64,000 nt of DNA from Rhizobium sp. PP-CC-3A-592 (GTDB lineage Bacteria; Pseudomonadota; Alphaproteobacteria; Rhizobiales; Rhizobiaceae): contig NZ_QJSR01000002.1 in NCBI RefSeq assembly GCF_003217095.1, positions 186,001-250,000 on the forward strand, in the 5' to 3' direction. Under the pieces are notes generated by a model. It worked only from the letters and a program-made list of their open reading frames with translations, did not search any database and was not told where the DNA came from. Made by a program: the position numbers and the translations under genes. Positions 1 through 64,000 of this stretch are shown in pieces. The stretch's first letter is position 1. The number at the start of each line of letters is the position of its first letter.

Positions 1-116
1 TGGCGATGGCTGCTGCGAGGGAATTCGCATGATGGCCCGGCCTTGACAGCGGCAGGCCAAGTCCGCATCTGCCATGGCTCCGGCGTGCGAGGCGCGCCCA
101 ACAGGCAAGGTTACCG

Positions 117-1448
117 ATGAGCACGTCTCCCCACGCGGTTCTCCTGTCGCGGATCGCCGATCGCGCGGCGCATGCCGGCGTCATCGGCCTTGGCTATGTC
201 GGACTGCCGCTCGCCATCGCCATCGCGCGCAAGGGTTTTACCGTCACCGGCTTCGATATCGACCCCGGCAAGATCGTCGCCATCGACGCGGGCCGGTCCT
301 ATATCGAGGCGGTCGGCGACGATGTTCTCGCAGCCGAGCGGGATGCAGGACGGTTCTCCGCGACGGTCGATTTCGATGGCCTTGCCGCCTGCGACGTCAT
401 CGTCATCTGCGTGCCGACACCGCTGACGCGGCATCGCGATCCCGACCTCACTTATATCGTCAAGACCTGCCAGGAGATCGCCCTGCGGCTGCGGCCGGGG
501 CAGCTCGTGGTGCTGGAATCCACCACCTATCCCGGCACGACGACGGATGTCGTGCGGCCGATCCTGGCTGCCACCGGGCTCAATATCGGGGAGGAGGTCT
601 TCCTCGGCTTCTCGCCCGAGCGCGAAGACCCCGGCAACCGCGATTTCTCGACCACCAGCATTCCGAAGATCGTCGCCGGCGACGGTGATGCGGCAGCGGA
701 AGCGATGGAGGCGTTCTATTCGGCCGTGGTGGAGCGCGTCGTGCCCGTCTCCACGACGGCGACGGCCGAGGCTGTGAAGCTGACGGAGAACATTTTTCGC
801 GCGGTCAACATCGCGCTGGTCAACGAGCTGAAGACGGTGTTCGAAGCCATGGGCGTCGATATCTGGGAGGTCATCGACGCGGCGAAGACCAAGCCGTTCG
901 GCTATATGCCATTCTATCCCGGTCCCGGTCTCGGTGGGCACTGCATCCCGATCGATCCGTTCTATCTCACCTGGAAATCCCGTGAATACGACCTGCCGAC
1001 CCGCTTCATCGAGCTCGCGGGCGAGATCAATTCGGCCATGCCGAAGCATATCGTCGGGCGGCTGGCCGAAGCGCTCGATATTCACCTTGGTAAAGCCCTC
1101 AGCCGGTCGCGTGTGCTGATCATCGGGCTCGCCTATAAGAAGAACGTGCCGGATATCCGCGAGAGCCCGTCGCTGAAACTGATCGAGCTGATCGAGGAGC
1201 GCGGCGGCAGCGCATCCTTCCATGATCCGCATGTGGACGAGATCCCGAAGACGCGCGAATATCTATCGCTGAAGGGTCGGCGCTCGGTGCCGCTGAGCGA
1301 ACTTGGCCGTTTCGATGCCGTACTGGTCGCCACCGATCATGACGATGTCGATTATGCGCTGATCGCGCAGCACGCGCCGCTGATCATCGACACGCGCAAC
1401 GTCTTTGCCCGTCGTGGTATCCAAGGTGGATTGATCGTGAAGGCGTGA
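117..1448 (+). CDS. Nucleotide-sugar dehydrogenase (UDP-GlcNAc/UDP-glucose 6-dehydrogenase family)
   Basis: A 443-residue cytoplasmic enzyme that should oxidise the C6 hydroxyl of a UDP-sugar to the uronic acid with two NAD+, feeding polysaccharide or O-antigen synthesis. The N-terminal Rossmann fold shows VIGLGYVGLPLA (about residues 22-33). The central part has the SPEREDPGN segment typical of the WbpA/UDP-N-acetylglucosamine 6-dehydrogenase branch. The catalytic cysteine is C276 in GLGGHCIPIDPFYL, and the C-terminal UDP-binding domain is complete. Length is normal for the family. The ATG follows a GGCAAGG-like stretch. It ends 4 bp from the convergent DUF3095 gene. Any polysaccharide cluster would lie upstream, outside the window. 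The exact sugar substrate cannot be fixed from sequence alone. Confidence 0.93.
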   Translation: MSTSPHAVLLSRIADRAAHAGVIGLGYVGLPLAIAIARKGFTVTGFDIDPGKIVAIDAGRSYIEAVGDDVLAAERDAGRFSATVDFDGLAACDVIVICVPTPLTRHRDPDLTYIVKTCQEIALRLRPGQLVVLESTTYPGTTTDVVRPILAATGLNIGEEVFLGFSPEREDPGNRDFSTTSIPKIVAGDGDAAAEAMEAFYSAVVERVVPVSTTATAEAVKLTENIFRAVNIALVNELKTVFEAMGVDIWEVIDAAKTKPFGYMPFYPGPGLGGHCIPIDPFYLTWKSREYDLPTRFIELAGEINSAMPKHIVGRLAEALDIHLGKALSRSRVLIIGLAYKKNVPDIRESPSLKLIELIEERGGSASFHDPHVDEIPKTREYLSLKGRRSVPLSELGRFDAVLVATDHDDVDYALIAQHAPLIIDTRNVFARRGIQGGLIVKA

Positions 1449-1452
1449 GGCG

Positions 1453-2619
1453 TCAGGCCGCGGGTGCCGCCTGCATGGGTGCTTTCAGATGGCTGGCCGC
1501 CATGGCATAGCCGCCATTGGCGCCGTCGATGAAGTGCATGTGGTCGCGGCTGAGCGCGGTGGGCACGATGCAGGTCATCAGCGCCTCGTCCTGCCGGTGG
1601 AGGCCGTAGCGGCAGACGCCTTCGGAGGCCGCGCGTTTCAGCCGTGCCTCCAGGCTGACGAGGCGCCCCGCCTCGATGTCGATGGTCATCTTCAGGCCGT
1701 CGTCGAACTTGCGGAAGTCCGAATTGCTGGCGACATCCTGACGGTAGATCTTCGGATCGAAGCGGCCGAGCGTCATTCCGAGCTTTGCCAGGCCATAGGT
1801 CAGTGCTGCTTCCACGAGGATGCGGCCGCGCTGGCGCAGGCGACCGGGTTTTCCAACCGTGCGCACTTCCGTCTCCAGACCTTCGCGGGAGAGGCCGAGC
1901 GTCGGGCCTTCCGCCGGGACCGGATGGCCTTCGCGTTCCTCGCCCGCGGCCAGCGCGACGATATCGGAAACCAGCGTCGCGAAGGGGCCGGCCTCCTTGC
2001 CGGGACAGGGCACCGCGATGATCGAGACGATGGCGCCATGGCGGGAGGCGATGGGGTTCCAGCGACAGGAGAGGCCGGTGAGGTCGGGGCGGGCCCCTGC
2101 GGGCGCGGGCGCGACGAGATAGCGTCCGGCCTTCATCTCCGTCTCCGCCCAGGCGCCGCCGCCGCCGGCAAACATCGCATAGGACACGTCCGGGCTGACC
2201 TGGAAGCGTGCCACGCGCACATCGAGCCCGGCTTTCCGGATATCAGAAACCGGGACGAGGGCGGCGCGCAGGTCGAGATCGAGCTCTTCGCGCGCATAGA
2301 GTTGCACGGAGGCCAGCGCCGATGTGGCCGCGACCAGCGCCGAGGGGGGAAGCGCCACGAGCGCGCCATCGCCGCCGAAGACGAAGGGAAGGTCGAAATG
2401 GCCGACCGCGTTGAGCACCGCCGAGATGACGCTGGCGCCGGCCATGTTCACCGCCTTGTACCGACCGGCCTCGATGGCGCCGGTGGAATCGACGATATCG
2501 GCGCTGGCGATCCACCAGTCGATGGGCAGCGGGCGGTAGTTCTCCGCATCCGCCACGCCCTCGAACGCCGTGAAGACGGGGAGTGCGGAAAAGAACTGGT
2601 CGCTCTGCATCTGTGCCAT
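1453..2619 (-). CDS. DUF3095 family protein (adenylate-cyclase-like)
   Basis: A 388-residue soluble protein recognised as DUF3095 by its N-terminal segment (FSALPVFTAFEGVADAENY, then PLPIDWWIASADIVDSTGAI) and the FVFGGDGALVALPP stretch at about residues 80-94. The IASADIVDST and FGGDGA motifs resemble the two metal-binding aspartate regions of class III nucleotide cyclases, and the family is described as cyclase-like. Activity has not been shown from anything visible here. No signal peptide or membrane segment is apparent. It is convergent with the upstream sugar dehydrogenase and appears to be a single-gene unit. The start could also be the ATG three codons in. Neither has a strong Shine-Dalgarno sequence. 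Confidence 0.82.
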   Translation of the reverse strand: MAQMQSDQFFSALPVFTAFEGVADAENYRPLPIDWWIASADIVDSTGAIEAGRYKAVNMAGASVISAVLNAVGHFDLPFVFGGDGALVALPPSALVAATSALASVQLYAREELDLDLRAALVPVSDIRKAGLDVRVARFQVSPDVSYAMFAGGGGAWAETEMKAGRYLVAPAPAGARPDLTGLSCRWNPIASRHGAIVSIIAVPCPGKEAGPFATLVSDIVALAAGEEREGHPVPAEGPTLGLSREGLETEVRTVGKPGRLRQRGRILVEAALTYGLAKLGMTLGRFDPKIYRQDVASNSDFRKFDDGLKMTIDIEAGRLVSLEARLKRAASEGVCRYGLHRQDEALMTCIVPTALSRDHMHFIDGANGGYAMAASHLKAPMQAAPAA

Positions 2620-2733
2620 GCGATTTAAGGTAGCACAGCCGTCTCCGTCCGACAGGGCCGCGCCGGATGACTTTTGCGTGCAGCGCGCTGCGATGTTGCC
2701 TGTCGGGTGGCGGGCACCCTATAGAGGGCCTCC

Positions 2734-2835
2734 TTAGAGCGTGTCCGCGTTACCCCGAATCGCGAAAACGCTCCATCTCTTTGGTTTCACGCACTTCCGG
2801 ACGCAAAACCGCTGCGCAGTTTTGCTGGAATTGCC
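2734..2835. repeat. Rhizobial intergenic repeat of about 100 bp
   Basis: This block contains the hallmark pieces of a repeat I recognise as common in Rhizobium/Agrobacterium intergenic regions: TTAGAGCGTGTCCGCG, then AATCGCGAAAACGCTC, CATCTCTTTG, TTCCGGACGCAAAACCGC and TTTTGCTGGAATTGC. Internal inverted arms (for example GAGCGT...ACGCTC and GCAAAACcgctgcgcaGTTTTGC) make it foldable. It sits just before the methyltransferase gene, and its last bases lie about 20 bp from the start codon. Family membership is from memory. A genome-wide count would settle it. Confidence 0.6.
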
Positions 2836-2856
2836 TCGGTAACGGGAAGCGCCTTC

Positions 2857-3339
2857 ATGAGTCGTCTCGACAGCTTCATCGCCCGCCTGCAGGCGCAGCG
2901 CTCCATCCTCAACCACATCCGGGATGACATGGCGCTTCCGGGTGAGGGCGCGGTGCTCGAAATCGGGCTTGGAAACGGCCGCACCTACGATCATATCCGC
3001 GAGATCTTCCCCGGCCGCCGCATCATCGCCTTCGATCGGGCGGTGGGGTCGCATCCCAAATCGACGCCGGATGAGGGTGACCTCGTGCTCGGCGAAATCT
3101 CCGAGACGCTGAAGAGCGTGGTCGGCATGGGGGTGGCGTTCGCCCATGCTGATATCGGCACCGCCTATCCCGAGGTGGATGCGGAAACGAAACGCTGGCT
3201 GCCGCCAGCGCTTGCCGATGCGCTGGCCTCCGGCGGCATCGTCGCCAGCGGCCTGCCGCTGGACCATGCCGATCTTGTCCCCCTGCCGGTGCCGGAGGGG
3301 ATCGACCCCAGGCGCTATTATCTCTACCGCCGCCGCTAA
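2857..3339 (+). CDS. Small class I SAM-dependent methyltransferase
   Basis: A 160-residue protein with a methyltransferase motif I at about residues 33-41 (AVLEIGLGNGRTYDH) followed by an acidic loop (IIAFDRAVGSHP). This matches the short SAM-methyltransferase family found in rhizobia. The usual substrate domain is minimal, so the target is unknown. The ATG is preceded by AACGGGAAGCG, a reasonable ribosome-binding site. Its stop overlaps by 4 bp the stop of the convergent FkbM-type methyltransferase gene. The promoter region is mostly a repeated intergenic element. Probably cytoplasmic. It could act on a small metabolite or could be catalytically modest, because the post-II motifs are weak. 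Confidence 0.82.
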   Translation: MSRLDSFIARLQAQRSILNHIRDDMALPGEGAVLEIGLGNGRTYDHIREIFPGRRIIAFDRAVGSHPKSTPDEGDLVLGEISETLKSVVGMGVAFAHADIGTAYPEVDAETKRWLPPALADALASGGIVASGLPLDHADLVPLPVPEGIDPRRYYLYRRR

Positions 3340-4223
3340 AGCGCGTCGGGCAGCAGAAGCAGGTCGAACTGGTCCGCGTCGAGCGGGATGTCGGCGATCG
3401 CCATTTCGGTCATGTCGTTTTCGGTGAAGACGATGCAGCGGGAATAGAAGGTGCCGAGCCATTTTGCGAAAACGCGGGCCTGATCGCGGCCGTAGAAGAC
3501 CGGCGAGAATTCGAGATAGAACGGCGTCTGGCGTTCGAGAAGCGGGATCATCGAGCGGGCGGCGACCGGCTCGTAGCCCTCGATATCCATGAAGATCAGT
3601 GACACGCCGTCGGCCGCGATATCCGCGTCCGCGAGGATCTCCATCACGGGGCGCACCGGCACGCTGATCTGCCGGTCACGCGGGCTCTGGCGCGTCGCGC
3701 TGCTCTTGCCGTGATTGTCGGGGTGCTGGAAGAAGTCGATCGTGCCTGCGGTCTCGCCGGCCGCGCAGGGGATGGCGGTGATCCGGTCTTCCAGCCCGTT
3801 CTGGCGGATGTTCTGGTTAAGCAGCGCGTAGTTGCGCGGATCGGCCTCCACCGTCACGATGCGCGGAATATCGCTGCCAAGGGCGAAATAGAGCGTCTGC
3901 GTGCCGATATTGCCGCCGACCTCCAGCAAAGCGCCCGAGAGGTCGATATTCCGCTCCCGCAGGACGGAGAGCAGGCGGACGACGTGATCGCGCTCGAACT
4001 GACCCTTCCGGTAGATCTTGCGGCCGATATAGTCATGCGGCGAAAACGTCATGACGTGATCGCCGCAATCCGCCGTCATGGTGAGCACGCTGGGGCTGAT
4101 GCACTGGATCAGCAGTTCCCGGCCATAGCGGGTGGCAAAGGCGCGGCGGGCAAGCCTGTTGCGCAGTTTGCGGACACGGCGCTTCCACCGTTTCAAAACC
4201 GGCATGTCGTCACTGAGGGGCAT
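3336..4223 (-). CDS. FkbM family methyltransferase
   Basis: A 295-residue SAM-dependent methyltransferase. Motif I is LLEVGGNIGTQTLYFAL, followed by the acidic IVTVEADPRNYALLNQNI. The family signature FMDIEGYEPVAARSM near residues 220-235 is typical of FkbM enzymes that O-methylate sugars or polyketides. I chose the ATG at 4223 because AAAGGTGG lies 4-8 bases upstream and the family homology begins just after it. The in-frame sequence further upstream (to 4487) is not family-like. The N-terminus is very basic (KRWKRRVRKLRNRLARR). Its target is unknown. Position near the sugar dehydrogenase makes cell-surface glycan methylation possible, but that is inference. Confidence 0.85.
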   Translation of the reverse strand: MPLSDDMPVLKRWKRRVRKLRNRLARRAFATRYGRELLIQCISPSVLTMTADCGDHVMTFSPHDYIGRKIYRKGQFERDHVVRLLSVLRERNIDLSGALLEVGGNIGTQTLYFALGSDIPRIVTVEADPRNYALLNQNIRQNGLEDRITAIPCAAGETAGTIDFFQHPDNHGKSSATRQSPRDRQISVPVRPVMEILADADIAADGVSLIFMDIEGYEPVAARSMIPLLERQTPFYLEFSPVFYGRDQARVFAKWLGTFYSRCIVFTENDMTEMAIADIPLDADQFDLLLLPDAL

Positions 4224-4470
4224 GCGCCACCTTTCCCGGTCGATCGCGTTGCGCGGGTTACACCACAGGTGTGGGCTGAAAAAAAGAGCATTCGGAATTT
4301 CTCCGGGCTCCAGCCCATCTGTTCGATGCCTCCGCCGAATGGAATGGAACTTTTGACGTCTCGCCGCATTCATGAGGGTCTCCGTGTTGTTCCTCGGAGC
4401 ATATGGAGCCGTTTTCTCGGGTCCGAGCAGGGGAGCGGTGGGGCCGTTTCGATGAAGTGGGCGTTTGATA

Positions 4471-4869
4471 ATGAGCTGCAATATCATGGTGGTCGAGGAC
4501 GAGATGTTCGTTGCGACCGAGATCGAGTACGTTGTCGAGGAACTGGGTTACCGGCCCGTCGGCATCGCTGCCGATACGGCATCGGCAATCAAGCTCGGCC
4601 CGCTCGCTGATATCGCCCTCGTCGATCTCAACCTGCGCGATGGCGCCACGGGCCGTGATATCGGCCGTATTCTTGCCGAGCGTCACGGCATGACCGTTCT
4701 CTTCATGACGGCCAATCCCTCGCAGGTCGGCGAGGCGTTTCCCGGTGCCGTCGGCGTGCTGCCGAAGCCCGTGGCAGAGGAAGACCTGAAAGCGGCCGTG
4801 CGCTATACGGTTGCGCTGCGCGAAGCGCGACAGGCCCCTGCGCCGGCACATCTTCGCGTTTTCGCCTGA
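4471..4869 (+). CDS. Single-domain response regulator (receiver only)
   Basis: A 132-residue CheY-like receiver with no output domain. It has the acidic pocket VVEDE near the N-terminus, the phospho-acceptor aspartate in IALVDLNLRDG, the conserved T in LFMTAN, and the lysine in LPKPV. Starts are possible at TTG 4465 or ATG 4471, and the ATG is preferred. It is convergent with, and 9 bp from, the PAS/HWE kinase gene. This arrangement is common in alphaproteobacteria for HWE kinases and their single-domain partners. It probably acts as a phosphate sink or an intermediate receiver, but partner assignment is by proximity only. Confidence 0.87.
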   Translation: MSCNIMVVEDEMFVATEIEYVVEELGYRPVGIAADTASAIKLGPLADIALVDLNLRDGATGRDIGRILAERHGMTVLFMTANPSQVGEAFPGAVGVLPKPVAEEDLKAAVRYTVALREARQAPAPAHLRVFA

Positions 4870-4878
4870 TATGGTTGA

Positions 4879-6810
4879 CTAGCCGCGCCCGAGGCGCCCG
4901 CTGCGGGTCAGTGCGCTCAAAGGTATCGACGCCTCGATCCGCAAGCCATCCGGTTCCCAGAAGCGCTCCAGCTGTCCTTCCAACTGGCCTTCGGCGCTGA
5001 TCTTCATCAGCCGCGACCCGAAGCCGTCCTTCTCCGGCGCGGAGATGACGACGCCCGAGACCTTTTCCTTCCAGCTTAAATGATAGGTCTCGCCGTCGAT
5101 GCGCCCGGTGATTTCGACCCGGCCATCGACCGTGGAGAGCGCGCCGTATTTTGCAGAGTTGGTGCCGAGTTCGTGGAGAAGCAGGGCCAGAGGCGTGGCC
5201 GCGCTGTCGGCAATCGCCGTGTCGTCGCCGTGCAGCCCGATCGCGCCTGTTCCCTCTTCACCCCAATAGGGCTCGAGCAGCCGTGCCAGAAGGTTGAACA
5301 AGGTCGTATCCGGCATGGTCGGACGCGATGCCTCGCTGTGCGGACGGACGAAATCATGCGCGCGGCCCATGGCGTCGATGCGCTTGCGCAACTGTTCGGC
5401 AAAACCCCGGGCCTGCGGCTCGGAACGCGCGGACAGGCTGATAATGCCGCTCAGCACCGAGAAGATGTTCTTGATCCGATGGCTGAGTTCATGCGCGACG
5501 ACCTCGCGCTCCGCCTGCGCCATCCTGGCGTCGTGAATGTCGGTGCAGGTGCCGTACCAGCGCGTGATCCGCCCCTCGGTATCGCGTATGGGCAGAGCGC
5601 GGCCGAGCACCCAGCGATAGGACCCGCTGTGATGGCGCAGCCGATATTCGATCTGGTAGGGGTCTCCGGTCTCGAGGCTGTGGCGCCAGAGCGCCCAGGC
5701 GCGGTCCTGATCCTCCGGGTGGAAGATGCCGCTCCAGCCGGCGCCGTCGGTCGATCCCGGGGGAGCGCCGGTGAATTCGTACCAGCGGGCATTGTAGTAG
5801 TCGTGAAAACCATCGGGCCGCGTCGACCACACCATCTGCGGCATGGTGTCGGCCAGCGTGCGGAACCCCGTCTCCGACTGCGCATAGGCCTCCGCCACCT
5901 CCTTCTGCGCGGTGATATCGACGGCGATGCCGGGAAAGCGGATGCAGGTGCCGTTTTCGAGCAGCGGCTGCCCCTCGGCCAGCACCCAGCGCACGGACCC
6001 GTCCGCCTGAACGAGCCTGTACTCGGTCGAAAGCTTCTCACCCGTCTTCATGACGCCTTGCAGCACATTGGATACCCGCTCGGCATCGTCGGGGTGAATG
6101 GCGGCGGTGAAGCCGGAGATCGGGACGCCGTCTGTCGCGGCGGTCTTGGGATCGACGCCGTAGAGGGATGCGAATCTGTCGTCGGCATAGACGCGGTCGG
6201 CGACGACATCCCAGTCCCAGATACCGACAACGCCGGAAGCCTGCAGGGCGAGCGACAGCTTTTCACGATTGCGCGAGAGCGCCTGCTCGGCCTCCACCGC
6301 CTTCGTTGTTTCCACGACGACCGCGAGCACGCCGCTGATGGCGCCGTCATCGTCGAAGACGGGGCTGTAGTCGAGATCGAACCAGACGCGTTCCGGCTCG
6401 CCGCTGCGGTTCAGCGTCATTTCCATATCGGCGTAGGAAAAACACTCGCCGCTGAGCACGCCATTGATGATGGTGCGGTTGAAATCGGCGACCTCGGGCC
6501 AGCATGCTATGGCCGACATGCCGAAGCATGTCGGATGGCGGCCGCCGGCGATGGCGGCATAGCCGGCATTGTAGATCATGATGCCATCCGGACCCAGCAG
6601 CAGCGTCATGGCGACCGGAGACGACAGGACGGTGCGCACAAGACCCGTCAACGAGGCCGGCCAGGTCTCGCGTGCGCCGAGCGGCGTCTGGCTCCAGTCC
6701 CGGCTTTCCAGAAGCGCCGCGATTTCGCTCCGGGATGTCGCAACCGTCGTCCAGCGCTTGCCCGACATAGACGGCGCATCGACGATTTCGGGCGGGAGAG
6801 AACTCTGCAT
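4879..6810 (-). CDS. PAS-domain sensor histidine kinase, HWE family
   Basis: A 643-residue soluble kinase. Three PAS-like segments cover about residues 60-170, 185-302 and 315-430, each ending with a PAC-like stretch (GIAVDITAQK, YGTCTDIHDAR). The kinase core has the HWE-type H-box HELSHRIKNIFSVLSGI with H444, the N-box LLLHELGTNSAKYGALS, and the WKE triplet that names the family. No membrane segment is seen, so it senses a cytoplasmic signal such as redox state, light or a small ligand. The third PAS has no flavin-binding cysteine motif that I can see. I chose the ATG giving MQSSLPPEIV. ATG 6906 is an alternative giving 32 extra residues of low-complexity sequence. Confidence 0.88.
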   Translation of the reverse strand: MQSSLPPEIVDAPSMSGKRWTTVATSRSEIAALLESRDWSQTPLGARETWPASLTGLVRTVLSSPVAMTLLLGPDGIMIYNAGYAAIAGGRHPTCFGMSAIACWPEVADFNRTIINGVLSGECFSYADMEMTLNRSGEPERVWFDLDYSPVFDDDGAISGVLAVVVETTKAVEAEQALSRNREKLSLALQASGVVGIWDWDVVADRVYADDRFASLYGVDPKTAATDGVPISGFTAAIHPDDAERVSNVLQGVMKTGEKLSTEYRLVQADGSVRWVLAEGQPLLENGTCIRFPGIAVDITAQKEVAEAYAQSETGFRTLADTMPQMVWSTRPDGFHDYYNARWYEFTGAPPGSTDGAGWSGIFHPEDQDRAWALWRHSLETGDPYQIEYRLRHHSGSYRWVLGRALPIRDTEGRITRWYGTCTDIHDARMAQAEREVVAHELSHRIKNIFSVLSGIISLSARSEPQARGFAEQLRKRIDAMGRAHDFVRPHSEASRPTMPDTTLFNLLARLLEPYWGEEGTGAIGLHGDDTAIADSAATPLALLLHELGTNSAKYGALSTVDGRVEITGRIDGETYHLSWKEKVSGVVISAPEKDGFGSRLMKISAEGQLEGQLERFWEPDGLRIEASIPLSALTRSGRLGRG

Positions 6811-7023
6811 AGGGCATCTCGAAGTGGGTTCGGTCGCTCCTCGCATCCCGGGAGCGTCCTGGGGGAGAGATATAGGTAAGCCCGGCCGAAAGTCATCTGT
6901 TCTCATGATGCTATGCCCGGCTGGACGAGGGGATTTTCGATCCTTGCGAGAGCTTCCAGACGGTGCGCAGCCCGCCGTGCCCGGTGCAGCCATTGCCGGG
7001 CTGGATAAATGATAGGGTGGCCG

Positions 7024-7048
7024 GGAACCATGAACGCGCGTTAACGTT
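7024..7048 (+). promoter_or_regulatory. Candidate EcfG/RpoE2 general-stress promoter
   Basis: In the 400-bp space between the kinase start (6810) and the small gene at 7211, the plus strand reads GGAAC (7024-7028), 16 bases, then CGTT (7045-7048). This matches the alphaproteobacterial general stress sigma factor consensus as I know it (GGAAC, about 16-17 nt, CGTT). It would transcribe toward the small membrane protein gene with an untranslated leader of roughly 150 nt. The rest of the 6811-7210 interval shows no gene. The match is exact but short, so chance occurrence cannot be excluded. Confidence 0.42.
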
Positions 7049-7210
7049 TTTGCTGCGATGGTCCCCGAGAGAAAAGTAGGAAATTCTGAAAACGATCGGT
7101 GACTTGGAATATATTGTCTATGAAATCGGTGGAAATCCACGAATGTAGACGCATAGCCGATCACGGTCGACCTTGCGAAATGTGAACGCGGCTCGCTTGT
7201 TCTGGAGGAT

Positions 7211-7369
7211 ATGATGCGAACGTCGAAACAGGTCCTGCACGGTCCCCACGCCCGATATTCCAATGCCGCATCGACGGCACCCCTGCCGAGCTTTCATGCC
7301 GTGCTGCGCACGCTGACGCTGGTTGCGGCCTTCGCCTTTATCGGCGCATGTGTCTTTGGAGCGATCTGA
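7211..7369 (+). CDS. Small single-span membrane protein, 52 residues
   Basis: A short gene below usual annotation cut-offs. It starts with ATGATG, preceded at 7204-7207 by GGAG (TCTGGAGGATATG), a very good ribosome-binding site. The product starts MMRTSKQVLHGPHARYS and ends in a hydrophobic segment (about residues 34-52, LRTLTLVAAFAFIGACVFGAI) that would form one membrane helix with the C-terminus at the membrane edge. A strong intrinsic terminator follows 24 bp after the stop, and a candidate stress promoter lies upstream. These three elements together make it a believable independent transcription unit. No function is recognised. Confidence 0.66.
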   Translation: MMRTSKQVLHGPHARYSNAASTAPLPSFHAVLRTLTLVAAFAFIGACVFGAI

Positions 7370-7392
7370 GCGCTCTTTCATCTTTGACATTG

Positions 7393-7437
7393 CAAAACCG
7401 GATCGTGGCTCCAAACCGCGGTCCGGTTTTGTCGTTT
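7393..7437 (+). terminator. Intrinsic terminator after the 52-residue gene
   Basis: A perfect 10-bp inverted repeat, CAAAACCGGA (7393-7402) and TCCGGTTTTG (7422-7431), with a 19-base loop, ends in a T-rich stretch. It sits between the small gene and the convergent aminotransferase gene and could serve both directions, since the stem itself begins with an A-run on the other strand. Confidence 0.68.
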
Positions 7438-7462
7438 TGGCACCGTCAGATGCCCTTCGACG

Positions 7463-8641
7463 TCAGATGCCGGGCAGCTTGAAGTCCTCGAGGCGCTGGC
7501 GCAGGAGGCCGATGGTTTCGACATCGGCATTCGCAAAGGCGAAGCGCAGGAATCCTTCCTGGATCTCGCCGAAATAATCGCCGGGAAGGCAGACGACGCC
7601 GGCGAGCGTTGCGAGTTTGCCCGCGACGAATTCGGCGCTGATATCGGGGTAGGGGTGGCGGACATAGGCGAAGTAGGCGCCGATGGATTCGAGCTTCCAA
7701 CCATCGAGGCCCGCCATCACGGCCTGCATGGCGGCGCTCCTCCGGCCGATTTCCAGACGGTTCTCCTCACGCCAGTCGGCAAGGGCCGGGATCGCCTTCA
7801 CCAGTGCGATCTGGCCGGCGCGGGGCGGGCAGATCTGCAGGTTGTCCATGATTTTGGCGATCTGGTGGACCGTCTGCATGCCGCAGGTGATGGCGCCGAT
7901 CCGGTGGCCGGGGATGCAATAGGACTTTGAAAAGCTGTAGAGGCTGACGAAGTGGTTCTGCCAGCCTTCGATCGAGAAGATGCCGTGCGGCGGCTCGGCC
8001 GTGTCGGCCAGGAAGTCGCGGTAGGTCTCGTCGAGGATCAGCCAGATGTCGTTGCGGCGGCAGAGGTCGAAGATATCGGCAAGTAGGGCGGCAGGGTAGA
8101 CGGCGCCCGTCGGATTGTTCGGCGAGACCAAAGCCAGCGCCTTCACGCCCGCATGCAGCGACGCCTCGATCGAATCGACATCCGGAATGAAGCCGCTTGC
8201 GGCATCGCAGGGCACGATATCGACATTGATGCCGAGCATCGACAGCGTCGTCTCGTGGTTGAAATAATAGGGGTTTGTCATCAGGATCGTATCGCCGGCG
8301 CCGGCAAGCGCGATGACGGTGGCGACGAAGGCCTGATTGCAGCCGGCGGTGATCTGGACGTTGCGACCCGTCAGCGGCGCGCCGTAGAGCCCGGCAACAT
8401 GCGTGCCATAGGCAGTGCGCAGGGGGATTTCCCCCTCGATCGGCCCGTAGCCGGCCGCCTGTTTGGAGGCCGCGGCTTCGCCGAGCCACGCCAGCATGTC
8501 GGGATGCGGCGGGTAGCCGGGCACGGCCTGGCTGAGGTCGAGCAACGGGCCGCGGCTTCCGTCATAGCTCTTGGCCCAGGCGGCAACCGAGGGAACGGGC
8601 GGCGGCGACAGCCGGGCGACCAGCGGATTGAATTTCGGCAT
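7463..8641 (-). CDS. PLP-dependent aminotransferase, class I/II fold
   Basis: A 392-residue cytoplasmic fold-type I aminotransferase. The Schiff-base lysine is K239 in SFSKSYCIPGHRIG. The PLP-binding aspartate and tyrosine are D204 and Y207 in LILDETYRDF, and the SPNNPTGA asparagine turn is at about 173-180. The substrate-binding arginine region is near FLRFAFAN in the C-terminus. Length is standard. The family (AspC/DapL-like) cannot be narrowed to one substrate. The gene appears monocistronic, with a 290-bp upstream region shared with the divergent DUF3833 gene. The ATG is the only start compatible with the conserved N-terminus. Confidence 0.88.
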   Translation of the reverse strand: MPKFNPLVARLSPPPVPSVAAWAKSYDGSRGPLLDLSQAVPGYPPHPDMLAWLGEAAASKQAAGYGPIEGEIPLRTAYGTHVAGLYGAPLTGRNVQITAGCNQAFVATVIALAGAGDTILMTNPYYFNHETTLSMLGINVDIVPCDAASGFIPDVDSIEASLHAGVKALALVSPNNPTGAVYPAALLADIFDLCRRNDIWLILDETYRDFLADTAEPPHGIFSIEGWQNHFVSLYSFSKSYCIPGHRIGAITCGMQTVHQIAKIMDNLQICPPRAGQIALVKAIPALADWREENRLEIGRRSAAMQAVMAGLDGWKLESIGAYFAYVRHPYPDISAEFVAGKLATLAGVVCLPGDYFGEIQEGFLRFAFANADVETIGLLRQRLEDFKLPGI

Positions 8642-8933
8642 GGGTTCGTTCCTGTGCGGGACGCGGGTCCGGAGGTTGGGAGGCCGCCACGGATCAGCGT
8701 CGAAAGAGATTGCGAGATTGAGGGTTCAGGGAGAATGGTGGCCGATTTGCGCCGGAAAGGGGTTCGTCCGAACGTAAGATGATTTCCCGGACATTTCCAG
8801 AAGCCGCTCCAGGATAATAGGCCGGCGACGGTTTCGTGGCCATGCGATGTTTTGCCGGTGCTTTTACCGGTGCAGGGAGGAAACCGTTCTGCCGGAAGAT
8901 CCGTATCGTCTCCATGACAGAATGGAGATCATC

Positions 8934-9464
8934 ATGAAGATTGCATCGACCGCCGTTTTCGCCGCCAGCCTTGCAGCAGCCCTCCTGTCTGCATCCAGCA
9001 GCGCCTTTGCCCAGAATGCAGGCGGTATGCGGGAGACCGTCATGGAACGCTTCTTCCGGGGGCAGACGCAGGCCGAGGGAACCTTTCGCGCCATCAATGG
9101 CACACGGCGAGACCTCGATATCGCGCTGCGCGGCACGGTGACGAAAACCGGGCTGACGCTGCGGGAGGACATCCGCTACGACGACGGACAGAAGGAGCGC
9201 AAGACCTGGCATTTCGTCCGCACCGGTCCTGCGACCTATAGCGGAACGCGCGAGGACGTCATCGGTGGCACGACGGTGCGGGTGGACGGCAACGTCGTGC
9301 GGTTCAACTATCTCGTGGATCTCGACCCCGGTCCGAAGCAGGATGTCTACCGCTTCTTCGATACGCTGACCTTCTCGCGCGACGGCAAGACCATGTCGAA
9401 CACGGCTGTGGTGTGGAAGACGATCCTGCCCGTCGCCCGGGTCAAGATCGACTTCCGCAGGTAA
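8934..9464 (+). CDS. DUF3833 family exported protein
   Basis: A 176-residue protein with a clear Sec signal peptide (MKIASTAVFAASLAAALLSA, cleavage likely after ASSSAFA). The mature part looks like DUF3833: short beta-rich segments with AEGTFRAINGTRRDLDIALRG, KTWHFVRTGPATYSGTREDV, and the closing V-[KR]-I-D-F-R-R. Function is unknown. The fold is likely lipocalin-like and periplasmic. The start is fixed by GGAG seven bases upstream of ATG 8934 and by the signal peptide. The preceding in-frame sequence has no signal character. The gene is convergent with the downstream VOC/hydrolase fusion. Confidence 0.78.
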   Translation: MKIASTAVFAASLAAALLSASSSAFAQNAGGMRETVMERFFRGQTQAEGTFRAINGTRRDLDIALRGTVTKTGLTLREDIRYDDGQKERKTWHFVRTGPATYSGTREDVIGGTTVRVDGNVVRFNYLVDLDPGPKQDVYRFFDTLTFSRDGKTMSNTAVVWKTILPVARVKIDFRR

Positions 9465-9480
9465 CCGAACACGCCGCTCC

Positions 9481-11094
9481 CTATAGCGGCTGTTGCGCCG
9501 GGAGCGCACGCAGCCAGCCGGCGATCGTGCCTGCATCCTCCGGCGAAATTTCATGCCCGGCGGACAGCATGACGACGGTCGTTTCGGCGCCGGCGTCCGC
9601 AAGTGCAGCCACCTGCGCCGGGCGGTAGGCGTCGAAACTGTCATCGGCTCCCGAGACGATCAGCACCTCTGTGCCGGAGAGATCGGCTGGCGGGATCGTT
9701 TCCAGAGGCATCATGCTGCGCAGAAGGACGGCACGGCGGATGAGGCCCGGCTGCAGGAACAGCGTGGCGGCGATCAGGTTTGCGCCGTTGGAATAGCCGA
9801 GAAACGTGGCGCGCGCGAGATCGACGCCATAGCCGGATGCTGCACCTTCGACGAAGGCGGCGAGGGCTTCCGCCTCGTTTGCGATATCGGTCTGATCGAA
9901 TGTCGTGGCGCCGAGGCGCCGGTAGAAACGCGGCGCGCCTTCCTCGAGGCTGCGACCGCGAAGGGCGACGAGCAGCGCGTTCGGCGCCGCCTTTCGCGCG
10001 AGCGGCAGGAGGCTGAGCTCATTGGCGCCGCTGCCATGCAGCAGAAACAGCGTGGTGCCGTCCGGCTCGGCCGGCTGGTGAAGGCGGTGGATGAAGGGCA
10101 GGTCGCGGGCAGCGAAACGCTCCTCGCCGGGAAGGCCGAATTGGGGCAAGAGGACGGTCATGTCCTCCTCCAGCCCGTCCTCGCTCTGTCCGGGGACGAA
10201 GAGCCGGGTGCCCAGAGTGGTTTCATCCTCGTCGATCCCCATGCCCGGGCCGTCTGTCGCAACCTCGATAAGGCTGCCGCCGGGTTCGCGAACGTAGAGC
10301 GAGAAGAAATAGGTGCGGTCATGCGCGGGCGTGGGGCCGGCATCCTCCGCGCCGAGGCGATCCCGCAGAGCCTTCACGGCAGCACGGTCGGGCGCGCGGA
10401 CGGCAATGTGGTCTATGGTGCCGGTGCCGGGTGCCGACGTCCAGAAACCCGTGGCGTCGCGGACGTCGATGACGTCGCCTGCATCCGAACGCAGACGCTC
10501 GATCGTTTCGGTTCTCTCGGCTGACCGGAAGCCGGTGTGACGTTCGAGGAAGGCGGCTGTTTCAACAGGTCGGCTGGTGAGGATGGTGGCGCCGCGCAGC
10601 CCACGGATCGCATCTTCCGGCGGGATGCCGGCGGCATAGGCAGGCTCGACGCCCGCAATGTCGGTCGTTCCCACCAGCTTGACGATGACGCCGTCCGGGT
10701 CCTTCAGGCGCAGCACGGGCTCGCCGAATTCCGGCGCCGGGCCGGAAACGGGCACGAGATAGCGCAAGGCGCGTTGAAGCCAGAAGCCGATGGATCCGGG
10801 GGCGATGGCGAAGGCGATCTCGCTCGGCTGGCCTTCGCCGACACGGCCGGGCCCGCCGTCTTCCCAGACGAGGAAGGTGACGAGCGAACCGGGCGTGCCG
10901 ATGCGGTCGCCATAAAGGAGGTGTAGCTGCGCGGCATCCTCGAAGCCCGCCGTCCGCTTGACGAGGCGCAGACCCAGGAAACCGACGTAGAAATCAACGT
11001 TCGCCTGCACCTTTCGCGTGATGAGCGTGATGTGGTGGAGGCCGCTGGTGCCGTGCGGAGCGTCAAGGCCGGAGCCTGTGGGGATCGCCGTCAT
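9481..11094 (-). CDS. Fusion of glyoxalase-type ring-cleaving dioxygenase and alpha/beta hydrolase
   Basis: A 537-residue two-part protein. Residues about 15-310 hold two VOC/glyoxalase halves (LHHITLITRKVQANVDFYVGFLGLRLVKRTAGF and GTIDHIAVRAPD) with metal-ligand candidates H20, H217 and E268 (SLIEVATDGPG). This is the layout of MhqO-like ring-cleaving dioxygenases. Residues about 330-537 form a serine hydrolase: oxyanion region FLLHGSGANE, nucleophile elbow GYSNGAN, acid VSGADDSFDAYRP and histidine SAGHEI. This is the layout of MhqD-like carboxylesterases. The two activities are separate genes in the hydroquinone-resistance systems I know. Here they are joined. The start overlaps the upstream SDR stop by 4 bp, so they are co-translated. 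Confidence 0.86.
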   Translation of the reverse strand: MTAIPTGSGLDAPHGTSGLHHITLITRKVQANVDFYVGFLGLRLVKRTAGFEDAAQLHLLYGDRIGTPGSLVTFLVWEDGGPGRVGEGQPSEIAFAIAPGSIGFWLQRALRYLVPVSGPAPEFGEPVLRLKDPDGVIVKLVGTTDIAGVEPAYAAGIPPEDAIRGLRGATILTSRPVETAAFLERHTGFRSAERTETIERLRSDAGDVIDVRDATGFWTSAPGTGTIDHIAVRAPDRAAVKALRDRLGAEDAGPTPAHDRTYFFSLYVREPGGSLIEVATDGPGMGIDEDETTLGTRLFVPGQSEDGLEEDMTVLLPQFGLPGEERFAARDLPFIHRLHQPAEPDGTTLFLLHGSGANELSLLPLARKAAPNALLVALRGRSLEEGAPRFYRRLGATTFDQTDIANEAEALAAFVEGAASGYGVDLARATFLGYSNGANLIAATLFLQPGLIRRAVLLRSMMPLETIPPADLSGTEVLIVSGADDSFDAYRPAQVAALADAGAETTVVMLSAGHEISPEDAGTIAGWLRALPAQQPL

Positions 11095-11969
11095 GCAGGG
11101 TCACCCGACTGCCGCGAACGGTCCTGGGTCAGATAGGTGCGGAAGGCTTCGGCATGGTCGGGGTGCCAGCGGGAGAGGGGCGGGCGGTTTTCCACGATAT
11201 CGCCGGCAGCCCAAAGGATGCGCTTCTCGTCGAGGTCCCGGCTGACATCATTGTCGGGGCAGAGAATGTAGAAATCGCCGCGCGCGATGCTGTCCATCAT
11301 GAAGTCCACCGTCTGCTCCGGCGTCCAGGCGGCATCCGGCTTTTCCGTGCGGCCGTTGGCGGTGAGGCCGGTATAGACGAAGCCGGGAATGAGGAGATGC
11401 GACGCGATGCGGCAGCCGGCGGTGTTGCGCAACTCATGCTCGAGCGCTTCCGAGAAGGCTTTGACGCCGGCCTTCGCCACATTGTAGGCCGGGTCTCCCG
11501 GCGGCGTGGTGATGCCCTGCTTGGAGCCGGTATTGATGATGAGGCCGGGTTCGCCATGCGCGATCATGCCGGGGCCGAAGACGCGCGTGCCGTTGACGAC
11601 GCCGCCGAGATTGACGGCCATCACGCGCTCCCAGTTTTCCAGCGGGCCGAAGAGCGTGCTGCCGGACTGGATCCCGGCATTGTTCATGAGCACGTTGACC
11701 TTGCCGAACCGCTCGATGACCTCTTCCTGCAAGGCTTCGAGCGCTTCCAGCTCGGAAACGTCCGTCGCGCAGGCGAGAACGCCCTCGGAGCCCTGCGGGG
11801 AAATCTCCGCAACCGACCGTTCGGCTTCCGCCAGACGCTCGCCCTTGCGGTCTGCCAGCACGACCCTCATGCCGAGGGAGGCGAAGCGGTGGGCGGCGGC
11901 AAGGCCGATGCCGGAGGCGGCTCCCGTGACGACGGCAACGGCATTGGCGGCGAAGGCGGCATGTGTCAT
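11091..11969 (-). CDS. SDR family NAD(P)-dependent oxidoreductase
   Basis: A 292-residue short-chain dehydrogenase. Cofactor motif AVVTGAASGIGLAAAHRF lies at the N-terminus, followed by NNAGI near residue 100. The active-site S is in NTGSKQGI, with Y and K in YNVAKAGVKAF. The C-terminal extension (ILWAAGDIVENRPPLSRWHPDH) is typical of a rhizobial subgroup. I chose ATG 11969 because the SDR homology starts there. A second ATG at 12017 adds 16 unconserved residues. Its stop overlaps the start of the dioxygenase-hydrolase fusion, so the pair probably acts on the same aromatic or quinone-type substrate. Substrate is unknown. Confidence 0.87.
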   Translation of the reverse strand: MTHAAFAANAVAVVTGAASGIGLAAAHRFASLGMRVVLADRKGERLAEAERSVAEISPQGSEGVLACATDVSELEALEALQEEVIERFGKVNVLMNNAGIQSGSTLFGPLENWERVMAVNLGGVVNGTRVFGPGMIAHGEPGLIINTGSKQGITTPPGDPAYNVAKAGVKAFSEALEHELRNTAGCRIASHLLIPGFVYTGLTANGRTEKPDAAWTPEQTVDFMMDSIARGDFYILCPDNDVSRDLDEKRILWAAGDIVENRPPLSRWHPDHAEAFRTYLTQDRSRQSGDPA

Positions 11970-12171
11970 GGTCGGTCCGAGCTCTGCGGCCCCATTTATG
12001 AGGCGTGCGGTTAGCAAATTTAATAGTGTCGCCCGCGAAACTAGGTAAGGAGAAGGCTCAAGTCCATCCTCTTGGCGCTCCCCGCCTTCCCTCTATCCTC
12101 CAGCGCCAGACTGCCTCGCCGAGCGTGCTCTTCCGCTCCCGTCATCCATCCGTCTCCCTATTCGAGTCCCA

Positions 12172-12927
12172 ATGTATCCCCCGAGAACGCGCAATAGCCG
12201 GCAGACGCCGTGCGAACAATGTCCCCTGCGTCATCTGCCGACCTTCCGCGAATTTCAGCCTGAGGAGCTTGCATTCGTTTCGCACTTCAAGACCGGCGAA
12301 CTGTCGGTCGATGCGGGAACCACGGTGCTGAGCGAGGGAAGCCACAGCGCGCATCTGTTCACGGTGCTGTCGGGCTGGGGCTTTCGCTACAAGATGCTGG
12401 GCGACGGCCGCCGGCAGATCCTGAATTACATCATGCCGGGCGATCTCGTCGGCCTGCAAGGCAGCCTGATGGGGGAGATGAAGCATTCGGTGGAGGCGCT
12501 GTCCGCGTTGACGCTCTGCGTGTTCGAGCGCGAGCGCCTCGGGCAGGTCTATCGCAACCACCCCGATCTTGCTTTCGACGTGACCTGGATCGCCTCGCAG
12601 GAAGAGCGGATTCTCGATGAACATCTGTTGAGCATCGGACGGCGTACGGCGCTGGAGCGGGCGGCCTATCTGCTGTCGTTTCTGTCGCAGAGGGCGGGGG
12701 TGTCGAACCTTTTCAGAGGCGAGCGCGTCTCTATCCCGCTCACGCAGCAGCATGTCGCCGATACGTTGGGACTCTCGATCGTTCACACGAACAAGACGCT
12801 GAAAAAGCTTGCCGAGCGCAACCTTATTCGCTGGGCGGATCGCGGGTGCGACGTGCTGGACGCCGAAGGCCTAATGCGGGTTGCGGACTGGGACGGTCTG
12901 GAAGCCGTCCGGCGTCCGTTTATCTGA
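12172..12927 (+). CDS. Crp/Fnr family transcriptional regulator
   Basis: A 251-residue regulator with an N-terminal cyclic-nucleotide-like beta-barrel (about residues 25-140) and a C-terminal winged helix containing LTQQHVADTLGLSIVHTNKTL (about 188-208). Cysteines at 14 and 17 (PCEQCPLR) plus 116 (LTLCVFER) resemble part of the FNR iron-sulfur set, but a third N-terminal cysteine is missing, so a standard [4Fe-4S] ligand set is not complete. The gene stands alone and divergent from the SDR operon 200 bp away. DNA-contact residues in the recognition helix differ from Crp. The effector is unknown. Confidence 0.86.
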   Translation: MYPPRTRNSRQTPCEQCPLRHLPTFREFQPEELAFVSHFKTGELSVDAGTTVLSEGSHSAHLFTVLSGWGFRYKMLGDGRRQILNYIMPGDLVGLQGSLMGEMKHSVEALSALTLCVFERERLGQVYRNHPDLAFDVTWIASQEERILDEHLLSIGRRTALERAAYLLSFLSQRAGVSNLFRGERVSIPLTQQHVADTLGLSIVHTNKTLKKLAERNLIRWADRGCDVLDAEGLMRVADWDGLEAVRRPFI

Positions 12928-12939
12928 CGGACGTCTGGC

Positions 12940-13107
12940 TCAGACGCTCGGTACCGATGCCGCGCGGGCAGGAAGCCGCTTCTGGAAGAAGGCGCGGAGA
13001 CGATCGGTAAAGCTCTGATGTTCCTCGACAATCGGAGTATCGCCGTCATCATGGCCGAACACGCTTCGTGCCGCTTGCTCCAGTCTTTCGATATCGCTGG
13101 CTGTCAT
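12940..13107 (-). CDS. Small hypothetical protein, 55 residues
   Basis: A short minus-strand gene below usual length cut-offs. It begins MTASDIERLEQAARSVFG and ends RLPARAASVPSV. Its ATG is preceded by a near-perfect ribosome-binding site (GGGAGGAAGTC then ATG). The product is soluble, with an amphipathic N-terminal helix, an acidic middle (HDDGDTPIVEEH) and a basic C-terminal half. It is convergent with the Crp/Fnr gene, 12 bp apart. No family is recognised. The strong Shine-Dalgarno sequence and clean coding pattern are the only support. Confidence 0.6.
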   Translation of the reverse strand: MTASDIERLEQAARSVFGHDDGDTPIVEEHQSFTDRLRAFFQKRLPARAASVPSV

Positions 13108-13390
13108 GACTTCCTCCCTTTGGTTCCCCCGGAAAACATAATGCGCCCGAAGGGTTAAAAGTTCCAGTCCAACATGAGGGCTCTCGAAAATACGCTGCTG
13201 TTGTTCCCATTCTTGGTGCTATTCCTGGCGCTATCTTGGTGGTAGCGTGCCGCCTGCCGTCACCGGCTCCAACCTTCGCTATGTCTTATTTAAATGTGAC
13301 CATGCGTGATAAGCACTAGTGTTGAATTCGAGGACGTCGAATCATACTTGTGGGTTGGGCGACTTGAAGCCTCTTTGCGATGGGATCCTG

Positions 13391-13816
13391 GTGCTGCGTT
13401 TGGAAACACTCTTGTCAATCAAACGTGTTCTCGTGCTGGAAGACAATTTCATCATTGCGATGGAAGCCGAGGATATTCTGCGCACGCTGGGCGTCGAGAC
13501 GGTCGACATCGCCACGAATGTCGCGCAGGCCAAGCAGCTGGTCGATGAGCATGCGTTCGACTTCGCCTTGCTTGATGTCAATCTCGGTAGTGAGACGAGC
13601 TTCGATTTCGCAAATATCCTCGTGTCCCGCGACACACCGTTCGGTTTCGTCAGCGGCTATGGCGAAAGCGCCATGTTCCCCGGTAGCCACCGCGATCGGC
13701 CTCGCATCACCAAGCCCTTCAACGAAACGTCGATGAGCCAGCTGCTCGCCTCCGTGTCGGGCGCGGCGGATGCCGGCGAGGTACCCGCCGAAGCCTCTTC
13801 TAAAGCATCGCGATAA
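13391..13816 (+). CDS. Single-domain response regulator (receiver only)
   Basis: A receiver domain of about 141 residues: VLVLEDNFIIAMEAEDIL at the N-terminus, phospho-acceptor D in FALLDVNLG, then VSGYGES and the lysine in ITKPF. There is no output domain, and a short acidic, alanine-rich tail follows. The start is uncertain. GTG 13391 and TTG 13412 both place the domain close to the N-terminus as in relatives, while an upstream GTG at 13319 would add an unusual Cys-containing leader. The last 17 bp overlap the convergent DUF2793 gene. It is the second lone receiver in the window. Its kinase is not encoded next to it. Confidence 0.82.
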   Translation: MLRLETLLSIKRVLVLEDNFIIAMEAEDILRTLGVETVDIATNVAQAKQLVDEHAFDFALLDVNLGSETSFDFANILVSRDTPFGFVSGYGESAMFPGSHRDRPRITKPFNETSMSQLLASVSGAADAGEVPAEASSKASR

Positions 13817-14828
13817 GCACCTCCGTCCGGTCTTCGCCGAACGTGAAGGTGGCGCTGCCCGTATGGGACAACGTTACCGGATGCCCTGCCGTCATGGCCG
13901 CAAGGCCGGTGACGGTCGTGGCGTATCGCGGTGATGGGCCGGAAAATGCACGCAGGGTGGCGATGGCTTGCGTTCCCGCTTTCACGGCGAGCGAAAAGGC
14001 GCCGCTCGGCTCGACCTCCGCTTTGAGCGTGACCAGATAGATCCCCGTTGCCGGCACAATGAGGCTCTTGCCGCCGCCGCCCACCGTCGTCCCGAGCGCG
14101 AACCCACCCTGCGAGAGCGGCATCGTCGCAAAGCCGCTTTCGCTGCCATCTGCAGGCGTTGCCGTGCCCACCGGCGTGCTCGCGCGGGCGATGGGTCTCT
14201 GCGGCAGGTGAACGCGGCCGGCCGCGTCCACGCGCAGGGCCTCCTGCCAGGACGTGCCGTCGGCGCTCGTTTTGATCGCGAAAGTCTCCGTACCGTTCAG
14301 GCCCATCTCCGCCCGGCCGGACCAGCCGCTCTGAAAGAGGAGGCTGGCCGTGTCGCCGGGTGATGCCTTGTTGATCTTCAGCTGATGGCCGTGGCCGGCA
14401 TGGCTGAGCAGCGTTGCATCTGCCGACACTGCGAGCCGGTTGACTTCGTCGGCGGTCGCGTTGATGCCCAGCCGCTCGAGGCCGGCCGTGGCATCGTAGA
14501 CGCGGAAGGCCGTCCCGTCATGGATGTATAGGCGGGCGTCGCCCGCAAGGACGGCGCGCCAGCCGGGGCGGGGCGTGACGAAGGTCCAGGCGCCATCCTG
14601 CCGTACGGCGATCTTCCCGGCCTTGCCGGTCCATTCGTCCGTCGGCGAAGGCGCGATCTCGTAGCAGGCGCCTTCGCCGGGATTCACAGGGGGATGCGCC
14701 AGACGCGCGGCGATCACGAGTTGCGTCACGGCATCCAGTCGCTGCAGCGCCTCGTTGTGCGTGACATGCTTCTGCGCCTGCGATGGCAGGATGTAAGGCA
14801 TTTCGAGGTTCGGGGTCATCTCGCTCAT
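13800..14828 (-). CDS. DUF2793 domain protein (phage-structural type)
   Basis: A 342-residue protein with the DUF2793 signature at its N-terminus (LEMPYILPSQAQKHVTHNEALQRLDAV), then EWTGKAGKIAVRQDGAWTFVTPRPGWRA. The C-terminal half is beta-rich and reads like a tail-fibre or collagen-like trimerisation head (TGIYLVTLKAEVEPSGAFSLAVKAG). DUF2793 proteins are usually found with phage tail or gene-transfer-agent genes, but no other phage gene is near, so this looks like an isolated domesticated copy. I chose the ATG at 14828 because AGGAG lies 6 bases upstream. The ATG two codons before it has that sequence abutting it. Confidence 0.8.
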   Translation of the reverse strand: MSEMTPNLEMPYILPSQAQKHVTHNEALQRLDAVTQLVIAARLAHPPVNPGEGACYEIAPSPTDEWTGKAGKIAVRQDGAWTFVTPRPGWRAVLAGDARLYIHDGTAFRVYDATAGLERLGINATADEVNRLAVSADATLLSHAGHGHQLKINKASPGDTASLLFQSGWSGRAEMGLNGTETFAIKTSADGTSWQEALRVDAAGRVHLPQRPIARASTPVGTATPADGSESGFATMPLSQGGFALGTTVGGGGKSLIVPATGIYLVTLKAEVEPSGAFSLAVKAGTQAIATLRAFSGPSPRYATTVTGLAAMTAGHPVTLSHTGSATFTFGEDRTEVLIAML

Positions 14829-14998
14829 CGGCATCTCCTGTCGGGGTGCCGGTAGTGTGCGCGCGATAAAGGGGGCGGGGAGCCGCAGGGAGGTGCGGCG
14901 CTGTTTTCATGGGCTTTTTGCCGATTTCTTTCCCCGCGGCGTCAGAGCATGCGAGGTGAGAACGAAGCGACGCTCCATGCTTTGAGGCGCAGCAAGCG

Positions 14999-15775
14999 TC
15001 AGGCCCTTCCGCGGGAGACGAAGTGCGGATTGGCGAAGTCCACATCATAGGTCTGGTTGCGCTTGCCGTAGAAGAGCGGATTGCCGTCCATGGTCACGGT
15101 TTCCCCGCCGGCCGCGCGCAGCACGGCATCGCCGGCCGCGGTGTCCCATTCCATCGTGCGGCTGAGGCGCGGATAGATGTCGGCGAGACCTTCGGCAAGA
15201 AGGCAGAATTTCAGGGAGGAGCCGACGGATTCGTAATCGGTAACGCCGTGTTCGGCAAGGTAGGCGATGGTTTCCGCGCTGTTGTGCGAGCGGCTGGCCA
15301 GCGCCACGATGCGGTCGCCGCGCTGGCGACAGCCGATGACGGTGGGGGTGCCGATATCCGTCTGGCCGGACACGACGGATTTGCGGGCCCGGTTGCGCTC
15401 CGCTGCATAGAGGATACCGAGGGCCGGTGCGTAGACCACGCCGAGTGTCGGCGCGCCCTGTTCGATCAGTGCGATATTGACCGTGAAGTCGTGGTTGCGA
15501 CCGACGAATTCCTTCGTGCCATCCAGCGGATCGACAAGGAAAAAGGCGCGTCCATCGATATCCGGGATGAGGCCGGCCGAAGCGGCTTCTTCCGCAACCA
15601 CGGGAATGCCGGGAAAAGCACCCTGAAGATGGCGCAGGATGATGCGTTCCGCGCTTTCATCCGCATCCGTCACCGGCGATGCATCCTCCTTGTAACGGAC
15701 CTCCGCACCCACATTATAGACGTCGATGACCGCCCGCCCGGCCTCTACCGCCGCCCTCTCCAACACGTCCAACAT
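14999..15775 (-). CDS. cysQ: 3'(2'),5'-bisphosphate nucleotidase CysQ
   Basis: A 258-residue member of the inositol-monophosphatase-like phosphatases. It should remove the 3'-phosphate from PAP/PAPS, relieving inhibition in sulfate assimilation. Metal-site motifs are present: EDASPVTDADESAE, VAEEAAS, FFLVDPLDGTKEF (the DPLDGT core) and the C-terminal WDTAAGDAVLRAAGG. Length fits CysQ. Two starts are possible: GTG 15829 (18 extra residues) or ATG 15775, which I prefer by family length. It is monocistronic, with a 420-bp interval to livH. Suppression of substrate inhibition is family knowledge. Nothing in the locus links it directly to sulfur genes. Confidence 0.88.
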   Translation of the reverse strand: MLDVLERAAVEAGRAVIDVYNVGAEVRYKEDASPVTDADESAERIILRHLQGAFPGIPVVAEEAASAGLIPDIDGRAFFLVDPLDGTKEFVGRNHDFTVNIALIEQGAPTLGVVYAPALGILYAAERNRARKSVVSGQTDIGTPTVIGCRQRGDRIVALASRSHNSAETIAYLAEHGVTDYESVGSSLKFCLLAEGLADIYPRLSRTMEWDTAAGDAVLRAAGGETVTMDGNPLFYGKRNQTYDVDFANPHFVSRGRA

Positions 15776-16181
15776 TGCGCTCGCCGCGCTCCTTTTCGGT
15801 CTGGCGGTGCCCTGCGTCCCGGCGCCCACCGCGTTATCACCACAACCTTACAGGGTTCTGCCTCATTCGTCAGGCAAATCCCTGTGACCGGGCGTTACAA
15901 TTCGTGGTGTTGTGGGCTGAGCCTTGGGAGCGCGATCCTGTGGTCGCGCCACGAGCATCCCGCGTTTCGGCAGCAAATACAGTTTGATGACATGAGATGA
16001 GCGAGACTGCGTATCCTTGCCAACATGCTGATATGCTTAAAATGTGAACGCTGTCTGCTTCCCACTCAGCCGATTGCCGAGGAAACGGCCAGAAATTTCC
16101 TGAATGGAAAAGAATCTGTTGGGTGCCTTCTTTTTGTGCTTTTCTTTTCGACCGAAAACAGTATGGAATCCCCGCAAACGT

Positions 16182-16220
16182 CGGGTCCGCCAAGGACTGC
16201 AGAACAAGAGGCCGGACCCG
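16182..16220 (+). promoter_or_regulatory. Leader hairpin in front of livH
   Basis: The 473-bp stretch between cysQ (15775) and livH (16249) holds no convincing gene. Near its end is a perfect 8-bp inverted repeat, CGGGTCCG (16182-16189) and CGGACCCG (16213-16220), with a 23-base loop. It lies about 30 bp before the livH start. A pyrimidine-rich stretch (16121-16150) precedes it. It could be a leader structure or an operator. No T-run follows, so it is not a simple terminator. Confidence 0.35.
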
Positions 16221-16248
16221 GTAAGGGATCTGGTCCAGGGGAAAATAG

Positions 16249-17151
16249 ATGGTGTATTTCGTCCAACAGCTCGTCAACGGGCTGACTCTTGGATCTATCT
16301 ACGGCATGATCGCCATCGGCTATACGATGGTTTACGGCATTATCGGCATGATCAACTTCGCCCATGGCGATATCTTCATGCTGGGCAGTTTCGCGGCCCT
16401 CATCGTCTTCCTGATTCTCACGACCCTCTTTGCCGGCATCCCCGTCGTCCTCGCTCTCCTGGTGATGATGATCGTGGCCATGCTGCTGGCGGGCCTGTGG
16501 AACTGGACGATCGAGCGGATCGCCTACCGGCCGTTGCGCGGATCGTTCCGGCTTGCGCCGCTGATCACCGCCATCGGCATGTCGATCGCGCTGTCCAACT
16601 TCATCCAGGTCGTGCAGGGGCCGCGCAACAAGCCGATCCCGCCGCTGGTGAATTCCAACTATCAGGTGCTCGGCATCTCGATCTCGCTGAAGCAGATCGT
16701 GATCATCGTGGTCACCGCGGTGCTGTTGACCATCTTCTGGTACATCGTCAACAAGACGCCGCTCGGCCGCGCCCAGCGCGCCACCGAACAGGACCGCAAG
16801 ATGGCCGCACTTCTCGGCATCGACGTCGACCGGACGATTTCCATCACCTTCATCATGGGCGCGGCGCTCGCCGCCGTCGCCGGTACGATGTATCTGATGT
16901 ATTACGGTGTTTCCGTCTTCACCGACGGCTTCATCCCCGGCGTGAAGGCCTTCACGGCGGCCGTTCTCGGGGGCATTGGCTCGCTGCCGGGCGCCGTTCT
17001 CGGCGGCATTCTCATCGGCCTCATCGAAAGCCTGTGGTCCGCCTATTTCTCCATCGCCTACAAGGACGTCGCAACCTTCGTCATCCTCGCGGTCGTTCTG
17101 ATTTTCAAGCCGACCGGCATTCTCGGCCGGCCCGAAGTGGAGAAGGTATAA
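16249..17151 (+). CDS. livH: Branched-chain amino acid ABC transporter permease LivH
   Basis: A 300-residue inner-membrane permease with about eight hydrophobic helices, one of the two translocation subunits of a Liv-type importer. Hallmarks are the N-terminal FVQQLVNGLTLGSIYGMIAIGYTMVYGIIGMINFAHGD and the loop ARATEQDRKMAALLGID-like segment that contacts the ATPase. Length matches E. coli LivH. The ATG follows a GGGGAAAATAG leader, which is modest as a ribosome-binding site. It is the first gene of the liv operon, and livM starts 4 bp after its stop. Substrates are presumably leucine, isoleucine and valine and may be broader in rhizobia. Confidence 0.93.
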   Translation: MVYFVQQLVNGLTLGSIYGMIAIGYTMVYGIIGMINFAHGDIFMLGSFAALIVFLILTTLFAGIPVVLALLVMMIVAMLLAGLWNWTIERIAYRPLRGSFRLAPLITAIGMSIALSNFIQVVQGPRNKPIPPLVNSNYQVLGISISLKQIVIIVVTAVLLTIFWYIVNKTPLGRAQRATEQDRKMAALLGIDVDRTISITFIMGAALAAVAGTMYLMYYGVSVFTDGFIPGVKAFTAAVLGGIGSLPGAVLGGILIGLIESLWSAYFSIAYKDVATFVILAVVLIFKPTGILGRPEVEKV

Positions 17152-17155
17152 GTCC

Positions 17156-18559
17156 ATGGCGAACATTTCCTCTCCCGTCTCCGAGCCCCATGCCGAACCC
17201 AGCGTCATGGCGCGTGCCCTGAAGGAAGCCTTCTTCGCAGGCCTCGTCTCGCTCGGCCTTTTCTGCCTCTTCGTCGGCGTCGAGACCTATCAGAATATCA
17301 ACAACGAGCTCGTCTGGCGCATGCGCTGGGGCCTGCTCGCGGTGTTCGTGGGGGTCGCGGCCGTCGGTCGCTTCCTCAACGTCGCCTTCATCCGGCCGGC
17401 GCTCGACAAGCGCAAGCTGGCGAAAGCCAAGAGCGGCATCCTCGATGTTTCCGAGGACAAGGGCTTCTTTCACCGCCACTTCCTGAAGATCGCGCTGATC
17501 GCGCTGCTGATCTATCCGCCGGTCTCGGTCATGCTGCGCGGCGTCCAGGGCTCGCTGCTGCTGGTCGACAATTTCGGCATCCAGATCCTGATCTACGTCA
17601 TGCTGGCCTGGGGCCTGAACATCGTGGTCGGCCTCGCAGGCCTGCTCGATCTCGGCTATGTCGCCTTCTATGCCGTCGGCGCCTATTCCTACGCGCTGCT
17701 GTCCACCCATTTCGGCCTGTCCTTCTGGGTGCTCCTGCCGCTGGCGGGCATTTTCGCCGCTCTCTGGGGTATCATTCTCGGCTTCCCGGTCCTGCGTCTG
17801 CGGGGCGACTATCTCGCCATCGTGACGCTCGCCTTCGGCGAAATCATTAGGCTGGTGCTGATCAACTGGACGGAAGTGACGAAGGGGACCTTCGGGATCT
17901 CGGGCATCGCCAAGGCCTCGATCTTCGGCATCTGGTCGTTCGACGTCGGGTCGCCCTCCAACTTCGCCAAGTCCTTCGGCCTGCCGATGTCGTCGGCCTA
18001 CTACAAGATCTTCCTGTTCTACGTGATCCTGCTGCTCTGCATGCTCACCGCCTACGTCACGATCCGCCTGCGCCGTATGCCGATCGGCCGTGCCTGGGAA
18101 GCGCTGCGCGAGGATGAGATCGCCTGCCGCTCGCTCGGCATCAATACGGTCACGACCAAGCTGACCGCCTTTGCCACGGGCGCCATGTTCGGCGGCTTTG
18201 CCGGCTCGTTCTTCGCCGCCCGCCAGGGCTTCGTGTCGCCGGAGAGCTTCGTGTTCATCGAGTCCGCCGTCATCCTCGCCATCGTCGTCCTCGGCGGCAT
18301 GGGATCGCTGACCGGCATCGCGATTGCCGCGGTCGTTATGGTCGGCGGCACCGAGCTGCTGCGTGAAATGAACTTCCTCAAGGTCGTCTTCGGCCCAGAC
18401 TTTACCCCGGAACTCTATCGCATGCTGATCTTCGGTCTCGCCATGGTGGTCGTGATGCTGTTCAAGCCACGTGGCTTCGTCGGCTCCCGCGCACCGTCGG
18501 CCTTCCTCCACACCCGCAAGAACGTGTCGGGAAGCTTTACCAAGGAAGGGCACGGCTGA
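17156..18559 (+). CDS. livM: Branched-chain amino acid ABC transporter permease LivM
   Basis: A 467-residue inner-membrane permease, the second membrane subunit paired with LivH. It has the LivM signature AWGLNIVVGLAGLLDLGYVAFYAVGAYSYALL and the cytoplasmic loop AWEALREDEIACRSLGIN that couples to LivG/LivF. The N-terminal 110 residues form an extra segment with two to three helices (SLGLFCLFVGVETY, RWGLLAVFVGVAAVGRFL), seen in longer LivM proteins. It lies tightly between livH (4 bp) and livG (stop and start overlap by one base). Confidence 0.93.
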   Translation: MANISSPVSEPHAEPSVMARALKEAFFAGLVSLGLFCLFVGVETYQNINNELVWRMRWGLLAVFVGVAAVGRFLNVAFIRPALDKRKLAKAKSGILDVSEDKGFFHRHFLKIALIALLIYPPVSVMLRGVQGSLLLVDNFGIQILIYVMLAWGLNIVVGLAGLLDLGYVAFYAVGAYSYALLSTHFGLSFWVLLPLAGIFAALWGIILGFPVLRLRGDYLAIVTLAFGEIIRLVLINWTEVTKGTFGISGIAKASIFGIWSFDVGSPSNFAKSFGLPMSSAYYKIFLFYVILLLCMLTAYVTIRLRRMPIGRAWEALREDEIACRSLGINTVTTKLTAFATGAMFGGFAGSFFAARQGFVSPESFVFIESAVILAIVVLGGMGSLTGIAIAAVVMVGGTELLREMNFLKVVFGPDFTPELYRMLIFGLAMVVVMLFKPRGFVGSRAPSAFLHTRKNVSGSFTKEGHG

Positions 18560-19467
18560 TGGTTACGGGAACGGCAACGACAATGTCTAGGGATCCAATC
18601 CTCAAGGTCGAACATCTCTCCATGCGCTTTGGCGGCCTGATGGCCATCAACGATTTCTCGTTCGAAGCGACGCGCGGCGAGATCACCGCGCTCATCGGCC
18701 CGAACGGGGCCGGCAAGACCACCGTGTTCAACTGCATCACCGGCTTCTACAAGCCGACCATGGGCATGATCACGATGCGGCAAAAGAGCGGCAAGGAGTT
18801 CCTGCTGGAGCGCCTGCCGGACTTCGAGATCACCAAGCGGGCAAAGGTTGCCCGCACCTTCCAGAACATCCGTCTTTTCTCGGGCCTGACGGTGCTGGAA
18901 AACCTGCTGGTCGCGCAGCACAATGCGCTGATGCGCGCATCGGGCTACACGATCCTCGGCCTGTTCGGCTTCCCCGCCTACAAGAAGGCGTCGCTCGCCA
19001 GCATCGAGCTTGCGAAATACTGGCTCGACAAGGCGTCGCTGACCGACCGAGCCGACGATCCAGCCGGCGATCTGCCCTACGGTGCCCAGCGCCGTCTGGA
19101 AATCGCCCGTGCGATGTGCACCCAGCCGGAGCTTCTGTGCCTGGACGAGCCGGCAGCCGGTCTCAACCCGCGCGAGTCGCTGGCGCTCAACACGCTGCTG
19201 CGCGACATCCGCACCGACACCGGCACGTCGATCCTGCTGATCGAGCACGACATGTCCGTGGTCATGGAAATCTCCGACCACGTCGTCGTTCTGGAGTACG
19301 GACAGAAGATCTCGGACGGCAATCCGCAATTCGTACAGAACGACCCGAAGGTCATCGCGGCCTATCTCGGCGTCGAGGATGATGAGGTCGACGAGGTGAT
19401 CGCGGAAGTAGAAGAGGTTGCGGCAACGGTCGGTCACGGTACCGGCAGCACGGGAGAGCGCCCATGA
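18559..19467 (+). CDS. livG: Branched-chain amino acid ABC transporter ATP-binding protein LivG
   Basis: A 302-residue ATPase subunit. Walker A is GPNGAGKTT, the Q-loop lies near ARTFQNIRLFSGLTVLEN, the signature is DLPYGAQRRLEIAR (a Y in place of the usual S, as in the Liv family), and Walker B is LLCLDEPAAGLN. The D-loop and switch histidine are in LIEHDMSVVME. Compared with the 255-residue E. coli protein it carries an acidic C-terminal tail (EDDEVDEVIAEVEEVAATVG). The start overlaps the livM stop. An ATG 24 bp inside (MSRDPILKVE) is a possible shorter start. Confidence 0.92.
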   Translation: MVTGTATTMSRDPILKVEHLSMRFGGLMAINDFSFEATRGEITALIGPNGAGKTTVFNCITGFYKPTMGMITMRQKSGKEFLLERLPDFEITKRAKVARTFQNIRLFSGLTVLENLLVAQHNALMRASGYTILGLFGFPAYKKASLASIELAKYWLDKASLTDRADDPAGDLPYGAQRRLEIARAMCTQPELLCLDEPAAGLNPRESLALNTLLRDIRTDTGTSILLIEHDMSVVMEISDHVVVLEYGQKISDGNPQFVQNDPKVIAAYLGVEDDEVDEVIAEVEEVAATVGHGTGSTGERP

Positions 19468-20186
19468 GCCCGCTGCTTCACGTCAAGGGCGTCGAGACCT
19501 ATTACGGCAACATCCGGGCGCTCGGCGGCGTCGATGTCGTCGTGGAACCCGGCGAGATCGTCTGCATGATCGGCGCCAACGGCGCCGGCAAGTCGACGCT
19601 GATGATGACCATCTGCGGCAGCCCGCAGGCGCGCACCGGTTCGGTCATCTTCGACGGTCAGGACATCACCCGCATGCCGACCCACGAGATCGCCCGGCTG
19701 CGCATCGCACAGTCGCCCGAGGGCCGGCGCATCTTTCCGCGCATGACGGTCTATGAAAACCTGCAGATGGGGGCGAGCCTCGACAACCTCAAATATTTCA
19801 ACGAGGATATCGAGAAGATCTTCACGCTGTTTCCCCGGTTGAAGGAGCGCCAGTCGCAGCGCGGCGGCACGCTTTCGGGCGGCGAGCAGCAGATGCTGTC
19901 GATCGGCCGCGCGCTGATGGCCCGTCCGAAACTCCTTCTTCTCGACGAGCCGTCGCTGGGCCTTGCGCCGCTGATCGTCAAGGGCATCTTTGCTGCGATC
20001 AAGAAGCTGAACGAGGAAGAGGGGCTGACCGTGTTTCTCGTCGAGCAGAACGCGTTCGCCGCGCTCAAGCTGTCGCATCGCGGCTACGTCATGGTCAACG
20101 GACAGGTGACGATGAGCGGCGGCGGCCGGGAATTGCTGGCCAATCCGGAAGTGCGCGCCGCCTATCTCGAAGGCGGGCACCATTGA
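19464..20186 (+). CDS. livF: Branched-chain amino acid ABC transporter ATP-binding protein LivF
   Basis: A 240-residue ATPase, partner of LivG. Walker A is GANGAGKST, Q-loop IAQSPEGRRIFPRMTVYENLQ, signature TLSGGEQQMLSIGRAL, Walker B LLLLDEPSLGLAP, H-loop VFLVEQNAFAALKL. Length matches E. coli LivF (237). The ATG overlaps the livG stop by 4 bp (ATGA), so translational coupling is likely. It drives inward transport together with livHMG. The substrate-binding protein gene lies about 500 bp downstream. Confidence 0.93.
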   Translation: MSPLLHVKGVETYYGNIRALGGVDVVVEPGEIVCMIGANGAGKSTLMMTICGSPQARTGSVIFDGQDITRMPTHEIARLRIAQSPEGRRIFPRMTVYENLQMGASLDNLKYFNEDIEKIFTLFPRLKERQSQRGGTLSGGEQQMLSIGRALMARPKLLLLDEPSLGLAPLIVKGIFAAIKKLNEEEGLTVFLVEQNAFAALKLSHRGYVMVNGQVTMSGGGRELLANPEVRAAYLEGGHH

Positions 20187-20225
20187 GCGCCGCTTCCTTC
20201 ATCCCTTTCATCGGGAGTTTCTGAC

Positions 20226-20570
20226 ATGCAGGGCATTCTTCACGAAGAGCCTTCTATCCTTCAGTTCATGCTGATCACCTGCGTGCTCGGCGGTTGGACC
20301 GCCTGGCGCACGGGCAAGAGCGTCGCGGACGGCTGGCAGACCTATACGACCGTCGTGGTCTACACGCTGCTGCTCGGTCTCGGCATCCGTTTCGTGCATC
20401 ACGCACTGTTCAACGGCACGATGTTCAGCCTGCACTACTACGTCGTGGACACGATCATTCTTTTGCTGTTTTCTACCGCTGGGTTCCGTTTCTACCGGAC
20501 ACGCCAAATGGTCAGCAGCTACTACTGGCTTTACGAGAAGGCATCGCCTTTCTCGTGGAAGAATAAATAA
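20226..20570 (+). CDS. DUF6867 family small membrane protein of the liv operon
   Basis: A 114-residue protein with three hydrophobic segments (about residues 14-30, 42-60 and 70-88), recognised as the DUF6867 type that accompanies liv genes in Rhizobiales. It has a C-terminal [23 protein letters not shown]. The gene sits 39 bp after livF in the same direction, with TTTCTGAC-type spacing and a modest ribosome-binding site. Function is unknown. Because it is conserved with the transporter it may assist its assembly or regulation, but nothing in the sequence proves it. Confidence 0.78.
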
Positions 20571-20683
20571 TAAAGGGAACAGCCGCAGGCGCATCGCCTC
20601 GGCCACAACGAACACCGGCGCAGTCAGAGTGGGAACTGCGTTGGCTATGGCAACAGACCCGCTTGAAAATTGGGAGTTACAGG

Positions 20684-21799
20684 ATGAAGAAGTCACTTTT
20701 GTCGGCTGTTGCGCTGACGGCGATGGTCGCGTTCAGCGGCCAGGCCTGGGCGGACATCACGATCGCTGTTGCCGGTCCGCTGACCGGCCCGAACGCCGCT
20801 TTCGGCGCGCAGCTCCAGAAGGGTGCCGAACAGGCAGCCGCTGACATCAACGCCGCCGGCGGCATCAACGGCGAGCAGATCAAGATCGTTCTCGGCGACG
20901 ACGTGTCCGACCCGAAGCAGGGCATCTCCGTTGCCAACAAGTTCGTTGCCGACGGCGTGAAGTACGTCATCGGTCACTTCAACTCGGGCGTTTCGATCCC
21001 CGCGTCGGAAGTCTATGCCGAAAACGGCATTCTCGAAATCACGCCGGCTGCAACCAACCCGGTGTTCACCGAGCGCGGCCTCTGGAACACGTTCCGCACC
21101 TGCGGCCGTGACGACCAGCAGGGCGGCGTTGCCGGCGCGTACCTTGCCGAAAAGTTCAAGGACGCCAAGGTCGCCGTCATTCATGACAAGACGCCTTACG
21201 GTCAGGGCCTTGCCGACGAAACCAAGAAGGCGATGAACGCTGCCGGCATGACGGAAGTCCTGTACGAAGGCGTCAACACCGGCGACAAGGACTTCTCGGC
21301 CCTCATCGCCAAGATGAAGGAAGCCGGCGTCTCGATCATCTACTGGGGCGGTCTCCACACCGAAGCCGGCCTGATCATCCGCCAGTCGGCCGACCAGGGC
21401 CTCAAGGCCACGCTCGTCTCGGGTGACGGCATCGTCTCCAACGAACTGGCCTCGATTGCCGGCGACGCCGTTGCCGGCACGCTCAACACCTTCGGCCCCG
21501 ATCCGACGCTCCGCCCGGAGAACAAGGAACTGGTCGAGAAGTTCAAGACTGCCGGCTTCAACCCGGAGGCCTACACGCTCTACTCCTACGCCGCCCTGCA
21601 GACGATCGCAGAAGCCGCCAAGGCTGCCGGCTCCATCGATTCCGAAACCGTCGCAACGGCAATGAAGGAAAAGGGCCCGTTCAAGACCGTTCTCGGCGAC
21701 ATGTCCTTCGACGAAAAGGGCGACCCGAAGCTTCCCGGCTACATCATGTACGAGTGGAAGAAGGGCCCGGACGGCAAGTACAGCTATTTCCCGCAGTAA
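20684..21799 (+). CDS. livK: Branched-chain amino acid ABC transporter substrate-binding protein (LivK type)
   Basis: A 371-residue periplasmic binding protein. The signal peptide is [19 protein letters not shown], cleaved near AWA/D. The mature protein starts [17 protein letters not shown], the canonical Liv-family opening, and contains the [19 protein letters not shown] and [10 protein letters not shown] substrate-site loops. I chose ATG 20684 because GGGAG lies about 8 bases upstream and the signal peptide begins there. An in-frame ATG at 20663 is not needed. The codon usage is strongly biased to preferred codons, consistent with high expression. A strong terminator follows. It delivers amino acids to LivHM. 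Confidence 0.93.
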
Positions 21800-21840
21800 T
21801 CACGGCATGACGGCTACGCCGTCGTGTTCGAGACGAGGAG

Positions 21841-21865
21841 AGCCCGGCCCTGTGCCGGGCTTTTC
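21841..21865 (+). terminator. Intrinsic terminator of the liv operon
   Basis: Inverted repeat AGCCCGGC (21841-21848) and GCCGGGCT (21854-21861) with a five-base loop, followed by TTTTCC. It is 41 bp after the livK stop and fits a rho-independent terminator. Confidence 0.82.
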
Positions 21866-21902
21866 CGTGTTTAAGGGTATGGCGGATCGGACTGCGTTTC
21901 AT

Positions 21903-22289
21903 TTAAGACAGTCGGGAGATACCGGCAGATGTCGGCGTGAAGCCGCATGCCCTGTAGAAGGACGTCAGGTGCGGTTCGAAATCGACGTGAAGCCACTGTG
22001 CGCCCCTTTCGCACGCAAGGTCTCGCGCTGTCGTGACCATGCGTCGTGCTATGCCTCGGCGCTGAAGCCGCGGGTGGACGCAGGTGTCGAGGAGAAAGGC
22101 GTGGATACCGCCATCCCATGCTATGTTGACGAAGCCGACAAGTTCCTCTCCATCGTAAGCGCAGACGTGCGCGAGGCTGCGCTGGAGGACGTTCGAGAAA
22201 TCCCGCGTCGGGCTTTCGTTCCATGCCGCGATCCAAAGTGCCGCCATATCTTCCTGGGAGGGGAAGGAATCGATCTGAAGCGTCACCAT
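21903..22289 (-). CDS. GNAT family N-acetyltransferase
   Basis: A 128-residue acetyl-CoA dependent acetyltransferase. The fold is visible as beta strand AYDGEELVGFVNIAWDGGIHAFLLDTCVHPRLQRRGIARRMVTTA, containing the acetyl-CoA motif Q/R-x-x-G-x-A in LQRRGIARRMV. The ending FEPHLTSFYRACGFTPT is typical of the GNAT C-terminus. I chose the ATG at 22289 because GGAG lies upstream at good spacing. The ATG five codons earlier overlaps that site. Substrate is unknown. It is convergent with livK and lies between it and the two-component genes. Confidence 0.84.
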   Translation of the reverse strand: MVTLQIDSFPSQEDMAALWIAAWNESPTRDFSNVLQRSLAHVCAYDGEELVGFVNIAWDGGIHAFLLDTCVHPRLQRRGIARRMVTTARDLACERGAQWLHVDFEPHLTSFYRACGFTPTSAGISRLS

Positions 22290-22321
22290 AGCTGTCTCCT
22301 TCATGGTGGAGCGAGGGCAAC

Positions 22322-23236
22322 TTACGACCTGATCAGAGCATTCGTTGCCTTCACTGCGGCCGACGCCCGGTTTTCCACGCCCAGCTTCACATAGATCTGC
22401 TCGAGGTGTTTGTTGACGGTGCGGGCGGAGAGGCCGAGGATTTCGGCGATGTCTCGGTTGGATTTGCCCTTGGCGATCCAGACGAGGACTTCCGCTTCGC
22501 GCATCGTCAGGGAGAAATGCCGGCGCAGGGCTTCCTCGTCGGTGGTCTGGCTGACGGCGGTGAGGCGGAACAGGTATTCGTCGCTGCCGATGGTGCCGAG
22601 GAAGGCGAGTTGCAGAACGGGTATGCCGGCATTTTCTATGATCAAGGGAGCGTCCTTGCCAAACGTGCGGTCGCGCAGGAAGAGGGCGATCTGGTCTGAG
22701 ACGGCGTCCAGCCCGTCCTCCGAACCTATAGCGGTATCGACCAGCCGGGTCGCCTGGGGCGTCGACCAGTGCAGAGCGCCATTGCCGCGCACAGCGAGCA
22801 GATGCCGGCCGGCCGCATCCAGTGCGACGCGGGCGCTCTGGGTGGAGCGGGCGTTGCCGAGGTGGACGCGGATGCGGGCGCGCAGTTCATCGATGTTGAT
22901 GGGTTTGGAGAGGTAATCCACGCCGCCGGATTCGAGCGCGTGCACGATGTGCTCGGTCTCCGTCAGCCCGGTCATGAAGATCACAGGCACGGGGGCGATG
23001 TCGGCAAGCGCCTTCAGTCGCCGGCAGGTGTCGAATCCGTCCATCTCCGGCATGACGGCGTCCATCAGCACGATGTCGGGCGTGATCTTGTCGACGACCT
23101 TCAGGGCTGCCGGGCCGGAGGTGGCGATCAGCACGGAGAAGCCGGATTGCTCCAGCGCATCGGTGAGGAAGCCGAGGGTTTCCGGGCTGTCGTCGACGAT
23201 CAAAACGATGTCGCGGGGGCGGGGGGCGTCACTCAC
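22322..23236 (-). CDS. NarL/LuxR-type response regulator
   Basis: A 304-residue transcription factor with a receiver (acidic D15/D16, phospho-acceptor D59 in IVLMDAVMPEMDG, T in FMTG, K in LSKPI) and a C-terminal LuxR helix-turn-helix (about residues 243-304: LTMREAEVLVWIAKGKSNRDIAEILGLSARTVNKHLEQIYVKLGV). A middle region of about 110 residues is unusually long for a NarL-type protein. Its ATG overlaps the stop of the hybrid kinase gene by 4 bp, so it is the obvious partner. A 7-2-7 palindrome typical of NarL-class binding lies in front of urtA, which makes urea genes the likely target (inference). Confidence 0.9.
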   Translation of the reverse strand: MSDAPRPRDIVLIVDDSPETLGFLTDALEQSGFSVLIATSGPAALKVVDKITPDIVLMDAVMPEMDGFDTCRRLKALADIAPVPVIFMTGLTETEHIVHALESGGVDYLSKPINIDELRARIRVHLGNARSTQSARVALDAAGRHLLAVRGNGALHWSTPQATRLVDTAIGSEDGLDAVSDQIALFLRDRTFGKDAPLIIENAGIPVLQLAFLGTIGSDEYLFRLTAVSQTTDEEALRRHFSLTMREAEVLVWIAKGKSNRDIAEILGLSARTVNKHLEQIYVKLGVENRASAAVKATNALIRS

Positions 23237-26200
23237 CGGTGGTCTCCTTCCGGCGGCGGGTCGCTTCGCACGGCGGCGGTTTCGAGGAAGGTGGCGTAGC
23301 CGGCCATGTCGAAGGCCTGGACATAGGCACGCGCGGCGTCGGCAAAGGGCAGGTGGGCCGCGTCGCGCGCGAGCTCGGCGAGCTTGGCCTCGATGCCTCT
23401 GATATAGCCGATTTCGCCCAGCCGGATCAGCTCCTCGATATGGGATGCTTCGGGCACGAGGATGGGCTGGGGTTCTGCGGTGTCGGTTGGCGGTGCGGGG
23501 ACATCATGCGTCCATTCGAGGCCGAGATTGACCGCGATCTTGTCCCGGAGCTGGCGGATGACGAAGGGCTTGGCGAGTGTATCGTCGTGGCCGGTGTGCT
23601 GGCTGGCCAGACTGCCATCGCCAATATTGGCCGACAGCATGATGATGGGCGCCGTCTGCCCATGCTCGCGCAGGCGCGAGACCAGTTGCCAGCCGCTCAT
23701 GCCGGGCATGGAGATATCGACCAGAAACAGATCGGGCTCGATGCCCTCGATCAGCGTCAGGCATTCGGCGCCGCCAATGGCGGTGAGGACGACGAAGTCG
23801 AGCGGGATCAGCACCTCGCGCATCAATTCGCGGTGATCCTCGTTATCGTCAACCACGACGATGGTGCGGCGCGGGCCGGCATAGCCGGTGACTTCCAGTT
23901 GGGGCGGGGGAACGGCGGCGGGCCGGGCAACAGTCGACAGCATCAGCCGGACACGAAACGTCGAGCCCTTGTCGCGCTCGCTCGTCACCAGAATTTCGCC
24001 GCCCAGCGTCTCCGTCAGGAGACGGGTGATCGTGAGGCCGAGGCCGAGGCCCGGCATGGGGCGGATCGTTTCGGCTTCGCCGCGCTGGAACGGCTCGAAG
24101 ATGCGCGGGCGGTCGGCCTCCGAAATCCCGCGGCCGGTGTCGGTCACGGTGAAGGTCGCGACCTGGCTGCGATAGGCGACCTCGAAGCGCACGACACCAC
24201 GATCGGTGAACTTGACGGCGTTCGACAGCAGATTGACGAGGATCTGGCGCAGGCGCTTCTCGTCGGTGCGCACGTGCGTCGGCAGGCCGGGCGCCCGGAT
24301 ATGCTCGAAGGCGAGACCCTTGGCCTGGGCCTGCGGGCGGAACATATCGACGATCTGGTCGAGAAAATCCTGGATATTGATCTCGTTGGAGAACACCTGC
24401 AGCCGGCCGGCCTCGATGCGGGAGATGTCCAGCAGGCCGTCGATGAGGCCCGAGAGATGATCCGCACTGCGCTTGATGACGCGGATGGCCGCCTGCCGGG
24501 GGGCGGGAATGGTCTCGTCACGCTCGAGGATCTGGGCATAGCCCATGACGGCGTTGAGCGGCGTGCGCAACTCGTGGCTGAGGCCGACGACATAACGGCT
24601 CTTGGCGCGGTTGGCGGCCTCGGCGGTCTCCTTGGCATATTGCAGGGCGGCGTCGGTCTTCTTGTGGGCGGCGATCTCCTTGAGGAGCAGGGTGTTCTGG
24701 CGGGACGATTCCTCCTCTGCCACGAGGCGGCTGTCATGGGCGAGCACATAGAACCAGCAGACGACGCCGGTGACGACGGTGAAGACGAAGAAGACGATGC
24801 CGATGGTGCGGTTGATCACCTCGGCGGCGATCGGCGAGGCGGAGCCGGTCTGGTAGGCGATCATGGCGAGGATGGCGCCGATGGCGGAGACGGCGATGAC
24901 GACGGCGGTGGCATAGCGGCCGAGCCGGCTGGCGAGCGCCGCGACGATGCGTTCGGGCAGGAGCCTGCGGGCAACGGCCGCCGTCTGCGCGTTCAGCCGC
25001 GCATGCGGCTTGCAGATGTCGTGGCAGCGGCTGTCGAGCGAACAGCAGAGCGAACAGATCGGCGCGGCATAGGCCGGGCAATAGGCCATGTCTTCCGGCT
25101 CGAACGGATGCTGGCAGATGGAACAGGTGATCGTGCTCAGGCTCTTCCAATGCGCGCGCGGCTTGCGGGCGAGATAGTAGCGGCCGCGGGTGGCATAGGC
25201 GAGGGCGGGGGAGATGAGGAAGGCAATGAGCGTGACATAGGTCGACAGCGACGCCACGACCGTGCCGAAGAGCCCGAAATGCGCGGCGAGCGCCACGCCG
25301 GCAGAGGTGAACATGGCGCCGAGGCCGACCGGGTTGATATCGTAGAGATGGGCGCGCTTGAACTCGATGCCGGGCGGGGAAAGGCCGAGTGGCTTGTTGA
25401 TGAAGAGATCGGCCGAGAGCGTGCAGAGCCAGGACATGGCGATGATGGAGAACACGCCGAGCGTGGCTTCGAGCAGCTTGTAGATGCCGAACTCCATGAG
25501 GAGCAGGGCGATGGCGACGTTGAACACCAGCCAGACGACGCGGCCGGGATGGCTGTGGGTCAGGCGGGAGAAGAAGTTCGACCAGGCGAGCGAGCCCGCA
25601 TAGGCGTTCATCACGTTGATCTTCAGCTGCGAGACCACCACGAAGGCCGCCATGAGCACGAGGGCGGCCGTGTCGTTGGGGATCATGTAGCCGAAGGCGG
25701 CGAGATACATGCGCGAGGGGTCCGCGGCTTCGCCGGCAGGCACGCCGGTCGACAGCGTGAGAACGGCAAGGAACGAGCCGGCGAGCAGCTTCGGCACGCC
25801 CACCACCACCCATCCTGGACCGGCCAGGAAGACCGCGAAGCGGTGCCGCCACTTCTTTACGCCCTCCGGCGGCAGGAAGCGCAGAAAATCCACCTGTTCG
25901 CCGATCTGCGGCATCAGCGCCAGAATGACGGCAGAGGCGGCGCCGAACTCGATCAGGTCGAAGGGTGCTGCACCGCCGACCTGCGCATTCGAATGGCCGA
26001 TGCCGGCGAAGGCCCGCCAGAGGTCGAACTTCTCCCAGTCCAAAAAGGCGATGAAGAAGAACGGCAGGATGTTGAGCACGATCCAGAAGGGCTGCGTGAT
26101 CAACTGGAAGCGCGAGATGAGCTGGACGCCGTAGATGACGAGCGGGATGACCACGACGGCGCTGATGATGTAGCCGATCCAGAGCGGAATGCCGAAGGCG

Positions 26201-26676
26201 AGGTTCAGCGCGCCGGTCATGATCGATGCCTCGATGGCAAACAGCATGAAGGTGAAGCTGGCATAGATCAGCGAAGTGATGGTGGAGCCGATATAGCCGA
26301 AGCTCGCGCCGCGTGTGAGCAGATCGATATCCACGCCGTGGCGGATGGCGTAGCGGCTGATCGGCATGCCGATGACGAGCATGGCGATGGCGGCGGCGAT
26401 GATGGCATAGAACGCGTTCGTCGTGCCGTAGGAGAGGGTGATCGTGCCGCCGATTGCCTCCAGTGCCAGAAAGGAAATCGCGCCGATGGCGGTCTGGGAA
26501 ATGCGGCTTGCCGAAAAGCGCCGGGCGCTCTTGGCGGTGAACCGCAGGGCATAGTCCTCCAGCGTCTGGTCTGCGACCCAGCGATTGTACTCGCGCCGGA
26601 CCGGAATGATGCGCTGCCGGGCTGTCATTTCGAGGTTTTCATGGTGCGGAGCAACATCCTTGTCGGCAAGCGACAT
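23233..26676 (-). CDS. NCS1-type permease fused to hybrid histidine kinase and receiver
   Basis: A 1147-residue sensor. Residues about 20-500 are a polytopic NCS1-like module (12 hydrophobic helices; SLAYGTTNAF- and MPISRYAIRHGVDIDLLTRGASFG-like segments) of the nucleobase/allantoin/thiamine transporter type. Residues 518-555 hold eight cysteines (C518, C521, C533, C541, C544, C545, C551, C555), a likely zinc- or metal-binding knot. Two more helices follow, then a coiled coil and a kinase: H701 in GLSHELRTPLN, N-box VNLLSNAVKFTD, G boxes TDTGRGIS and GLGLGL. A receiver (D987 in LFLVDISMPG) ends the protein. The start could also be ATG 26742. It overlaps the response regulator by 4 bp and is divergent from urtA. 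Confidence 0.88.
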   Translation of the reverse strand: MSLADKDVAPHHENLEMTARQRIIPVRREYNRWVADQTLEDYALRFTAKSARRFSASRISQTAIGAISFLALEAIGGTITLSYGTTNAFYAIIAAAIAMLVIGMPISRYAIRHGVDIDLLTRGASFGYIGSTITSLIYASFTFMLFAIEASIMTGALNLAFGIPLWIGYIISAVVVIPLVIYGVQLISRFQLITQPFWIVLNILPFFFIAFLDWEKFDLWRAFAGIGHSNAQVGGAAPFDLIEFGAASAVILALMPQIGEQVDFLRFLPPEGVKKWRHRFAVFLAGPGWVVVGVPKLLAGSFLAVLTLSTGVPAGEAADPSRMYLAAFGYMIPNDTAALVLMAAFVVVSQLKINVMNAYAGSLAWSNFFSRLTHSHPGRVVWLVFNVAIALLLMEFGIYKLLEATLGVFSIIAMSWLCTLSADLFINKPLGLSPPGIEFKRAHLYDINPVGLGAMFTSAGVALAAHFGLFGTVVASLSTYVTLIAFLISPALAYATRGRYYLARKPRAHWKSLSTITCSICQHPFEPEDMAYCPAYAAPICSLCCSLDSRCHDICKPHARLNAQTAAVARRLLPERIVAALASRLGRYATAVVIAVSAIGAILAMIAYQTGSASPIAAEVINRTIGIVFFVFTVVTGVVCWFYVLAHDSRLVAEEESSRQNTLLLKEIAAHKKTDAALQYAKETAEAANRAKSRYVVGLSHELRTPLNAVMGYAQILERDETIPAPRQAAIRVIKRSADHLSGLIDGLLDISRIEAGRLQVFSNEINIQDFLDQIVDMFRPQAQAKGLAFEHIRAPGLPTHVRTDEKRLRQILVNLLSNAVKFTDRGVVRFEVAYRSQVATFTVTDTGRGISEADRPRIFEPFQRGEAETIRPMPGLGLGLTITRLLTETLGGEILVTSERDKGSTFRVRLMLSTVARPAAVPPPQLEVTGYAGPRRTIVVVDDNEDHRELMREVLIPLDFVVLTAIGGAECLTLIEGIEPDLFLVDISMPGMSGWQLVSRLREHGQTAPIIMLSANIGDGSLASQHTGHDDTLAKPFVIRQLRDKIAVNLGLEWTHDVPAPPTDTAEPQPILVPEASHIEELIRLGEIGYIRGIEAKLAELARDAAHLPFADAARAYVQAFDMAGYATFLETAAVRSDPPPEGDHR

Positions 26677-26782
26677 CGCGGGAGGGCTTGAGGTTCTGTT
26701 GATCTTGAAGGCTCTGTCGGCGCCTGTCCAGACAGACCGCATGTTTCCCGCGGGAACGCACGCGACATGTGCAGTTCCCGCC

Positions 26783-26798
26783 TACGTCAATTGACGTA
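26783..26798. promoter_or_regulatory. Perfect 16-bp palindrome, NarL-like 7-2-7 site
   Basis: TACGTCAATTGACGTA reads as heptamer TACGTCA, AT, and inverted heptamer TGACGTA. It is the spacing used by NarL/LuxR-type response regulators (7-2-7). It lies between the permease-kinase (start 26676) and urtA (start 26890), 91 bp before the latter, and the response regulator is encoded by the same divergent unit. A second inverted repeat, TGTGCA-T-TGCACA (26799-26811), abuts it. Direct sequence observation. Function is inferred. Confidence 0.62.
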
Positions 26799-26889
26799 TG
26801 TGCATTGCACAAGGCCTGTCGGATAGTCCCGTTGCGACCCGTTAACACTTTAATAGGAAACGGCGCCAAAGAACGAGAGGGGTTCTCCG

Positions 26890-28179
26890 ATGTCATTCAA
26901 ATCCCATACCTTAAGCGCATTCCTGGCCTGCGCTCTGGCAACCACGGCATTTTCCGCCGTCAACGCGGCTGACGACACCATCAAGGTCGGCGTCCTGCAC
27001 TCGCTGTCCGGCACGATGGCCATTTCCGAGACGACGCTGAAAGACGCCATGCTGATGCTCATCGAGGAGCAGAACAAGAAGGGCGGCGTTCTCGGCAAGA
27101 AGCTCGAAGCCGTCGTTGTCGATCCCGCGTCCGACTGGCCGCTGTTTGCCGAAAAGGCGCGCGAGCTGATCTCGGTCGACAAGGTTGCTGCTGTGTTCGG
27201 CTGCTGGACGTCCTCGTCGCGCAAGTCGGTTCTGCCGGTGTTCGAAGAGCTGAATTCCATCCTCTTCTACCCCGTCCAGTATGAGGGCGAAGAGTCCTCG
27301 CGCAACATCTTCTACACGGGTGCCGCGCCGAACCAGCAGGCCATCCCGGCCGTCGATTACCTGATGGCCAATGAAGGCGTCGAGCGCTTCGTGCTCGAAG
27401 GCACCGACTACGTCTATCCGCGCACGACCAACAAGATCCTGGAAGCCTACCTGATCTCCAAGGGCGTCGCCAAGGAAGACATCATCGTCAACTACACGCC
27501 GTTCGGCTTCTCGGACTGGCAGACGGAAGTCGCCAAGATCAAGGAATTCGGCTCGGCCGGCAAGAAGACCGCCGTCGTCTCCACCATCAACGGTGATGCC
27601 AACGTTCCCTTCTACAAGGAACTCGGCAACCAGGGCATCAAGGCCACCGATATTCCGGTCGTCGCCTTTTCTGTCGGTGAAGAAGAACTCGCCGGTCTCG
27701 ACACCAAGCCGCTCGTCGGCCATCTCGCCGCCTGGAACTACTTCCAGTCCGTCGATGCGCCTGCCAATGCCGAATTCATCAAGCAGTGGCATGCCTATAC
27801 CAAGAACGACAAGCGCGTGACGAACGACCCGATGGAAGCGGCCTATATCGGCTTTTCCGCCTGGGTGAAGGCCGTCGAGGCTGCCGGCACGACCGACACG
27901 GATGCCGTTCTCGACACGATCATCGGCACCTCCGTTCCGAACCTTTCGGGCGGCTACTCCACCGTCATGCCGAACCACCACATCACCAAGCCCGTGCTGA
28001 TCGGCGAAATCCAGGGGGATGGCCAGTTCGAAATCGTCCAGCAGACCCCCCAGGTCGTCGGCGACGAATGGTCGGACTTCCTGCCGGACAGCAAGGACCT
28101 GATCTCCGATTGGCGCAAGCCCATGTCCTGCGGCAACTTCAACGTTGCAACGGGCAAGTGCGGCGGCAAGGGTTCCTGA
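26890..28179 (+). CDS. urtA: Urea ABC transporter substrate-binding protein UrtA
   Basis: A 429-residue periplasmic binding protein for urea (UrtA clade of the amide-urea family). The signal peptide is MSFKSHTLSAFLACALATTAFSAVNA. The mature N-terminus IKVGVLHSLSGTMAISETTLKDAMLMLIEEQNKKGG is the family signature, followed by CWTSSSRKSVLPVFEELNSILFYPVQYEGEE and, at the C-terminus, DSKDLISDWRKPMSCGNFN. Start is supported by GAGAGG upstream. It is the first gene of the urt operon. A 346-bp structured gap follows before urtB, a usual arrangement that allows extra binding protein. Uptake of urea feeds the urease encoded downstream. Confidence 0.95.
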   Translation: MSFKSHTLSAFLACALATTAFSAVNAADDTIKVGVLHSLSGTMAISETTLKDAMLMLIEEQNKKGGVLGKKLEAVVVDPASDWPLFAEKARELISVDKVAAVFGCWTSSSRKSVLPVFEELNSILFYPVQYEGEESSRNIFYTGAAPNQQAIPAVDYLMANEGVERFVLEGTDYVYPRTTNKILEAYLISKGVAKEDIIVNYTPFGFSDWQTEVAKIKEFGSAGKKTAVVSTINGDANVPFYKELGNQGIKATDIPVVAFSVGEEELAGLDTKPLVGHLAAWNYFQSVDAPANAEFIKQWHAYTKNDKRVTNDPMEAAYIGFSAWVKAVEAAGTTDTDAVLDTIIGTSVPNLSGGYSTVMPNHHITKPVLIGEIQGDGQFEIVQQTPQVVGDEWSDFLPDSKDLISDWRKPMSCGNFNVATGKCGGKGS

Positions 28180-28187
28180 TCGCACGC

Positions 28188-28502
28188 CTGAAACGCTGAT
28201 GTTTCAGACGGATTTTCATGAAGCAAGCATTTCCGGTGCGGCCCTCGGGCCGCACCGCCAAGGTTTATTACAGGCGATTTGAGACGGCATCGTCTCCGTC
28301 CGGCCTTGCGCCGGGCGGAGATCGTTTCCCGGACGGAAGGTGCGGTTGACCGCAGTTCAGGCATGGCACGGAACATGCATGGATGTGACCGGGCTCGGTT
28401 GAATGACGCTTTTTCTGCAACGTCGTACCCGTGATGGCGCACCTGAGAGGTCGCTCCTGCGGAATTCTTGGGCAGATGCGCGGCGGCGCCGCCGTGCTGC
28501 CC
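28188..28502 (+). promoter_or_regulatory. Structured urtA-urtB intercistronic region with four hairpins
   Basis: The 346-bp gap between urtA and urtB has no gene. It has four inverted repeats: CTGAAAC/GTTTCAG (28188-28207), GGTGCGGCCC/GGGCCGCACC (28235-28256, a 10-bp arm with a 2-base loop), a larger hairpin (28294-28320, one mismatch), and GGGCAG...CTGCCC enclosing CGGCGGCGCCGCCG (28470-28502) just upstream of the urtB ribosome-binding site AAGGGG. None has a good T-run, so partial termination, RNA processing or translational control is more likely than simple termination. Confidence 0.5.
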
Positions 28503-28525
28503 GCGTGAAGGGGCTTTGAACACAT

Positions 28526-30133
28526 ATGCAGCTGACATCGCGCACGCTTCGGATCGTTCTTCTTCTCCTCGGTCTCGGCCTCGCCTTTGCGACCGGCGCG
28601 CGGGCGCAGGATGCGCTGAAACCGCTGGTCGATGGGCTGGGCGCCACGGCGTTTCCGCAGAAGGTGGAGGCTGTGAAGCAGCTTGCCGCGACCGGCGACC
28701 CGAAGGTGCCCGAGATCCTCGAAAAGTTGAGTGCTGGCGCGCTGTTTGCGCCGAAGGCGGGCGGCGCGGTCTATCTCGTCGAGGGCGACGTGGTGTCCGA
28801 TCCGGTCACGGGCGCGCCTGTCGAGGGTGTGACTGCGGCCAGCCTGCAGAAGATCCGGCTGAACAATATGCTGCGCGGCGCCATCGGCGACGCCATGAGC
28901 CAGCTGACCCTGCTCAGCCCCGACCGGAACGCCCGGCTTTCCGCCGCCCGGGCCCTGCTTGCGAGCGGCGACACCGCCAATCTCGCGCTGCTCGACGGTG
29001 CGCTGGCCAAGGAGGGCGATGCCGAGGTCAAGGCGGCGATGGAATCCGCCCGGGCCGTGCTGATCCTGAAGACGGATGCGAGCGCCGAGGACAAGAAGGC
29101 GGCGATCGAGAACGTCGCAGCGCGCGGCGACCGCGGCGCGCTCAATATCCTGACTGCGGCGCTTGCCACCGCTCCGCCGGACCTCGTACCAGTGATCCAG
29201 AGCCGTATCGACGGCATCGCCAGCAGCCTTGCCGTCTGGGATGTGGTGCAGAACGTCTGGTACGGGCTGTCGCTCGGCTCGGTGCTGCTGCTCGCCGCCA
29301 TCGGCCTGGCTATCACTTTCGGCGTCATGGGCGTCATCAACATGGCGCATGGCGAGATGGTGATGCTCGGGGCCTACACGACCTATGTCGTGCAGCAGAC
29401 GGTCGCCTCGTTCGCGCCCGGTCTCTCCACCTTCTCGCTCGCCTTCGCGGTGCCGATCGCCTTTCTCTTTACCGGGCTTGTCGGCGTCGCCATCGAGCGC
29501 GGCATCATCCGCTTTCTCTATGGCCGGCCGCTCGAGACGCTGCTCGCCACCTGGGGCCTGTCGCTGATCCTGCAGCAGACCATCCGCACCATCTTCGGGC
29601 CGACCAACCGGCAGGTGGACAATCCGAGCTGGATGTCGGGCACGTTCGATTTCGGCGGTCTCGCCATCACCTGGAACCGCATGTGGATCATCGTCTTCTC
29701 GCTTGCCGTGTTCCTGGCATTGCTGACGCTGCTCAAGCGGTCGCGCCTCGGCCTGCAGATGCGCGCCGTGACGCAAAACCGGCGCATGGCCTCCTCCATG
29801 GGCATCCGCACGCCGATGGTGGACGCGATGACCTTCGGCCTCGGCTCCGGCATTGCCGGCATCGCCGGGGTGGCGCTCAGCCAGATCGACAACGTCTCGC
29901 CCAATCTCGGGCAGAACTACATCATCGACAGCTTCATGGTTGTGGTGTTCGGCGGCGTCGGTAACCTCTGGGGCACCTTCGTCGGCGCCATGACGCTGGG
30001 CATCGCCAACAAGTTCCTCGAGCCCTATGCGGGTGCAGTGCTCGGCAAGATCCTGATCCTCGTCCTCATCATCCTGTTCATCCAGCGGCGGCCGCGCGGC
30101 CTGTTCGCCCTCAAGGGGAGGTCGATCGAATAA
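28526..30133 (+). CDS. urtB: Urea ABC transporter permease UrtB
   Basis: A 535-residue membrane permease. The first about 235 residues are an N-terminal exported region with a signal-like start (MQLTSRTLRIVLLLLGLGLAFATGARAQ) and alpha-helical repeats with SAARALLASGDTANLALLDGALAKEG-like units. The C-terminal part is the LivH-like permease (QNVWYGLSLGSVLLLAAIGLAITFGVMGVINMAHGEMVMLGAYT), with the cytoplasmic loop RAVTQNRRMASSMGIRTPMVD. This two-part layout and length are typical of UrtB. It ends with TAATG shared with urtC, so translation is coupled. The substrate is urea. Confidence 0.94.
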   Translation: MQLTSRTLRIVLLLLGLGLAFATGARAQDALKPLVDGLGATAFPQKVEAVKQLAATGDPKVPEILEKLSAGALFAPKAGGAVYLVEGDVVSDPVTGAPVEGVTAASLQKIRLNNMLRGAIGDAMSQLTLLSPDRNARLSAARALLASGDTANLALLDGALAKEGDAEVKAAMESARAVLILKTDASAEDKKAAIENVAARGDRGALNILTAALATAPPDLVPVIQSRIDGIASSLAVWDVVQNVWYGLSLGSVLLLAAIGLAITFGVMGVINMAHGEMVMLGAYTTYVVQQTVASFAPGLSTFSLAFAVPIAFLFTGLVGVAIERGIIRFLYGRPLETLLATWGLSLILQQTIRTIFGPTNRQVDNPSWMSGTFDFGGLAITWNRMWIIVFSLAVFLALLTLLKRSRLGLQMRAVTQNRRMASSMGIRTPMVDAMTFGLGSGIAGIAGVALSQIDNVSPNLGQNYIIDSFMVVVFGGVGNLWGTFVGAMTLGIANKFLEPYAGAVLGKILILVLIILFIQRRPRGLFALKGRSIE

Positions 30134-31311
30134 TGTTCACGACCCGGCTCATCCACGCCCATGAGAAGAAGGTCTTGGCGCTCGCCGCTCTGATCCTCTT
30201 CATCGCCATCGCGGTTCCTGCCTCCAACCTCCTGCTCGATCCCGGCAACCCGCTGCACGTGCCCTCCCATGTCGTGCCGCTGTTCGGGAAGTATCTCTGC
30301 TACGCACTGCTTGCGCTCGCGCTCGATCTCGTCTGGGGCTATTGCGGCATTCTCTCGCTCGGCCACGGCGCCTTTTTTGCGCTCGGCGGCTATGCCATGG
30401 GCATGTATCTCATGCGCCAGATCGGCGCGCGCGGCACCTATGCCAACCCGATCCTGCCCGACTTCATGGTGTTCCTGAACTGGAAGGAGCTGCCCTGGTA
30501 CTGGACCGGCTTCGATTCCTTCCCTTTCGCTGCGCTGATGGTGCTGCTGGTGCCCGGCGCGCTCGCCTTCGTCTTCGGCTGGCTCGCCTTCCGCTCCCGC
30601 GTCACCGGCGTCTACCTCTCGATCATCACGCAGGCCATGACCTATGCGCTGCTGCTCGCCTTCTTCCGCAACGAGATGGGCTTTGGCGGCAATAACGGCC
30701 TCACCGACTTCAAGGACATCATCGGCTTCAATATCCAGGCGCCGGAAACGCGCGCGACCCTGTTTGCCATCACCGGCATCGTTCTTGCATTCGTGCTGCT
30801 CCTCTCCTCGGCCATCGTGCAATCCAAATATGGCAAGGTGCTGATCGGGGTGCGGGATGCGGAAAGCCGGACGCGCTTTCTTGGCTACCGGGTCGAGAAC
30901 ATGAAGCTCTTCATCTTCACCTTCTCCGCCATGATCGCAGGCGTCGCCGGCGCGCTCTACGTGCCGCAGGTCGGCATCATCAATCCGGGCGAATTCGCAC
31001 CCGCCAACTCGATCGAGGTCGTCATCTGGACGGCGGTCGGCGGACGGGGCACGCTGATCGGGCCGATCATCGGCGCGGTGCTCGTCAATTTCGGCAAGTC
31101 CATCTTCACCGCGGCCTTTCCGGAGTTCTGGCTGTTTGCGCTCGGCGCGCTCTTCGTCGCCACCACGCTGTTCCTGCCGAAGGGCATCGTCGGCACCATC
31201 CAGCAGGGCTTCGCCTCGCGCCGGGACTACAAGGCGGCAGACGAAGCTGAGAAGGGGCGCACCGTTTCGACCCGCGACCCTGTCGCCGTCCAACCTCAAG
31301 CCGCGGAGTGA
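30133..31311 (+). CDS. urtC: Urea ABC transporter permease UrtC
   Basis: A 392-residue LivM-like membrane permease: ALALDLVWGYCGILSLGHGAFFALGGYAMGMYLMRQ, the loop VRDAESRTRFLGYRVENMKLFIFTFSAMIAG, and IEVVIWTAVGGRGTLIGPIIGAVLVNFGKS. It pairs with UrtB to form the urea pathway in the inner membrane. The start overlaps the urtB stop by one base, and its stop overlaps the possible GTG start of urtD. Length matches the family. Expression is presumably under nitrogen control, but no sigma-54 site with clear spacing was found upstream of urtA. Confidence 0.94.
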   Translation: MFTTRLIHAHEKKVLALAALILFIAIAVPASNLLLDPGNPLHVPSHVVPLFGKYLCYALLALALDLVWGYCGILSLGHGAFFALGGYAMGMYLMRQIGARGTYANPILPDFMVFLNWKELPWYWTGFDSFPFAALMVLLVPGALAFVFGWLAFRSRVTGVYLSIITQAMTYALLLAFFRNEMGFGGNNGLTDFKDIIGFNIQAPETRATLFAITGIVLAFVLLLSSAIVQSKYGKVLIGVRDAESRTRFLGYRVENMKLFIFTFSAMIAGVAGALYVPQVGIINPGEFAPANSIEVVIWTAVGGRGTLIGPIIGAVLVNFGKSIFTAAFPEFWLFALGALFVATTLFLPKGIVGTIQQGFASRRDYKAADEAEKGRTVSTRDPVAVQPQAAE

Positions 31312-31316
31312 GCGCC

Positions 31317-32069
31317 ATGGACCAGAAGATCACCAACAGCCTCCTTTATCTCGATGGCGTCTCGGTTTCCTTCGACGGCTTCAAAGCGCTGAATTCCTTG
31401 TCTTTCGTGGTCGCACCCGGAGAACTGCGCGCGATCATTGGGCCGAACGGCGCCGGCAAGACGACGATGATGGATATCATCACCGGCAAGACGCGGCCCG
31501 ACACCGGCACCGTCTATTTCGACGGGCAAATCGACCTGACCAAGAAAGACGAGGCCGATATCGCGCAGCTCGGCATCGGCCGCAAATTCCAGAAGCCGAC
31601 CGTGTTCGAAAGCCATACGGTCTGGGACAATATCGAGCTGGCGCTGAACCGCAAACGCGGCGTCTTCGCCACGCTGTTCTACACGCTCACGCCCGCCGAC
31701 AAGGCGCGGATCGAGGAGATCCTTGAGACCGTGCGCATGACCGCCCGCAAGGACCATCTCGCCGGGAGCCTGTCGCACGGACAGAAGCAGTGGCTGGAGA
31801 TCGGCATGCTGCTGGCGCAAGAGCCGAAGCTGCTGCTGGTGGATGAGCCCGTTGCCGGCATGACGGACGCGGAGACCTCGGAGACGGCGATCCTGCTGAA
31901 GGAGATCGCCAAGACCCGCTCCGTCGTCGTCGTCGAGCACGACATGGGCTTCATCCGCGACCTCGGCGTCAAGGTCACCTGCCTTGCCGAGGGATCGGTT
32001 CTGGCCGAGGGCTCGATCGACTTCGTGTCGAACGATCCCAAAGTCATCGAAAACTATCTGGGGCGGTGA
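31317..32069 (+). CDS. urtD: Urea ABC transporter ATP-binding protein UrtD
   Basis: A 250-residue ATPase. Walker A GPNGAGKTT, Q-loop IGRKFQKPTVFESHTVWDN, signature GSLSHGQKQWLEIGM (the H in place of the usual G is typical of UrtD), Walker B LLLVDEPVAGMT, and the switch histidine in VVVVEHDMGF. I chose ATG 31317, with GGAG eight bases upstream. GTG 31308 overlapping the urtC stop is the alternative (adds MSA). It works with UrtE on the UrtBC permeases. A 195-bp gap carrying a palindromic repeat follows before urtE. Confidence 0.94.
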   Translation: MDQKITNSLLYLDGVSVSFDGFKALNSLSFVVAPGELRAIIGPNGAGKTTMMDIITGKTRPDTGTVYFDGQIDLTKKDEADIAQLGIGRKFQKPTVFESHTVWDNIELALNRKRGVFATLFYTLTPADKARIEEILETVRMTARKDHLAGSLSHGQKQWLEIGMLLAQEPKLLLVDEPVAGMTDAETSETAILLKEIAKTRSVVVVEHDMGFIRDLGVKVTCLAEGSVLAEGSIDFVSNDPKVIENYLGR

Positions 32070-32167
32070 TCTCATGCATTACAATGTCTCGATGTTCGCG
32101 GTTCAGGACTTCGCCTTCGATGGACCCAAGCTCCAGCCTCGCTTCGATGCGGATGCACCGCCGCGAG

Positions 32168-32212
32168 TCTTCTCCCCCCTTGTGGGGGAGATGGCTGGCA
32201 AGCCAGAGAGGG
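32168..32212 (+). repeat. Rhizobial palindromic repeat, family 1 (single copy)
   Basis: TCTTCTCCCCCCTTGTGGGG followed by GAGATGGCTGGCAAGCCAGAGAGGG forms two adjacent imperfect hairpins. Four further copies occur in this window at 49076-49117, 49198-49242, 49695-49736 and 49858-49902. This copy interrupts the otherwise continuous urt operon between urtD and urtE. Reading frames through it (SPLVGEMAGKPERVF) are an artefact of the repeat. Confidence 0.8.
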
Positions 32213-32264
32213 TTTTCCTTCCCGCAAGTTCTGCACCGACCACGCCCACCGAACGAGGTGCCCC

Positions 32265-32960
32265 ATGCTGACCGTCGACAACATCAACCTCCACTACGGC
32301 GCAGCGCAGGCCCTGCGTGGCGTCTCCATCACGGCGCCGATGGGCAAGATCACCTGCGTGCTTGGCCGCAACGGCGTCGGCAAGACCAGCCTCCTGCGCG
32401 CGGTTACCGGCCAGCATGCGACGAGTGCCGGCAAGGTGACCTTCAACGACACGGTCATGAACGGCATGGCACCCTATAACCGGGCACGCCTCGGCGTCGG
32501 CTTCGTGCCGCAGGGGCGGGAGGTGTTTCCGCTGCTCACGGTCAAAGAGAACTTGGAGTCCGGCTATGCGCCCGTCGCCCGCAAGGATCGCTTCGTGCCG
32601 GAGGAGATCTTCGCGCTGTTCCCGATCCTCAAGTCCATGCTCGGCCGGCGCGGCGGCGATCTTTCCGGCGGGCAACAGCAGCAGCTCGCCATCGGCCGGG
32701 CGCTCGTCACGCGCCCGAAGATCCTCGTGCTGGACGAGCCGACGGAGGGCATCCAGCCATCGATCATCAAGGATATCGGGCGTGCGATCCAGTATTTGCG
32801 GGATTCCACGGGGATGGCGATTTTGCTTGTGGAACAATACCTTGACTTCTGCCGCGAGCTTGCAGACCATGTCTACATCATGGATCGCGGAGAGATAGTG
32901 CATGAAGGCCCGGCCGAAACGCTCGACACGCCGGAAGCCCGACGGCACCTCACGGTTTGA
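32265..32960 (+). CDS. urtE: Urea ABC transporter ATP-binding protein UrtE
   Basis: A 231-residue ATPase, the second nucleotide-binding subunit of the urea importer. Walker [11 protein letters not shown]-loop [19 protein letters not shown], signature [16 protein letters not shown], Walker [16 protein letters not shown]-loop [24 protein letters not shown]. Starts at ATG 32265 after GAACGAGGTGCCCC. Its TGA overlaps the TTG that could start ureD, and the ureD ATG is 12 bp after the stop, so urease genes are linked directly to transport. Length matches the family. Confidence 0.95.
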
Positions 32961-32971
32961 TCGCGCAACCG

Positions 32972-33826
32972 ATGTCTGAGCCCATGCCGGAAGTGGTGGC
33001 GGCCGCCCCACAGCGCGCCTTCGGGCGCGGGCGGCTTGTGGCGAAGCCGGCCGGTGGGCGGACGCGGCTGCAGGAGTTCTATCAGGAAGGCTGCGCCAAG
33101 CTGCGTCTGCCGACCATGTTCGACGGCAGCATGGAGGCCGTGCTGATCAACAGTTCCGGCGGGCTGACCGGCGGCGATGTGATGGACTGGCGGTTCGGCG
33201 CTGGCGCAGATACCGAGCTAACGCTGACGACGCAGGCCTGCGAGAAGATCTACAAGGCGAGCGCCGGCACGACCTCGGTGACGACGACCATCCGTGCGGA
33301 GGCGGGGTCCCGCGTTCACTGGCTGCCGCAGGAGACGATTCTGTTCGACCGGGCCTCGATGACGCGGTCGCTCAATGTCGATCTGGCAGCTGATGCCGAG
33401 TTTCTGGCCGTCGAGGCCGTGCTGCTGGGGCGCGCCGCCATGGGCGAGCGCATGCGCAGCGGCCTTTTTCGCGACCGGTGGCGAATCGTCAAGGGCGGCA
33501 CGCTGCTGCATGCCGAGAACATGCGGCTCTCCGGCGATATCGATGCACTGACCCGGCGCGCTTTTTCGCTGGGCGGTCACGTCGCTTTCGCCACGCTGCT
33601 CTTCACCGCGGCCGGTTGCGAGCGATATCTGAAACCGCTGCGTGCGCTGCTGGACACCGGTTCCGCCAACGGGTCGGGTGGCGTCAGCCATGTCGTGGTC
33701 GGCGGTCAGGAAAAGCTCATCGCGCGGATCGTGGCGAGGGACGGCTTCGCTTTGCGAAAAATCCTCGTGCCGATGATTTCGCACTTGCGCAGGAGCGCGT
33801 CTGTGCCGAAAGTCTGGAGCCTGTAG
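32972..33826 (+). CDS. ureD: Urease accessory protein UreD
   Basis: A 284-residue urease maturation factor (also called UreH) that forms the UreDFG complex loading nickel onto apo-urease. Family features are [20 protein letters not shown], the invariant [10 protein letters not shown] stretch, [28 protein letters not shown] and [12 protein letters not shown] chose ATG 32972. The TTG at 32957, which overlaps the urtE stop, is the alternative. It is the first of the urease cluster, immediately after urtE, and precedes ureA by 33 bp. Confidence 0.92.
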
Positions 33827-33858
33827 AGAATGTCGAAGAAGATGATGGGTCGCGTCGC

Positions 33859-34161
33859 ATGAACCTAACTCCCCGCGAAAAAGACAAGCTGCTGATCTCG
33901 ATGGCGGCCATGGTAGCGCGCCGCCGGCTGGAGCGCGGCGTCAAGCTCAACCATCCCGAAGCCATCGCGCTGATCACCGATTTCGTGGTCGAGGGCGCGC
34001 GCGACGGGCGTTCGGTCCCCGACCTCATGGAGGCCGGCGCCCATGTCATCACGCGCGCGCAGGTGATGGAGGGGATCCCCGAGATGATCCACGACATCCA
34101 GATCGAGGCGACGTTCCCGGATGGAACGAAGCTCGTTACCGTTCACGAACCCATCCGCTGA
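33859..34161 (+). CDS. ureA: Urease gamma subunit UreA
   Basis: A 100-residue structural subunit of urease. It starts [35 protein letters not shown] and contains [29 protein letters not shown] and [23 protein letters not shown], both invariant in the family. Length is exact for a separate gamma subunit. The ATG lies 33 bp after ureD and the start is fixed by the conserved N-terminus. It assembles with UreB and UreC into the (UreABC)3 enzyme. A DUF1272 gene follows immediately. Confidence 0.96.
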
Positions 34162-34168
34162 GGTTTCC

Positions 34169-34417
34169 ATGCTGGCGCTTCGACCCAATTGCGAATGCTG
34201 CGACACGGATCTGGCAGCCGACAGCCGCGAGGCGATGATCTGCAGTTTCGAGTGCACGTTCTGTGCTGCCTGCGCGAACGACGTGCTCGGCGGGCGCTGC
34301 CCGAACTGCACGGGCGAACTCGTTCGCCGGCCTGTGAGGCCGGCTGAGAAGCTGGTGAACAATCCCGCCTCCACGGAGCGCGTGGTGAAGCTCGCGGGCT
34401 GTGCTGCGGCGGCGTGA
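34169..34417 (+). CDS. DUF1272 cysteine-rich small protein
   Basis: An 82-residue protein with nine cysteines (C8, C10, C11, C25, C29, C32, C35, C44, C47) in the pattern expected for DUF1272, probably a treble-clef or zinc-ribbon metal-binding domain. The start has GAGG six bases upstream. It lies 7 bp after ureA and 75 bp before ureB in the rhizobial order. The role in urease maturation is unknown. Metal delivery or metal sensing is a reasonable guess only. The C-terminal part is basic then alanine-rich (LAGCAAAA). Confidence 0.85.
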   Translation: MLALRPNCECCDTDLAADSREAMICSFECTFCAACANDVLGGRCPNCTGELVRRPVRPAEKLVNNPASTERVVKLAGCAAAA

Positions 34418-34492
34418 TGCCGTGGCGACAGCATCCTCAGCCTGCCATGATCGCCGTGCAACATGCCTATCGAGACCTTCAGGAGAGACAAG

Positions 34493-34798
34493 ATGATCCC
34501 CGGTGAAATCCTTGCGGCAGAGGGCGAGATCGAGCTGAATGTGGGGCTGGAGACGGTGACCATCGAGGTGTCGAACACCGGCGACCGGCCGGTGCAGGTC
34601 GGCAGCCACTATCATTTCGCCGAGACCAATGCCGGGCTGACCTTCGATCGCGCGGCCGCCCATGGTAAGCGGCTGGACATTCCCGCCGGCACCGCGGTGC
34701 GCTTCGAGCCGGGTCAGACGCGCGATGTGACGCTCATTCCGTTCGTCGGCAAGCGGGAAGTCTATGGTTTCCGCCAAAAGGTCATGGGTGCGCTCTGA
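34493..34798 (+). CDS. ureB: Urease beta subunit UreB
   Basis: A 101-residue structural subunit: [75 protein letters not shown] and the terminal GFRQKVMG. All are diagnostic, and the length is correct for a free beta subunit. The ATG at 34493 has AGGAGAGACAAG directly upstream, whereas an in-frame ATG 30 bp earlier has none. The gene is followed at once (1 bp) by the LprI-like gene. Confidence 0.96.
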
Positions 34799-34799
34799 C

Positions 34800-35231
34800 A
34801 TGGCGATGCGGCTCGCATATTCCGGCGCGGCACTGGCTTTTTGCCTGTTTCTCGGGGCAGGGGCTGCCTCGGCGGCTGGGCCGGATGATCTCGATTGCAG
34901 CAAGGCGATGACCCAGAGCGACATGACGGCGTGTTCGCAGCAGGATTACGAGACCGCGGACGTGGCGCTGAACGCTGCCTATCGCAAGACGATGGCGCGT
35001 GCGCAGGCGATGGACAAGGATTTCGCCGATCTCGGCGACACCATGGTCGGTGCCGTCGAGGCCCTGAAGACCGCGCAACGCGCCTGGATCGCCTATCGCG
35101 ACGGCCAGTGCGACCTGGCCGGGTTCGAGGCGCGAGGCGGAACGATGGAGCCGATGCTGGTGGCGGGTTGCCTTGCGGACCTCACCGCCAAGCGGACGGA
35201 CGAGCTGAACGCGGCGCTGGCCGATCGCTGA
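34800..35231 (+). CDS. LprI-like (DUF1311) secreted protein
   Basis: A 143-residue exported protein with a signal peptide (MAMRLAYSGAALAFCLFLGAGAASA). The mature part has the DUF1311/LprI layout: DCSKAMTQSDMTACSQQDYETADVALNAAYRKTM and the closing AQRAWIAYRDGQCDLAGFEARGGTMEPMLVAGCLADLTAKRTDEL, with four cysteines expected to form two disulfides. LprI of mycobacteria is described as a lysozyme inhibitor. That activity is not implied here. Its start lies 1 bp after the ureB stop. It is conserved in rhizobial urease regions for reasons unknown. Confidence 0.85.
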   Translation: MAMRLAYSGAALAFCLFLGAGAASAAGPDDLDCSKAMTQSDMTACSQQDYETADVALNAAYRKTMARAQAMDKDFADLGDTMVGAVEALKTAQRAWIAYRDGQCDLAGFEARGGTMEPMLVAGCLADLTAKRTDELNAALADR

Positions 35232-35339
35232 TCGTCGAGACGGCGGTTCGAGAATGAAGCAGGTTGCGGGTTCGACCGGTCTTTCAGGATGGGAAGCCGG
35301 CAGGATCGACGGGCGGTAGGAAACCGAGGGCAGAATGCT

Positions 35340-36017
35340 GTGAAGACCGGTGCGCGCATCGTGATCGTTGGCAATGGGTCGGTGCCGGACAGCGCCGCCA
35401 ACGCGATCGCGTCTGCCGATTGCGTCATCCGTTTCAACGATTGCCGCTCGTATCGCCCGGGCGAGCGCACCGATATCGTCGCGGTCTGCAATACCGGCCG
35501 GCCGGCGAAGATGATGCTGGGAACCTCGGTTCCCTCCGCCGTGCACCCCACCATCCTGCCGACGGCCTGGGCGGCGCATCCGGCGGTGGCCGAGGCGACA
35601 GGCATCTGGTGTGTCCGCAACCCAGCGGTTTTCGCGGCGCTTCGGGCACCGCTCGCCATCACGCATCCGGAGCTCGATGATTTCTGCGACGACGAGACAG
35701 AGGGGTTCGAGGCCTTTGCGCTTGCGGCCGGCAAGGCGTTCCGGGTTCTCGATGCGGAAACCCAGCGTTTCCTGGAGACGATTCTCGCAAGCTTTTCGCC
35801 CGCCCCCTACATCGTCCCGAGCAGCGGTATCGTCGTCATTGCCGACGTGATTGGTGCGCATCCTGCGGCGGATATCGCCCTTGCCGGCTTCGCCCATGTC
35901 GGCTGGGATGGACATCCCTTCGCAGCGGAGGCGCAGCTGGTCGATCGCTGGATCGCCGAGGGCCGGCTCCGGCGGCTGGATGCGGCGCCGGCTTTGTCTC
36001 TCGCGGTCGGGAGCTAG
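35340..36017 (+). CDS. Urease operon accessory protein, sialyltransferase-like (GT29-like) fold
   Basis: A 225-residue protein I recognise as the conserved urease operon accessory protein of rhizobia. The first strand IVIVGNGSVPDSAANAI and ADCVIRFNDCRSYRPGERTDIVAVCNTGRPAKMML resemble the nucleotide-sugar pocket of GT29 enzymes, and the C-terminal IALAGFAHVGWDGHPFAAEAQLVD keeps an H-x-W-D-G-H motif. No signal peptide is present. It is probably cytoplasmic. The start is uncertain: GTG 35340 has GAGGG nine bases upstream and gives the family N-terminus, while ATG 35289 adds 17 unconserved residues. Role in urease is unproven. Confidence 0.76.
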   Translation: MKTGARIVIVGNGSVPDSAANAIASADCVIRFNDCRSYRPGERTDIVAVCNTGRPAKMMLGTSVPSAVHPTILPTAWAAHPAVAEATGIWCVRNPAVFAALRAPLAITHPELDDFCDDETEGFEAFALAAGKAFRVLDAETQRFLETILASFSPAPYIVPSSGIVVIADVIGAHPAADIALAGFAHVGWDGHPFAAEAQLVDRWIAEGRLRRLDAAPALSLAVGS

Positions 36018-36026
36018 GAGCACGCC

Positions 36027-36281
36027 ATGGGCGAGACGGTCAGGATCAAGGCAGGCACGATCACGGTTCCCGAGTCGGTGCTGAAGGCACTCGGCCTGAA
36101 AGACGGGGACGCGGTCGAGTTCGTTGCCAACGAGGCTGGTGCGGTCGAAATCCGCAAGCCGGGGAAGAGTTTCGAGGACTTGCGCGGGATCGTGAAGCTG
36201 GAGAGGCCGATCACCGGCGAGGAACTGGATGACTGGATCAGGGAAGCTCGGAATGCCGGTTTTCGGGAGAGCGGGGAATGA
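36027..36281 (+). CDS. vapB: AbrB-fold antitoxin (VapB type)
   Basis: An 84-residue protein with an N-terminal swapped-hairpin DNA-binding domain (RIKAGTITVPESVLKALGLKDGDAVEFVANEAGAVEIR), typical of MazE/AbrB-type antitoxins. The acidic C-terminus (LDDWIREARNAGFRESGE) should bind the toxin. The ATG has AGGAG upstream (TAGGAGCACGCC). The last 4 bp overlap the start of the toxin gene, the usual coupling in such modules. It lies 9 bp after the accessory-protein gene, so it is inside the urease operon and not separately bounded. Confidence 0.88.
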   Translation: MGETVRIKAGTITVPESVLKALGLKDGDAVEFVANEAGAVEIRKPGKSFEDLRGIVKLERPITGEELDDWIREARNAGFRESGE

Positions 36282-36688
36282 TCGGTCTCGACACCAACAT
36301 GGTGATGCGGTGGTTGGCCCTGGGCTCGATCACCGACGCGGAAGGCGTAAAGCAGGGCGAGCAGGCGACAGCCTTTCTTGAGCAGGAGATCGCGCCCGTC
36401 TTCATCAATCACGTCGTTCTCGTAGAGGTCGTTTGGCTGCTGCGGCAGAAAGTGAAGATGGCGCGGCCCGTGGTTTCCGCGTTCATTTTCGACATGCTGA
36501 ATAGACCGCGGATCGTCGTGCAGGATCGCGATGCGGTCATTGCATCCCTGCGTTCCTACGAAGATCATCCGGGCGACTTTGCCGACCACCTGATCGGCGA
36601 GATCAACAGCCGCAATGGCTGCCGGACCACCTATACCTTCGATCGTGCTGCGGCGCGGTCGCCCCTTTTCTCCGAACTTTCGAGGTAG
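36278..36688 (+). CDS. vapC: PIN-domain toxin (VapC type)
   Basis: A 136-residue PIN nuclease, expected to be an RNase that is toxic when free. All four acidic active-site residues can be picked out: D5 (IGLDTN), E50 (LVEVVWLL), D103 (FADHLIG) and D122 (FDRAA). Length fits VapC. It overlaps its antitoxin gene by 4 bp, and ureC starts 3 bp after its stop, so the module is embedded in the urease operon with no room for its own terminator. Its target cannot be told from the sequence. Confidence 0.9.
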   Translation: MIGLDTNMVMRWLALGSITDAEGVKQGEQATAFLEQEIAPVFINHVVLVEVVWLLRQKVKMARPVVSAFIFDMLNRPRIVVQDRDAVIASLRSYEDHPGDFADHLIGEINSRNGCRTTYTFDRAAARSPLFSELSR

Positions 36689-36691
36689 ACC

Positions 36692-38404
36692 ATGTCCTAC
36701 AAGATGTCCCGCGCCGCCTATGCCAACATGTTCGGCCCGACGACGGGCGACCGGGTGCGGCTGGCGGATACGGAGCTGTTCATCGAGGTGGAGAAGGATT
36801 TCACCACCTATGGCGACGAGGTGAAGTTCGGGGGCGGCAAGGTCATCCGCGACGGCATGGGCCAGAGCCAGGTGACGCGGGCGGATGGCGCCGTGGACAC
36901 CGTCATCACCAATGCGCTGATCGTCGACCACTGGGGCATCGTGAAGGCCGATATCGGGTTGAAGGACGGGCTGGTCGTCGCGATCGGAAAGGCGGGCAAT
37001 CCGGATACGCAGCCGAACGTCGATATCATCGTCGGCCCCGGCACGGAGGCGATCGCGGCCGAAGGCAAGATCATCACCGCCGGCGGCATGGACAGCCATA
37101 TCCACTTCATCTGCCCGCAGCAGATCGAGGAAGCGCTGATGTCCGGTATCACCACCATGCTCGGCGGCGGCACTGGTCCGGCACACGGCACGCTCGCCAC
37201 CACCTGCACGCCCGGTCCCTGGCACTTAGCGCGGATGATCGAGGCAGCCGACGCCTTCCCGATGAACCTCGCCTTTGCCGGCAAGGGCAATGCCTCGCTG
37301 CCGGGTGCGCTCGTCGAAATGGTGCTGGGCGGCGCGACGTCGCTGAAGCTGCACGAGGACTGGGGCACGACGCCGGCCGCGATCGACTGCTGCCTGTCGG
37401 TCGCTGACGAATACGACGTGCAGGTGATGATCCACACGGACACGCTGAACGAAAGCGGCTTCGTGGAAGATTCCATCGCGGCGCTGAAGGGCCGCACCAT
37501 CCATGCCTTCCACACGGAAGGGGCGGGCGGCGGGCATGCGCCGGACATTATCAAGATCTGTGGCCAGCCGAACGTCATCCCGTCCTCCACCAATCCGACG
37601 CGGCCCTACACGATCAACACGCTGGCCGAGCATCTCGACATGCTGATGGTCTGCCATCACCTGTCGCCGTCGATCCCCGAGGATATCGCCTTTGCCGAAA
37701 GCCGGATCCGCAAGGAGACCATTGCGGCGGAAGATATTCTCCACGATATCGGCGCCTTCTCCATCATTTCGTCCGACAGCCAGGCCATGGGCCGCGTCGG
37801 CGAAGTGGCGATCCGGACCTGGCAGACGGCCGACAAGATGAAGCGGCAGCGCGGCCGGCTGCCGAGCGAAACCGGCGACAACGACAATATGCGGGTGAAG
37901 CGCTATATCGCGAAGTACACGATCAACCCGGCCATCGCGCATGGCCTCAGCCACGCAATCGGCTCGGTAGAGGTCGGCAAGCGAGCGGATCTCGTGATGT
38001 GGAACCCGGCCTTCTTCGGCGTGAAGCCGGATATGGTATTGCTCGGCGGCATGATCGCGGCCGCACCCATGGGCGATCCGAACGCCTCCATTCCCACGCC
38101 GCAGCCGGTGCATTACCGGCCGATGTTCGGCTCTTTCGGCAAGGCGCGGACCAATTCTTCGGTCACGTTCGTGTCGCAGGCATCGCTGGATGCCGGCCTT
38201 GCGGCAAAGCTCGGCGTGGCGAAGACGCTGATGGCGGTGAAGAACACGCGCGGCGGCATCGGCAAGGCCTCGATGATCCACAACAGCCTGACGCCGGTCA
38301 TCGAGGTGGATCCGGAGACCTACGAAGTGCGTGCGGATGGCGAGCTTCTGACCTGCGAGCCGGCGACGGTGCTGCCGATGGCGCAGCGCTATTTCCTGTT
38401 CTAA
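36692..38404 (+). CDS. ureC: Urease alpha subunit UreC
   Basis: The 570-residue catalytic subunit. Nickel-site residues are visible: [12 protein letters not shown] (two histidines), the carbamylated lysine K219 in [38 protein letters not shown] (histidine pair), the flap cysteine in [13 protein letters not shown], and the aspartate in SSDSQAMGR. Length is standard for UreC. The start has GAGGT upstream, overlapping the vapC stop. It hydrolyses urea to ammonia and carbamate. It follows the VapBC module and precedes the TIGR02117 gene by about 60 bp. Confidence 0.97.
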
Positions 38405-38463
38405 ATGCTCGTGACCGCGACGTCGAAGCCTTGCCGGAAACGCGCAGCCATCACCGTGTGGGC

Positions 38464-39153
38464 ATGACGAGGCTGCGCCAGGTCATCCGGAGGCTGTCGA
38501 TCGGTCTGCCGTTGCTGGTTTTGCTTCTTGCGTTTGCGGCGGGTCTCGGGACCATCGTGCCGCAACCGTTGTTTGCCTCCCGGGAAGGGGAAGGCGGGGA
38601 AACGCGGCGCATCCTCGTGCTCTCCAACCCGATCCACACCGATATCGCCATTCCCGTGGATGCGGAAAGCCTGGCGCGGTTTCCGTTTCTCGGCGAGAGC
38701 GGCGTTCCGGTCGATGATCTTGCAGCGCGATGGATCGTTTTCGGCCGGGGCGGGCGTACCTTCTATCTGGAGACGCCGACCTGGGCGGACCTGAAGCCGC
38801 TGCCGTTGCTGCGCGGGCTGACGCTCGATCGGGCCGTGCTGCATGTGGATGTCGTCGGCGCGCTTGCCGAACCTTCACTGAGCGTGCAAGGTTTCGACAT
38901 CGGGCCGGCCGGCTATAAGCGGCTGCTCGACATGATCGCGGCAAGTTTTGCAACGCGGGAAGGGCAGGTCGTGCCCGTGCCCGATGTGCGCTACGGGCAG
39001 AACGACCGGTTCTTCGAGGCCACCGGCTGGTTCACGGCGCTGGCCGGCTGCAACACATGGACGGCGCGGGGCCTGAGGGCGGCGGGCCTGCGCACAGGAC
39101 TGTGGAACCCGCTGCCGATATCGCTCACCTTTTCTCTCACGCATTTCAATTGA
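38464..39153 (+). CDS. TIGR02117/DUF2459 urease-region protein
   Basis: A 229-residue protein of the TIGR02117 (DUF2459) type, a family named for its association with urease gene regions. One N-terminal membrane anchor (about residues 9-29, [22 protein letters not shown]) precedes a periplasmic domain with [38 protein letters not shown] and the cysteine in [18 protein letters not shown]. That end resembles a papain/NlpC-like catalytic Cys-His arrangement, but activity is unknown. The ATG comes 59 bp after ureC and ureE follows 11 bp later. Confidence 0.82.
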
Positions 39154-39164
39154 TCGAGGTCACC

Positions 39165-39737
39165 ATGCCCTATCGCTCCACCTCCATCGTTTCCCCGGCA
39201 CCGGCCGATATCACGCCAGTCGCGGTGCTGCGCCTGCCGCACGATCAGCGGCATTTGAGGCGTAAGCTCTTGCACCTGCCGGATGACGATGTCGTCATGC
39301 TGGACCTGAAGCAGGCCGTGATGCTGGCGGATGGCGATGCATTGGTGCTGGAGGGCGGCGGCTATATCCTCATCGCCGCCGTGGAAGAGCCGCTCTACGA
39401 GATCCTGCCGCGCGACCGGCTTCACCTCGTCGAGCTTGCCTGGCATCTCGGCAACCGACACCTGCAGGCTGAAATCCGCGACGACCGCATCGTTATCCTG
39501 CGCGATCCGGTGATTCGGTCAATGCTGATCGGTCTCGGCGCCGAGGTGAACGATGTGACGGCGCAGTTCCAGCCGATGCGCGGCGCTTACCACAGTGGGC
39601 ATGATCATGGGTCTCACGATCAGAGTGGGCACGAGCATGGGAAGCATGATCACGTCGGGCACAGCCATGACCACCACGACCACGATCACGACATGCATGG
39701 CCATGACGAAAAAGGGCACCACCATCCCCATGACTGA
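39165..39737 (+). CDS. ureE: Urease accessory protein UreE (nickel chaperone)
   Basis: A 190-residue nickel-binding chaperone that delivers Ni to the UreDFG complex. The N-terminal domain opens [27 protein letters not shown], and the metal domain includes [19 protein letters not shown], with the conserved GNRH histidine. The C-terminal tail (about residues 142-190) is extremely histidine-rich, with 20 histidines in about 50 residues ([18 protein letters not shown]...), a nickel store. The start has GAGG six bases upstream. Its end overlaps the ureF start by 8 bp. Confidence 0.94.
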
Positions 39738-40431
39738 CATGCTCACGTACGGGCAGAAACAGCCGTCGGCTTCGGGCGGGACGCAGGCCCTGCTCCGGCT
39801 GATCACCTGGATGTCGCCGGCCTTCCCCATCGGGGCCTTCTCCTATTCGGCAGGGCTCGAGCAGGCGGTGGCGGATGGCAGCGTTGCGGATGCGGCCTCG
39901 CTTCAGGATTGGCTGTCCGGCGCTATTGCCGAGGGGGCCGTCTGGAACGATGCGGTGCTGCTGGCGGAAAGCTATCGTGCCGCCGAGGACGTCCAGCGGC
40001 TTCACGCGGTCGCTTCGCTGGCGGAGGCCATGGCCGGGAGCCGGGAGCGGCAGATGGAAACGATGCTGCAGGGCGAGGCCTTTATTGCGGCGGCCTCGGC
40101 CTGGCCGACGGTTGGCGGTGACATGCCTTTGCGCATGGCCTATCCGGTTGCTGTCGGTGCGGTTGCCGGTGCGCATGCGACAGGCGCCGAGCCTGCGATT
40201 GCCGCCTATCTGCATGCGACGGCTTCCAATCAGGTCTCCGTCGCGATCCGCTGTGGCGTGCTCGGGCAGCGTGCCGGGGTGGCCGTGCTGGCGGCGCTCG
40301 AAGGCGAGATCGCGGCGACCGCCGCGCGCGCGGCGGCAAGTTCGCTGGACGATCTCGGCTCTGCGGGACTTCTCGCCGATATCGCCGGTATCCGGCATGA
40401 GACGCTGCCCTCGCGGCTGTTCCGCTCGTGA
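39730..40431 (+). CDS. ureF: Urease accessory protein UreF
   Basis: A 233-residue accessory factor, partner of UreD and UreG in nickel insertion. Family features are [40 protein letters not shown], the [14 protein letters not shown] loop and the C-terminal [14 protein letters not shown]. The ATG at 39730 gives MTDMLTYG and overlaps the ureE stop by 8 bp. An ATG at 39739 is nearly equivalent. The upstream sequence is the UreE histidine tail, so a normal Shine-Dalgarno sequence is limited and coupling is likely. Confidence 0.92.
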
Positions 40432-40582
40432 GGGCGGACATGAAATTCCGCCGTGCGGCATCCGCCCGCCCGGTCCGGAGCCTTTCCGAAAAAGGACAGG
40501 CTCACTCTCTTCGTATCGACGCATCGTCCGACGTCCAGGCGGACCTGCTGACCTCGACATGCGCACCTGAAAGGACAATCTC

Positions 40583-41194
40583 ATGGCATCTTCCAATGGC
40601 CCCCTCCGCGTCGGCATCGGCGGTCCGGTCGGCTCCGGCAAGACGGCGCTGACGGATAAGCTCTGCAAGGCGATGCGCGACCGATGGTCGGTCGCGGTGG
40701 TCACCAACGACATCTACACGCAGGAAGATGCCGAGGCGCTGGTGCGCATGCAGGCGCTGCCGTCCGACAGGATCGTCGGCGTGGAGACGGGCGGTTGCCC
40801 GCACACGGCCATCCGCGAGGATGCGACGATCAACCTGCAGGCCATCGCCGATCTCAACCGCCGCATTCCCGATCTCGACATCGTCTTCATCGAATCCGGC
40901 GGCGACAATCTGGCCGCGACCTTCTCGCCCGATCTCGCGGATATCACGCTCTACGTTATCTCCGTCTGCCAGGGCGAAGAAATCCCCCGCAAGGGCGGCC
41001 CCGGCATCACCCGGTCCGATCTTCTCGTCATCAACAAGAAGGACCTTGCCCCATATGTCGGCGCCGACCTCGACGTCATGCAGCGCGACGCCGACCGCAT
41101 GCGCCAGTCCCGCCCGTTCGTGTTTTCGGACATGAAGCGCGGAGAGGGCGTGGAGCGGATCGTGGAGTTTTTGCGGGTTGAGGGCGGGCTGTAG
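40583..41194 (+). CDS. ureG: Urease accessory GTPase UreG
   Basis: A 203-residue SIMIBI GTPase that powers nickel insertion into urease. P-loop [30 protein letters not shown], the metal motif [13 protein letters not shown] (CPH) and the base-recognition [13 protein letters not shown]. Length is standard. It follows ureF by 151 bp and is the last urease gene. The ATG has GAAAGGACAATCTC upstream. The 200 bp after it hold palindromic repeats and no gene before the RND pump. Confidence 0.97.
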
Positions 41195-41230
41195 GTTTCC
41201 ATCCGCTGGCTTCGTCGCGAGGGCGTGGCA

Positions 41231-41370
41231 GCCCCTCATCCGGCTGCCGCCACCTTCTCCCCGCGCGCGGGGAGAAGGGATCCTGAGGCACCATTCCACC
41301 CCATATCGAACCGCCTAGCAGGCCGCGTCCCCTCTCCCCGCATGCGGGGAGAGGGCTAGGGTGAGGGGCA
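41231..41370. repeat. Two inverted copies of rhizobial palindrome, family 2
   Basis: Downstream of ureG, the region 41231-41280 reads GCCCCTCATCCGGCTGCC and ends in a perfect 26-bp palindrome (41253-41278). The second copy, 41327-41370, is in inverse orientation and centres on a perfect 24-bp palindrome (41331-41354), followed by GGCTAGGGTGAGGGGC. The outer GCCCCTCA and TGAGGGGC pieces mirror each other. This is the pattern of REP-type intergenic elements. The hairpins may also stop transcription from both convergent genes. Confidence 0.78.
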
Positions 41371-41394
41371 GCCGCAGGCTCGACGTCCTACCGG

Positions 41395-44300
41395 CTACTC
41401 CGCAGCCAGTGCCGGATGCGTGACCACGGTGCCTCCAACCGCGCGCAGTGTGCCGGGGGAGGTGCGGCTTTCCAAGCGGTCGAGGCGGGTCTGCAAGGCT
41501 TCGATGGTTTCGGACTGCTCGGCGAGCTTTTCGGTCAACACCACGTTCTCCAGCGGCACGGTCTCGGCCTCCTTCTTGCCCACCAGGCGGCCGAAGGACC
41601 AGCCGAGGAGGCGGGAGAGGTCGTCCATGATCAGGAAGAACGAGGGCACGACGACCAGCGACAGCACCGTGGAAACGATGATGCCGCCGATGACGGCGAT
41701 GGCCATGGGCGCGCGGAACGAGCCGCCTTCGCCGACGCCGAGCGCCGATGGTAGCATGCCGGCCGACATGGCGATGGAGGTCATGATGATCGGCCGGGCG
41801 CGCTTGCGGCCCGCCTCCACCATGGCATCGACCCGTTCCATGCCGTGCCGCTTCATCTCGATGGCGAAATCGACCAGCAGGATGGCGTTCTTGGTGACGA
41901 TGCCCATCAGCATGAGGATGCCGATGAGGACGGGCATGGAGAGCGCATTGTTGGTGACGATCAGGCCGAGCGCGACGCCGCCGATGGCAAGCGGCAGCGA
42001 GAACAGGATCGTGAAGGGCTGGATGACGTCCTTGAAGAGGAGGATGAGCACCACGAGCACCAGCAGCAGGCCGAGCAGCATGGCATGGACGAAGCCGGAC
42101 TGCATTTCCGCCTGGACTTCGGCGTCGCCGCTTTCGAGGAAGCGGACGCCTTCGGGCAAGCGGATCTCGTTTGCCGCCTGCTTGAAACGGTCGGAGGCCG
42201 AGTTGAGCGCGACGCCAACGGGAAGGTCCGCGCCCATGGTGACGACGCGGAAGCGGTCGTAGCGCTTGATGGAGCTCGGGCCTTCCGAATAGGAAATATC
42301 GGCGACGCTGGAGATGGGCACGAGCGCGCCGGAAGCCGTCTGGATCTTGAGGTTGCGGATGGCGGCGAGATCGGTGCGCAGGCCGGTGTCGATCTGCACG
42401 CGGATCGGGATCTGCCGGTCGTCGAGCGAGATCTTGGTCAGCGCCGCGTCAATATCGCCGATGGTTGCGACACGCACGACGTCGGAGAGTTGCGACGTCG
42501 TGATGCCGAGGCGCGACATGCGGTCTGCAAGCGGGCGCAGCTGCAGTTCCGGGCGGGGCAGGGCGCCATCCGGGCTGACATTGGCGAGCGTCGGCTCGTC
42601 GCGCAGCTTGGCCTCCAGCAGACCGACAGCTTCGTTCAGGGCAGCGTCGTTGTTGGAAAGAAGATTGAAGGCAAGGTCGCGCTCGCCGCGGTCGTTGAGT
42701 TTGAGAACGCGAACGTCCGGGATGGAATGGATGGCTGCGAAAACCTGGGCCTCGATCTGCGACTGCGGAATGATGCGGCCGGCCGGCGGCAGCTTCGGCA
42801 TATATTGCCCGACCAGCGGCAGATTGCCGAGCAGCGTATTGACCAGCTTGTTGACGAGCGAATGGTCGAGCTTGTCCAGCATGACGGTGATGGTGGCACG
42901 GCGCAGCTCCAGATCGCCCTTTGGCGAGGCGCCGCCGAGCACGAAGATGCCTTCGACGCCCGGGAAATCCTTGATCCGGTCGTAGATTTCCGCGCTCGTC
43001 CGGTCGGTATCCTCCAGCATGGCATCCGGCGGCAATTCGACCGAGAGCACGATGCGCGAGGCATCTTCCGGCGGCAGGAAGCTGCCGGGCACGGTGAGAA
43101 GCAGCATGACCGAGCCGACGAGGAAGGCGAGCGCCACGGACAAGGTGAGGTAGCGCATGTACCAGCGCCGCGTGGTGGCGGCGACCAGCCAGGTGTAGCC
43201 GCGCATGAACAGGCCGTCACGCTCTTCGCCATGCCCGTCGCCATCGCCGGAGCGCATGAGATAGGCCGCCATAACAGGCGTGATCAGGCGGGCGACCATG
43301 AGCGAGAAGAAGACGGACACGGCGACCGTCAGGCCGAACTGGATGAAGTATTGTCCGGGAATGCCCGGCATGAACGACACCGGCACGAAGACGGCGATGA
43401 TGGTGAAGGTGGTGGCGATGACGGCAAGGCCGATCTCGTCAGCCGCCTCGATCGACGCCTTATAGGGTGATTTCCCCATCTTGATGTGGCGGGCGATATT
43501 CTCGATCTCCACGATCGCATCGTCCACGAGGATGCCGGTCGCAAGCGTCAGGGCCAGGAACGAGACGAGGTTCAGCGAGAAGCCGAGCAGGTCCATGATC
43601 CAGAAGGTGGGGATGGCCGACAGCGGCAGAGCGAGGGCGGAAATCAGCGTCGCGCGCCAGTTGCGCAGGAACAGCAGCACGACGGCGACCGCCAGCAGCG
43701 CGCCTTCGATCAGCGTGTGAAGGGCAGCTTCATAGTTGCCATAGGTGAAGTAGACGCTGTCGTTGATCAGCTGGATCGACACGCCGGGATGGGCGGCGCG
43801 GACGGTGTCCAGCGACTTTGCGACGGTTTCGGCAACGCTGACCTCGCTGGCGCCCTTGGAGCGGAAGACGGCGAAGGTGACGACGGGCGTGCCGTCGAAG
43901 CGCGAAAAGCTCTTCGGCTCCTCGTAGGTATCGGTGACGGTGCCGAGTTCCGACAGGCGCACGAAGCGGCCGTTCGGCATGGCGATCATCGTATCGGCGA
44001 GCGCCGAGACCGAGCGGGCGTCGCCGAGCGTGCGGATCGCCTGTTCGCTGCCACCGATCTGCCCGCGGCCGGAGCCGAGGTCGGTGTTCATCTTGCGCAG
44101 TTGCGCGTTCACGTCGGTCGCGGTGATGCCGTAGGAGTTCAGGCGGCTTTCGTTGAGCTCGACACGCACCTCGCGGTCGGCGCCGCCGTAGCGGTCGATG
44201 CGGCCGATGCCGGTCTGGCCCTGCAGCGAGCGCTTCACCGTGTCGTCCACGAACCAGCTGATTTCCTCCAGCGTCATGTCCGGCGCGGAGACGGCGAAGG

Positions 44301-44718
44301 TCTGGATCGCCTGCCCCTCGACATCGACCTTGGCGACGATCGGCTCCTCGATGCCGGCCGGCAGGTCGCCGCGGATGCGGTCGATCGCGTCCTTGGTGTC
44401 CTGCACCGCCTGGTTGGTCGGGATCTCGATCTCGAACTGGACGGCGGTCGTCGACAGGCCGTCGGTGATGGTGGAGGTGACGTGCTTGACCCCGGCGATG
44501 CCGGCCACGGCATCCTCGATCTCCTTGGTGACCTGCGTTTCCAGCTCGGCAGGGGCTGCGCCGCTCTGCGACACGGCGATGGAGACGATGGGCACGTCGA
44601 TATTGGGGAAGCGCGTGATCGGCAGCGTGTTGAACGACTGATAGCCGAGGAACATCAGCAGCACGAAGGTGAGGATCGGTGCGATCGGATTTCGAATGGC
44701 CCAGGCCGAAAAGTTCAT
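41395..44718 (-). CDS. RND efflux transporter permease (AcrB/MexB-like, Hydrophobe/Amphiphile family)
   Basis: A 1107-residue inner-membrane proton-driven exporter. N-terminal [27 protein letters not shown] opens the first helix. The proton-relay aspartates are in [17 protein letters not shown]. The second half repeats the layout with [29 protein letters not shown]. The porter loops ([27 protein letters not shown]) are standard for heavy-metal or multidrug RND. I chose ATG 44718, since the upstream codons are not RND-like. The adaptor gene lies 13 bp upstream. No outer-membrane channel gene is present. Confidence 0.92.
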   Translation of the reverse strand: [1107 protein letters not shown]

Positions 44719-44731
44719 GGCGGGTCGATCC

Positions 44732-45988
44732 TCAGTTGGTGGCCGTCTTGTCGATGGGGACTGCTGCCTTGACCGGGGTGATGCGGTCGCCGTCGCGGAC
44801 ATAGGCGCCGGCCTTGGCCACGACCTCGTCGCCATCGCTGAGTCCAGAGAGGATCTCGATATAGCGGCCGTCCTGAATGCCCGTCTCGACGCGTGCCATC
44901 TCGACCACGCCGTCGCGCACCTTGCGCACCACGGTTTCGGTCTTGCCGCTGGTCACGGCGGTGAGCGGCAGGGCCAGCGCCTGCTTTTCCTCGATCGTGA
45001 TGTCGGCGTTCGCATACATGCCCACACGCGCCCTTTCCGGCTCGGCGATGCTGATGAAGACGGTGCCGAGGCGGGTGTCGGCGTCTACGGTCGGCGAGAT
45101 CAGGCGGATCGTGCCGTTGAGCGTGACGCTGCTATCTGCAAGCTTCAGCTTGGCCTTCTGCCCGACTGCGAGCTTCAGGAGATCGCTTTCCGAGACGTCT
45201 GCCCGCATTTCCACCGCGCCGTCGCGGATGATGGTGAAGAGCGGCTGGCCGGAGCCCGCGGCAATGGCGCCGACCTTGGCTGTCCGTGCCGAGACCACGC
45301 CGGCGACGGGCGCCTTGATGACGGTGCGGGCGAGGCGGAGATCGACATCGGAGATCTGGGCTTCGACGACCTTGATGTCGGACTGCGCGACCGCGATCAG
45401 TTGCTCGGCGGAATTGACGCGGGCGAGCGCGGCGGCAGCGGCCGCTTCCGTCTGGTCGGCAAGCGCTGTCGAGACGGAGCCGGCTTCCTTGAGCTTGGCA
45501 TTGCGGGCGGAGACGCGGACGGCCTCCTGCGCATTGGCCTGTGCTTCCACCAGCTGCGCCTGGTACTGGGCAAGCGAGGCGCGAGCCCTGGCAAGGTTCG
45601 CCTCGTTCTCGCTGCGGGTCAGCAGCAGAGCGTCGTCGTTCAGTGTGGCCATGGTGCCGTCGGCCTTGACGGTATCGCCGATATCAACGGCGAGACTGCG
45701 GATCGACAGGCCTTCGACCAGCGGCTGCACGAAGGTTTCCTCGACGGCCTGGATGGTTCCCGTTGCGATGACACGGTCGATGACCGTCCGTATTTCGGCT
45801 TTGGTGACGACGATGGAGGGGTAGGCGGTGTCGGGCGCTGTTTGTGTCTCCGTTTTGGCCGGCGTTGCGTCCTGCGCCAGGGCCTCGCGCGTCAAGACGG
45901 GCGCCGCCGCCAGCAGAAGCGCTGTCAGAAGTGTGGGAACCCGCGCAGCCGTGCGCATGCCGTTTGCAAACGTACCTTCACCAGCCAT
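44732..45988 (-). CDS. RND efflux periplasmic adaptor subunit
   Basis: A 418-residue membrane-fusion protein with an N-terminal signal peptide (TALLLAAAPVLTREALAQ). The lipoyl half-motifs and helical hairpin are clear: FVQPLVEGLSIRSLAVDIGDTVKADGTMATLNDDALLL and ARTVIKAPVAGVVSARTAKVGAIAAGSGQPLF. The hairpin contains RASLAQYQAQLVEAQANAQEA, a coiled coil. The ATG at 45988 has GAGG upstream. It pairs with the RND permease 13 bp downstream. No repressor gene lies next to it, so regulation is not visible. Confidence 0.91.
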   Translation of the reverse strand: MAGEGTFANGMRTAARVPTLLTALLLAAAPVLTREALAQDATPAKTETQTAPDTAYPSIVVTKAEIRTVIDRVIATGTIQAVEETFVQPLVEGLSIRSLAVDIGDTVKADGTMATLNDDALLLTRSENEANLARARASLAQYQAQLVEAQANAQEAVRVSARNAKLKEAGSVSTALADQTEAAAAAALARVNSAEQLIAVAQSDIKVVEAQISDVDLRLARTVIKAPVAGVVSARTAKVGAIAAGSGQPLFTIIRDGAVEMRADVSESDLLKLAVGQKAKLKLADSSVTLNGTIRLISPTVDADTRLGTVFISIAEPERARVGMYANADITIEEKQALALPLTAVTSGKTETVVRKVRDGVVEMARVETGIQDGRYIEILSGLSDGDEVVAKAGAYVRDGDRITPVKAAVPIDKTATN

Positions 45989-46229
45989 CGGCCCGTCCTC
46001 ACTGTCGAAATCTGCTGAAAGGCGACCGTGCCGCCTTGCCGCCCCGTCATCTCGCGGCACGCGCCACGCCCCCGCGGCACTGCACCCTTGAGCGTCTATA
46101 CCATCATCCCGTGTCGGATGCTTGTCGAAATGGAGGCGACGGCCGGCATCACACGTCGCCGAAGCCGCGCAAATGTGGCGGTCTTTACGGTATATGGCGT
46201 CGAGATCAGGCATTTTTCAGGCAGAACGC

Positions 46230-46253
46230 AAAACGCGCGACCGAAGCCGCGCG
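46230..46253 (-). terminator. Intrinsic terminator with UUCG tetraloop
   Basis: On the minus strand CGCGCGGC-TTCG-GTCGCGCG forms an 8-bp stem (one G-U) with a UUCG loop, then TTTT. It lies 27 bp after the stop of the substrate-binding-protein gene and should end the pyrimidine/ureide operon. Confidence 0.82.
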
Positions 46254-46279
46254 CTGCCGAATGTTCTCGTGTTGCGGGC

Positions 46280-47272
46280 CTACTTCAGGGCTGCATCGGT
46301 GATCTCGTGCGTCCAGGCGCCGGCCGGCTCCTTGGTGATCACGGGGTCGGAACCGCCCTTCATGAGGGATGCGACGGTGCGAGTGTAGTCGCCTTCATCC
46401 AGTGCGCCGTTGGAGCCGGCGGTGAGCTTGGCGATCTCGCCCATCATGCGCTTCTGGTGCTCTTCGGTCTGGGCGCCCGTGGCGTCGTTTTCGAGCACAA
46501 TGCCGGCGGCTTCGTCCACATGCTCCTCGGCATATTTCCAGCCCTTCATGGAGGCGCGGACGAACTTGACCATCTTGTCCTTGAAGGCCGGGTCCTTCAG
46601 CTTGTCTTCGAGCACGTAAAGGCCGTCTTCCAGCGTCGCGACGCCCTGATCCTCGTACTTGAAGGTCACGAGATCCTCCGGCTTGATGCCCGCGTCGAGA
46701 ACCTGACCGTATTCGTTATAGGTCATGGTGGAGATGCAGGCGGCCTGCTTCTGGATCAGCGGATCGACGTTGAAGCCCTGCTTCAGCACGGTCACGCCCT
46801 CCGGCCCGCCATCCGTCTTCAGGCCGAGCTGGCTCATCCAGGAGAGGAACGGATATTCGTTGCCGAAGAACCAGACGCCGAGCGTCTTGCCCTTGAAATC
46901 GGCCGGGGTCGCGACGCCGCTCTCCTTGAGGCAGGTCAGCATCATGCCGGATTTCTTGAAAGGCTGGGCGATGTTGACGAGGGCGACGCCCTTTTCCCGG
47001 GTGGCGAGTGCCGACGGCATCCAGTCGACCACGACATCGGCGCCGCCGCCGGCGATGACCTGCGGCGGTGCGATATCCGGGCCGCCCGGCTTGATCTCGA
47101 CGTCGAGACCTTCTTCTTCGTAGAAGCCCTTGTCCTTGGCGACGTAGTAGCCGGCGAACTGGGCCTGCGTGACCCATTTCAGCTGCAGCGTTACCTTGTC
47201 TGCCGCCATGGCGTCGAAGGCGGCCAGCGTCAGCGCGCTGGACATGAGAAGCGATGCGATTGTCCGTTTCAT
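46280..47272 (-). CDS. ABC transporter substrate-binding protein (NMT1/THI5-like)
   Basis: A 330-residue periplasmic binding protein. The signal peptide is MKRTIASLLMSSALTLAAFDAMA, then DKVTLQLKWVTQAQFAGYYVAKDKGFYEEEGLDVEI and PPQVIAGGGADVVVDWMPSALATRE, the NMT1/THI5 signature shared with pyrimidine and thiamine-precursor binding proteins. Length is normal. The last gene of the operon, it follows two permease genes. Because the operon carries dihydropyrimidinase and a Zn amidohydrolase, its ligand is probably a pyrimidine, dihydropyrimidine or ureido acid (inference). Confidence 0.9.
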   Translation of the reverse strand: MKRTIASLLMSSALTLAAFDAMAADKVTLQLKWVTQAQFAGYYVAKDKGFYEEEGLDVEIKPGGPDIAPPQVIAGGGADVVVDWMPSALATREKGVALVNIAQPFKKSGMMLTCLKESGVATPADFKGKTLGVWFFGNEYPFLSWMSQLGLKTDGGPEGVTVLKQGFNVDPLIQKQAACISTMTYNEYGQVLDAGIKPEDLVTFKYEDQGVATLEDGLYVLEDKLKDPAFKDKMVKFVRASMKGWKYAEEHVDEAAGIVLENDATGAQTEEHQKRMMGEIAKLTAGSNGALDEGDYTRTVASLMKGGSDPVITKEPAGAWTHEITDAALK

Positions 47273-47302
47273 GTATGTTCCCTTTGTTATCGTTCGTCTT
47301 TT

Positions 47303-48166
47303 TTACGCCCGTCCACCGCGGACGGACGGATGCCAGAAGGTGACGACGCGTTCCACCAGCGCCACCACACCATAAAACACTGACCCGGCCAAAGCCGCGA
47401 CACCGATTTCCGCCCAGACCATGTCTACATTCATGCGCCCGACCTCGGTGGAGATGCGAAAGCCCATGCCGACGATCGGCGTGCCGAAAAACTCCGCAAC
47501 GATGGCACCGATCAGCGCCAGCGTCGAGTTGATCTTCAGCGCGTTGAAGATGAAGGGCCAGGCGGCCGGCAGCCGGAGCTTGACCAGCGTCTGGAACCAG
47601 GATGCCGCATAGGTCTGCATCAGGTCCTTCTCCATGCTGCTTGCGGCGGCAAGCCCGGTCACCGTGTTCACCAGCATGGGAAAGAACGTCATGATGACGA
47701 CGACGGCGACCTTGGAGGGCCAGTCGAAGCCGAACCACATGACCATGATCGGAGCGATGCCGACGACGGGCAGGGCGGAGACGAAATTGCCGAGCGGCAG
47801 CAGGCCCTTCTGCAGGAAGGGCGAGCGATCGATGGCGATGGCGACGAGGAAGCCGAGCCCGCAGCCGGCGACATAGCCGGTGAGCACGGATTTGAGGAAG
47901 GTCTGGCGGAAATCCGCCCAGAGCGTCGGCAGCGACGAGATGAGGCGCGTCCAGATCATGGAGGGTGGCGGCAGCAGGACGGCCGGCACGGCAAAGCCGC
48001 GCACGAAGCCTTCCCAGAGGACGAGCAGGCTGACGCCGAAGAGGACCGGCACGACGAGGCGGATCATGCGCTCTGCGGCTTTCGATGTGGGTTTCCGGCG
48101 GACGAGCCATTCGTTGAGCGCCCAGGCGGCGAGCCAGAAGAGGATGGCGGGGAGGATGGCGTTCAT
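47303..48166 (-). CDS. ABC transporter permease (nitrate/taurine/pyrimidine type)
   Basis: A 287-residue inner-membrane permease of the binding-protein-dependent type. It has about six helices (AILFWLAAWALNEW, LVVPVLFGVSLLVLWEGF and others) and the cytoplasmic EAA-type loop, here AASSMEKDLMQTYAASWFQTLVKLRLPAAWPFIFNALKINSTLALIGAIVAEFF. It pairs with the adjacent permease, whose stop overlaps its start by 4 bp. The substrate-binding protein lies 30 bp downstream. Transport function is clear; the substrate is inferred from neighbours. Confidence 0.91.
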   Translation of the reverse strand: MNAILPAILFWLAAWALNEWLVRRKPTSKAAERMIRLVVPVLFGVSLLVLWEGFVRGFAVPAVLLPPPSMIWTRLISSLPTLWADFRQTFLKSVLTGYVAGCGLGFLVAIAIDRSPFLQKGLLPLGNFVSALPVVGIAPIMVMWFGFDWPSKVAVVVIMTFFPMLVNTVTGLAAASSMEKDLMQTYAASWFQTLVKLRLPAAWPFIFNALKINSTLALIGAIVAEFFGTPIVGMGFRISTEVGRMNVDMVWAEIGVAALAGSVFYGVVALVERVVTFWHPSVRGGRA

Positions 48167-49035
48167 GGGCGGGCTCCCATGCGGCGCAACACCGCGCTGT
48201 GGGCCGCGCCGACGATGAGAACGAGGATGGCGGCAAGGCCGGCGGCCATGAACAGCGCCGACCAGATCTGCACCGTCTGCCCGTAATAGGACCCGGCCAG
48301 CAGGCGCGCGCCGAGGCCTGCGACAGCACCTGTCGGCAATTCGCCGACGATGGCCCCGACCAGCGAGATCGCCACCGCCACCTTCAGCGAGGTGAACAGA
48401 TAGGGCATGGAGGCCGGCCAGCGGAGCTTCCAGAACAGCTGCGAGGGGCTGGCATTGTAGGTACGCATCAGGTCGAGCTGGATCTGCTCGGGACTGCGCA
48501 GGCCCTTCACCATGCCGACGGCAATCGGGAAGAAGGAGAGATAGGTCGAGATCAGCGCCTTCGGCAGCAGGCCGGAAATGCCGATGGCGTTCAGCACGAC
48601 GATGATCATTGGGGCGATGGCGAGGATCGGGATGGTCTGGCTGGCGATGATCCAGGGCATCAGCGAGCGATCCATCGCCCTGTTATGCACGATGCCGACG
48701 GCAAGCGTTATGCCGAGCAGCGTGCCGAGCCCGAAGCCGACGAGCGTGGCCGAGAGCGTGATCCAGGCGTGGTAGACGAGGCTGCGCTTGGAGGTCACCG
48801 GCTTGTTGATGGTGGTGTCCCAGAGCTCTGATATCACCTGATGCGGTGCTGGCAGAACAGGCCGCGCCTGCGCCATCGTCCGCGGCACGATTTCCGAAAA
48901 GGTGATGGTGGTGCCCGCCCGGGCGGCGGTGTCGCGCTCGAACGGCGCGTTGAGGTAGACGGCGGCGGCGTACCAGAACACGAGGAGGGCTGAGAGAATG
49001 GTGAGGACGGGGAGGATTTTTTCGCGCGTGGTCAT
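48163..49035 (-). CDS. ABC transporter permease (paired with 47303-48166)
   Basis: A 290-residue inner-membrane permease with the same EAA-type loop (LRSPEQIQLDLMRTYNASPSQLFWKLRWPASMPYLFTSLKVAVAISLVGAIVGEL). It has an N-terminal helix (VLTILSALLVFWYAAAVYL) and a periplasmic loop rich in proline. Its stop overlaps the next permease by 4 bp. Upstream (higher coordinate) is the repeat/DUF559 segment that splits it from the ATPase gene, so in effect it starts a second transcription segment of the operon. It probably imports pyrimidine-type compounds. Confidence 0.9.
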   Translation of the reverse strand: MTTREKILPVLTILSALLVFWYAAAVYLNAPFERDTAARAGTTITFSEIVPRTMAQARPVLPAPHQVISELWDTTINKPVTSKRSLVYHAWITLSATLVGFGLGTLLGITLAVGIVHNRAMDRSLMPWIIASQTIPILAIAPMIIVVLNAIGISGLLPKALISTYLSFFPIAVGMVKGLRSPEQIQLDLMRTYNASPSQLFWKLRWPASMPYLFTSLKVAVAISLVGAIVGELPTGAVAGLGARLLAGSYYGQTVQIWSALFMAAGLAAILVLIVGAAHSAVLRRMGARP

Positions 49036-49075
49036 AGGTAGGGCACCCCGGTGGTGATGGGGTGATGAAAGAAGG

Positions 49076-49117
49076 CCCTCTCTGGGCTGCCGCCCATCTC
49101 CCCCACAAGGGGGGAGA
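49076..49117 (-). repeat. Palindromic repeat, family 1, reverse copy (pair 1)
   Basis: CCCTCTCTGGGCTGCCGCCC followed by ATCTCCCCCACAAGGGGGGAGA: the reverse complement form of the repeat also found in the urtD-urtE gap. It forms two hairpins and faces a forward copy 80 bp on. The two together make a composite about 170 bp long on the lower-coordinate side of the DUF559 gene. Confidence 0.82.
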
Positions 49118-49197
49118 CCTGCAGGTGGCTGCCGATCGCCCTGTTTTGCGCAAACTCACTCTGGATGCCGATGGTGAGAGAAAGACCTCGCCGCACG

Positions 49198-49242
49198 TCT
49201 TCTCCCCCCTTGTGGGGGAGATGGCCGGCAGGCCAGAGAGGG
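49198..49242 (+). repeat. Palindromic repeat, family 1, forward copy (pair 1)
   Basis: TCTTCTCCCCCCTTGTGGGG, GAGATGGCCGGCAGGCCAGAGAGGG. It is the forward partner of 49076-49117. It lies 20 bp from the DUF559 stop codon (49262). Confidence 0.82.
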
Positions 49243-49261
49243 TGTTTCTTTCGAACAGGCA

Positions 49262-49645
49262 TCACGACGCTCCCACCTCGGCAAGAAGCTCGGCAATCTT
49301 GCTTTCGATCAGCAGCGTTACATGATCCGGGTTGTCGACGATCTGATCGTTGTCGAAGCGGAGGACATTGAAGCCCTGTTGGATCATGAAGGCGTCGCGG
49401 CGCCGAGCGTGTTGTTTTCCCGCGTCGGTCTCGTGGCTGTCACCATCGGCTTCGATGACGATGCGGGCGGATAGCCACGCGAAGTCGGCGATGTAGGGGC
49501 CGATGGGCGTTTCGCGCCGGAAGCGGGCGCCGCGGGGGTGGAAATCCCGCAGGATGTTCCACATGATTTGCTCGGCCTTGGTGCGTTCCCGACGGAGACG
49601 CTTGGCGCGGGTTCGGGTGAGAGGGGTGATGTTGGAATGGGCCAT
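49262..49645 (-). CDS. DUF559 domain protein (restriction-endonuclease-like)
   Basis: A 127-residue protein with a DUF559 core (RRERTKAEQIMWNILRDFHPRGARFRRETPIGPYIADFAWLSARIVIEADGDSHET). The PIGPYIADFAWLSARIVIEADGDSH stretch carries the D and E-x-D residues of a PD-(D/E)xK-like fold, related to Vsr-type nucleases. I chose ATG 49645 because the family begins there. Upstream in-frame codons run through a palindromic repeat. It lies between two paired palindromic repeats and separates the ABC permeases from the ATPase. Role unknown; could be a mobile or repeat-associated nuclease. Confidence 0.86.
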   Translation of the reverse strand: MAHSNITPLTRTRAKRLRRERTKAEQIMWNILRDFHPRGARFRRETPIGPYIADFAWLSARIVIEADGDSHETDAGKQHARRRDAFMIQQGFNVLRFDNDQIVDNPDHVTLLIESKIAELLAEVGAS

Positions 49646-49694
49646 GGTTCGGGTGGTCCCGGTGAGGCGGTTGTGGTGGTTTGGGGAAAGAAGG

Positions 49695-49736
49695 CCCTCT
49701 CTGGCCTGCCGGCCATCTCCCCCACAAGGGGGGAGA
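49695..49736 (-). repeat. Palindromic repeat, family 1, reverse copy (pair 2)
   Basis: CCCTCTCTGGCCTGCCGGCC followed by ATCTCCCCCACAAGGGGGGAGA, 49 bp upstream of the DUF559 start. The same family as 49076-49117. It shares the preceding AAAGAAGG with that copy, so the unit extends a few bases beyond the hairpins. Confidence 0.82.
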
Positions 49737-49857
49737 GGACTCGTGGCCTGCTCCCTGATCCATTTTCGATGTGCAGTGCGGAGCGCATGCTGCCACATGT
49801 GAAGACAGTTCAGTAAAATTCTAAACCCGCTTTGTGGAGTGGAAAGCCCGCTCCAAG

Positions 49858-49902
49858 TCTTCTCCCCCCTTGTCGGGGAGATGCCCGGCAGGGCAGAGAG
49901 GG
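49858..49902 (+). repeat. Palindromic repeat, family 1, forward copy (pair 2)
   Basis: TCTTCTCCCCCCTTGTCGGG, GAGATGCCCGGCAGGGCAGAGAGGG, then CCTTCCTTC. It faces the reverse copy 121 bp away. The pair lies between the DUF559 gene and the ABC ATPase stop (49932). Its first-hairpin loop differs slightly (TTGTC) from the other copies. Confidence 0.82.
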
Positions 49903-49931
49903 CCTTCCTTCTTTCCTCCCACAACCCCACG

Positions 49932-50780
49932 CTACTCGTCATAGCTATGCCCCGCCCGCAACCCATCCCGAACCCGGCTGGCGATCTCCAGAAACTCCGG
50001 TGTCTCGCGGATATCCAGCGGGCGCTCCCGCGGCAATGTCGACTCGATGACGTCGGTGATCCGGCCCGGCCGCGGGCTCATGACGACGATCCTGGTGGAG
50101 AGGTAGACGGCCTCGGGGATCGAGTGGGTGACGAAGCAGATGGTCTTTTCGGTGCGCGCCCAGAGTTCGAGGAGCTGCTCGTTCAGGTGGTCGCGGACGA
50201 TTTCGTCGAGCGCGCCGAAAGGCTCGTCCATCAGCAGGAGATCGGCGTCGAAGGCGAGCGCGCGGGCGATGGAGGCGCGTTGCTGCATGCCGCCGGAGAG
50301 CTGCCAGGGGAATTTCTTGCCGAAGCCGGAGAGGTTGACCAGCGCAAGCGTGCGCTCGATCCGCGCCCGCTTCTCGGCCTCACTATAGCCCATGATCTCC
50401 AGCGGCAGGGCGATGTTCTGCTCGATCGTGCGCCAGGGATAAAGGGCTGCGGCCTGGAAGACGTAGCCGTAGGAGCGGTTCTTGCGCGCGTCCTCGGGCG
50501 TCGTGCCGTTGACGGTGATGGTGCCAGCGGTCGGCTTTTCCAGATCCGCGATGACGCGCAGGAACGTGGTCTTACCGCAGCCGGACGGGCCGATGAAGGA
50601 GACGAAATCGCCCTTGCGGACGTCGAGATTGACACCCGTCAACGCGGTGACCGGGCCGTCGTCTGTCTTGAAGGTGAGGCCGAGATCCCGGGCGGATACG
50701 ACGGAACGGGTATTCGGGGACCCGGTCTTCGGGGCGAGGGCATCTTGTATCATCTGCGGCATTGCGAAAGCGGTCCCCAT
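49932..50780 (-). CDS. ABC transporter ATP-binding protein (nitrate/taurine type)
   Basis: A 282-residue cytoplasmic ATPase of the NrtD/SsuB/TauB group. Walker A GPSGCGKTT, Q-loop YGYVFQAAALYPWRTIEQNI, signature QLSGGMQQRASIARAL, Walker B LLLMDEPFGALDEIVRD, switch H in CFVTHSIPEAV. I chose ATG 50780 because AAGGA lies upstream. ATGs at 50762 and 50753 are possible shorter starts. It overlaps the small secreted protein by about 30 bp in another frame. It should energise the two permeases beyond the DUF559 segment. Confidence 0.9.
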   Translation of the reverse strand: MGTAFAMPQMIQDALAPKTGSPNTRSVVSARDLGLTFKTDDGPVTALTGVNLDVRKGDFVSFIGPSGCGKTTFLRVIADLEKPTAGTITVNGTTPEDARKNRSYGYVFQAAALYPWRTIEQNIALPLEIMGYSEAEKRARIERTLALVNLSGFGKKFPWQLSGGMQQRASIARALAFDADLLLMDEPFGALDEIVRDHLNEQLLELWARTEKTICFVTHSIPEAVYLSTRIVVMSPRPGRITDVIESTLPRERPLDIRETPEFLEIASRVRDGLRAGHSYDE

Positions 50781-51115
50781 GTGGTGCCGTCCTTGAAACG
50801 GATCGTGTAGCCCTTCGCGCCCTCGTCGAGCGCGACGGTTTCCTTCGGGCCGACCTCGCCTTCGGCGTCGCACTGGGTGCGGATGGTAAAGCCGGACGCG
50901 GTTTTCGCTGCCGTTCCCTCGAACTGGCAATAGGCCGTGGCGGTGGTGATGCCTTCATCGTTGAGGAGGAAGAAGGCGTCGGCGCCGCTCGATTCCCCGG
51001 TCTTGGCGTAGAGGCAGCCTTCCGCATTGCCATAGGCCCCGTCGAGAAAACTGGGTGCGGCGATGCTGACGCCGGAGACGCAGCCGCAGGCGGCAAAGAG
51101 CGCAAGGGCGCGCAT
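50750..51115 (-). CDS. Small secreted cysteine-containing protein
   Basis: A 121-residue protein with a signal peptide (MRALALFAACGCVSGVSIAA). Mature cysteines at 34, 63, 82 and 119 could make two disulfides. Segments SFLDGAYGNAEGCLYAKTGESSGADAFFLLNDEGI and GTTWGPLSQCRR frame a short beta-rich domain. I do not recognise a family. Its ATG overlaps the dihydropyrimidinase stop (TGATG) and its end overlaps the ATPase gene by about 30 bp, so it is translationally coupled to both. It could help the periplasmic part of the importer, but there is no direct support. Confidence 0.72.
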   Translation of the reverse strand: MRALALFAACGCVSGVSIAAPSFLDGAYGNAEGCLYAKTGESSGADAFFLLNDEGITTATAYCQFEGTAAKTASGFTIRTQCDAEGEVGPKETVALDEGAKGYTIRFKDGTTWGPLSQCRR

Positions 51116-52569
51116 CAGACGCCGCTCGCGGGGATGCCGGTCCGCGTGACCTTGCGCGGGGCGGTGATGTCCTTCCAGGTCGAGAGCGCCTTTGCGACCG
51201 GCGTGACCGGCGGGCGGCGCACGAAGGCGCCGTGGCCTTCCCGCGTCTTGACCGTATCCTCCTCGATCGCGACGACGCCACGGGTCAGCGTGTAGCGGGG
51301 CAGGCCGGTGACGGTCTTTCCCTCGAAAACGTTGTAATCGATCGCCGATTGCTGTGTCTTTGCCGAGATGGTCTTCGTCCGGGTCGGGTCCCAGACGACG
51401 AGATCGGCATCGGCCCCGACGAGGATCGCGCCCTTCTTCGGGTAGATATTGAGGATCTTGGCGATGTTGGTCGAGGTCACGGCGACGAACTCGTTCATGG
51501 TGATGCGACCCGTGGCGACGCCATAGGTCCAGAGCATCGGCATGCGGTCTTCGAGACCTCCAGTGCCGTTCGGGATCTTGCGGAAGTCGCCGAGGCCGGA
51601 GCGCTTCTGCTGCGTGGTGAAGGCGCAATGGTCGGTTGCGACGACCTGCAGCGAGCCGGAGGAGAGGCCGGCCCAGAGGCTGTCCTGATGCTGCTTGCTG
51701 CGGAAGGGCGGCGACATCACGCGGCGGGCGGCGTGGTCCCAGTCGGCATGGGCATATTCGCTTTCGTCCAGCGTCAGGTGCTGGATCAGGGGCTCGCCAT
51801 AGACTCGGCAGCCCTTCTGCCGGGCGCGGCGGATGGCTTCGTGGCTCTGCTCGCAGGAGGTGTGGACGATATAGACCGGGCAACCGGCCATGTCGGCGAT
51901 CATGATGGCGCGGTTCGTCGCCTCGCCCTCGACCTCCGGCGGTCGGGAATAGGCATGCGCCTCGGGCCCGTCATTGCCGTCCGCTATGAGTTTGGCTTGC
52001 ATCTGCGCCACCACATCGCCGTTTTCGGCATGGACGAGCGGCAGGGCGCCGAGCTCCGCGCAACGCTGGAACGACGCGAACATCTCGTCGTCATCGACCA
52101 TCAGCGCGCCCTTGTAGGCCATGAAGTGCTTGAATGTGTTGATGCCCTTGTGTCGGACGATCGTCTCCATCTCCTCGAAGACCTGCGCGCCCCACCAGGT
52201 GATGGCCATGTGGAAGGAATAGTCGCAGGCCGCCCTCGAGGTCTTGTTGTGCCACATGTCGAGCGCGTCGAGCAGCGACTGACCGGGGTTCGGCAAAGCG
52301 AAATCCACCACCATCGTCGTGCCGCCGGCAAGCGCCGCGCGGGTGCCGCTCTCGAAGTCATCGGCGGAATAGGTGCCCATGAACGGCATTTCGAGATGCG
52401 TATGCGGATCGATACCGCCGGGCATCACGTAGCAGCCTGTCGCGTCCAGCGTGTCGCCACCCGAAAGGTTCTGCCCGATTTCGGTTATGACGCCGTTTTC
52501 GATGCGGATGTCCGCGGTGTAAGTCAGATCGGCGGTGACGATGGTGCCGTTCTTGATGATGGTGGTCAT
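51115..52569 (-). CDS. hydA: Dihydropyrimidinase / D-hydantoinase
   Basis: A 484-residue zinc amidohydrolase that opens dihydrouracil or dihydrothymine rings (second step of the reductive pyrimidine pathway). Metal site: GGIDPHTHLEMPF (two histidines), the carbamylated lysine in FKHFMAYKGALMV, LVHAENGD, IVHTSCEQSHEAI and the aspartate in VVATDHCAF. Length is standard. It sits within the operon after MazF, overlapping its stop by 4 bp (ATGA). It works with PreA/PreT upstream in the pathway and the Zn hydrolase downstream. D-hydantoin activity is common to the family. Confidence 0.94.
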   Translation of the reverse strand: MTTIIKNGTIVTADLTYTADIRIENGVITEIGQNLSGGDTLDATGCYVMPGGIDPHTHLEMPFMGTYSADDFESGTRAALAGGTTMVVDFALPNPGQSLLDALDMWHNKTSRAACDYSFHMAITWWGAQVFEEMETIVRHKGINTFKHFMAYKGALMVDDDEMFASFQRCAELGALPLVHAENGDVVAQMQAKLIADGNDGPEAHAYSRPPEVEGEATNRAIMIADMAGCPVYIVHTSCEQSHEAIRRARQKGCRVYGEPLIQHLTLDESEYAHADWDHAARRVMSPPFRSKQHQDSLWAGLSSGSLQVVATDHCAFTTQQKRSGLGDFRKIPNGTGGLEDRMPMLWTYGVATGRITMNEFVAVTSTNIAKILNIYPKKGAILVGADADLVVWDPTRTKTISAKTQQSAIDYNVFEGKTVTGLPRYTLTRGVVAIEEDTVKTREGHGAFVRRPPVTPVAKALSTWKDITAPRKVTRTGIPASGV

Positions 52570-52946
52570 GGATGTTCCCGTTGTTGTTTCTTTTCGCTCG
52601 TCGGGAGAGCGGGATAAGTCAGGCCAACGGCCAAGGTCAGAGCTATTTCGAGCCTTGTCATATCCGCGGGACCAAGCTGGCCGATTCGTTGGCGAATGAC
52701 CTCCTTTTTCAGAGGCGAGATTTTTTCGACCATAACTTGAGAGACGTGCTGCAAACCGTTTTCAGCGGTCGGCGCGACGATGGGCCGAAGTACGGGTGCG
52801 TCGATCAGATATGTTGTAATCGGACATGCAAGAATGCTGCTCAAAGGCTCGATGAAGGCATCTGCCTGCATGATCACGGCAGGTCTGGGTTTTCCAAGTT
52901 CAGCGGGAAAAACCGCAATCACGACATCTCCCCGGCTGAGTTTCAT
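52566..52946 (-). CDS. mazF: PemK/MazF-family toxin
   Basis: A 126-residue endoribonuclease toxin. The N-terminus MKLSRGDVVIAVFPAELGKPRPAVIMQAD carries the GDV-(x)n-KPRPAVI SH3-like signature of MazF/PemK. A helical C-terminus follows (GPADMTRLEIALTLAVGL). The start overlaps the antitoxin stop by 4 bp and its stop overlaps the start of hydA by 4 bp, so it is coupled to a metabolic gene. Target sequence unknown. A few bases at the C-terminus (SEKKQQREHP) are extra. Confidence 0.9.
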   Translation of the reverse strand: MKLSRGDVVIAVFPAELGKPRPAVIMQADAFIEPLSSILACPITTYLIDAPVLRPIVAPTAENGLQHVSQVMVEKISPLKKEVIRQRIGQLGPADMTRLEIALTLAVGLTYPALPTSEKKQQREHP

Positions 52947-53155
52947 GGCTCGTCCCAGTCCACCGGCCCGACCGCCGCGATCCAGTCCATGATTTCGTCT
53001 TCCTCATCGGCCGCTGCGATCCGTTGCGCCTCCTGCTGAAGCTGCTCCTGAAAAGCCATATCATCGGTAACGGGAACCCAGACCTCGACCGGACGATAGC
53101 CCCGTCTCATCAGGTCCGCCCGCTCTTCTTGCGACAATTCTCTCGGACGCCCCAT
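52943..53155 (-). CDS. mazE: MazE-family antitoxin (DUF3018 type)
   Basis: A 70-residue antitoxin: MGRPRELSQEERADLMRRGYRPVEVWVPVTDDMAF is the DUF3018 signature, and the acidic C-terminus (IAAADEEDEIMDWIAAVGPVDWDEP) should bind the toxin. I chose ATG 53155 because AGGAG lies seven bases upstream. The upstream ATG is not preceded by one. Its stop overlaps mazF by 4 bp. It lies 38 bp after the Zn amidohydrolase gene in the same direction. Confidence 0.88.
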   Translation of the reverse strand: MGRPRELSQEERADLMRRGYRPVEVWVPVTDDMAFQEQLQQEAQRIAAADEEDEIMDWIAAVGPVDWDEP

Positions 53156-53193
53156 CGCCGTCTCCTGTGCGGTCCTCATCCTGTTTTTCTATG

Positions 53194-54444
53194 TTACTCC
53201 ACAATCCCCGCGGTCTCCACCACGGCATGAAACAGCACGTCGCAGCCGGCGCTGGCCCAATCCTTGGAAATCTCCTCCGCTTCGTTGTGGCTGAGGCCGC
53301 CGACGCAGGGGCACATGATCATCGTTGCAGGCGCGACCTTGGCCGCCCAGCAGGCATCGTGGCCGGCGCCGGAGATGATGTCCATGTGGCTGAGGCCGAG
53401 CTTTTCGGCGGCGGTCCGCACCGTCGAGACCAGCGTCGGGTCGAAGGTGATGGGGTCGAAATGGCCGACGGCTTCGACCGCGTAGCCGACGCCGAGATCT
53501 TCGCAGATCCGGGCGGCCTCCGCTTCGATCGTTGCGCGCATGCGGTCGAGCTTCGCCTGGTCGGGCGTGCGGATATCGACGGTGAAGACGACCTTGCCGG
53601 GCAGGACGTTGCGCGAGTTCGGGGAGAAGAAGACCTGGCCAACGCCGCCGACCGCGCCTGGCTGTTCGCCCATGGCCACAGTCTGTACCATCTCCACCAT
53701 GCGCGACATGGCAAGCCCGGCATTGACGCGCAGCGTCATCGGCGTCGAGCCGGTATGCGCCTCGCGGCCCGTCAGCGTGAATTCCAGCCACCAGAGACCC
53801 TGGCAGTGGGTGACCACGCCGATCGCCTTGTTCTCCGCTTCCAGAATGGGACCCTGCTCGATGTGATATTCGAAATAGGCGTGCATCTGGCGCGCGCCCA
53901 CCTCTTCCTCGCCCAGCCAACCGATCCGCTTCAGCTCGTCGCCATAGGTCTTTCCGTCGGGATCCCTACGGCTATAGGCATAGTCGAGCGTGTGGACGCC
54001 GGCAAAGACGCCCGAGGCCAGCATGGCGGGGGCAAAGCGCGCGCCTTCCTCGTTCGCCCAGTTGGTGACGACGACGGGGTGCTTGGTCTTCAGGCCAAGG
54101 TCGTTCATGGTGCGCACGACTTCCAGTCCCGCGAGCACGCCGAGCACGCCGTCATATTTTCCGCCGGTCGGCTGGGTGTCGAGATGCGAGCCGACATAGA
54201 CGGGCAGGGCATCCGGGTCGGTGCCGGGACGGGTCGCAAACATGGTTCCCATGCGATCGATGCCCATGGTCATGCCGGCGTCGCGACACCAGGTCGCAAA
54301 CAGGCTGCGGCCTTCGGCATCCGCATCGGTTAGCGTCTGGCGATTGTTGCCGCCGGCAATGCCCGGGCCGATCTCCGCCATCTGCATGAGACTGTCCCAC
54401 AGACGGTCGGCATCGACACGCATATTCTCGCCTGGTGCTGCCAC
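53194..54444 (-). CDS. Zn-dependent amidohydrolase (beta-ureidopropionase / N-carbamoyl amino acid hydrolase / allantoate amidohydrolase family)
   Basis: A 416-residue M20-type metallohydrolase. Metal ligands are in YVGSHLDTQPTGGKYDGVLGVLAGLEVV (H and D), WANEEGARF (E-E), the H of YHIEQGPILEAE, and the C-terminal SGAGHDACWAAKVAP. The dimerisation domain contains GREAHTGSTPMTLRVNAGLAM. In the reductive pyrimidine pathway it would turn N-carbamoyl-beta-alanine to beta-alanine, CO2 and NH3. GTG 54444 has GAGGG eight bases upstream and gives the family N-terminus MAAPGEN. ATG 54423 is the alternative. It is the first gene of the operon, divergent from the TetR gene. Confidence 0.92.
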   Translation of the reverse strand: MAAPGENMRVDADRLWDSLMQMAEIGPGIAGGNNRQTLTDADAEGRSLFATWCRDAGMTMGIDRMGTMFATRPGTDPDALPVYVGSHLDTQPTGGKYDGVLGVLAGLEVVRTMNDLGLKTKHPVVVTNWANEEGARFAPAMLASGVFAGVHTLDYAYSRRDPDGKTYGDELKRIGWLGEEEVGARQMHAYFEYHIEQGPILEAENKAIGVVTHCQGLWWLEFTLTGREAHTGSTPMTLRVNAGLAMSRMVEMVQTVAMGEQPGAVGGVGQVFFSPNSRNVLPGKVVFTVDIRTPDQAKLDRMRATIEAEAARICEDLGVGYAVEAVGHFDPITFDPTLVSTVRTAAEKLGLSHMDIISGAGHDACWAAKVAPATMIMCPCVGGLSHNEAEEISKDWASAGCDVLFHAVVETAGIVE

Positions 54445-54594
54445 GGCTTCATCCCTCTTCGTTCGAACGCGGCGACGCGCAATGGCGCGATCGGGCCTGA
54501 CGTTCGATTGCATTGTTCCCGCCGGTCGAATGGGGCATTCTTTTTGTTCGCCCTCGTATCAGTCGTTGCGTTTGTCATTGAAGTGACTGATAAT

Positions 54595-54610
54595 TTAACC
54601 GGTTGGTAAA
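54595..54610. promoter_or_regulatory. RutR-like operator in the divergent promoter region
   Basis: TTAACCGGTTGGTAAA matches the E. coli RutR consensus TTGACCANNTGGTCAA at 11 of the 14 fixed positions and is itself a partial dyad. It lies between the amidohydrolase operon (start 54444) and the TetR gene (54719). A second match, 63978-63993, lies upstream of preT. The 274-bp interval holds no other gene. Confidence 0.55.
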
Positions 54611-54718
54611 CATTACAACTTCCGTTGCAGCACTCAAGACGGAAAAGCAAAAAAACGAAAAAGCTGCAAAACGACGTGACGGACATGGCGGTCGGAAGGC
54701 TGGCGAAGGGGGCGTGGA

Positions 54719-55384
54719 ATGGCATTGCCGAGAGCAGCGAGAACGCAGCGGCGGACGCGGATCCAAGAGGAGAAAGAAGAGCTGATTCTGGAAGCGGCGC
54801 TGGAGGTCTTTGCGACCAACGGCTTTCGCGGCAGCACCATCGACCAGATCGCCGAGGTCGCGGGCATGTCGAAGCCGAACCTGCTCTATTACTTCCGCAC
54901 CAAGGAGGCGATGCACCGGGCACTGATCGAGCGGGTGCTCGACAGCTGGCTCGATCCGCTGCGCGAATTCGATGCGGAGGGCAATCCGGTGACCGAGATC
55001 CGCAGCTACATTCGGCGCAAGCTCGAAATGGCGCGCGATTTTCCGCGCGAGAGCCGGCTTTTCGCCAATGAGGTCCTGCAGGGCGCGCCGCGGATCGAGG
55101 ATGCGCTGATGGGGCCGCTGAAATCGCTGGTGGACGAAAAGGCGAAGGTCATTCGTGCCTGGGCCAAGGCTGGCAAGATCGCCAAGTGCGACCCCTACCA
55201 CCTGATCTTCGCCATCTGGGCGACGACGCAACATTATGCCGACTTCGACGTGCAGGTGCGGGCAGTGCTCGGCACGGATCGGGCCGGCGAGGGGCGCTTC
55301 GAGGATGCGGCCCGGTTTCTGGAACTGCTTTTCGTCAATGGCCTCGCGGTCGGCGGGCCTGCCACTGGTGGACCTGCGGTCTGA
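54719..55384 (+). CDS. rutR: TetR/AcrR family regulator, RutR-like
   Basis: A 221-residue repressor. The N-terminal helix-turn-helix is EEKEELILEAALEVFATNGFRGSTIDQIAEVAGMSKPNLLYYFRTKEAMHRAL. The ligand domain has the RutR pattern DSWLDPLREFDAEGNPVTEIRSYIRRKLEMARDFPRESRLFANEVLQGAP and FAIWATTQHYADFDVQV, close to the uracil/thymine-binding RutR. It is encoded divergently from the pyrimidine operon, so autoregulation and repression relieved by uracil are expected. The ATG has AAGGGGCG upstream. A consensus-like site lies between the two genes. Confidence 0.88.
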   Translation: MALPRAARTQRRTRIQEEKEELILEAALEVFATNGFRGSTIDQIAEVAGMSKPNLLYYFRTKEAMHRALIERVLDSWLDPLREFDAEGNPVTEIRSYIRRKLEMARDFPRESRLFANEVLQGAPRIEDALMGPLKSLVDEKAKVIRAWAKAGKIAKCDPYHLIFAIWATTQHYADFDVQVRAVLGTDRAGEGRFEDAARFLELLFVNGLAVGGPATGGPAV

Positions 55385-55406
55385 GACCTACAAACCAGGT
55401 GTCTGA

Positions 55407-57101
55407 TCAGGCGCCTGTGCGTGCGGCTTGCGCCACGGCCGCCTTCCTGTCGCGGGCGGCGGCAAGCAGCGTGCCGATCTCCTCGGCATTTTCGACGATC
55501 AGCGTTTCCAGCGTGCCCTTGCGGCCGCGAATGGCGATGTCGTGGCTTTCGCGGTCGTCCAGTGTCAATCCGGCATAGCGGATGACATCGGCGGAGACGG
55601 CGAGCTGGGCGTCATATTCCTTGGCGAACCCTTCGAGACGGCTTGCCGCGTTGATGGTGTCGCCGACGGCCGTCAGGGACGAGGCGCGGCCATAGCCGAT
55701 ATGGCCGATGATCGCCGGGCCCGCATGCATGCCCATGGCGATGCGCAGCGGCTTGTCGAGTTCGCTCGTGAAATTGCGGTTGAGCGTCTCCATGCCGCGG
55801 GCGATGCGCGCCGTGGCCTCCAGTGCATTGGCGCAGGCGTCCTCGATCCGGCCGGTGAGGCCGAAGATCGCCAACACGCCATCGCCGATGAACTTGTCGA
55901 TCACGCCGCCGGCGCCCTCGACCGCTTCGCCGATCGTCTCGAAGTAGCGATTGAGCAGGAAGACCGTATCGAAAGGAAGCTGCTGCTGGGTCAGCAGCGT
56001 AAAATCGCGCAGGTCGCAGAACAGCACGGCGATGCGGCGTTCGCGACCGGCGGCGACGTCCTCGCCGATCTGCGGGCGCACGCCGACATTGTCCGCGCCG
56101 AGCACAGGAGCGATGGCCACGTCGTGGTTCGGCCGAAGCTGGCAACCGAGGCGAACATTCTCGCCGGCGCGAATGCGGATCAGCGTCTGGCGCTCGCCCT
56201 CGCTCGGTGGCGGCAGGCCTTCCAGCCCATCCGTGACCCGGACGCGACAGGTGGAACAGCGGCCGCGTCCGCCGCAGACGGAAAGGTGTGGTATGCCGGC
56301 CGAGCGGCTGGCTTCCAGCACGGAGAAGCCGCGCGCGACCGACAGCACCTTGCCATCGGGATAACGGATCCGCACCTTGCCGCGGATGGGGAAGGACCGC
56401 CAGAGCAGCGTGAAGCCGATGCAGGCCGCAAGGGTATAGAAGATGGCCTGTCGTATCTCGGCCAGGCGTGCGGGATCGGTGCGGCCCGACATGAACCAGG
56501 CATTCGACGGCATTGCGGGTCCGAGGGTGCGGGCGGCGACTATGAAGCCGAGCAGCGACAGCACCGGGACCAGAAGCGCAAGGGTATAGAGCGTCAGCGC
56601 CATGCGCGGATACCAGTCCCGGCCGCGCATCCAGAACCAGAAACCGAGACAGCCATGCGCCCAGGCGATGATCAGCGCCATGGACTGCCAAACGGTGTTT
56701 CCGGTTCTCGACCAGATGCGCGGCAGGATATCGCGATAATCGGCGGAGTAACCCGACAGCATCCAGTCGATGCGGGTGACGGTGACGTGGCTGATCAGCA
56801 GGAAGGGCAGAGCGAGCCCCAGGCCGATCTTCAGTGCCTCGCGCATCGGCATGCGCAATGTCTGCCGCCGCCGCAGACCATCGAGCGCCAGCACGAAATG
56901 GACGGCAAGCGACCCGTAAAGGGCGATGGTTCCCGGCAGGCTGCGCCAGATCTGGTTGAAGAGGTCCCGGCCGCGTTCCATGGCGTCGATCGAGATGAGA
57001 CCGAGTGCGTGGTTGAGGAAGTGCGTGAGCAGAAACAGACCCAGGCACACGCCGGTCCAGATATGCAGGCGCTTGCGCAGCTTCGAACGATCGCGTTTCA
57101 A
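55407..57101 (-). CDS. cyaC: Redox-regulated adenylate cyclase, CyaC-like (diheme anchor + 2Fe-2S + class III catalytic domain)
   Basis: A 564-residue membrane cyclase. Residues about 1-235 form six helices with histidines H13, H27, H31, H68, H105 and H149 suited to bind two b-hemes, as in the succinate-dehydrogenase-like anchor described for CyaC of Sinorhizobium meliloti. Residues 240-330 are a plant-type ferredoxin domain with C276, C282, C285 and C320. The catalytic domain has FCDLRDFT (metal D363), the ATP-selecting lysine K403 and second metal D407 in IDKFIGDG, and VGDTINAASRLE. It makes cAMP in response to redox or quinone state (family knowledge). Single gene. Confidence 0.9.
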   Translation of the reverse strand: MKRDRSKLRKRLHIWTGVCLGLFLLTHFLNHALGLISIDAMERGRDLFNQIWRSLPGTIALYGSLAVHFVLALDGLRRRQTLRMPMREALKIGLGLALPFLLISHVTVTRIDWMLSGYSADYRDILPRIWSRTGNTVWQSMALIIAWAHGCLGFWFWMRGRDWYPRMALTLYTLALLVPVLSLLGFIVAARTLGPAMPSNAWFMSGRTDPARLAEIRQAIFYTLAACIGFTLLWRSFPIRGKVRIRYPDGKVLSVARGFSVLEASRSAGIPHLSVCGGRGRCSTCRVRVTDGLEGLPPPSEGERQTLIRIRAGENVRLGCQLRPNHDVAIAPVLGADNVGVRPQIGEDVAAGRERRIAVLFCDLRDFTLLTQQQLPFDTVFLLNRYFETIGEAVEGAGGVIDKFIGDGVLAIFGLTGRIEDACANALEATARIARGMETLNRNFTSELDKPLRIAMGMHAGPAIIGHIGYGRASSLTAVGDTINAASRLEGFAKEYDAQLAVSADVIRYAGLTLDDRESHDIAIRGRKGTLETLIVENAEEIGTLLAAARDRKAAVAQAARTGA

Positions 57102-57218
57102 GCGGGCTCCGGTCCCAACGGTTGATCACTGGATGCTTATCGGCCAGATTCCGACGCGGAGCAACGCACGAATTGCGACGCGGGGTTCAAGCGAGGTGGG
57201 ACGCAGGCTATCGCATCT

Positions 57219-58118
57219 TCAACCCATTGCCAGCGGAAGCTCGGTCGCGAGCCGGTCGATCACGAGGCGCGTCCTTGGCAGCATGATGGGAGATTTCGGC
57301 CAGATGACATGGCTCGGGAAGGCGAAGCCCTGCGTCGAAAGGAGAATCTGACGCAATCGTCCGTCGGCGATGCGGTCGCGCACGAGCCAGCAGGGCATCC
57401 AGGCAAGGCCAAAACCCGCGCAGGCGGCGTCGGCAATCGCTTCGAGATCGTCGAGCTGCAGCCGTGCGCGCGGCACCAGGCTGCGCCCCGGCATGTCCGG
57501 CGTCGGGAACAGCCAGGAGCGCTTGACCCCGTTTCGCGCGTAAACGATTGTCTCGTGACGATCGATTTCCTCCAGCGTCTGCGGCTCGCCACGCGCGTCC
57601 AGATAGGCCGGCGAAGCGCAGACGGTCATGCGTTGACGGGCGATTACGCGGGACATGACGTCGCTGTCGTCGCGAAGTGCACCGTTGCGCACGGCGAGAT
57701 CGAACCCATCCTCCAGAAAATCCACGAGACGATCGCTGAAGGAAATGTCCAGCTCCAGGCCGGTGTGCTCGGCCAGAAGCCGCATGAGAATGGGCGCGAT
57801 ACAGGTGCGGCCGAGAACGACCGGCAGGGCAATGCGCAGGCGTCCCCGGATCTCCTTGCGCCCGGATTCGAGCATCGCCTCGCCTGCGCGGATTTCCTGA
57901 AGCGCCCGCAGGCAGCGCTCGTGAAAGAGGATGCCTTCCTCGGTCAGGCTCTGGGAGCGTGTCGTGCGGTGGAACAGGCGAACACCCAGTCGCTGCTCCA
58001 TGCGGGCGATGGTCTTGGCGACGGCGGAACGGGTGAGGTGGAGCCGGTTGGCGGCGGCGGAAAAGCTGCCGGCTTCTGCCGTCTGGATGAAAACGGGGAT
58101 ATCGCGAAGGTCGAGCAT
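57219..58118 (-). CDS. LysR family transcriptional regulator
   Basis: A 299-residue regulator with a winged helix at the N-terminus (MLDLRDIPVFIQTAEAGSFSAAANRLHLTRSAVAKTIARMEQRLGVRLFHRTTRSQSLTEEG) and a LysR effector domain after about residue 88 (IRGRLRIALPVVLGRTCIAPIL and others). I chose the ATG at 58118, with GAAAGATACA upstream. Extra codons before it have no family match. It is divergent from the oxidoreductase gene (96 bp between starts), so that gene is the expected target. The inducer is unknown. Confidence 0.9.
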   Translation of the reverse strand: MLDLRDIPVFIQTAEAGSFSAAANRLHLTRSAVAKTIARMEQRLGVRLFHRTTRSQSLTEEGILFHERCLRALQEIRAGEAMLESGRKEIRGRLRIALPVVLGRTCIAPILMRLLAEHTGLELDISFSDRLVDFLEDGFDLAVRNGALRDDSDVMSRVIARQRMTVCASPAYLDARGEPQTLEEIDRHETIVYARNGVKRSWLFPTPDMPGRSLVPRARLQLDDLEAIADAACAGFGLAWMPCWLVRDRIADGRLRQILLSTQGFAFPSHVIWPKSPIMLPRTRLVIDRLATELPLAMG

Positions 58119-58214
58119 TGTATCTTTCAAGGAACCGATCTGACGAAATACTATCATAACTGCCGAATGCTGTTCACCGTTAATGTCTGGTCTCCGATCA
58201 AGAAGGAGTTGGAC

Positions 58215-59231
58215 ATGGTACGGAAAACCAAGCAGTGGCAGCTGAGCGCCCTCGGGCCGGGCAATCTCGCTCAAGGCACCGCGGAGGTCGTTTTGCCGAC
58301 GGGAACGGAGGTGCTCGTTCGCACGGAGGCGGTCTCGCTCAACTATCGCGACAAGCTGGTGGTGGAGACGGGCATGGGTCTTGCCCTCGGCTTTCCCTTC
58401 GTGCCGGCGTCCGACATGGCGGGTGTGGTGGAGGCGGTGGGGCCGCAGGCCACGCGGTTCAAGGTCGGCGACCGGGTCATCTCGACCTTCTCGCCGATGT
58501 GGATCGACGGGAAGCCTCTCGGCAACGCCCGCACGCCGCCTTATCGTACGCTTGGCGGAGCCTATCCCGGCGTGTTGTCGGAGATGGTGACGTTTCCCGA
58601 AGACTGGTTTTCACGTGCGCCCGAGACGCTTGACGCGGCAGAGGCCAGCACGTTGCCCTGCGCCGGCCTCACGGCATGGTTCGCTTTGGTTGAGAAGGGG
58701 CAATTGCAGGCGGGGGAGCGCGTTCTCATTAAGGGAACGGGCGGTGTTGCGATGTTCGGTCTCGCGATCGCCAAGGCATACGGCGCGGAGGTGTTCATCA
58801 CCTCGTCCAATTCGCAGAAACTGGAGCGGGCAAGAGCGCTCGGCGCGGACCACCTGCTGATGCGGGAGGGATGGGTCGAACAGGCTCTCGAGATCACCGG
58901 GGATGACGGCATCGACCACATTCTCGATCTGGCTGGCGGCGAAGGCTTCGCGCAGTCGCTGAAGGCGGTCGCGGTCGGTGGGCGGATCTCGGTGATCGGC
59001 GTCTTCGAGGGGTTTGCAGTGTCCGGACCCGCAGGTCCGCTGCTTCTCAAGAGCCCTGTCGTTCAGGGGATCGGCGTTGGCCATCGCCGTGCGCTGGAGG
59101 ATTTCGTCCGGGCGATCGACGTCACGGGGCTGAAGCCTGTCATCGATCGACGGTATGGTTTCGATGCGGTGCCGGAGGCTTTCGCGCATCTGGATCGAGG
59201 GCCATTCGGCAAGGTGGTCATCACGTTCTGA
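58215..59231 (+). CDS. Medium-chain (zinc-type) alcohol dehydrogenase family oxidoreductase
   Basis: A 338-residue MDR-family reductase. N-terminal GroES-like part has SLNYRDKLVVETG, FPFVPASDMAGVVEAVGPQATRFKVGDRVISTF. The Rossmann part is VLIKGTGGVAMFGLAIAKAYGAEVFITSSNSQKLERARALGADH. The usual cysteine/histidine metal set (C-H-E) is not evident (Y-R-D in place), suggesting a zinc-free quinone-reductase-like subgroup. It has AAGGAG directly upstream of the ATG. Encoded divergently from the LysR gene, which likely controls it. Substrate unknown. Confidence 0.9.
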   Translation: MVRKTKQWQLSALGPGNLAQGTAEVVLPTGTEVLVRTEAVSLNYRDKLVVETGMGLALGFPFVPASDMAGVVEAVGPQATRFKVGDRVISTFSPMWIDGKPLGNARTPPYRTLGGAYPGVLSEMVTFPEDWFSRAPETLDAAEASTLPCAGLTAWFALVEKGQLQAGERVLIKGTGGVAMFGLAIAKAYGAEVFITSSNSQKLERARALGADHLLMREGWVEQALEITGDDGIDHILDLAGGEGFAQSLKAVAVGGRISVIGVFEGFAVSGPAGPLLLKSPVVQGIGVGHRRALEDFVRAIDVTGLKPVIDRRYGFDAVPEAFAHLDRGPFGKVVITF

Positions 59232-59236
59232 TGCCT

Positions 59237-59270
59237 GGCCCATTCGGCTTCAGCCGGATGGGCCTTTCGC
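59237..59270 (+). terminator. Intrinsic terminator after the oxidoreductase gene
   Basis: GGCCCATTCGGC (59237-59248), TTCA, GCCGGATGGGCC (59253-59264), then TTTCGC. A 12-bp stem with one G-U pair, followed by a short T-run. Confidence 0.78.
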
Positions 59271-59448
59271 GCTGGCCCTCCTCGCGCGTCACGCATGAAC
59301 GAACGGTCTTCGACGCCGGAAGAGCCACCGCGAAATCCCTGAATGGACGGATCTTGCCTGATTTTCGGCTGCGACAAATTGCCTTGTCACCAAAAAAGGT
59401 TTCCCCTATACGGCGATCCTGGGAGGACTAACAAGACGTGAGGTTGAC

Positions 59449-61152
59449 ATGGCCGGTGAAAAGATTAGCGGCGCTCCGCGTTCGGGAACTTCGCAGCATC
59501 TGGCCATAAGTCGTCGGCAACTTCTTGGATCCGCTGCAACCGGTGCGGCCGCTCTCACCCTGTCCTCGCTTCCCAGCTGGGCTCTTGCGCCCGAAAAGAC
59601 GGTGGACGTGCTTCTCGTCGGCGGCGGCATCATGAGCGCGACGCTCGGCGTGCTTATCAACGAGCTGGAGCCGTCGTGGTCGATCGAGATGATCGAGCGG
59701 CTGGACGATGTGGCGCTCGAGAGCTCCAACGGCTGGAACAATGCCGGCACCGGCCACTCTGCGCTCGCAGAGCTCAATTATACCCCTAAGGATGTGAACG
59801 GAAACGTCGATATCAGCCGCGCCGTCGGCATCAACGAATCCTTCCAGGTCTCCCGCCAGTTCCTCGCGCATCAGGTCGATCGCGGCGTTCTGAAGCACCC
59901 GCGCTCCTTCATCAACTCCACGCCGCATATGAGCTTCGTCTGGGGCGACGACAACACGGACTTCCTGGAGAAGCGCTTCGAGGCGCTGAAGGCGAGTGCG
60001 CTGTTCTCCGGCATGAAGTTCTCGCGCGACCATGACGAGATCGCGACATGGGTTCCGATCATGATGGAAGGCCGCGATCGGTCGCAGACGCTGGCCGCCA
60101 CGTGGTCGCCGCTCGGCACCGACGTGAACTTCGGCGAGATTACCCGTCAGTACGTCACGCATCTGAAGACCCAGCCGACGTTCAGCCTGACGGCCTCCAG
60201 CGAGGTGCAGGAGATCACCCGCAACGAGGACGGCACCTGGCGTGTGAGCTACACCGACACGCGGACCGGCGCCCAGAAGGGCGTGATCAACGCGAAATTC
60301 GTCTTTCTGGGGGCCGGCGGCGGCGCTTTGCCGCTGCTGCAGATGTCGGGCATTCCCGAAGCTGCCGACTATGCCGGCTTCCCCGTCGGTGGATCGTTCC
60401 TCGTCTGCGAAAAGCCCGAAATCGTCAACCGGCATCTGGCCAAGGCCTATGGTCAGGCGTCGGTCGGCGCGCCGCCCATGTCGGTGCCGCATCTCGACAC
60501 GCGCATGCTGGATGGCAAGCAGGTCGTGTTGTTCGGACCCTTCGCGACCTTCTCGACCAAGTTTCTGAAGGACGGTTCCTACTTCGATCTTCCGGCCTCG
60601 GTGACGCTCGACAATATCTGGCCGATGCTGCAGGTGGGCATGAACGAGTTCAGCCTCGTCCAGTATCTCGCAGGCCAGCTCTTAATGTCCGACGAGGATC
60701 GCCTTGCTGCCCTGCGCGAGTATTTCCCGCAGGCCAAGGGTGAAGACTGGCGCCTGTGGCAGGCCGGGCAGCGGGTGCAGATCATCAAGCGCGACCCTGA
60801 AAAGGGCGGCGTGCTGAAGCTCGGCACGGAAATCGTCGCCTCGTCCGACGGCACGATCACGGCTCTTCTGGGGGCATCCCCGGGTGCCTCGACGGCAGCG
60901 CCGATCATGCTGGACGTGCTGAAGAAGGTCTTTGCCGAGCGTCTGGCGACGCCGGAATGGCAGGTGAGGGTGCAGGCGATGGTGCCGAGCTACGGCAAGA
61001 AGCTCAACGACGACCCGCAGGCGCTCGCGCTGGCCTGGGCCGCGACGAGCGAACGCCTTCAACTCGCCATCGCACCGCCGGCCATCGGCGCAACGACGCC
61101 TTCCGCTCTTCCGGCCGGTGATGTGCGTCGCGTTCCGGATATGGCGCTCTAG
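59449..61152 (+). CDS. mqo: Malate:quinone oxidoreductase (Mqo)
   Basis: A 567-residue FAD enzyme that oxidises malate to oxaloacetate and passes electrons to quinone. FAD site: [15 protein letters not shown]; then [22 protein letters not shown], typical of Mqo, and the C-terminal [12 protein letters not shown]. The N-terminal about 40 residues contain [21 protein letters not shown]-like twin-arginine signal features absent from the usual cytoplasmic form. [20 protein letters not shown] is another family block. It is an independent gene with a 217-bp upstream interval containing the previous gene's terminator. Why it should be exported is unclear. Confidence 0.93.
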
Positions 61153-61167
61153 TTTATCGACCTTTGG

Positions 61168-61191
61168 CCTGCCGACGTCTCGCGCGGCAGG
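61168..61191. terminator. Weak hairpin between convergent mqo and preA
   Basis: CCTGCCG (61168-61174) and CGGCAGG (61185-61191) flank a 10-base loop in the 80-bp gap between two convergent genes. There is no T-run on either side, so its terminator role is only tentative. Confidence 0.35.
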
Positions 61192-61232
61192 TCATTCTTG
61201 GAGCGCGACGATCCGTTCGACGCGCTCTCCCG

Positions 61233-62546
61233 TTACTCCGCTGCCGGCCGCGACATCGGGTTGTTCGGGTGCGTCGTCCAGTTCGCATAAGCGGGGTCGA
61301 CCACCTTGCCGGTGCGCTCGTCCAGCGTGCCCGGGGGCAGGGCGACCATGGTGATGCAGTCCTGCACGGGACAGACGTTGACGCAGAGATTGCAGCCGAC
61401 GCATTCGTCTTCCATCACCTCGAAATGCCGGATGCCGTCGACATACTGTGTGATCGCCTGATGCGAGGTGTCCTCGCACGCGATGTGGCAGCGGCCGCAT
61501 TTGATGCAGGCATCCTGATCGATCCGGGCCTTGGCGACATAGTTGAGGTTGAGATACTGCCAGTCCGACACGTTGGGGATCGCCCGGCCGGTGATGTCGT
61601 CGAGCGTCCGGTGGCCCTTGGCATCCATCCAGGTCGAAAGCCCCGTGATCATCTCCTGGACGATCTTGAAGCCATAGGTCATGGCGGCGGTGCAGACCTG
61701 CACGTTGCCTGCGCCGAGCACGAGAAACTCCGCCGCATCGCGCCATGTGGTGATGCCGCCGATGCCGGAGATCGGCAGGCCGTGGGTTTCCGGATCGCGG
61801 GCAATCTCGGCCACCATGTTGAGCGCGATCGGTTTGACCGCCGGGCCGCAATAGCCGCCATGGCTGCCTTTGCCGTCGATCGAGGGCTCGGGCGCGAAGG
61901 TGTCGAGGTTGACCGAGGTGATCGAGTTGATGGTGTTGATCAGCGACACGGCGTCGGTGCCGCCGGCCTTGGCGGCGCGGGCGGGGTGGCGGATGTCGGT
62001 GATGTTCGGCGTCAGCTTGGTGATGACCGGCATGCGCGTATATTGCTTGCACCAGCGCACCACCATCTCGATATAGGCGGGCACCTGGCCGACGGCGGCC
62101 CCCATGCCGCGCTCGGACATGCCGTGGGGACAGCCGAAATTGAGCTCGATGCCGTCGGCGCCGGTTTCCTCGACCAGCGGCAGGATCGCCTTCCAGCTTT
62201 CCTCCTCGCAGGGCACCATGATGGAGGCGATCAGGGCGCGGTCGGGCCAGTTCATCTTGACCTGCTTCATCTCCCGCAGGTTGGTGTAGAGGTCGCGATC
62301 GGTGATCAGCTCGATGTTGTTGAGGCCGAGGAGCCTCCGGTCGGCGCCCCAGATCGCGCCGTAGCGCGGACCGTTGACGTTGACGACCGGCGGACCGTCC
62401 TCGCCGAGCGTCTTCCAGACGACGCCGCCCCAGCCGGCCTTGAAGGCCCGCTCGACATTGTAGGCCTTGTCGGTCGGCGGTGCCGAGGCGAGCCAGAAGG
62501 GGTTGGGGGATTTGATGCCGACGAAAGTGTTGCGCAGATCAGCCAT
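61233..62546 (-). CDS. preA: NAD-dependent dihydropyrimidine dehydrogenase subunit PreA
   Basis: A 437-residue subunit that reduces uracil or thymine to the dihydro form (first step of the reductive pathway). The FMN barrel has ASAPPTDKAYNVERAFKAGWGG, GIELNFGCPHGMSERGMGAAVGQ with the catalytic cysteine region, and ISGIGGITTW. Two [4Fe-4S] clusters follow near the C-terminus: DACIKCGRCHIACEDTSHQA and DECVGCNLCVNVCPVQDCI. Starts with ATG 62546. preT lies 12 bp upstream. With PreT it forms the bacterial analogue of mammalian DPYD. Control by the RutR-like regulator is suspected. Confidence 0.95.
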   Translation of the reverse strand: MADLRNTFVGIKSPNPFWLASAPPTDKAYNVERAFKAGWGGVVWKTLGEDGPPVVNVNGPRYGAIWGADRRLLGLNNIELITDRDLYTNLREMKQVKMNWPDRALIASIMVPCEEESWKAILPLVEETGADGIELNFGCPHGMSERGMGAAVGQVPAYIEMVVRWCKQYTRMPVITKLTPNITDIRHPARAAKAGGTDAVSLINTINSITSVNLDTFAPEPSIDGKGSHGGYCGPAVKPIALNMVAEIARDPETHGLPISGIGGITTWRDAAEFLVLGAGNVQVCTAAMTYGFKIVQEMITGLSTWMDAKGHRTLDDITGRAIPNVSDWQYLNLNYVAKARIDQDACIKCGRCHIACEDTSHQAITQYVDGIRHFEVMEDECVGCNLCVNVCPVQDCITMVALPPGTLDERTGKVVDPAYANWTTHPNNPMSRPAAE

Positions 62547-62558
62547 GGTTCATCTCCC

Positions 62559-63923
62559 TCAAGCAACGGCGACAGCCGGATGGTTTTCGGCCATCAGCGT
62601 GCGGTGGATCGATTCAGCTGCGTCGCGCCCTTGGGCGACAGCCGACACGGTGAGGTCCTCGCCGCCGAGGCGACAGTCGCCGCCGGCCCAGACGCGATCG
62701 AGCGAGGTGCGACCTTCCGTATCCACGACGATGCGGCCGGACTGAAGGGCGACGATGCCGAGTGGATCGGCCTCCAGGGTTTGGCCGATGGCCTTGAGGA
62801 TGTGATCGGCCGCGAGCATGCCGGTCTCGCCGGTTGCGACCAGACGTCCGTCCACATCCGTGGTGTAGTCGAGTTCGATGCCGGCGACCTTGCCGTCTTC
62901 GCGGACGAGGATGCGCCGCGGTTGCAGTCCGTGGCGGATGGTGACGCCGCGCGACGTGGCGAGATCCTGCTCGTAAGGCGACGCATTCATGTGCTCGCGT
63001 CCGCGGCGGTAGCAGATGGTGACTTCCTCGGCACCCAGCAGTTTTGCCTGCACGGCCGCATCGATCGCGGTCATGCCACCGCCGATGACGACGACGCGGC
63101 GGCCGACAGGGATGTCGGTCTTTCCCTGCGATTGCCGCAGGGCCGCGATGAAGTCGATCGCATCCCCGACGCCTTCGGCCGCTTCGCCTTCCGTGCGCAG
63201 CGCGTTGACGCCGGTGAGGCCTATGCCGAGAAAGACGGCGTCGTGGCGGGCGAGGAGATCGGCGAGCGTGATATCGCGACCGAGCATTTGCCGGTTGCGG
63301 ATCTCGATGCCGCCGATGGCGAGCACGTAATCCACCTCCTTCTGCGCGAAGTCGTCCGTCGCCTTGTAGGTGGCGATGCCGTATTCGTTCAGACCGCCGG
63401 CCTTCTCGCGGGCGTCGTAGACCACGACATCATGGCCGTTGACGGCGAGGCGGTGGGCGCAGGCAAGGCCCGCTGGCCCCGCGCCGACAACGGCCACGGT
63501 CTTGCCGGTCGAAGGGGCGCGCTCATAGAACTGGCGGCCTTCGGCCATGGCGATGTCGGTGGCGAAGCGCTGGAGCCGGCCGATCGCGACCGGGCGGCCC
63601 TCCGCCTCCATGCGGACGCAGGCCTCCTCGCACAGCGTTTCGGTGGGACAGACCCGGGCGCACATGCCACCGAGGATGTTCTGGTCGAAGATCGTCTTGG
63701 CCGACCCGATCGGATTGCCGGTCGCGATCTGCCGGATGAAGAGGGGAATGTCGATGGAGGTGGGACAGGCCGTCATGCATGGTGCGTCGTAGCAGAAGTA
63801 GCAGCGGTCGGATGCGACGAGCGCCTCATGCTCGTCCAGGCGCGGATGCAGATCCGCAAAGTTCACCTCGTATTGGCCGGGCGTCAGTCGCCCGCCGATC
63901 ATTCCGGAGTCCGTCGTTCCCAT
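62559..63923 (-). CDS. preT: NAD(P)-dependent oxidoreductase subunit PreT
   Basis: A 454-residue flavin/iron-sulfur subunit like the small subunit of glutamate synthase. The N-terminal cysteines CYFCYDAPCMTACPTSIDIP and CARVCPTETLCEEACV bind two [4Fe-4S] clusters. FAD site VAVVGAGPAGLACAHRLAVNGHDVVVYDA and NAD site VVVIGGGMTAIDAAVQAKLLGAEEVTICYRR follow. It passes electrons from NAD(P)H to PreA. The ATG has GGAGG-like TGGGAGGAAAAC upstream. First gene of the preTA operon, whose upstream region (63924-64000) is cut by the window end. Confidence 0.95.
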   Translation of the reverse strand: MGTTDSGMIGGRLTPGQYEVNFADLHPRLDEHEALVASDRCYFCYDAPCMTACPTSIDIPLFIRQIATGNPIGSAKTIFDQNILGGMCARVCPTETLCEEACVRMEAEGRPVAIGRLQRFATDIAMAEGRQFYERAPSTGKTVAVVGAGPAGLACAHRLAVNGHDVVVYDAREKAGGLNEYGIATYKATDDFAQKEVDYVLAIGGIEIRNRQMLGRDITLADLLARHDAVFLGIGLTGVNALRTEGEAAEGVGDAIDFIAALRQSQGKTDIPVGRRVVVIGGGMTAIDAAVQAKLLGAEEVTICYRRGREHMNASPYEQDLATSRGVTIRHGLQPRRILVREDGKVAGIELDYTTDVDGRLVATGETGMLAADHILKAIGQTLEADPLGIVALQSGRIVVDTEGRTSLDRVWAGGDCRLGGEDLTVSAVAQGRDAAESIHRTLMAENHPAVAVA

Positions 63924-63977
63924 GTTTTCCTCCCAATGGCAACCGCACGATCAGCGAAGGCTAACATGGAAAATTTC

Positions 63978-63993
63978 TTGATCAAAAGGTAAA
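63978..63993. promoter_or_regulatory. RutR-like operator upstream of preTA
   Basis: TTGATCAAAAGGTAAA matches the RutR consensus TTGACCANNTGGTCAA at 11 of the 14 fixed positions. Its right half (GGTAAA) is identical to that of the site at 54595-54610 in front of the other pyrimidine operon. It lies 55 bp upstream of the preT start. Confidence 0.52.
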
Positions 63994-64000
63994 ATTACGA

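Follow-up and report, generated by a model that had tools for sequence, protein, structure and literature searches.

The window, by which we mean the whole stretch of 64,000 nucleotides analysed here (Rhizobium sp. PP-CC-3A-592, contig NZ_QJSR01000002.1, positions 186,001 to 250,000), carries on its minus strand a gene for a transporter-like hybrid sensor kinase (23233–26628) and a gene for a response regulator (22322–23236), the two overlapping by 4 bp at the kinase stop (23233–23236). The kinase frame extends from 23233 to 26742 in the ORF list, and an earlier note, made from the letters of this DNA, had read from it a single protein of 1147 residues starting at 26676. The single chain stands, but the length does not: this start is probably 16 codons too early, as relatives share the start MTARQR at 26628, which gives a protein of 1131 amino acids. 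Pfam places on the one chain a HisKA (phospho-acceptor) domain (PF00512, 24406–24603), a HATPase_c domain (PF02518, 23938–24267) and a receiver domain (PF00072, 23536–23862), all on the minus strand, the composition of a hybrid histidine kinase. The regulator, of 304 amino acids, is of the NarL/FixJ type, with a receiver and a GerE (LuxR/NarL-type) DNA-binding domain (Pfam Response_reg and GerE); its receiver did not match the NarL model above that model's cut-off. The ORF list and Pfam thus bear out the two genes, their overlap and the NarL/LuxR-type regulator as the earlier note had given them. Since the regulator gene is kept in the locus in all of the best 80 of 579 database relatives, this arrangement is not due to chance. 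Opposite the kinase gene, a frame of 1150 codons is open on the plus strand (23239–26691), probably a by-product of high G+C content.

The pair is divergent from urtABCDE and then ure genes, as had been noted before, all of them on the plus strand. The genes urtA (26890–28179, coding for the binding protein of a urea ABC transporter), urtB (28526–30133) and urtC (30133–31311) score above the cut-offs of TIGR03407, TIGR03409 and TIGR03408, respectively. The labels urtD (31308–32069) and urtE (32265–32960) come from the order of genes in the operon and from similarity to relatives, annotated urtD and urtE genes occupying the same places in S. meliloti, and the label ureA (33865–34161, urease gamma subunit) from its position downstream of urtE and from similarity; the tblastn match to ureA in an Acinetobacter lwoffii plasmid (locus L217) sits within an annotated urease cluster. 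A possible -10 element of the urtA promoter, GATAGT (26822–26827, plus strand), comes from a consensus over 65 urea loci, while generic sigma-70 and terminator scans of 26600–26920 found nothing, GATAGT included. Elsewhere in the window, a DUF6867 protein (20226–20570) is encoded inside a liv-type amino acid transporter operon, a place that is kept in many relatives, and a large RND-type efflux protein (ACR_tran, Pfam) is encoded at 41398–44835.

The sensor part of the kinase

The first 490 or so residues of the kinase (25159–26628, minus strand) form a polytopic domain that the earlier note had called NCS1-type. Neither NCS1 profile (PF02133, TIGR00800) matched the window protein when Pfam and NCBIfam were searched; residues 1–650 matched no Pfam transporter family at all, SLC5/SSS included; and a sensor profile of 11 relatives had no match among PDB sequences at E<=10. 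An Acinetobacter relative (P0003) reached 19.7 bits against the cytosine permease model, the cut-off of which is 326. As profiles gave no direct assignment, the domain was approached by way of its predicted fold and of a sequence intermediate between it and known NCS1 proteins. A structure model of residues 1–652 (50 sequences; pLDDT 75.7, pTM 0.76) was compared with NCS1 transporters, as the earlier note had proposed, and these proved to be its nearest folds: among 403 Foldseek matches, ranks 1–3 are Mhp1 and ranks 4–5 CodB (E 2.6e-7 to 5.9e-6, with 2.6e-7 for Mhp1 and 2.2e-6 for CodB), at 15–17% identity over the aligned part and TM-scores by query of 0.45–0.47. The urea transporter DUR3 takes rank 6, and SLC5 members come only below NCS1. 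The intermediate is a standalone relative of 497 residues from another genome (L202), which matches the sensor profile (E 4.4e-39) as well as PF02133 (E 3.6e-9, above the cut-off) and TIGR00800 (E 2.5e-16, below the cut-off), and thereby ties the sensor to NCS1 transporters by homology. Because of the fold matches and this intermediate we call the fold NCS1-like. The NCS1 label is therefore retained for the domain as modelled, which lies beyond the reach of current NCS1 profiles, but not in the sense of a direct profile match. In the locus of the standalone relative (L202:8949-13981), a nitrilase-family gene comes next, and then genes for a UrtA/AmiC-like binding protein and an AmiR-type regulator.

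The polytopic domain is followed by a segment with eight cysteines (25012–25125, minus strand; C502, C505, C517, C525, C528, C529, C535 and C539, numbered from MTARQR), then by two helices, the histidine kinase and the receiver, the order that had been described before. An alignment of 50 relatives shows each of the eight cysteines to be invariant and the permease domain, with many invariant columns, to be highly conserved too. At E<=1e-10 the sensor part has no second match among the proteins of the window's genome, the remaining 26 matches covering the kinase or the receiver only. Among the matches listed, the nearest named genome by the sensor part is that of Ferranicluibacter rubi (99% identity); the viral contigs searched held no relative of the sensor.

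Urea and amide genes beside the pair

The neighbourhoods of related kinases were compared in two sets: the best 80 of 579 confirmed GTDB relatives, a choice that makes this set lean to Rhizobiaceae and their kin, and a class-/phylum-wide set of 62 loci, from which six same-family places and the standalone L202 were left out. The best 80 of 579 comprise 65 urea loci, 12 amide loci, two cut by contig ends and one with neither kind of gene; 76 of them have a urtA-like gene, which is divergent in every case (76/76). The wider set, in which 60 of the 62 loci have the regulator gene, is made up of 43 amide loci, most of which have a formamidase in a UrtA-like ABC operon, 14 urea/urease loci, three with neither and two cut by contig ends. 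This co-occurrence check, which the earlier note had itself put forward, speaks against a theme of urea only. A purine or pyrimidine product, also suggested there as a signal, finds no support in the neighbouring genes; the one exception is an Azospirillum plasmid where xanthine dehydrogenase-like genes adjoin one copy of the pair.

By the identity of their UrtA to that of the window, the loci form two groups. Forty-one loci have a UrtA 36–44% identical to that of the window, and 40 of these carry a formamidase or AmiF-type gene and none urease genes; in the seven loci where UrtA is 67–78% identical, urease genes are present in five. Pfam domains found in the scanned representatives are FmdA_AmdA, CN_hydrolase, an FmdB-type zinc ribbon and AmiS_UreI. 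Among 398 sampled genomes, the kinase is present in 38 of the 39 with fmdA (the exception being G144) and in 51 of the 172 with UrtA of either kind. The 121 UrtA genomes without kinase imply that urt can have other control, although absences are of lower confidence as few candidates were scored per genome (at most four in the phylum-wide UrtA and fmdA searches, at most three in the kinase search). The window's genome has no fmdA at the search threshold. Fisher values from this comparison are 3e-40 and 7e-20, both ignoring shared ancestry.

On a tree built by a quick method from 86 sensor domains, with branch support by SH-aLRT, the urea and amide labels switch seven times by parsimony, at least five times on well-supported branches; shuffled labels need 28.8 changes for the amide label. 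In each of four sampled genomes (G188, G255, G276, G408) there are two kinases, of which the first adjoins an amide operon and the second urea/urease genes. When sensor residues of urea- and amide-kinases are compared, the clearest trend is at positions 327, 401 and 402, with four independent pairs on supported branches, too few for significance. Two loci (L195, L197) encode a variant kinase of 885–894 amino acids without receiver and without LuxR-type regulator; their neighbours are a REC-HisKA-HATPase protein (Pfam check for L197) and AmiS/UreI-type, FmdA-type and FmdB-type genes. The A. lwoffii plasmid mentioned above, pALWED1.2, encodes beside a complete-looking urease cluster a 535-residue protein (L217:7950-9557) in which the permease domain is present, the cysteine segment is shortened and the kinase is missing.

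A candidate operator upstream of urtA

Dyad search and matrix scans point to a candidate operator between the divergent genes, TACGTCAATTGACGTA (26783–26798), two inverted heptamers with a 2-bp spacer. Its consensus, ATACGTCANNTGACGTAT, is a palindrome in the style of the 7-2-7 inverted heptamer arrangement described for NarL (PMC7419079), and the window has one exact copy of it, about 100 bp upstream of urtA, which is the sole exact copy in its genome. The dyad search covered 66 of 88 loci, all with less than 1 kb between kinase and urtA, after 22 similar GTDB loci had been set aside; the dyad TACG-N8-CGTA occurs in 55 of these 66 gaps, compared with 17 for the best dyad in three shuffled sets. 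For the matrix scans, the threshold was the highest score of 110 shuffles and each locus was scored with the matrix from the other operon class. By this measure 58 of 72 loci lie above the threshold (24/28 urea, 34/44 amide), as do none of 38 control urtA promoters, these being scored with the full all-site matrix and the positives with the cross-class matrix. The controls consist of 34 of the 121 UrtA genomes without kinase, hand-picked from the listing, and four remote urtA genes of kinase genomes. Seven of the 14 loci below the threshold have a variant palindrome of Bradyrhizobium/Afipia type.

Loci in which the two divergent units have been separated indicate which of them the palindrome accompanies. 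There are 30 such GTDB loci, mostly of related rhizobia, with 1–8 kb of other genes between kinase and urtA; the site lies 94–159 bp upstream of the start of the UrtA match in all 30 (by a matrix trained solely on amide loci) and is also found near the kinase in one. In G172 and G188, where some 11 kb lie between kinase and urtA, it is just over 200 bp ahead of urtA. The genome with L078, a locus classed as having neither kind of operon, has a urtA about 12.6 kb away, and an exact site stands 187 bp upstream of this gene. The candidate site, so compared, belongs to the uptake operon. Kinases by urease genes (L188, L189, L193, L196, L200, L201) have a passing site upstream of the kinase in two of six cases (L193, L200), and L188 and L193 have a site upstream of urtA. 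In L207 and L208 the site is at the kinase only, the pattern searched for being absent by urtA, and L195, L197, L209 and L216 show no site.

Exact sites are rare, being present in 10 of 398 genomes: eight are kinase genomes, each with the site at the urt/kinase promoter, and the others are G270 and G372; the reversed control pattern occurs in one of the 398. Two near-matches in the window's genome, C5 (one mismatch) and C9 (two mismatches), both inside predicted ORFs, were rejected: the reversed control pattern is equally common, so that they do not exceed chance. From the centre of the window's site to GATAGT there are 31.5 bp; relative to the start site so predicted, the site would then lie near -43.5, a position resembling that of a NarL site at -44.5 (PMC7419079). 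Comparative evidence thus gives the regulator what is typical of the NarL/FixJ type, an inverted-repeat DNA site adjoining the operon it is thought to regulate, and the pair very probably controls the divergent urt operon.

Interpretation and comparison with known systems

The reading that we favour, and hold to be fairly likely, is that of a transporter-derived urea/amide sensor pair that switches on the matching uptake operon via the palindrome. The NCS1-like membrane domain would have as its ligand urea or else formamide or another short-chain amide, and the cysteine module, with the two helices after it, would pass the effect of binding on to the kinase. The kinase, to judge from its domains and the order of the fused parts, would phosphorylate its own receiver and the NarL-type regulator. 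Once phosphorylated, the regulator is predicted to bind ATACGTCANNTGACGTAT about 100 bp upstream of urtA, a target promoter well supported comparatively, and to act as an activator of the divergent uptake operon. The target would be urtABCDE-ure here and, in many other genomes, a UrtA-like ABC operon with formamidase genes. Published physiology fits this model, fmd expression in M. methylotrophus being described as responding to formamide and urea. The earlier note had proposed that the protein senses urea, a purine or pyrimidine product or transport flux and controls the urt-ure genes; the type of sensor and, through the operator, the control of urt hold up, and urea as the sole theme does not.

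It seems unlikely that the pair responds to what the urea and amide pathways yield (ammonium or nitrogen status) in place of the amide itself, ammonium or flux then acting on the permease domain. Ammonia is set free through both types of operon, the fmd cluster of M. methylotrophus is described as also repressed by high ammonia, and Ks-Amt5 is a transporter-fused kinase able to sense ammonium (PMC5764959). The fold of the domain is, however, NCS1-like and not Amt, the pair is tied specifically to urea and amide genes (57 of 62 loci), and a single exact operator in the window's genome is unlike what a general nitrogen regulator would have. The invariance of the eight cysteines could be taken to mean that sensing, for example of nickel, of zinc or of the redox state, lies with their module and that the permease domain is a membrane anchor only. 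Urease requires nickel, which would suit such a sensor, whereas nitrilase-family amidases, which are among the amide-type partners, are not nickel enzymes. Nickel alone therefore does not explain both operon types and was set aside as their common signal; the strong conservation of the permease domain itself also argues against a mere anchor, and we regard a cysteine sensor as very unlikely. Hardly to be expected is a sensor of larger ureides or nucleobases (allantoin, hydantoin, uracil), the typical NCS1 substrates, with the urea genes as the end of the pathway. The nearest solved folds do transport hydantoins (Mhp1) and cytosine (CodB), and the Azospirillum plasmid copy has its xanthine dehydrogenase-like neighbours, but the 43 amide-type loci have formamidase or related genes, which do not belong to purine or pyrimidine breakdown.

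Beyond the urea/amide sensor pair itself, a wider proposal can be made, which we would sooner doubt than accept: that an NCS1-like fold became the receptor in a widespread family of transceptors that bind urea and formamide directly, that standalone members such as that of L217 may be unrecognised urea/amide permeases, and that one module and one operator could have been moved repeatedly between urea and formamide operons.

Kinases fused to a transporter are seldom met with, and not many of them have been studied. CbrA of Pseudomonas, an SLC5-STAC transceptor kinase carrying an SLC5 and a STAC domain, is likewise a transporter domain fused to a histidine kinase, with a LeuT-type fold in both (PMC13022988). 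The likeness to CbrA drawn in the earlier note holds for this architecture but no further: Pfam finds in the window protein no SLC5/SSS domain of the kind that characterises CbrA, CrbS and RpuS, the sensor being NCS1-like, and a cysteine module occupies the linker where CbrA has STAC, with a NarL-type partner and urea/amide operons as further differences. Ks-Amt5 of Candidatus Kuenenia stuttgartiensis also uses a nitrogen-nutrient transporter domain as the sensor of a fused kinase, but with an Amt fold and ammonium as what is sensed, and the available part of its description gives no receiver and a partner regulator yet to be found (PMC5764959). Mhp1 and CodB, the closest solved folds to the sensor domain, are by contrast standalone NCS1 transporters without kinase, and only distantly similar in sequence. 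The NarX/NarL and NarP systems of Escherichia coli share the GerE-type regulator and the 7-2-7 inverted heptamer site and differ in sensor, ligand and heptamer sequence. AmiC/AmiR likewise controls the use of short-chain amides, and L202 adjoins an AmiR-type gene, but that system consists of a binding protein and an RNA-binding antiterminator, as described in PMC13209695, and not of a kinase and a DNA-binding regulator.

In the open-access literature, most subscription journals lying outside the search, we found no account of an NCS1-fused kinase or of a kinase controlling urt/fmd genes, and the available part of PMC13209695 mentions no histidine kinase for a urt-fmd or urt-ure cluster of this arrangement. 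An amide role has already been proposed for the second Bradyrhizobium urt cluster (PMC3098086). Kinases with an unnamed sensor domain are listed in partly available accounts of Dechloromonas aromatica, where one of 1131 amino acids and a 308-residue CheY-like protein are encoded beside UrtA (PMC2907700), and of Ectopseudomonas guguanensis, where a kinase-LuxR pair lies by urtABCDE and fmdA (PMC13296017); because of size, order and neighbours, we infer that both belong to the present family. The pair is thus a candidate regulator for formamidase clusters, and since a ligand hypothesis (urea and small amides), a partner and a DNA site are all defined, the whole path from ligand to promoter is testable.

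Relatives of the sensor are also carried by plasmids. On Klebsiella pneumoniae plasmid p52813_IncFIB (L214), a sensor relative of 48% identity is divergent from urtABCDE and formamidase, an arrangement present on many Klebsiella plasmids, and 342 of the 524 plasmid records with a match are from Klebsiella.
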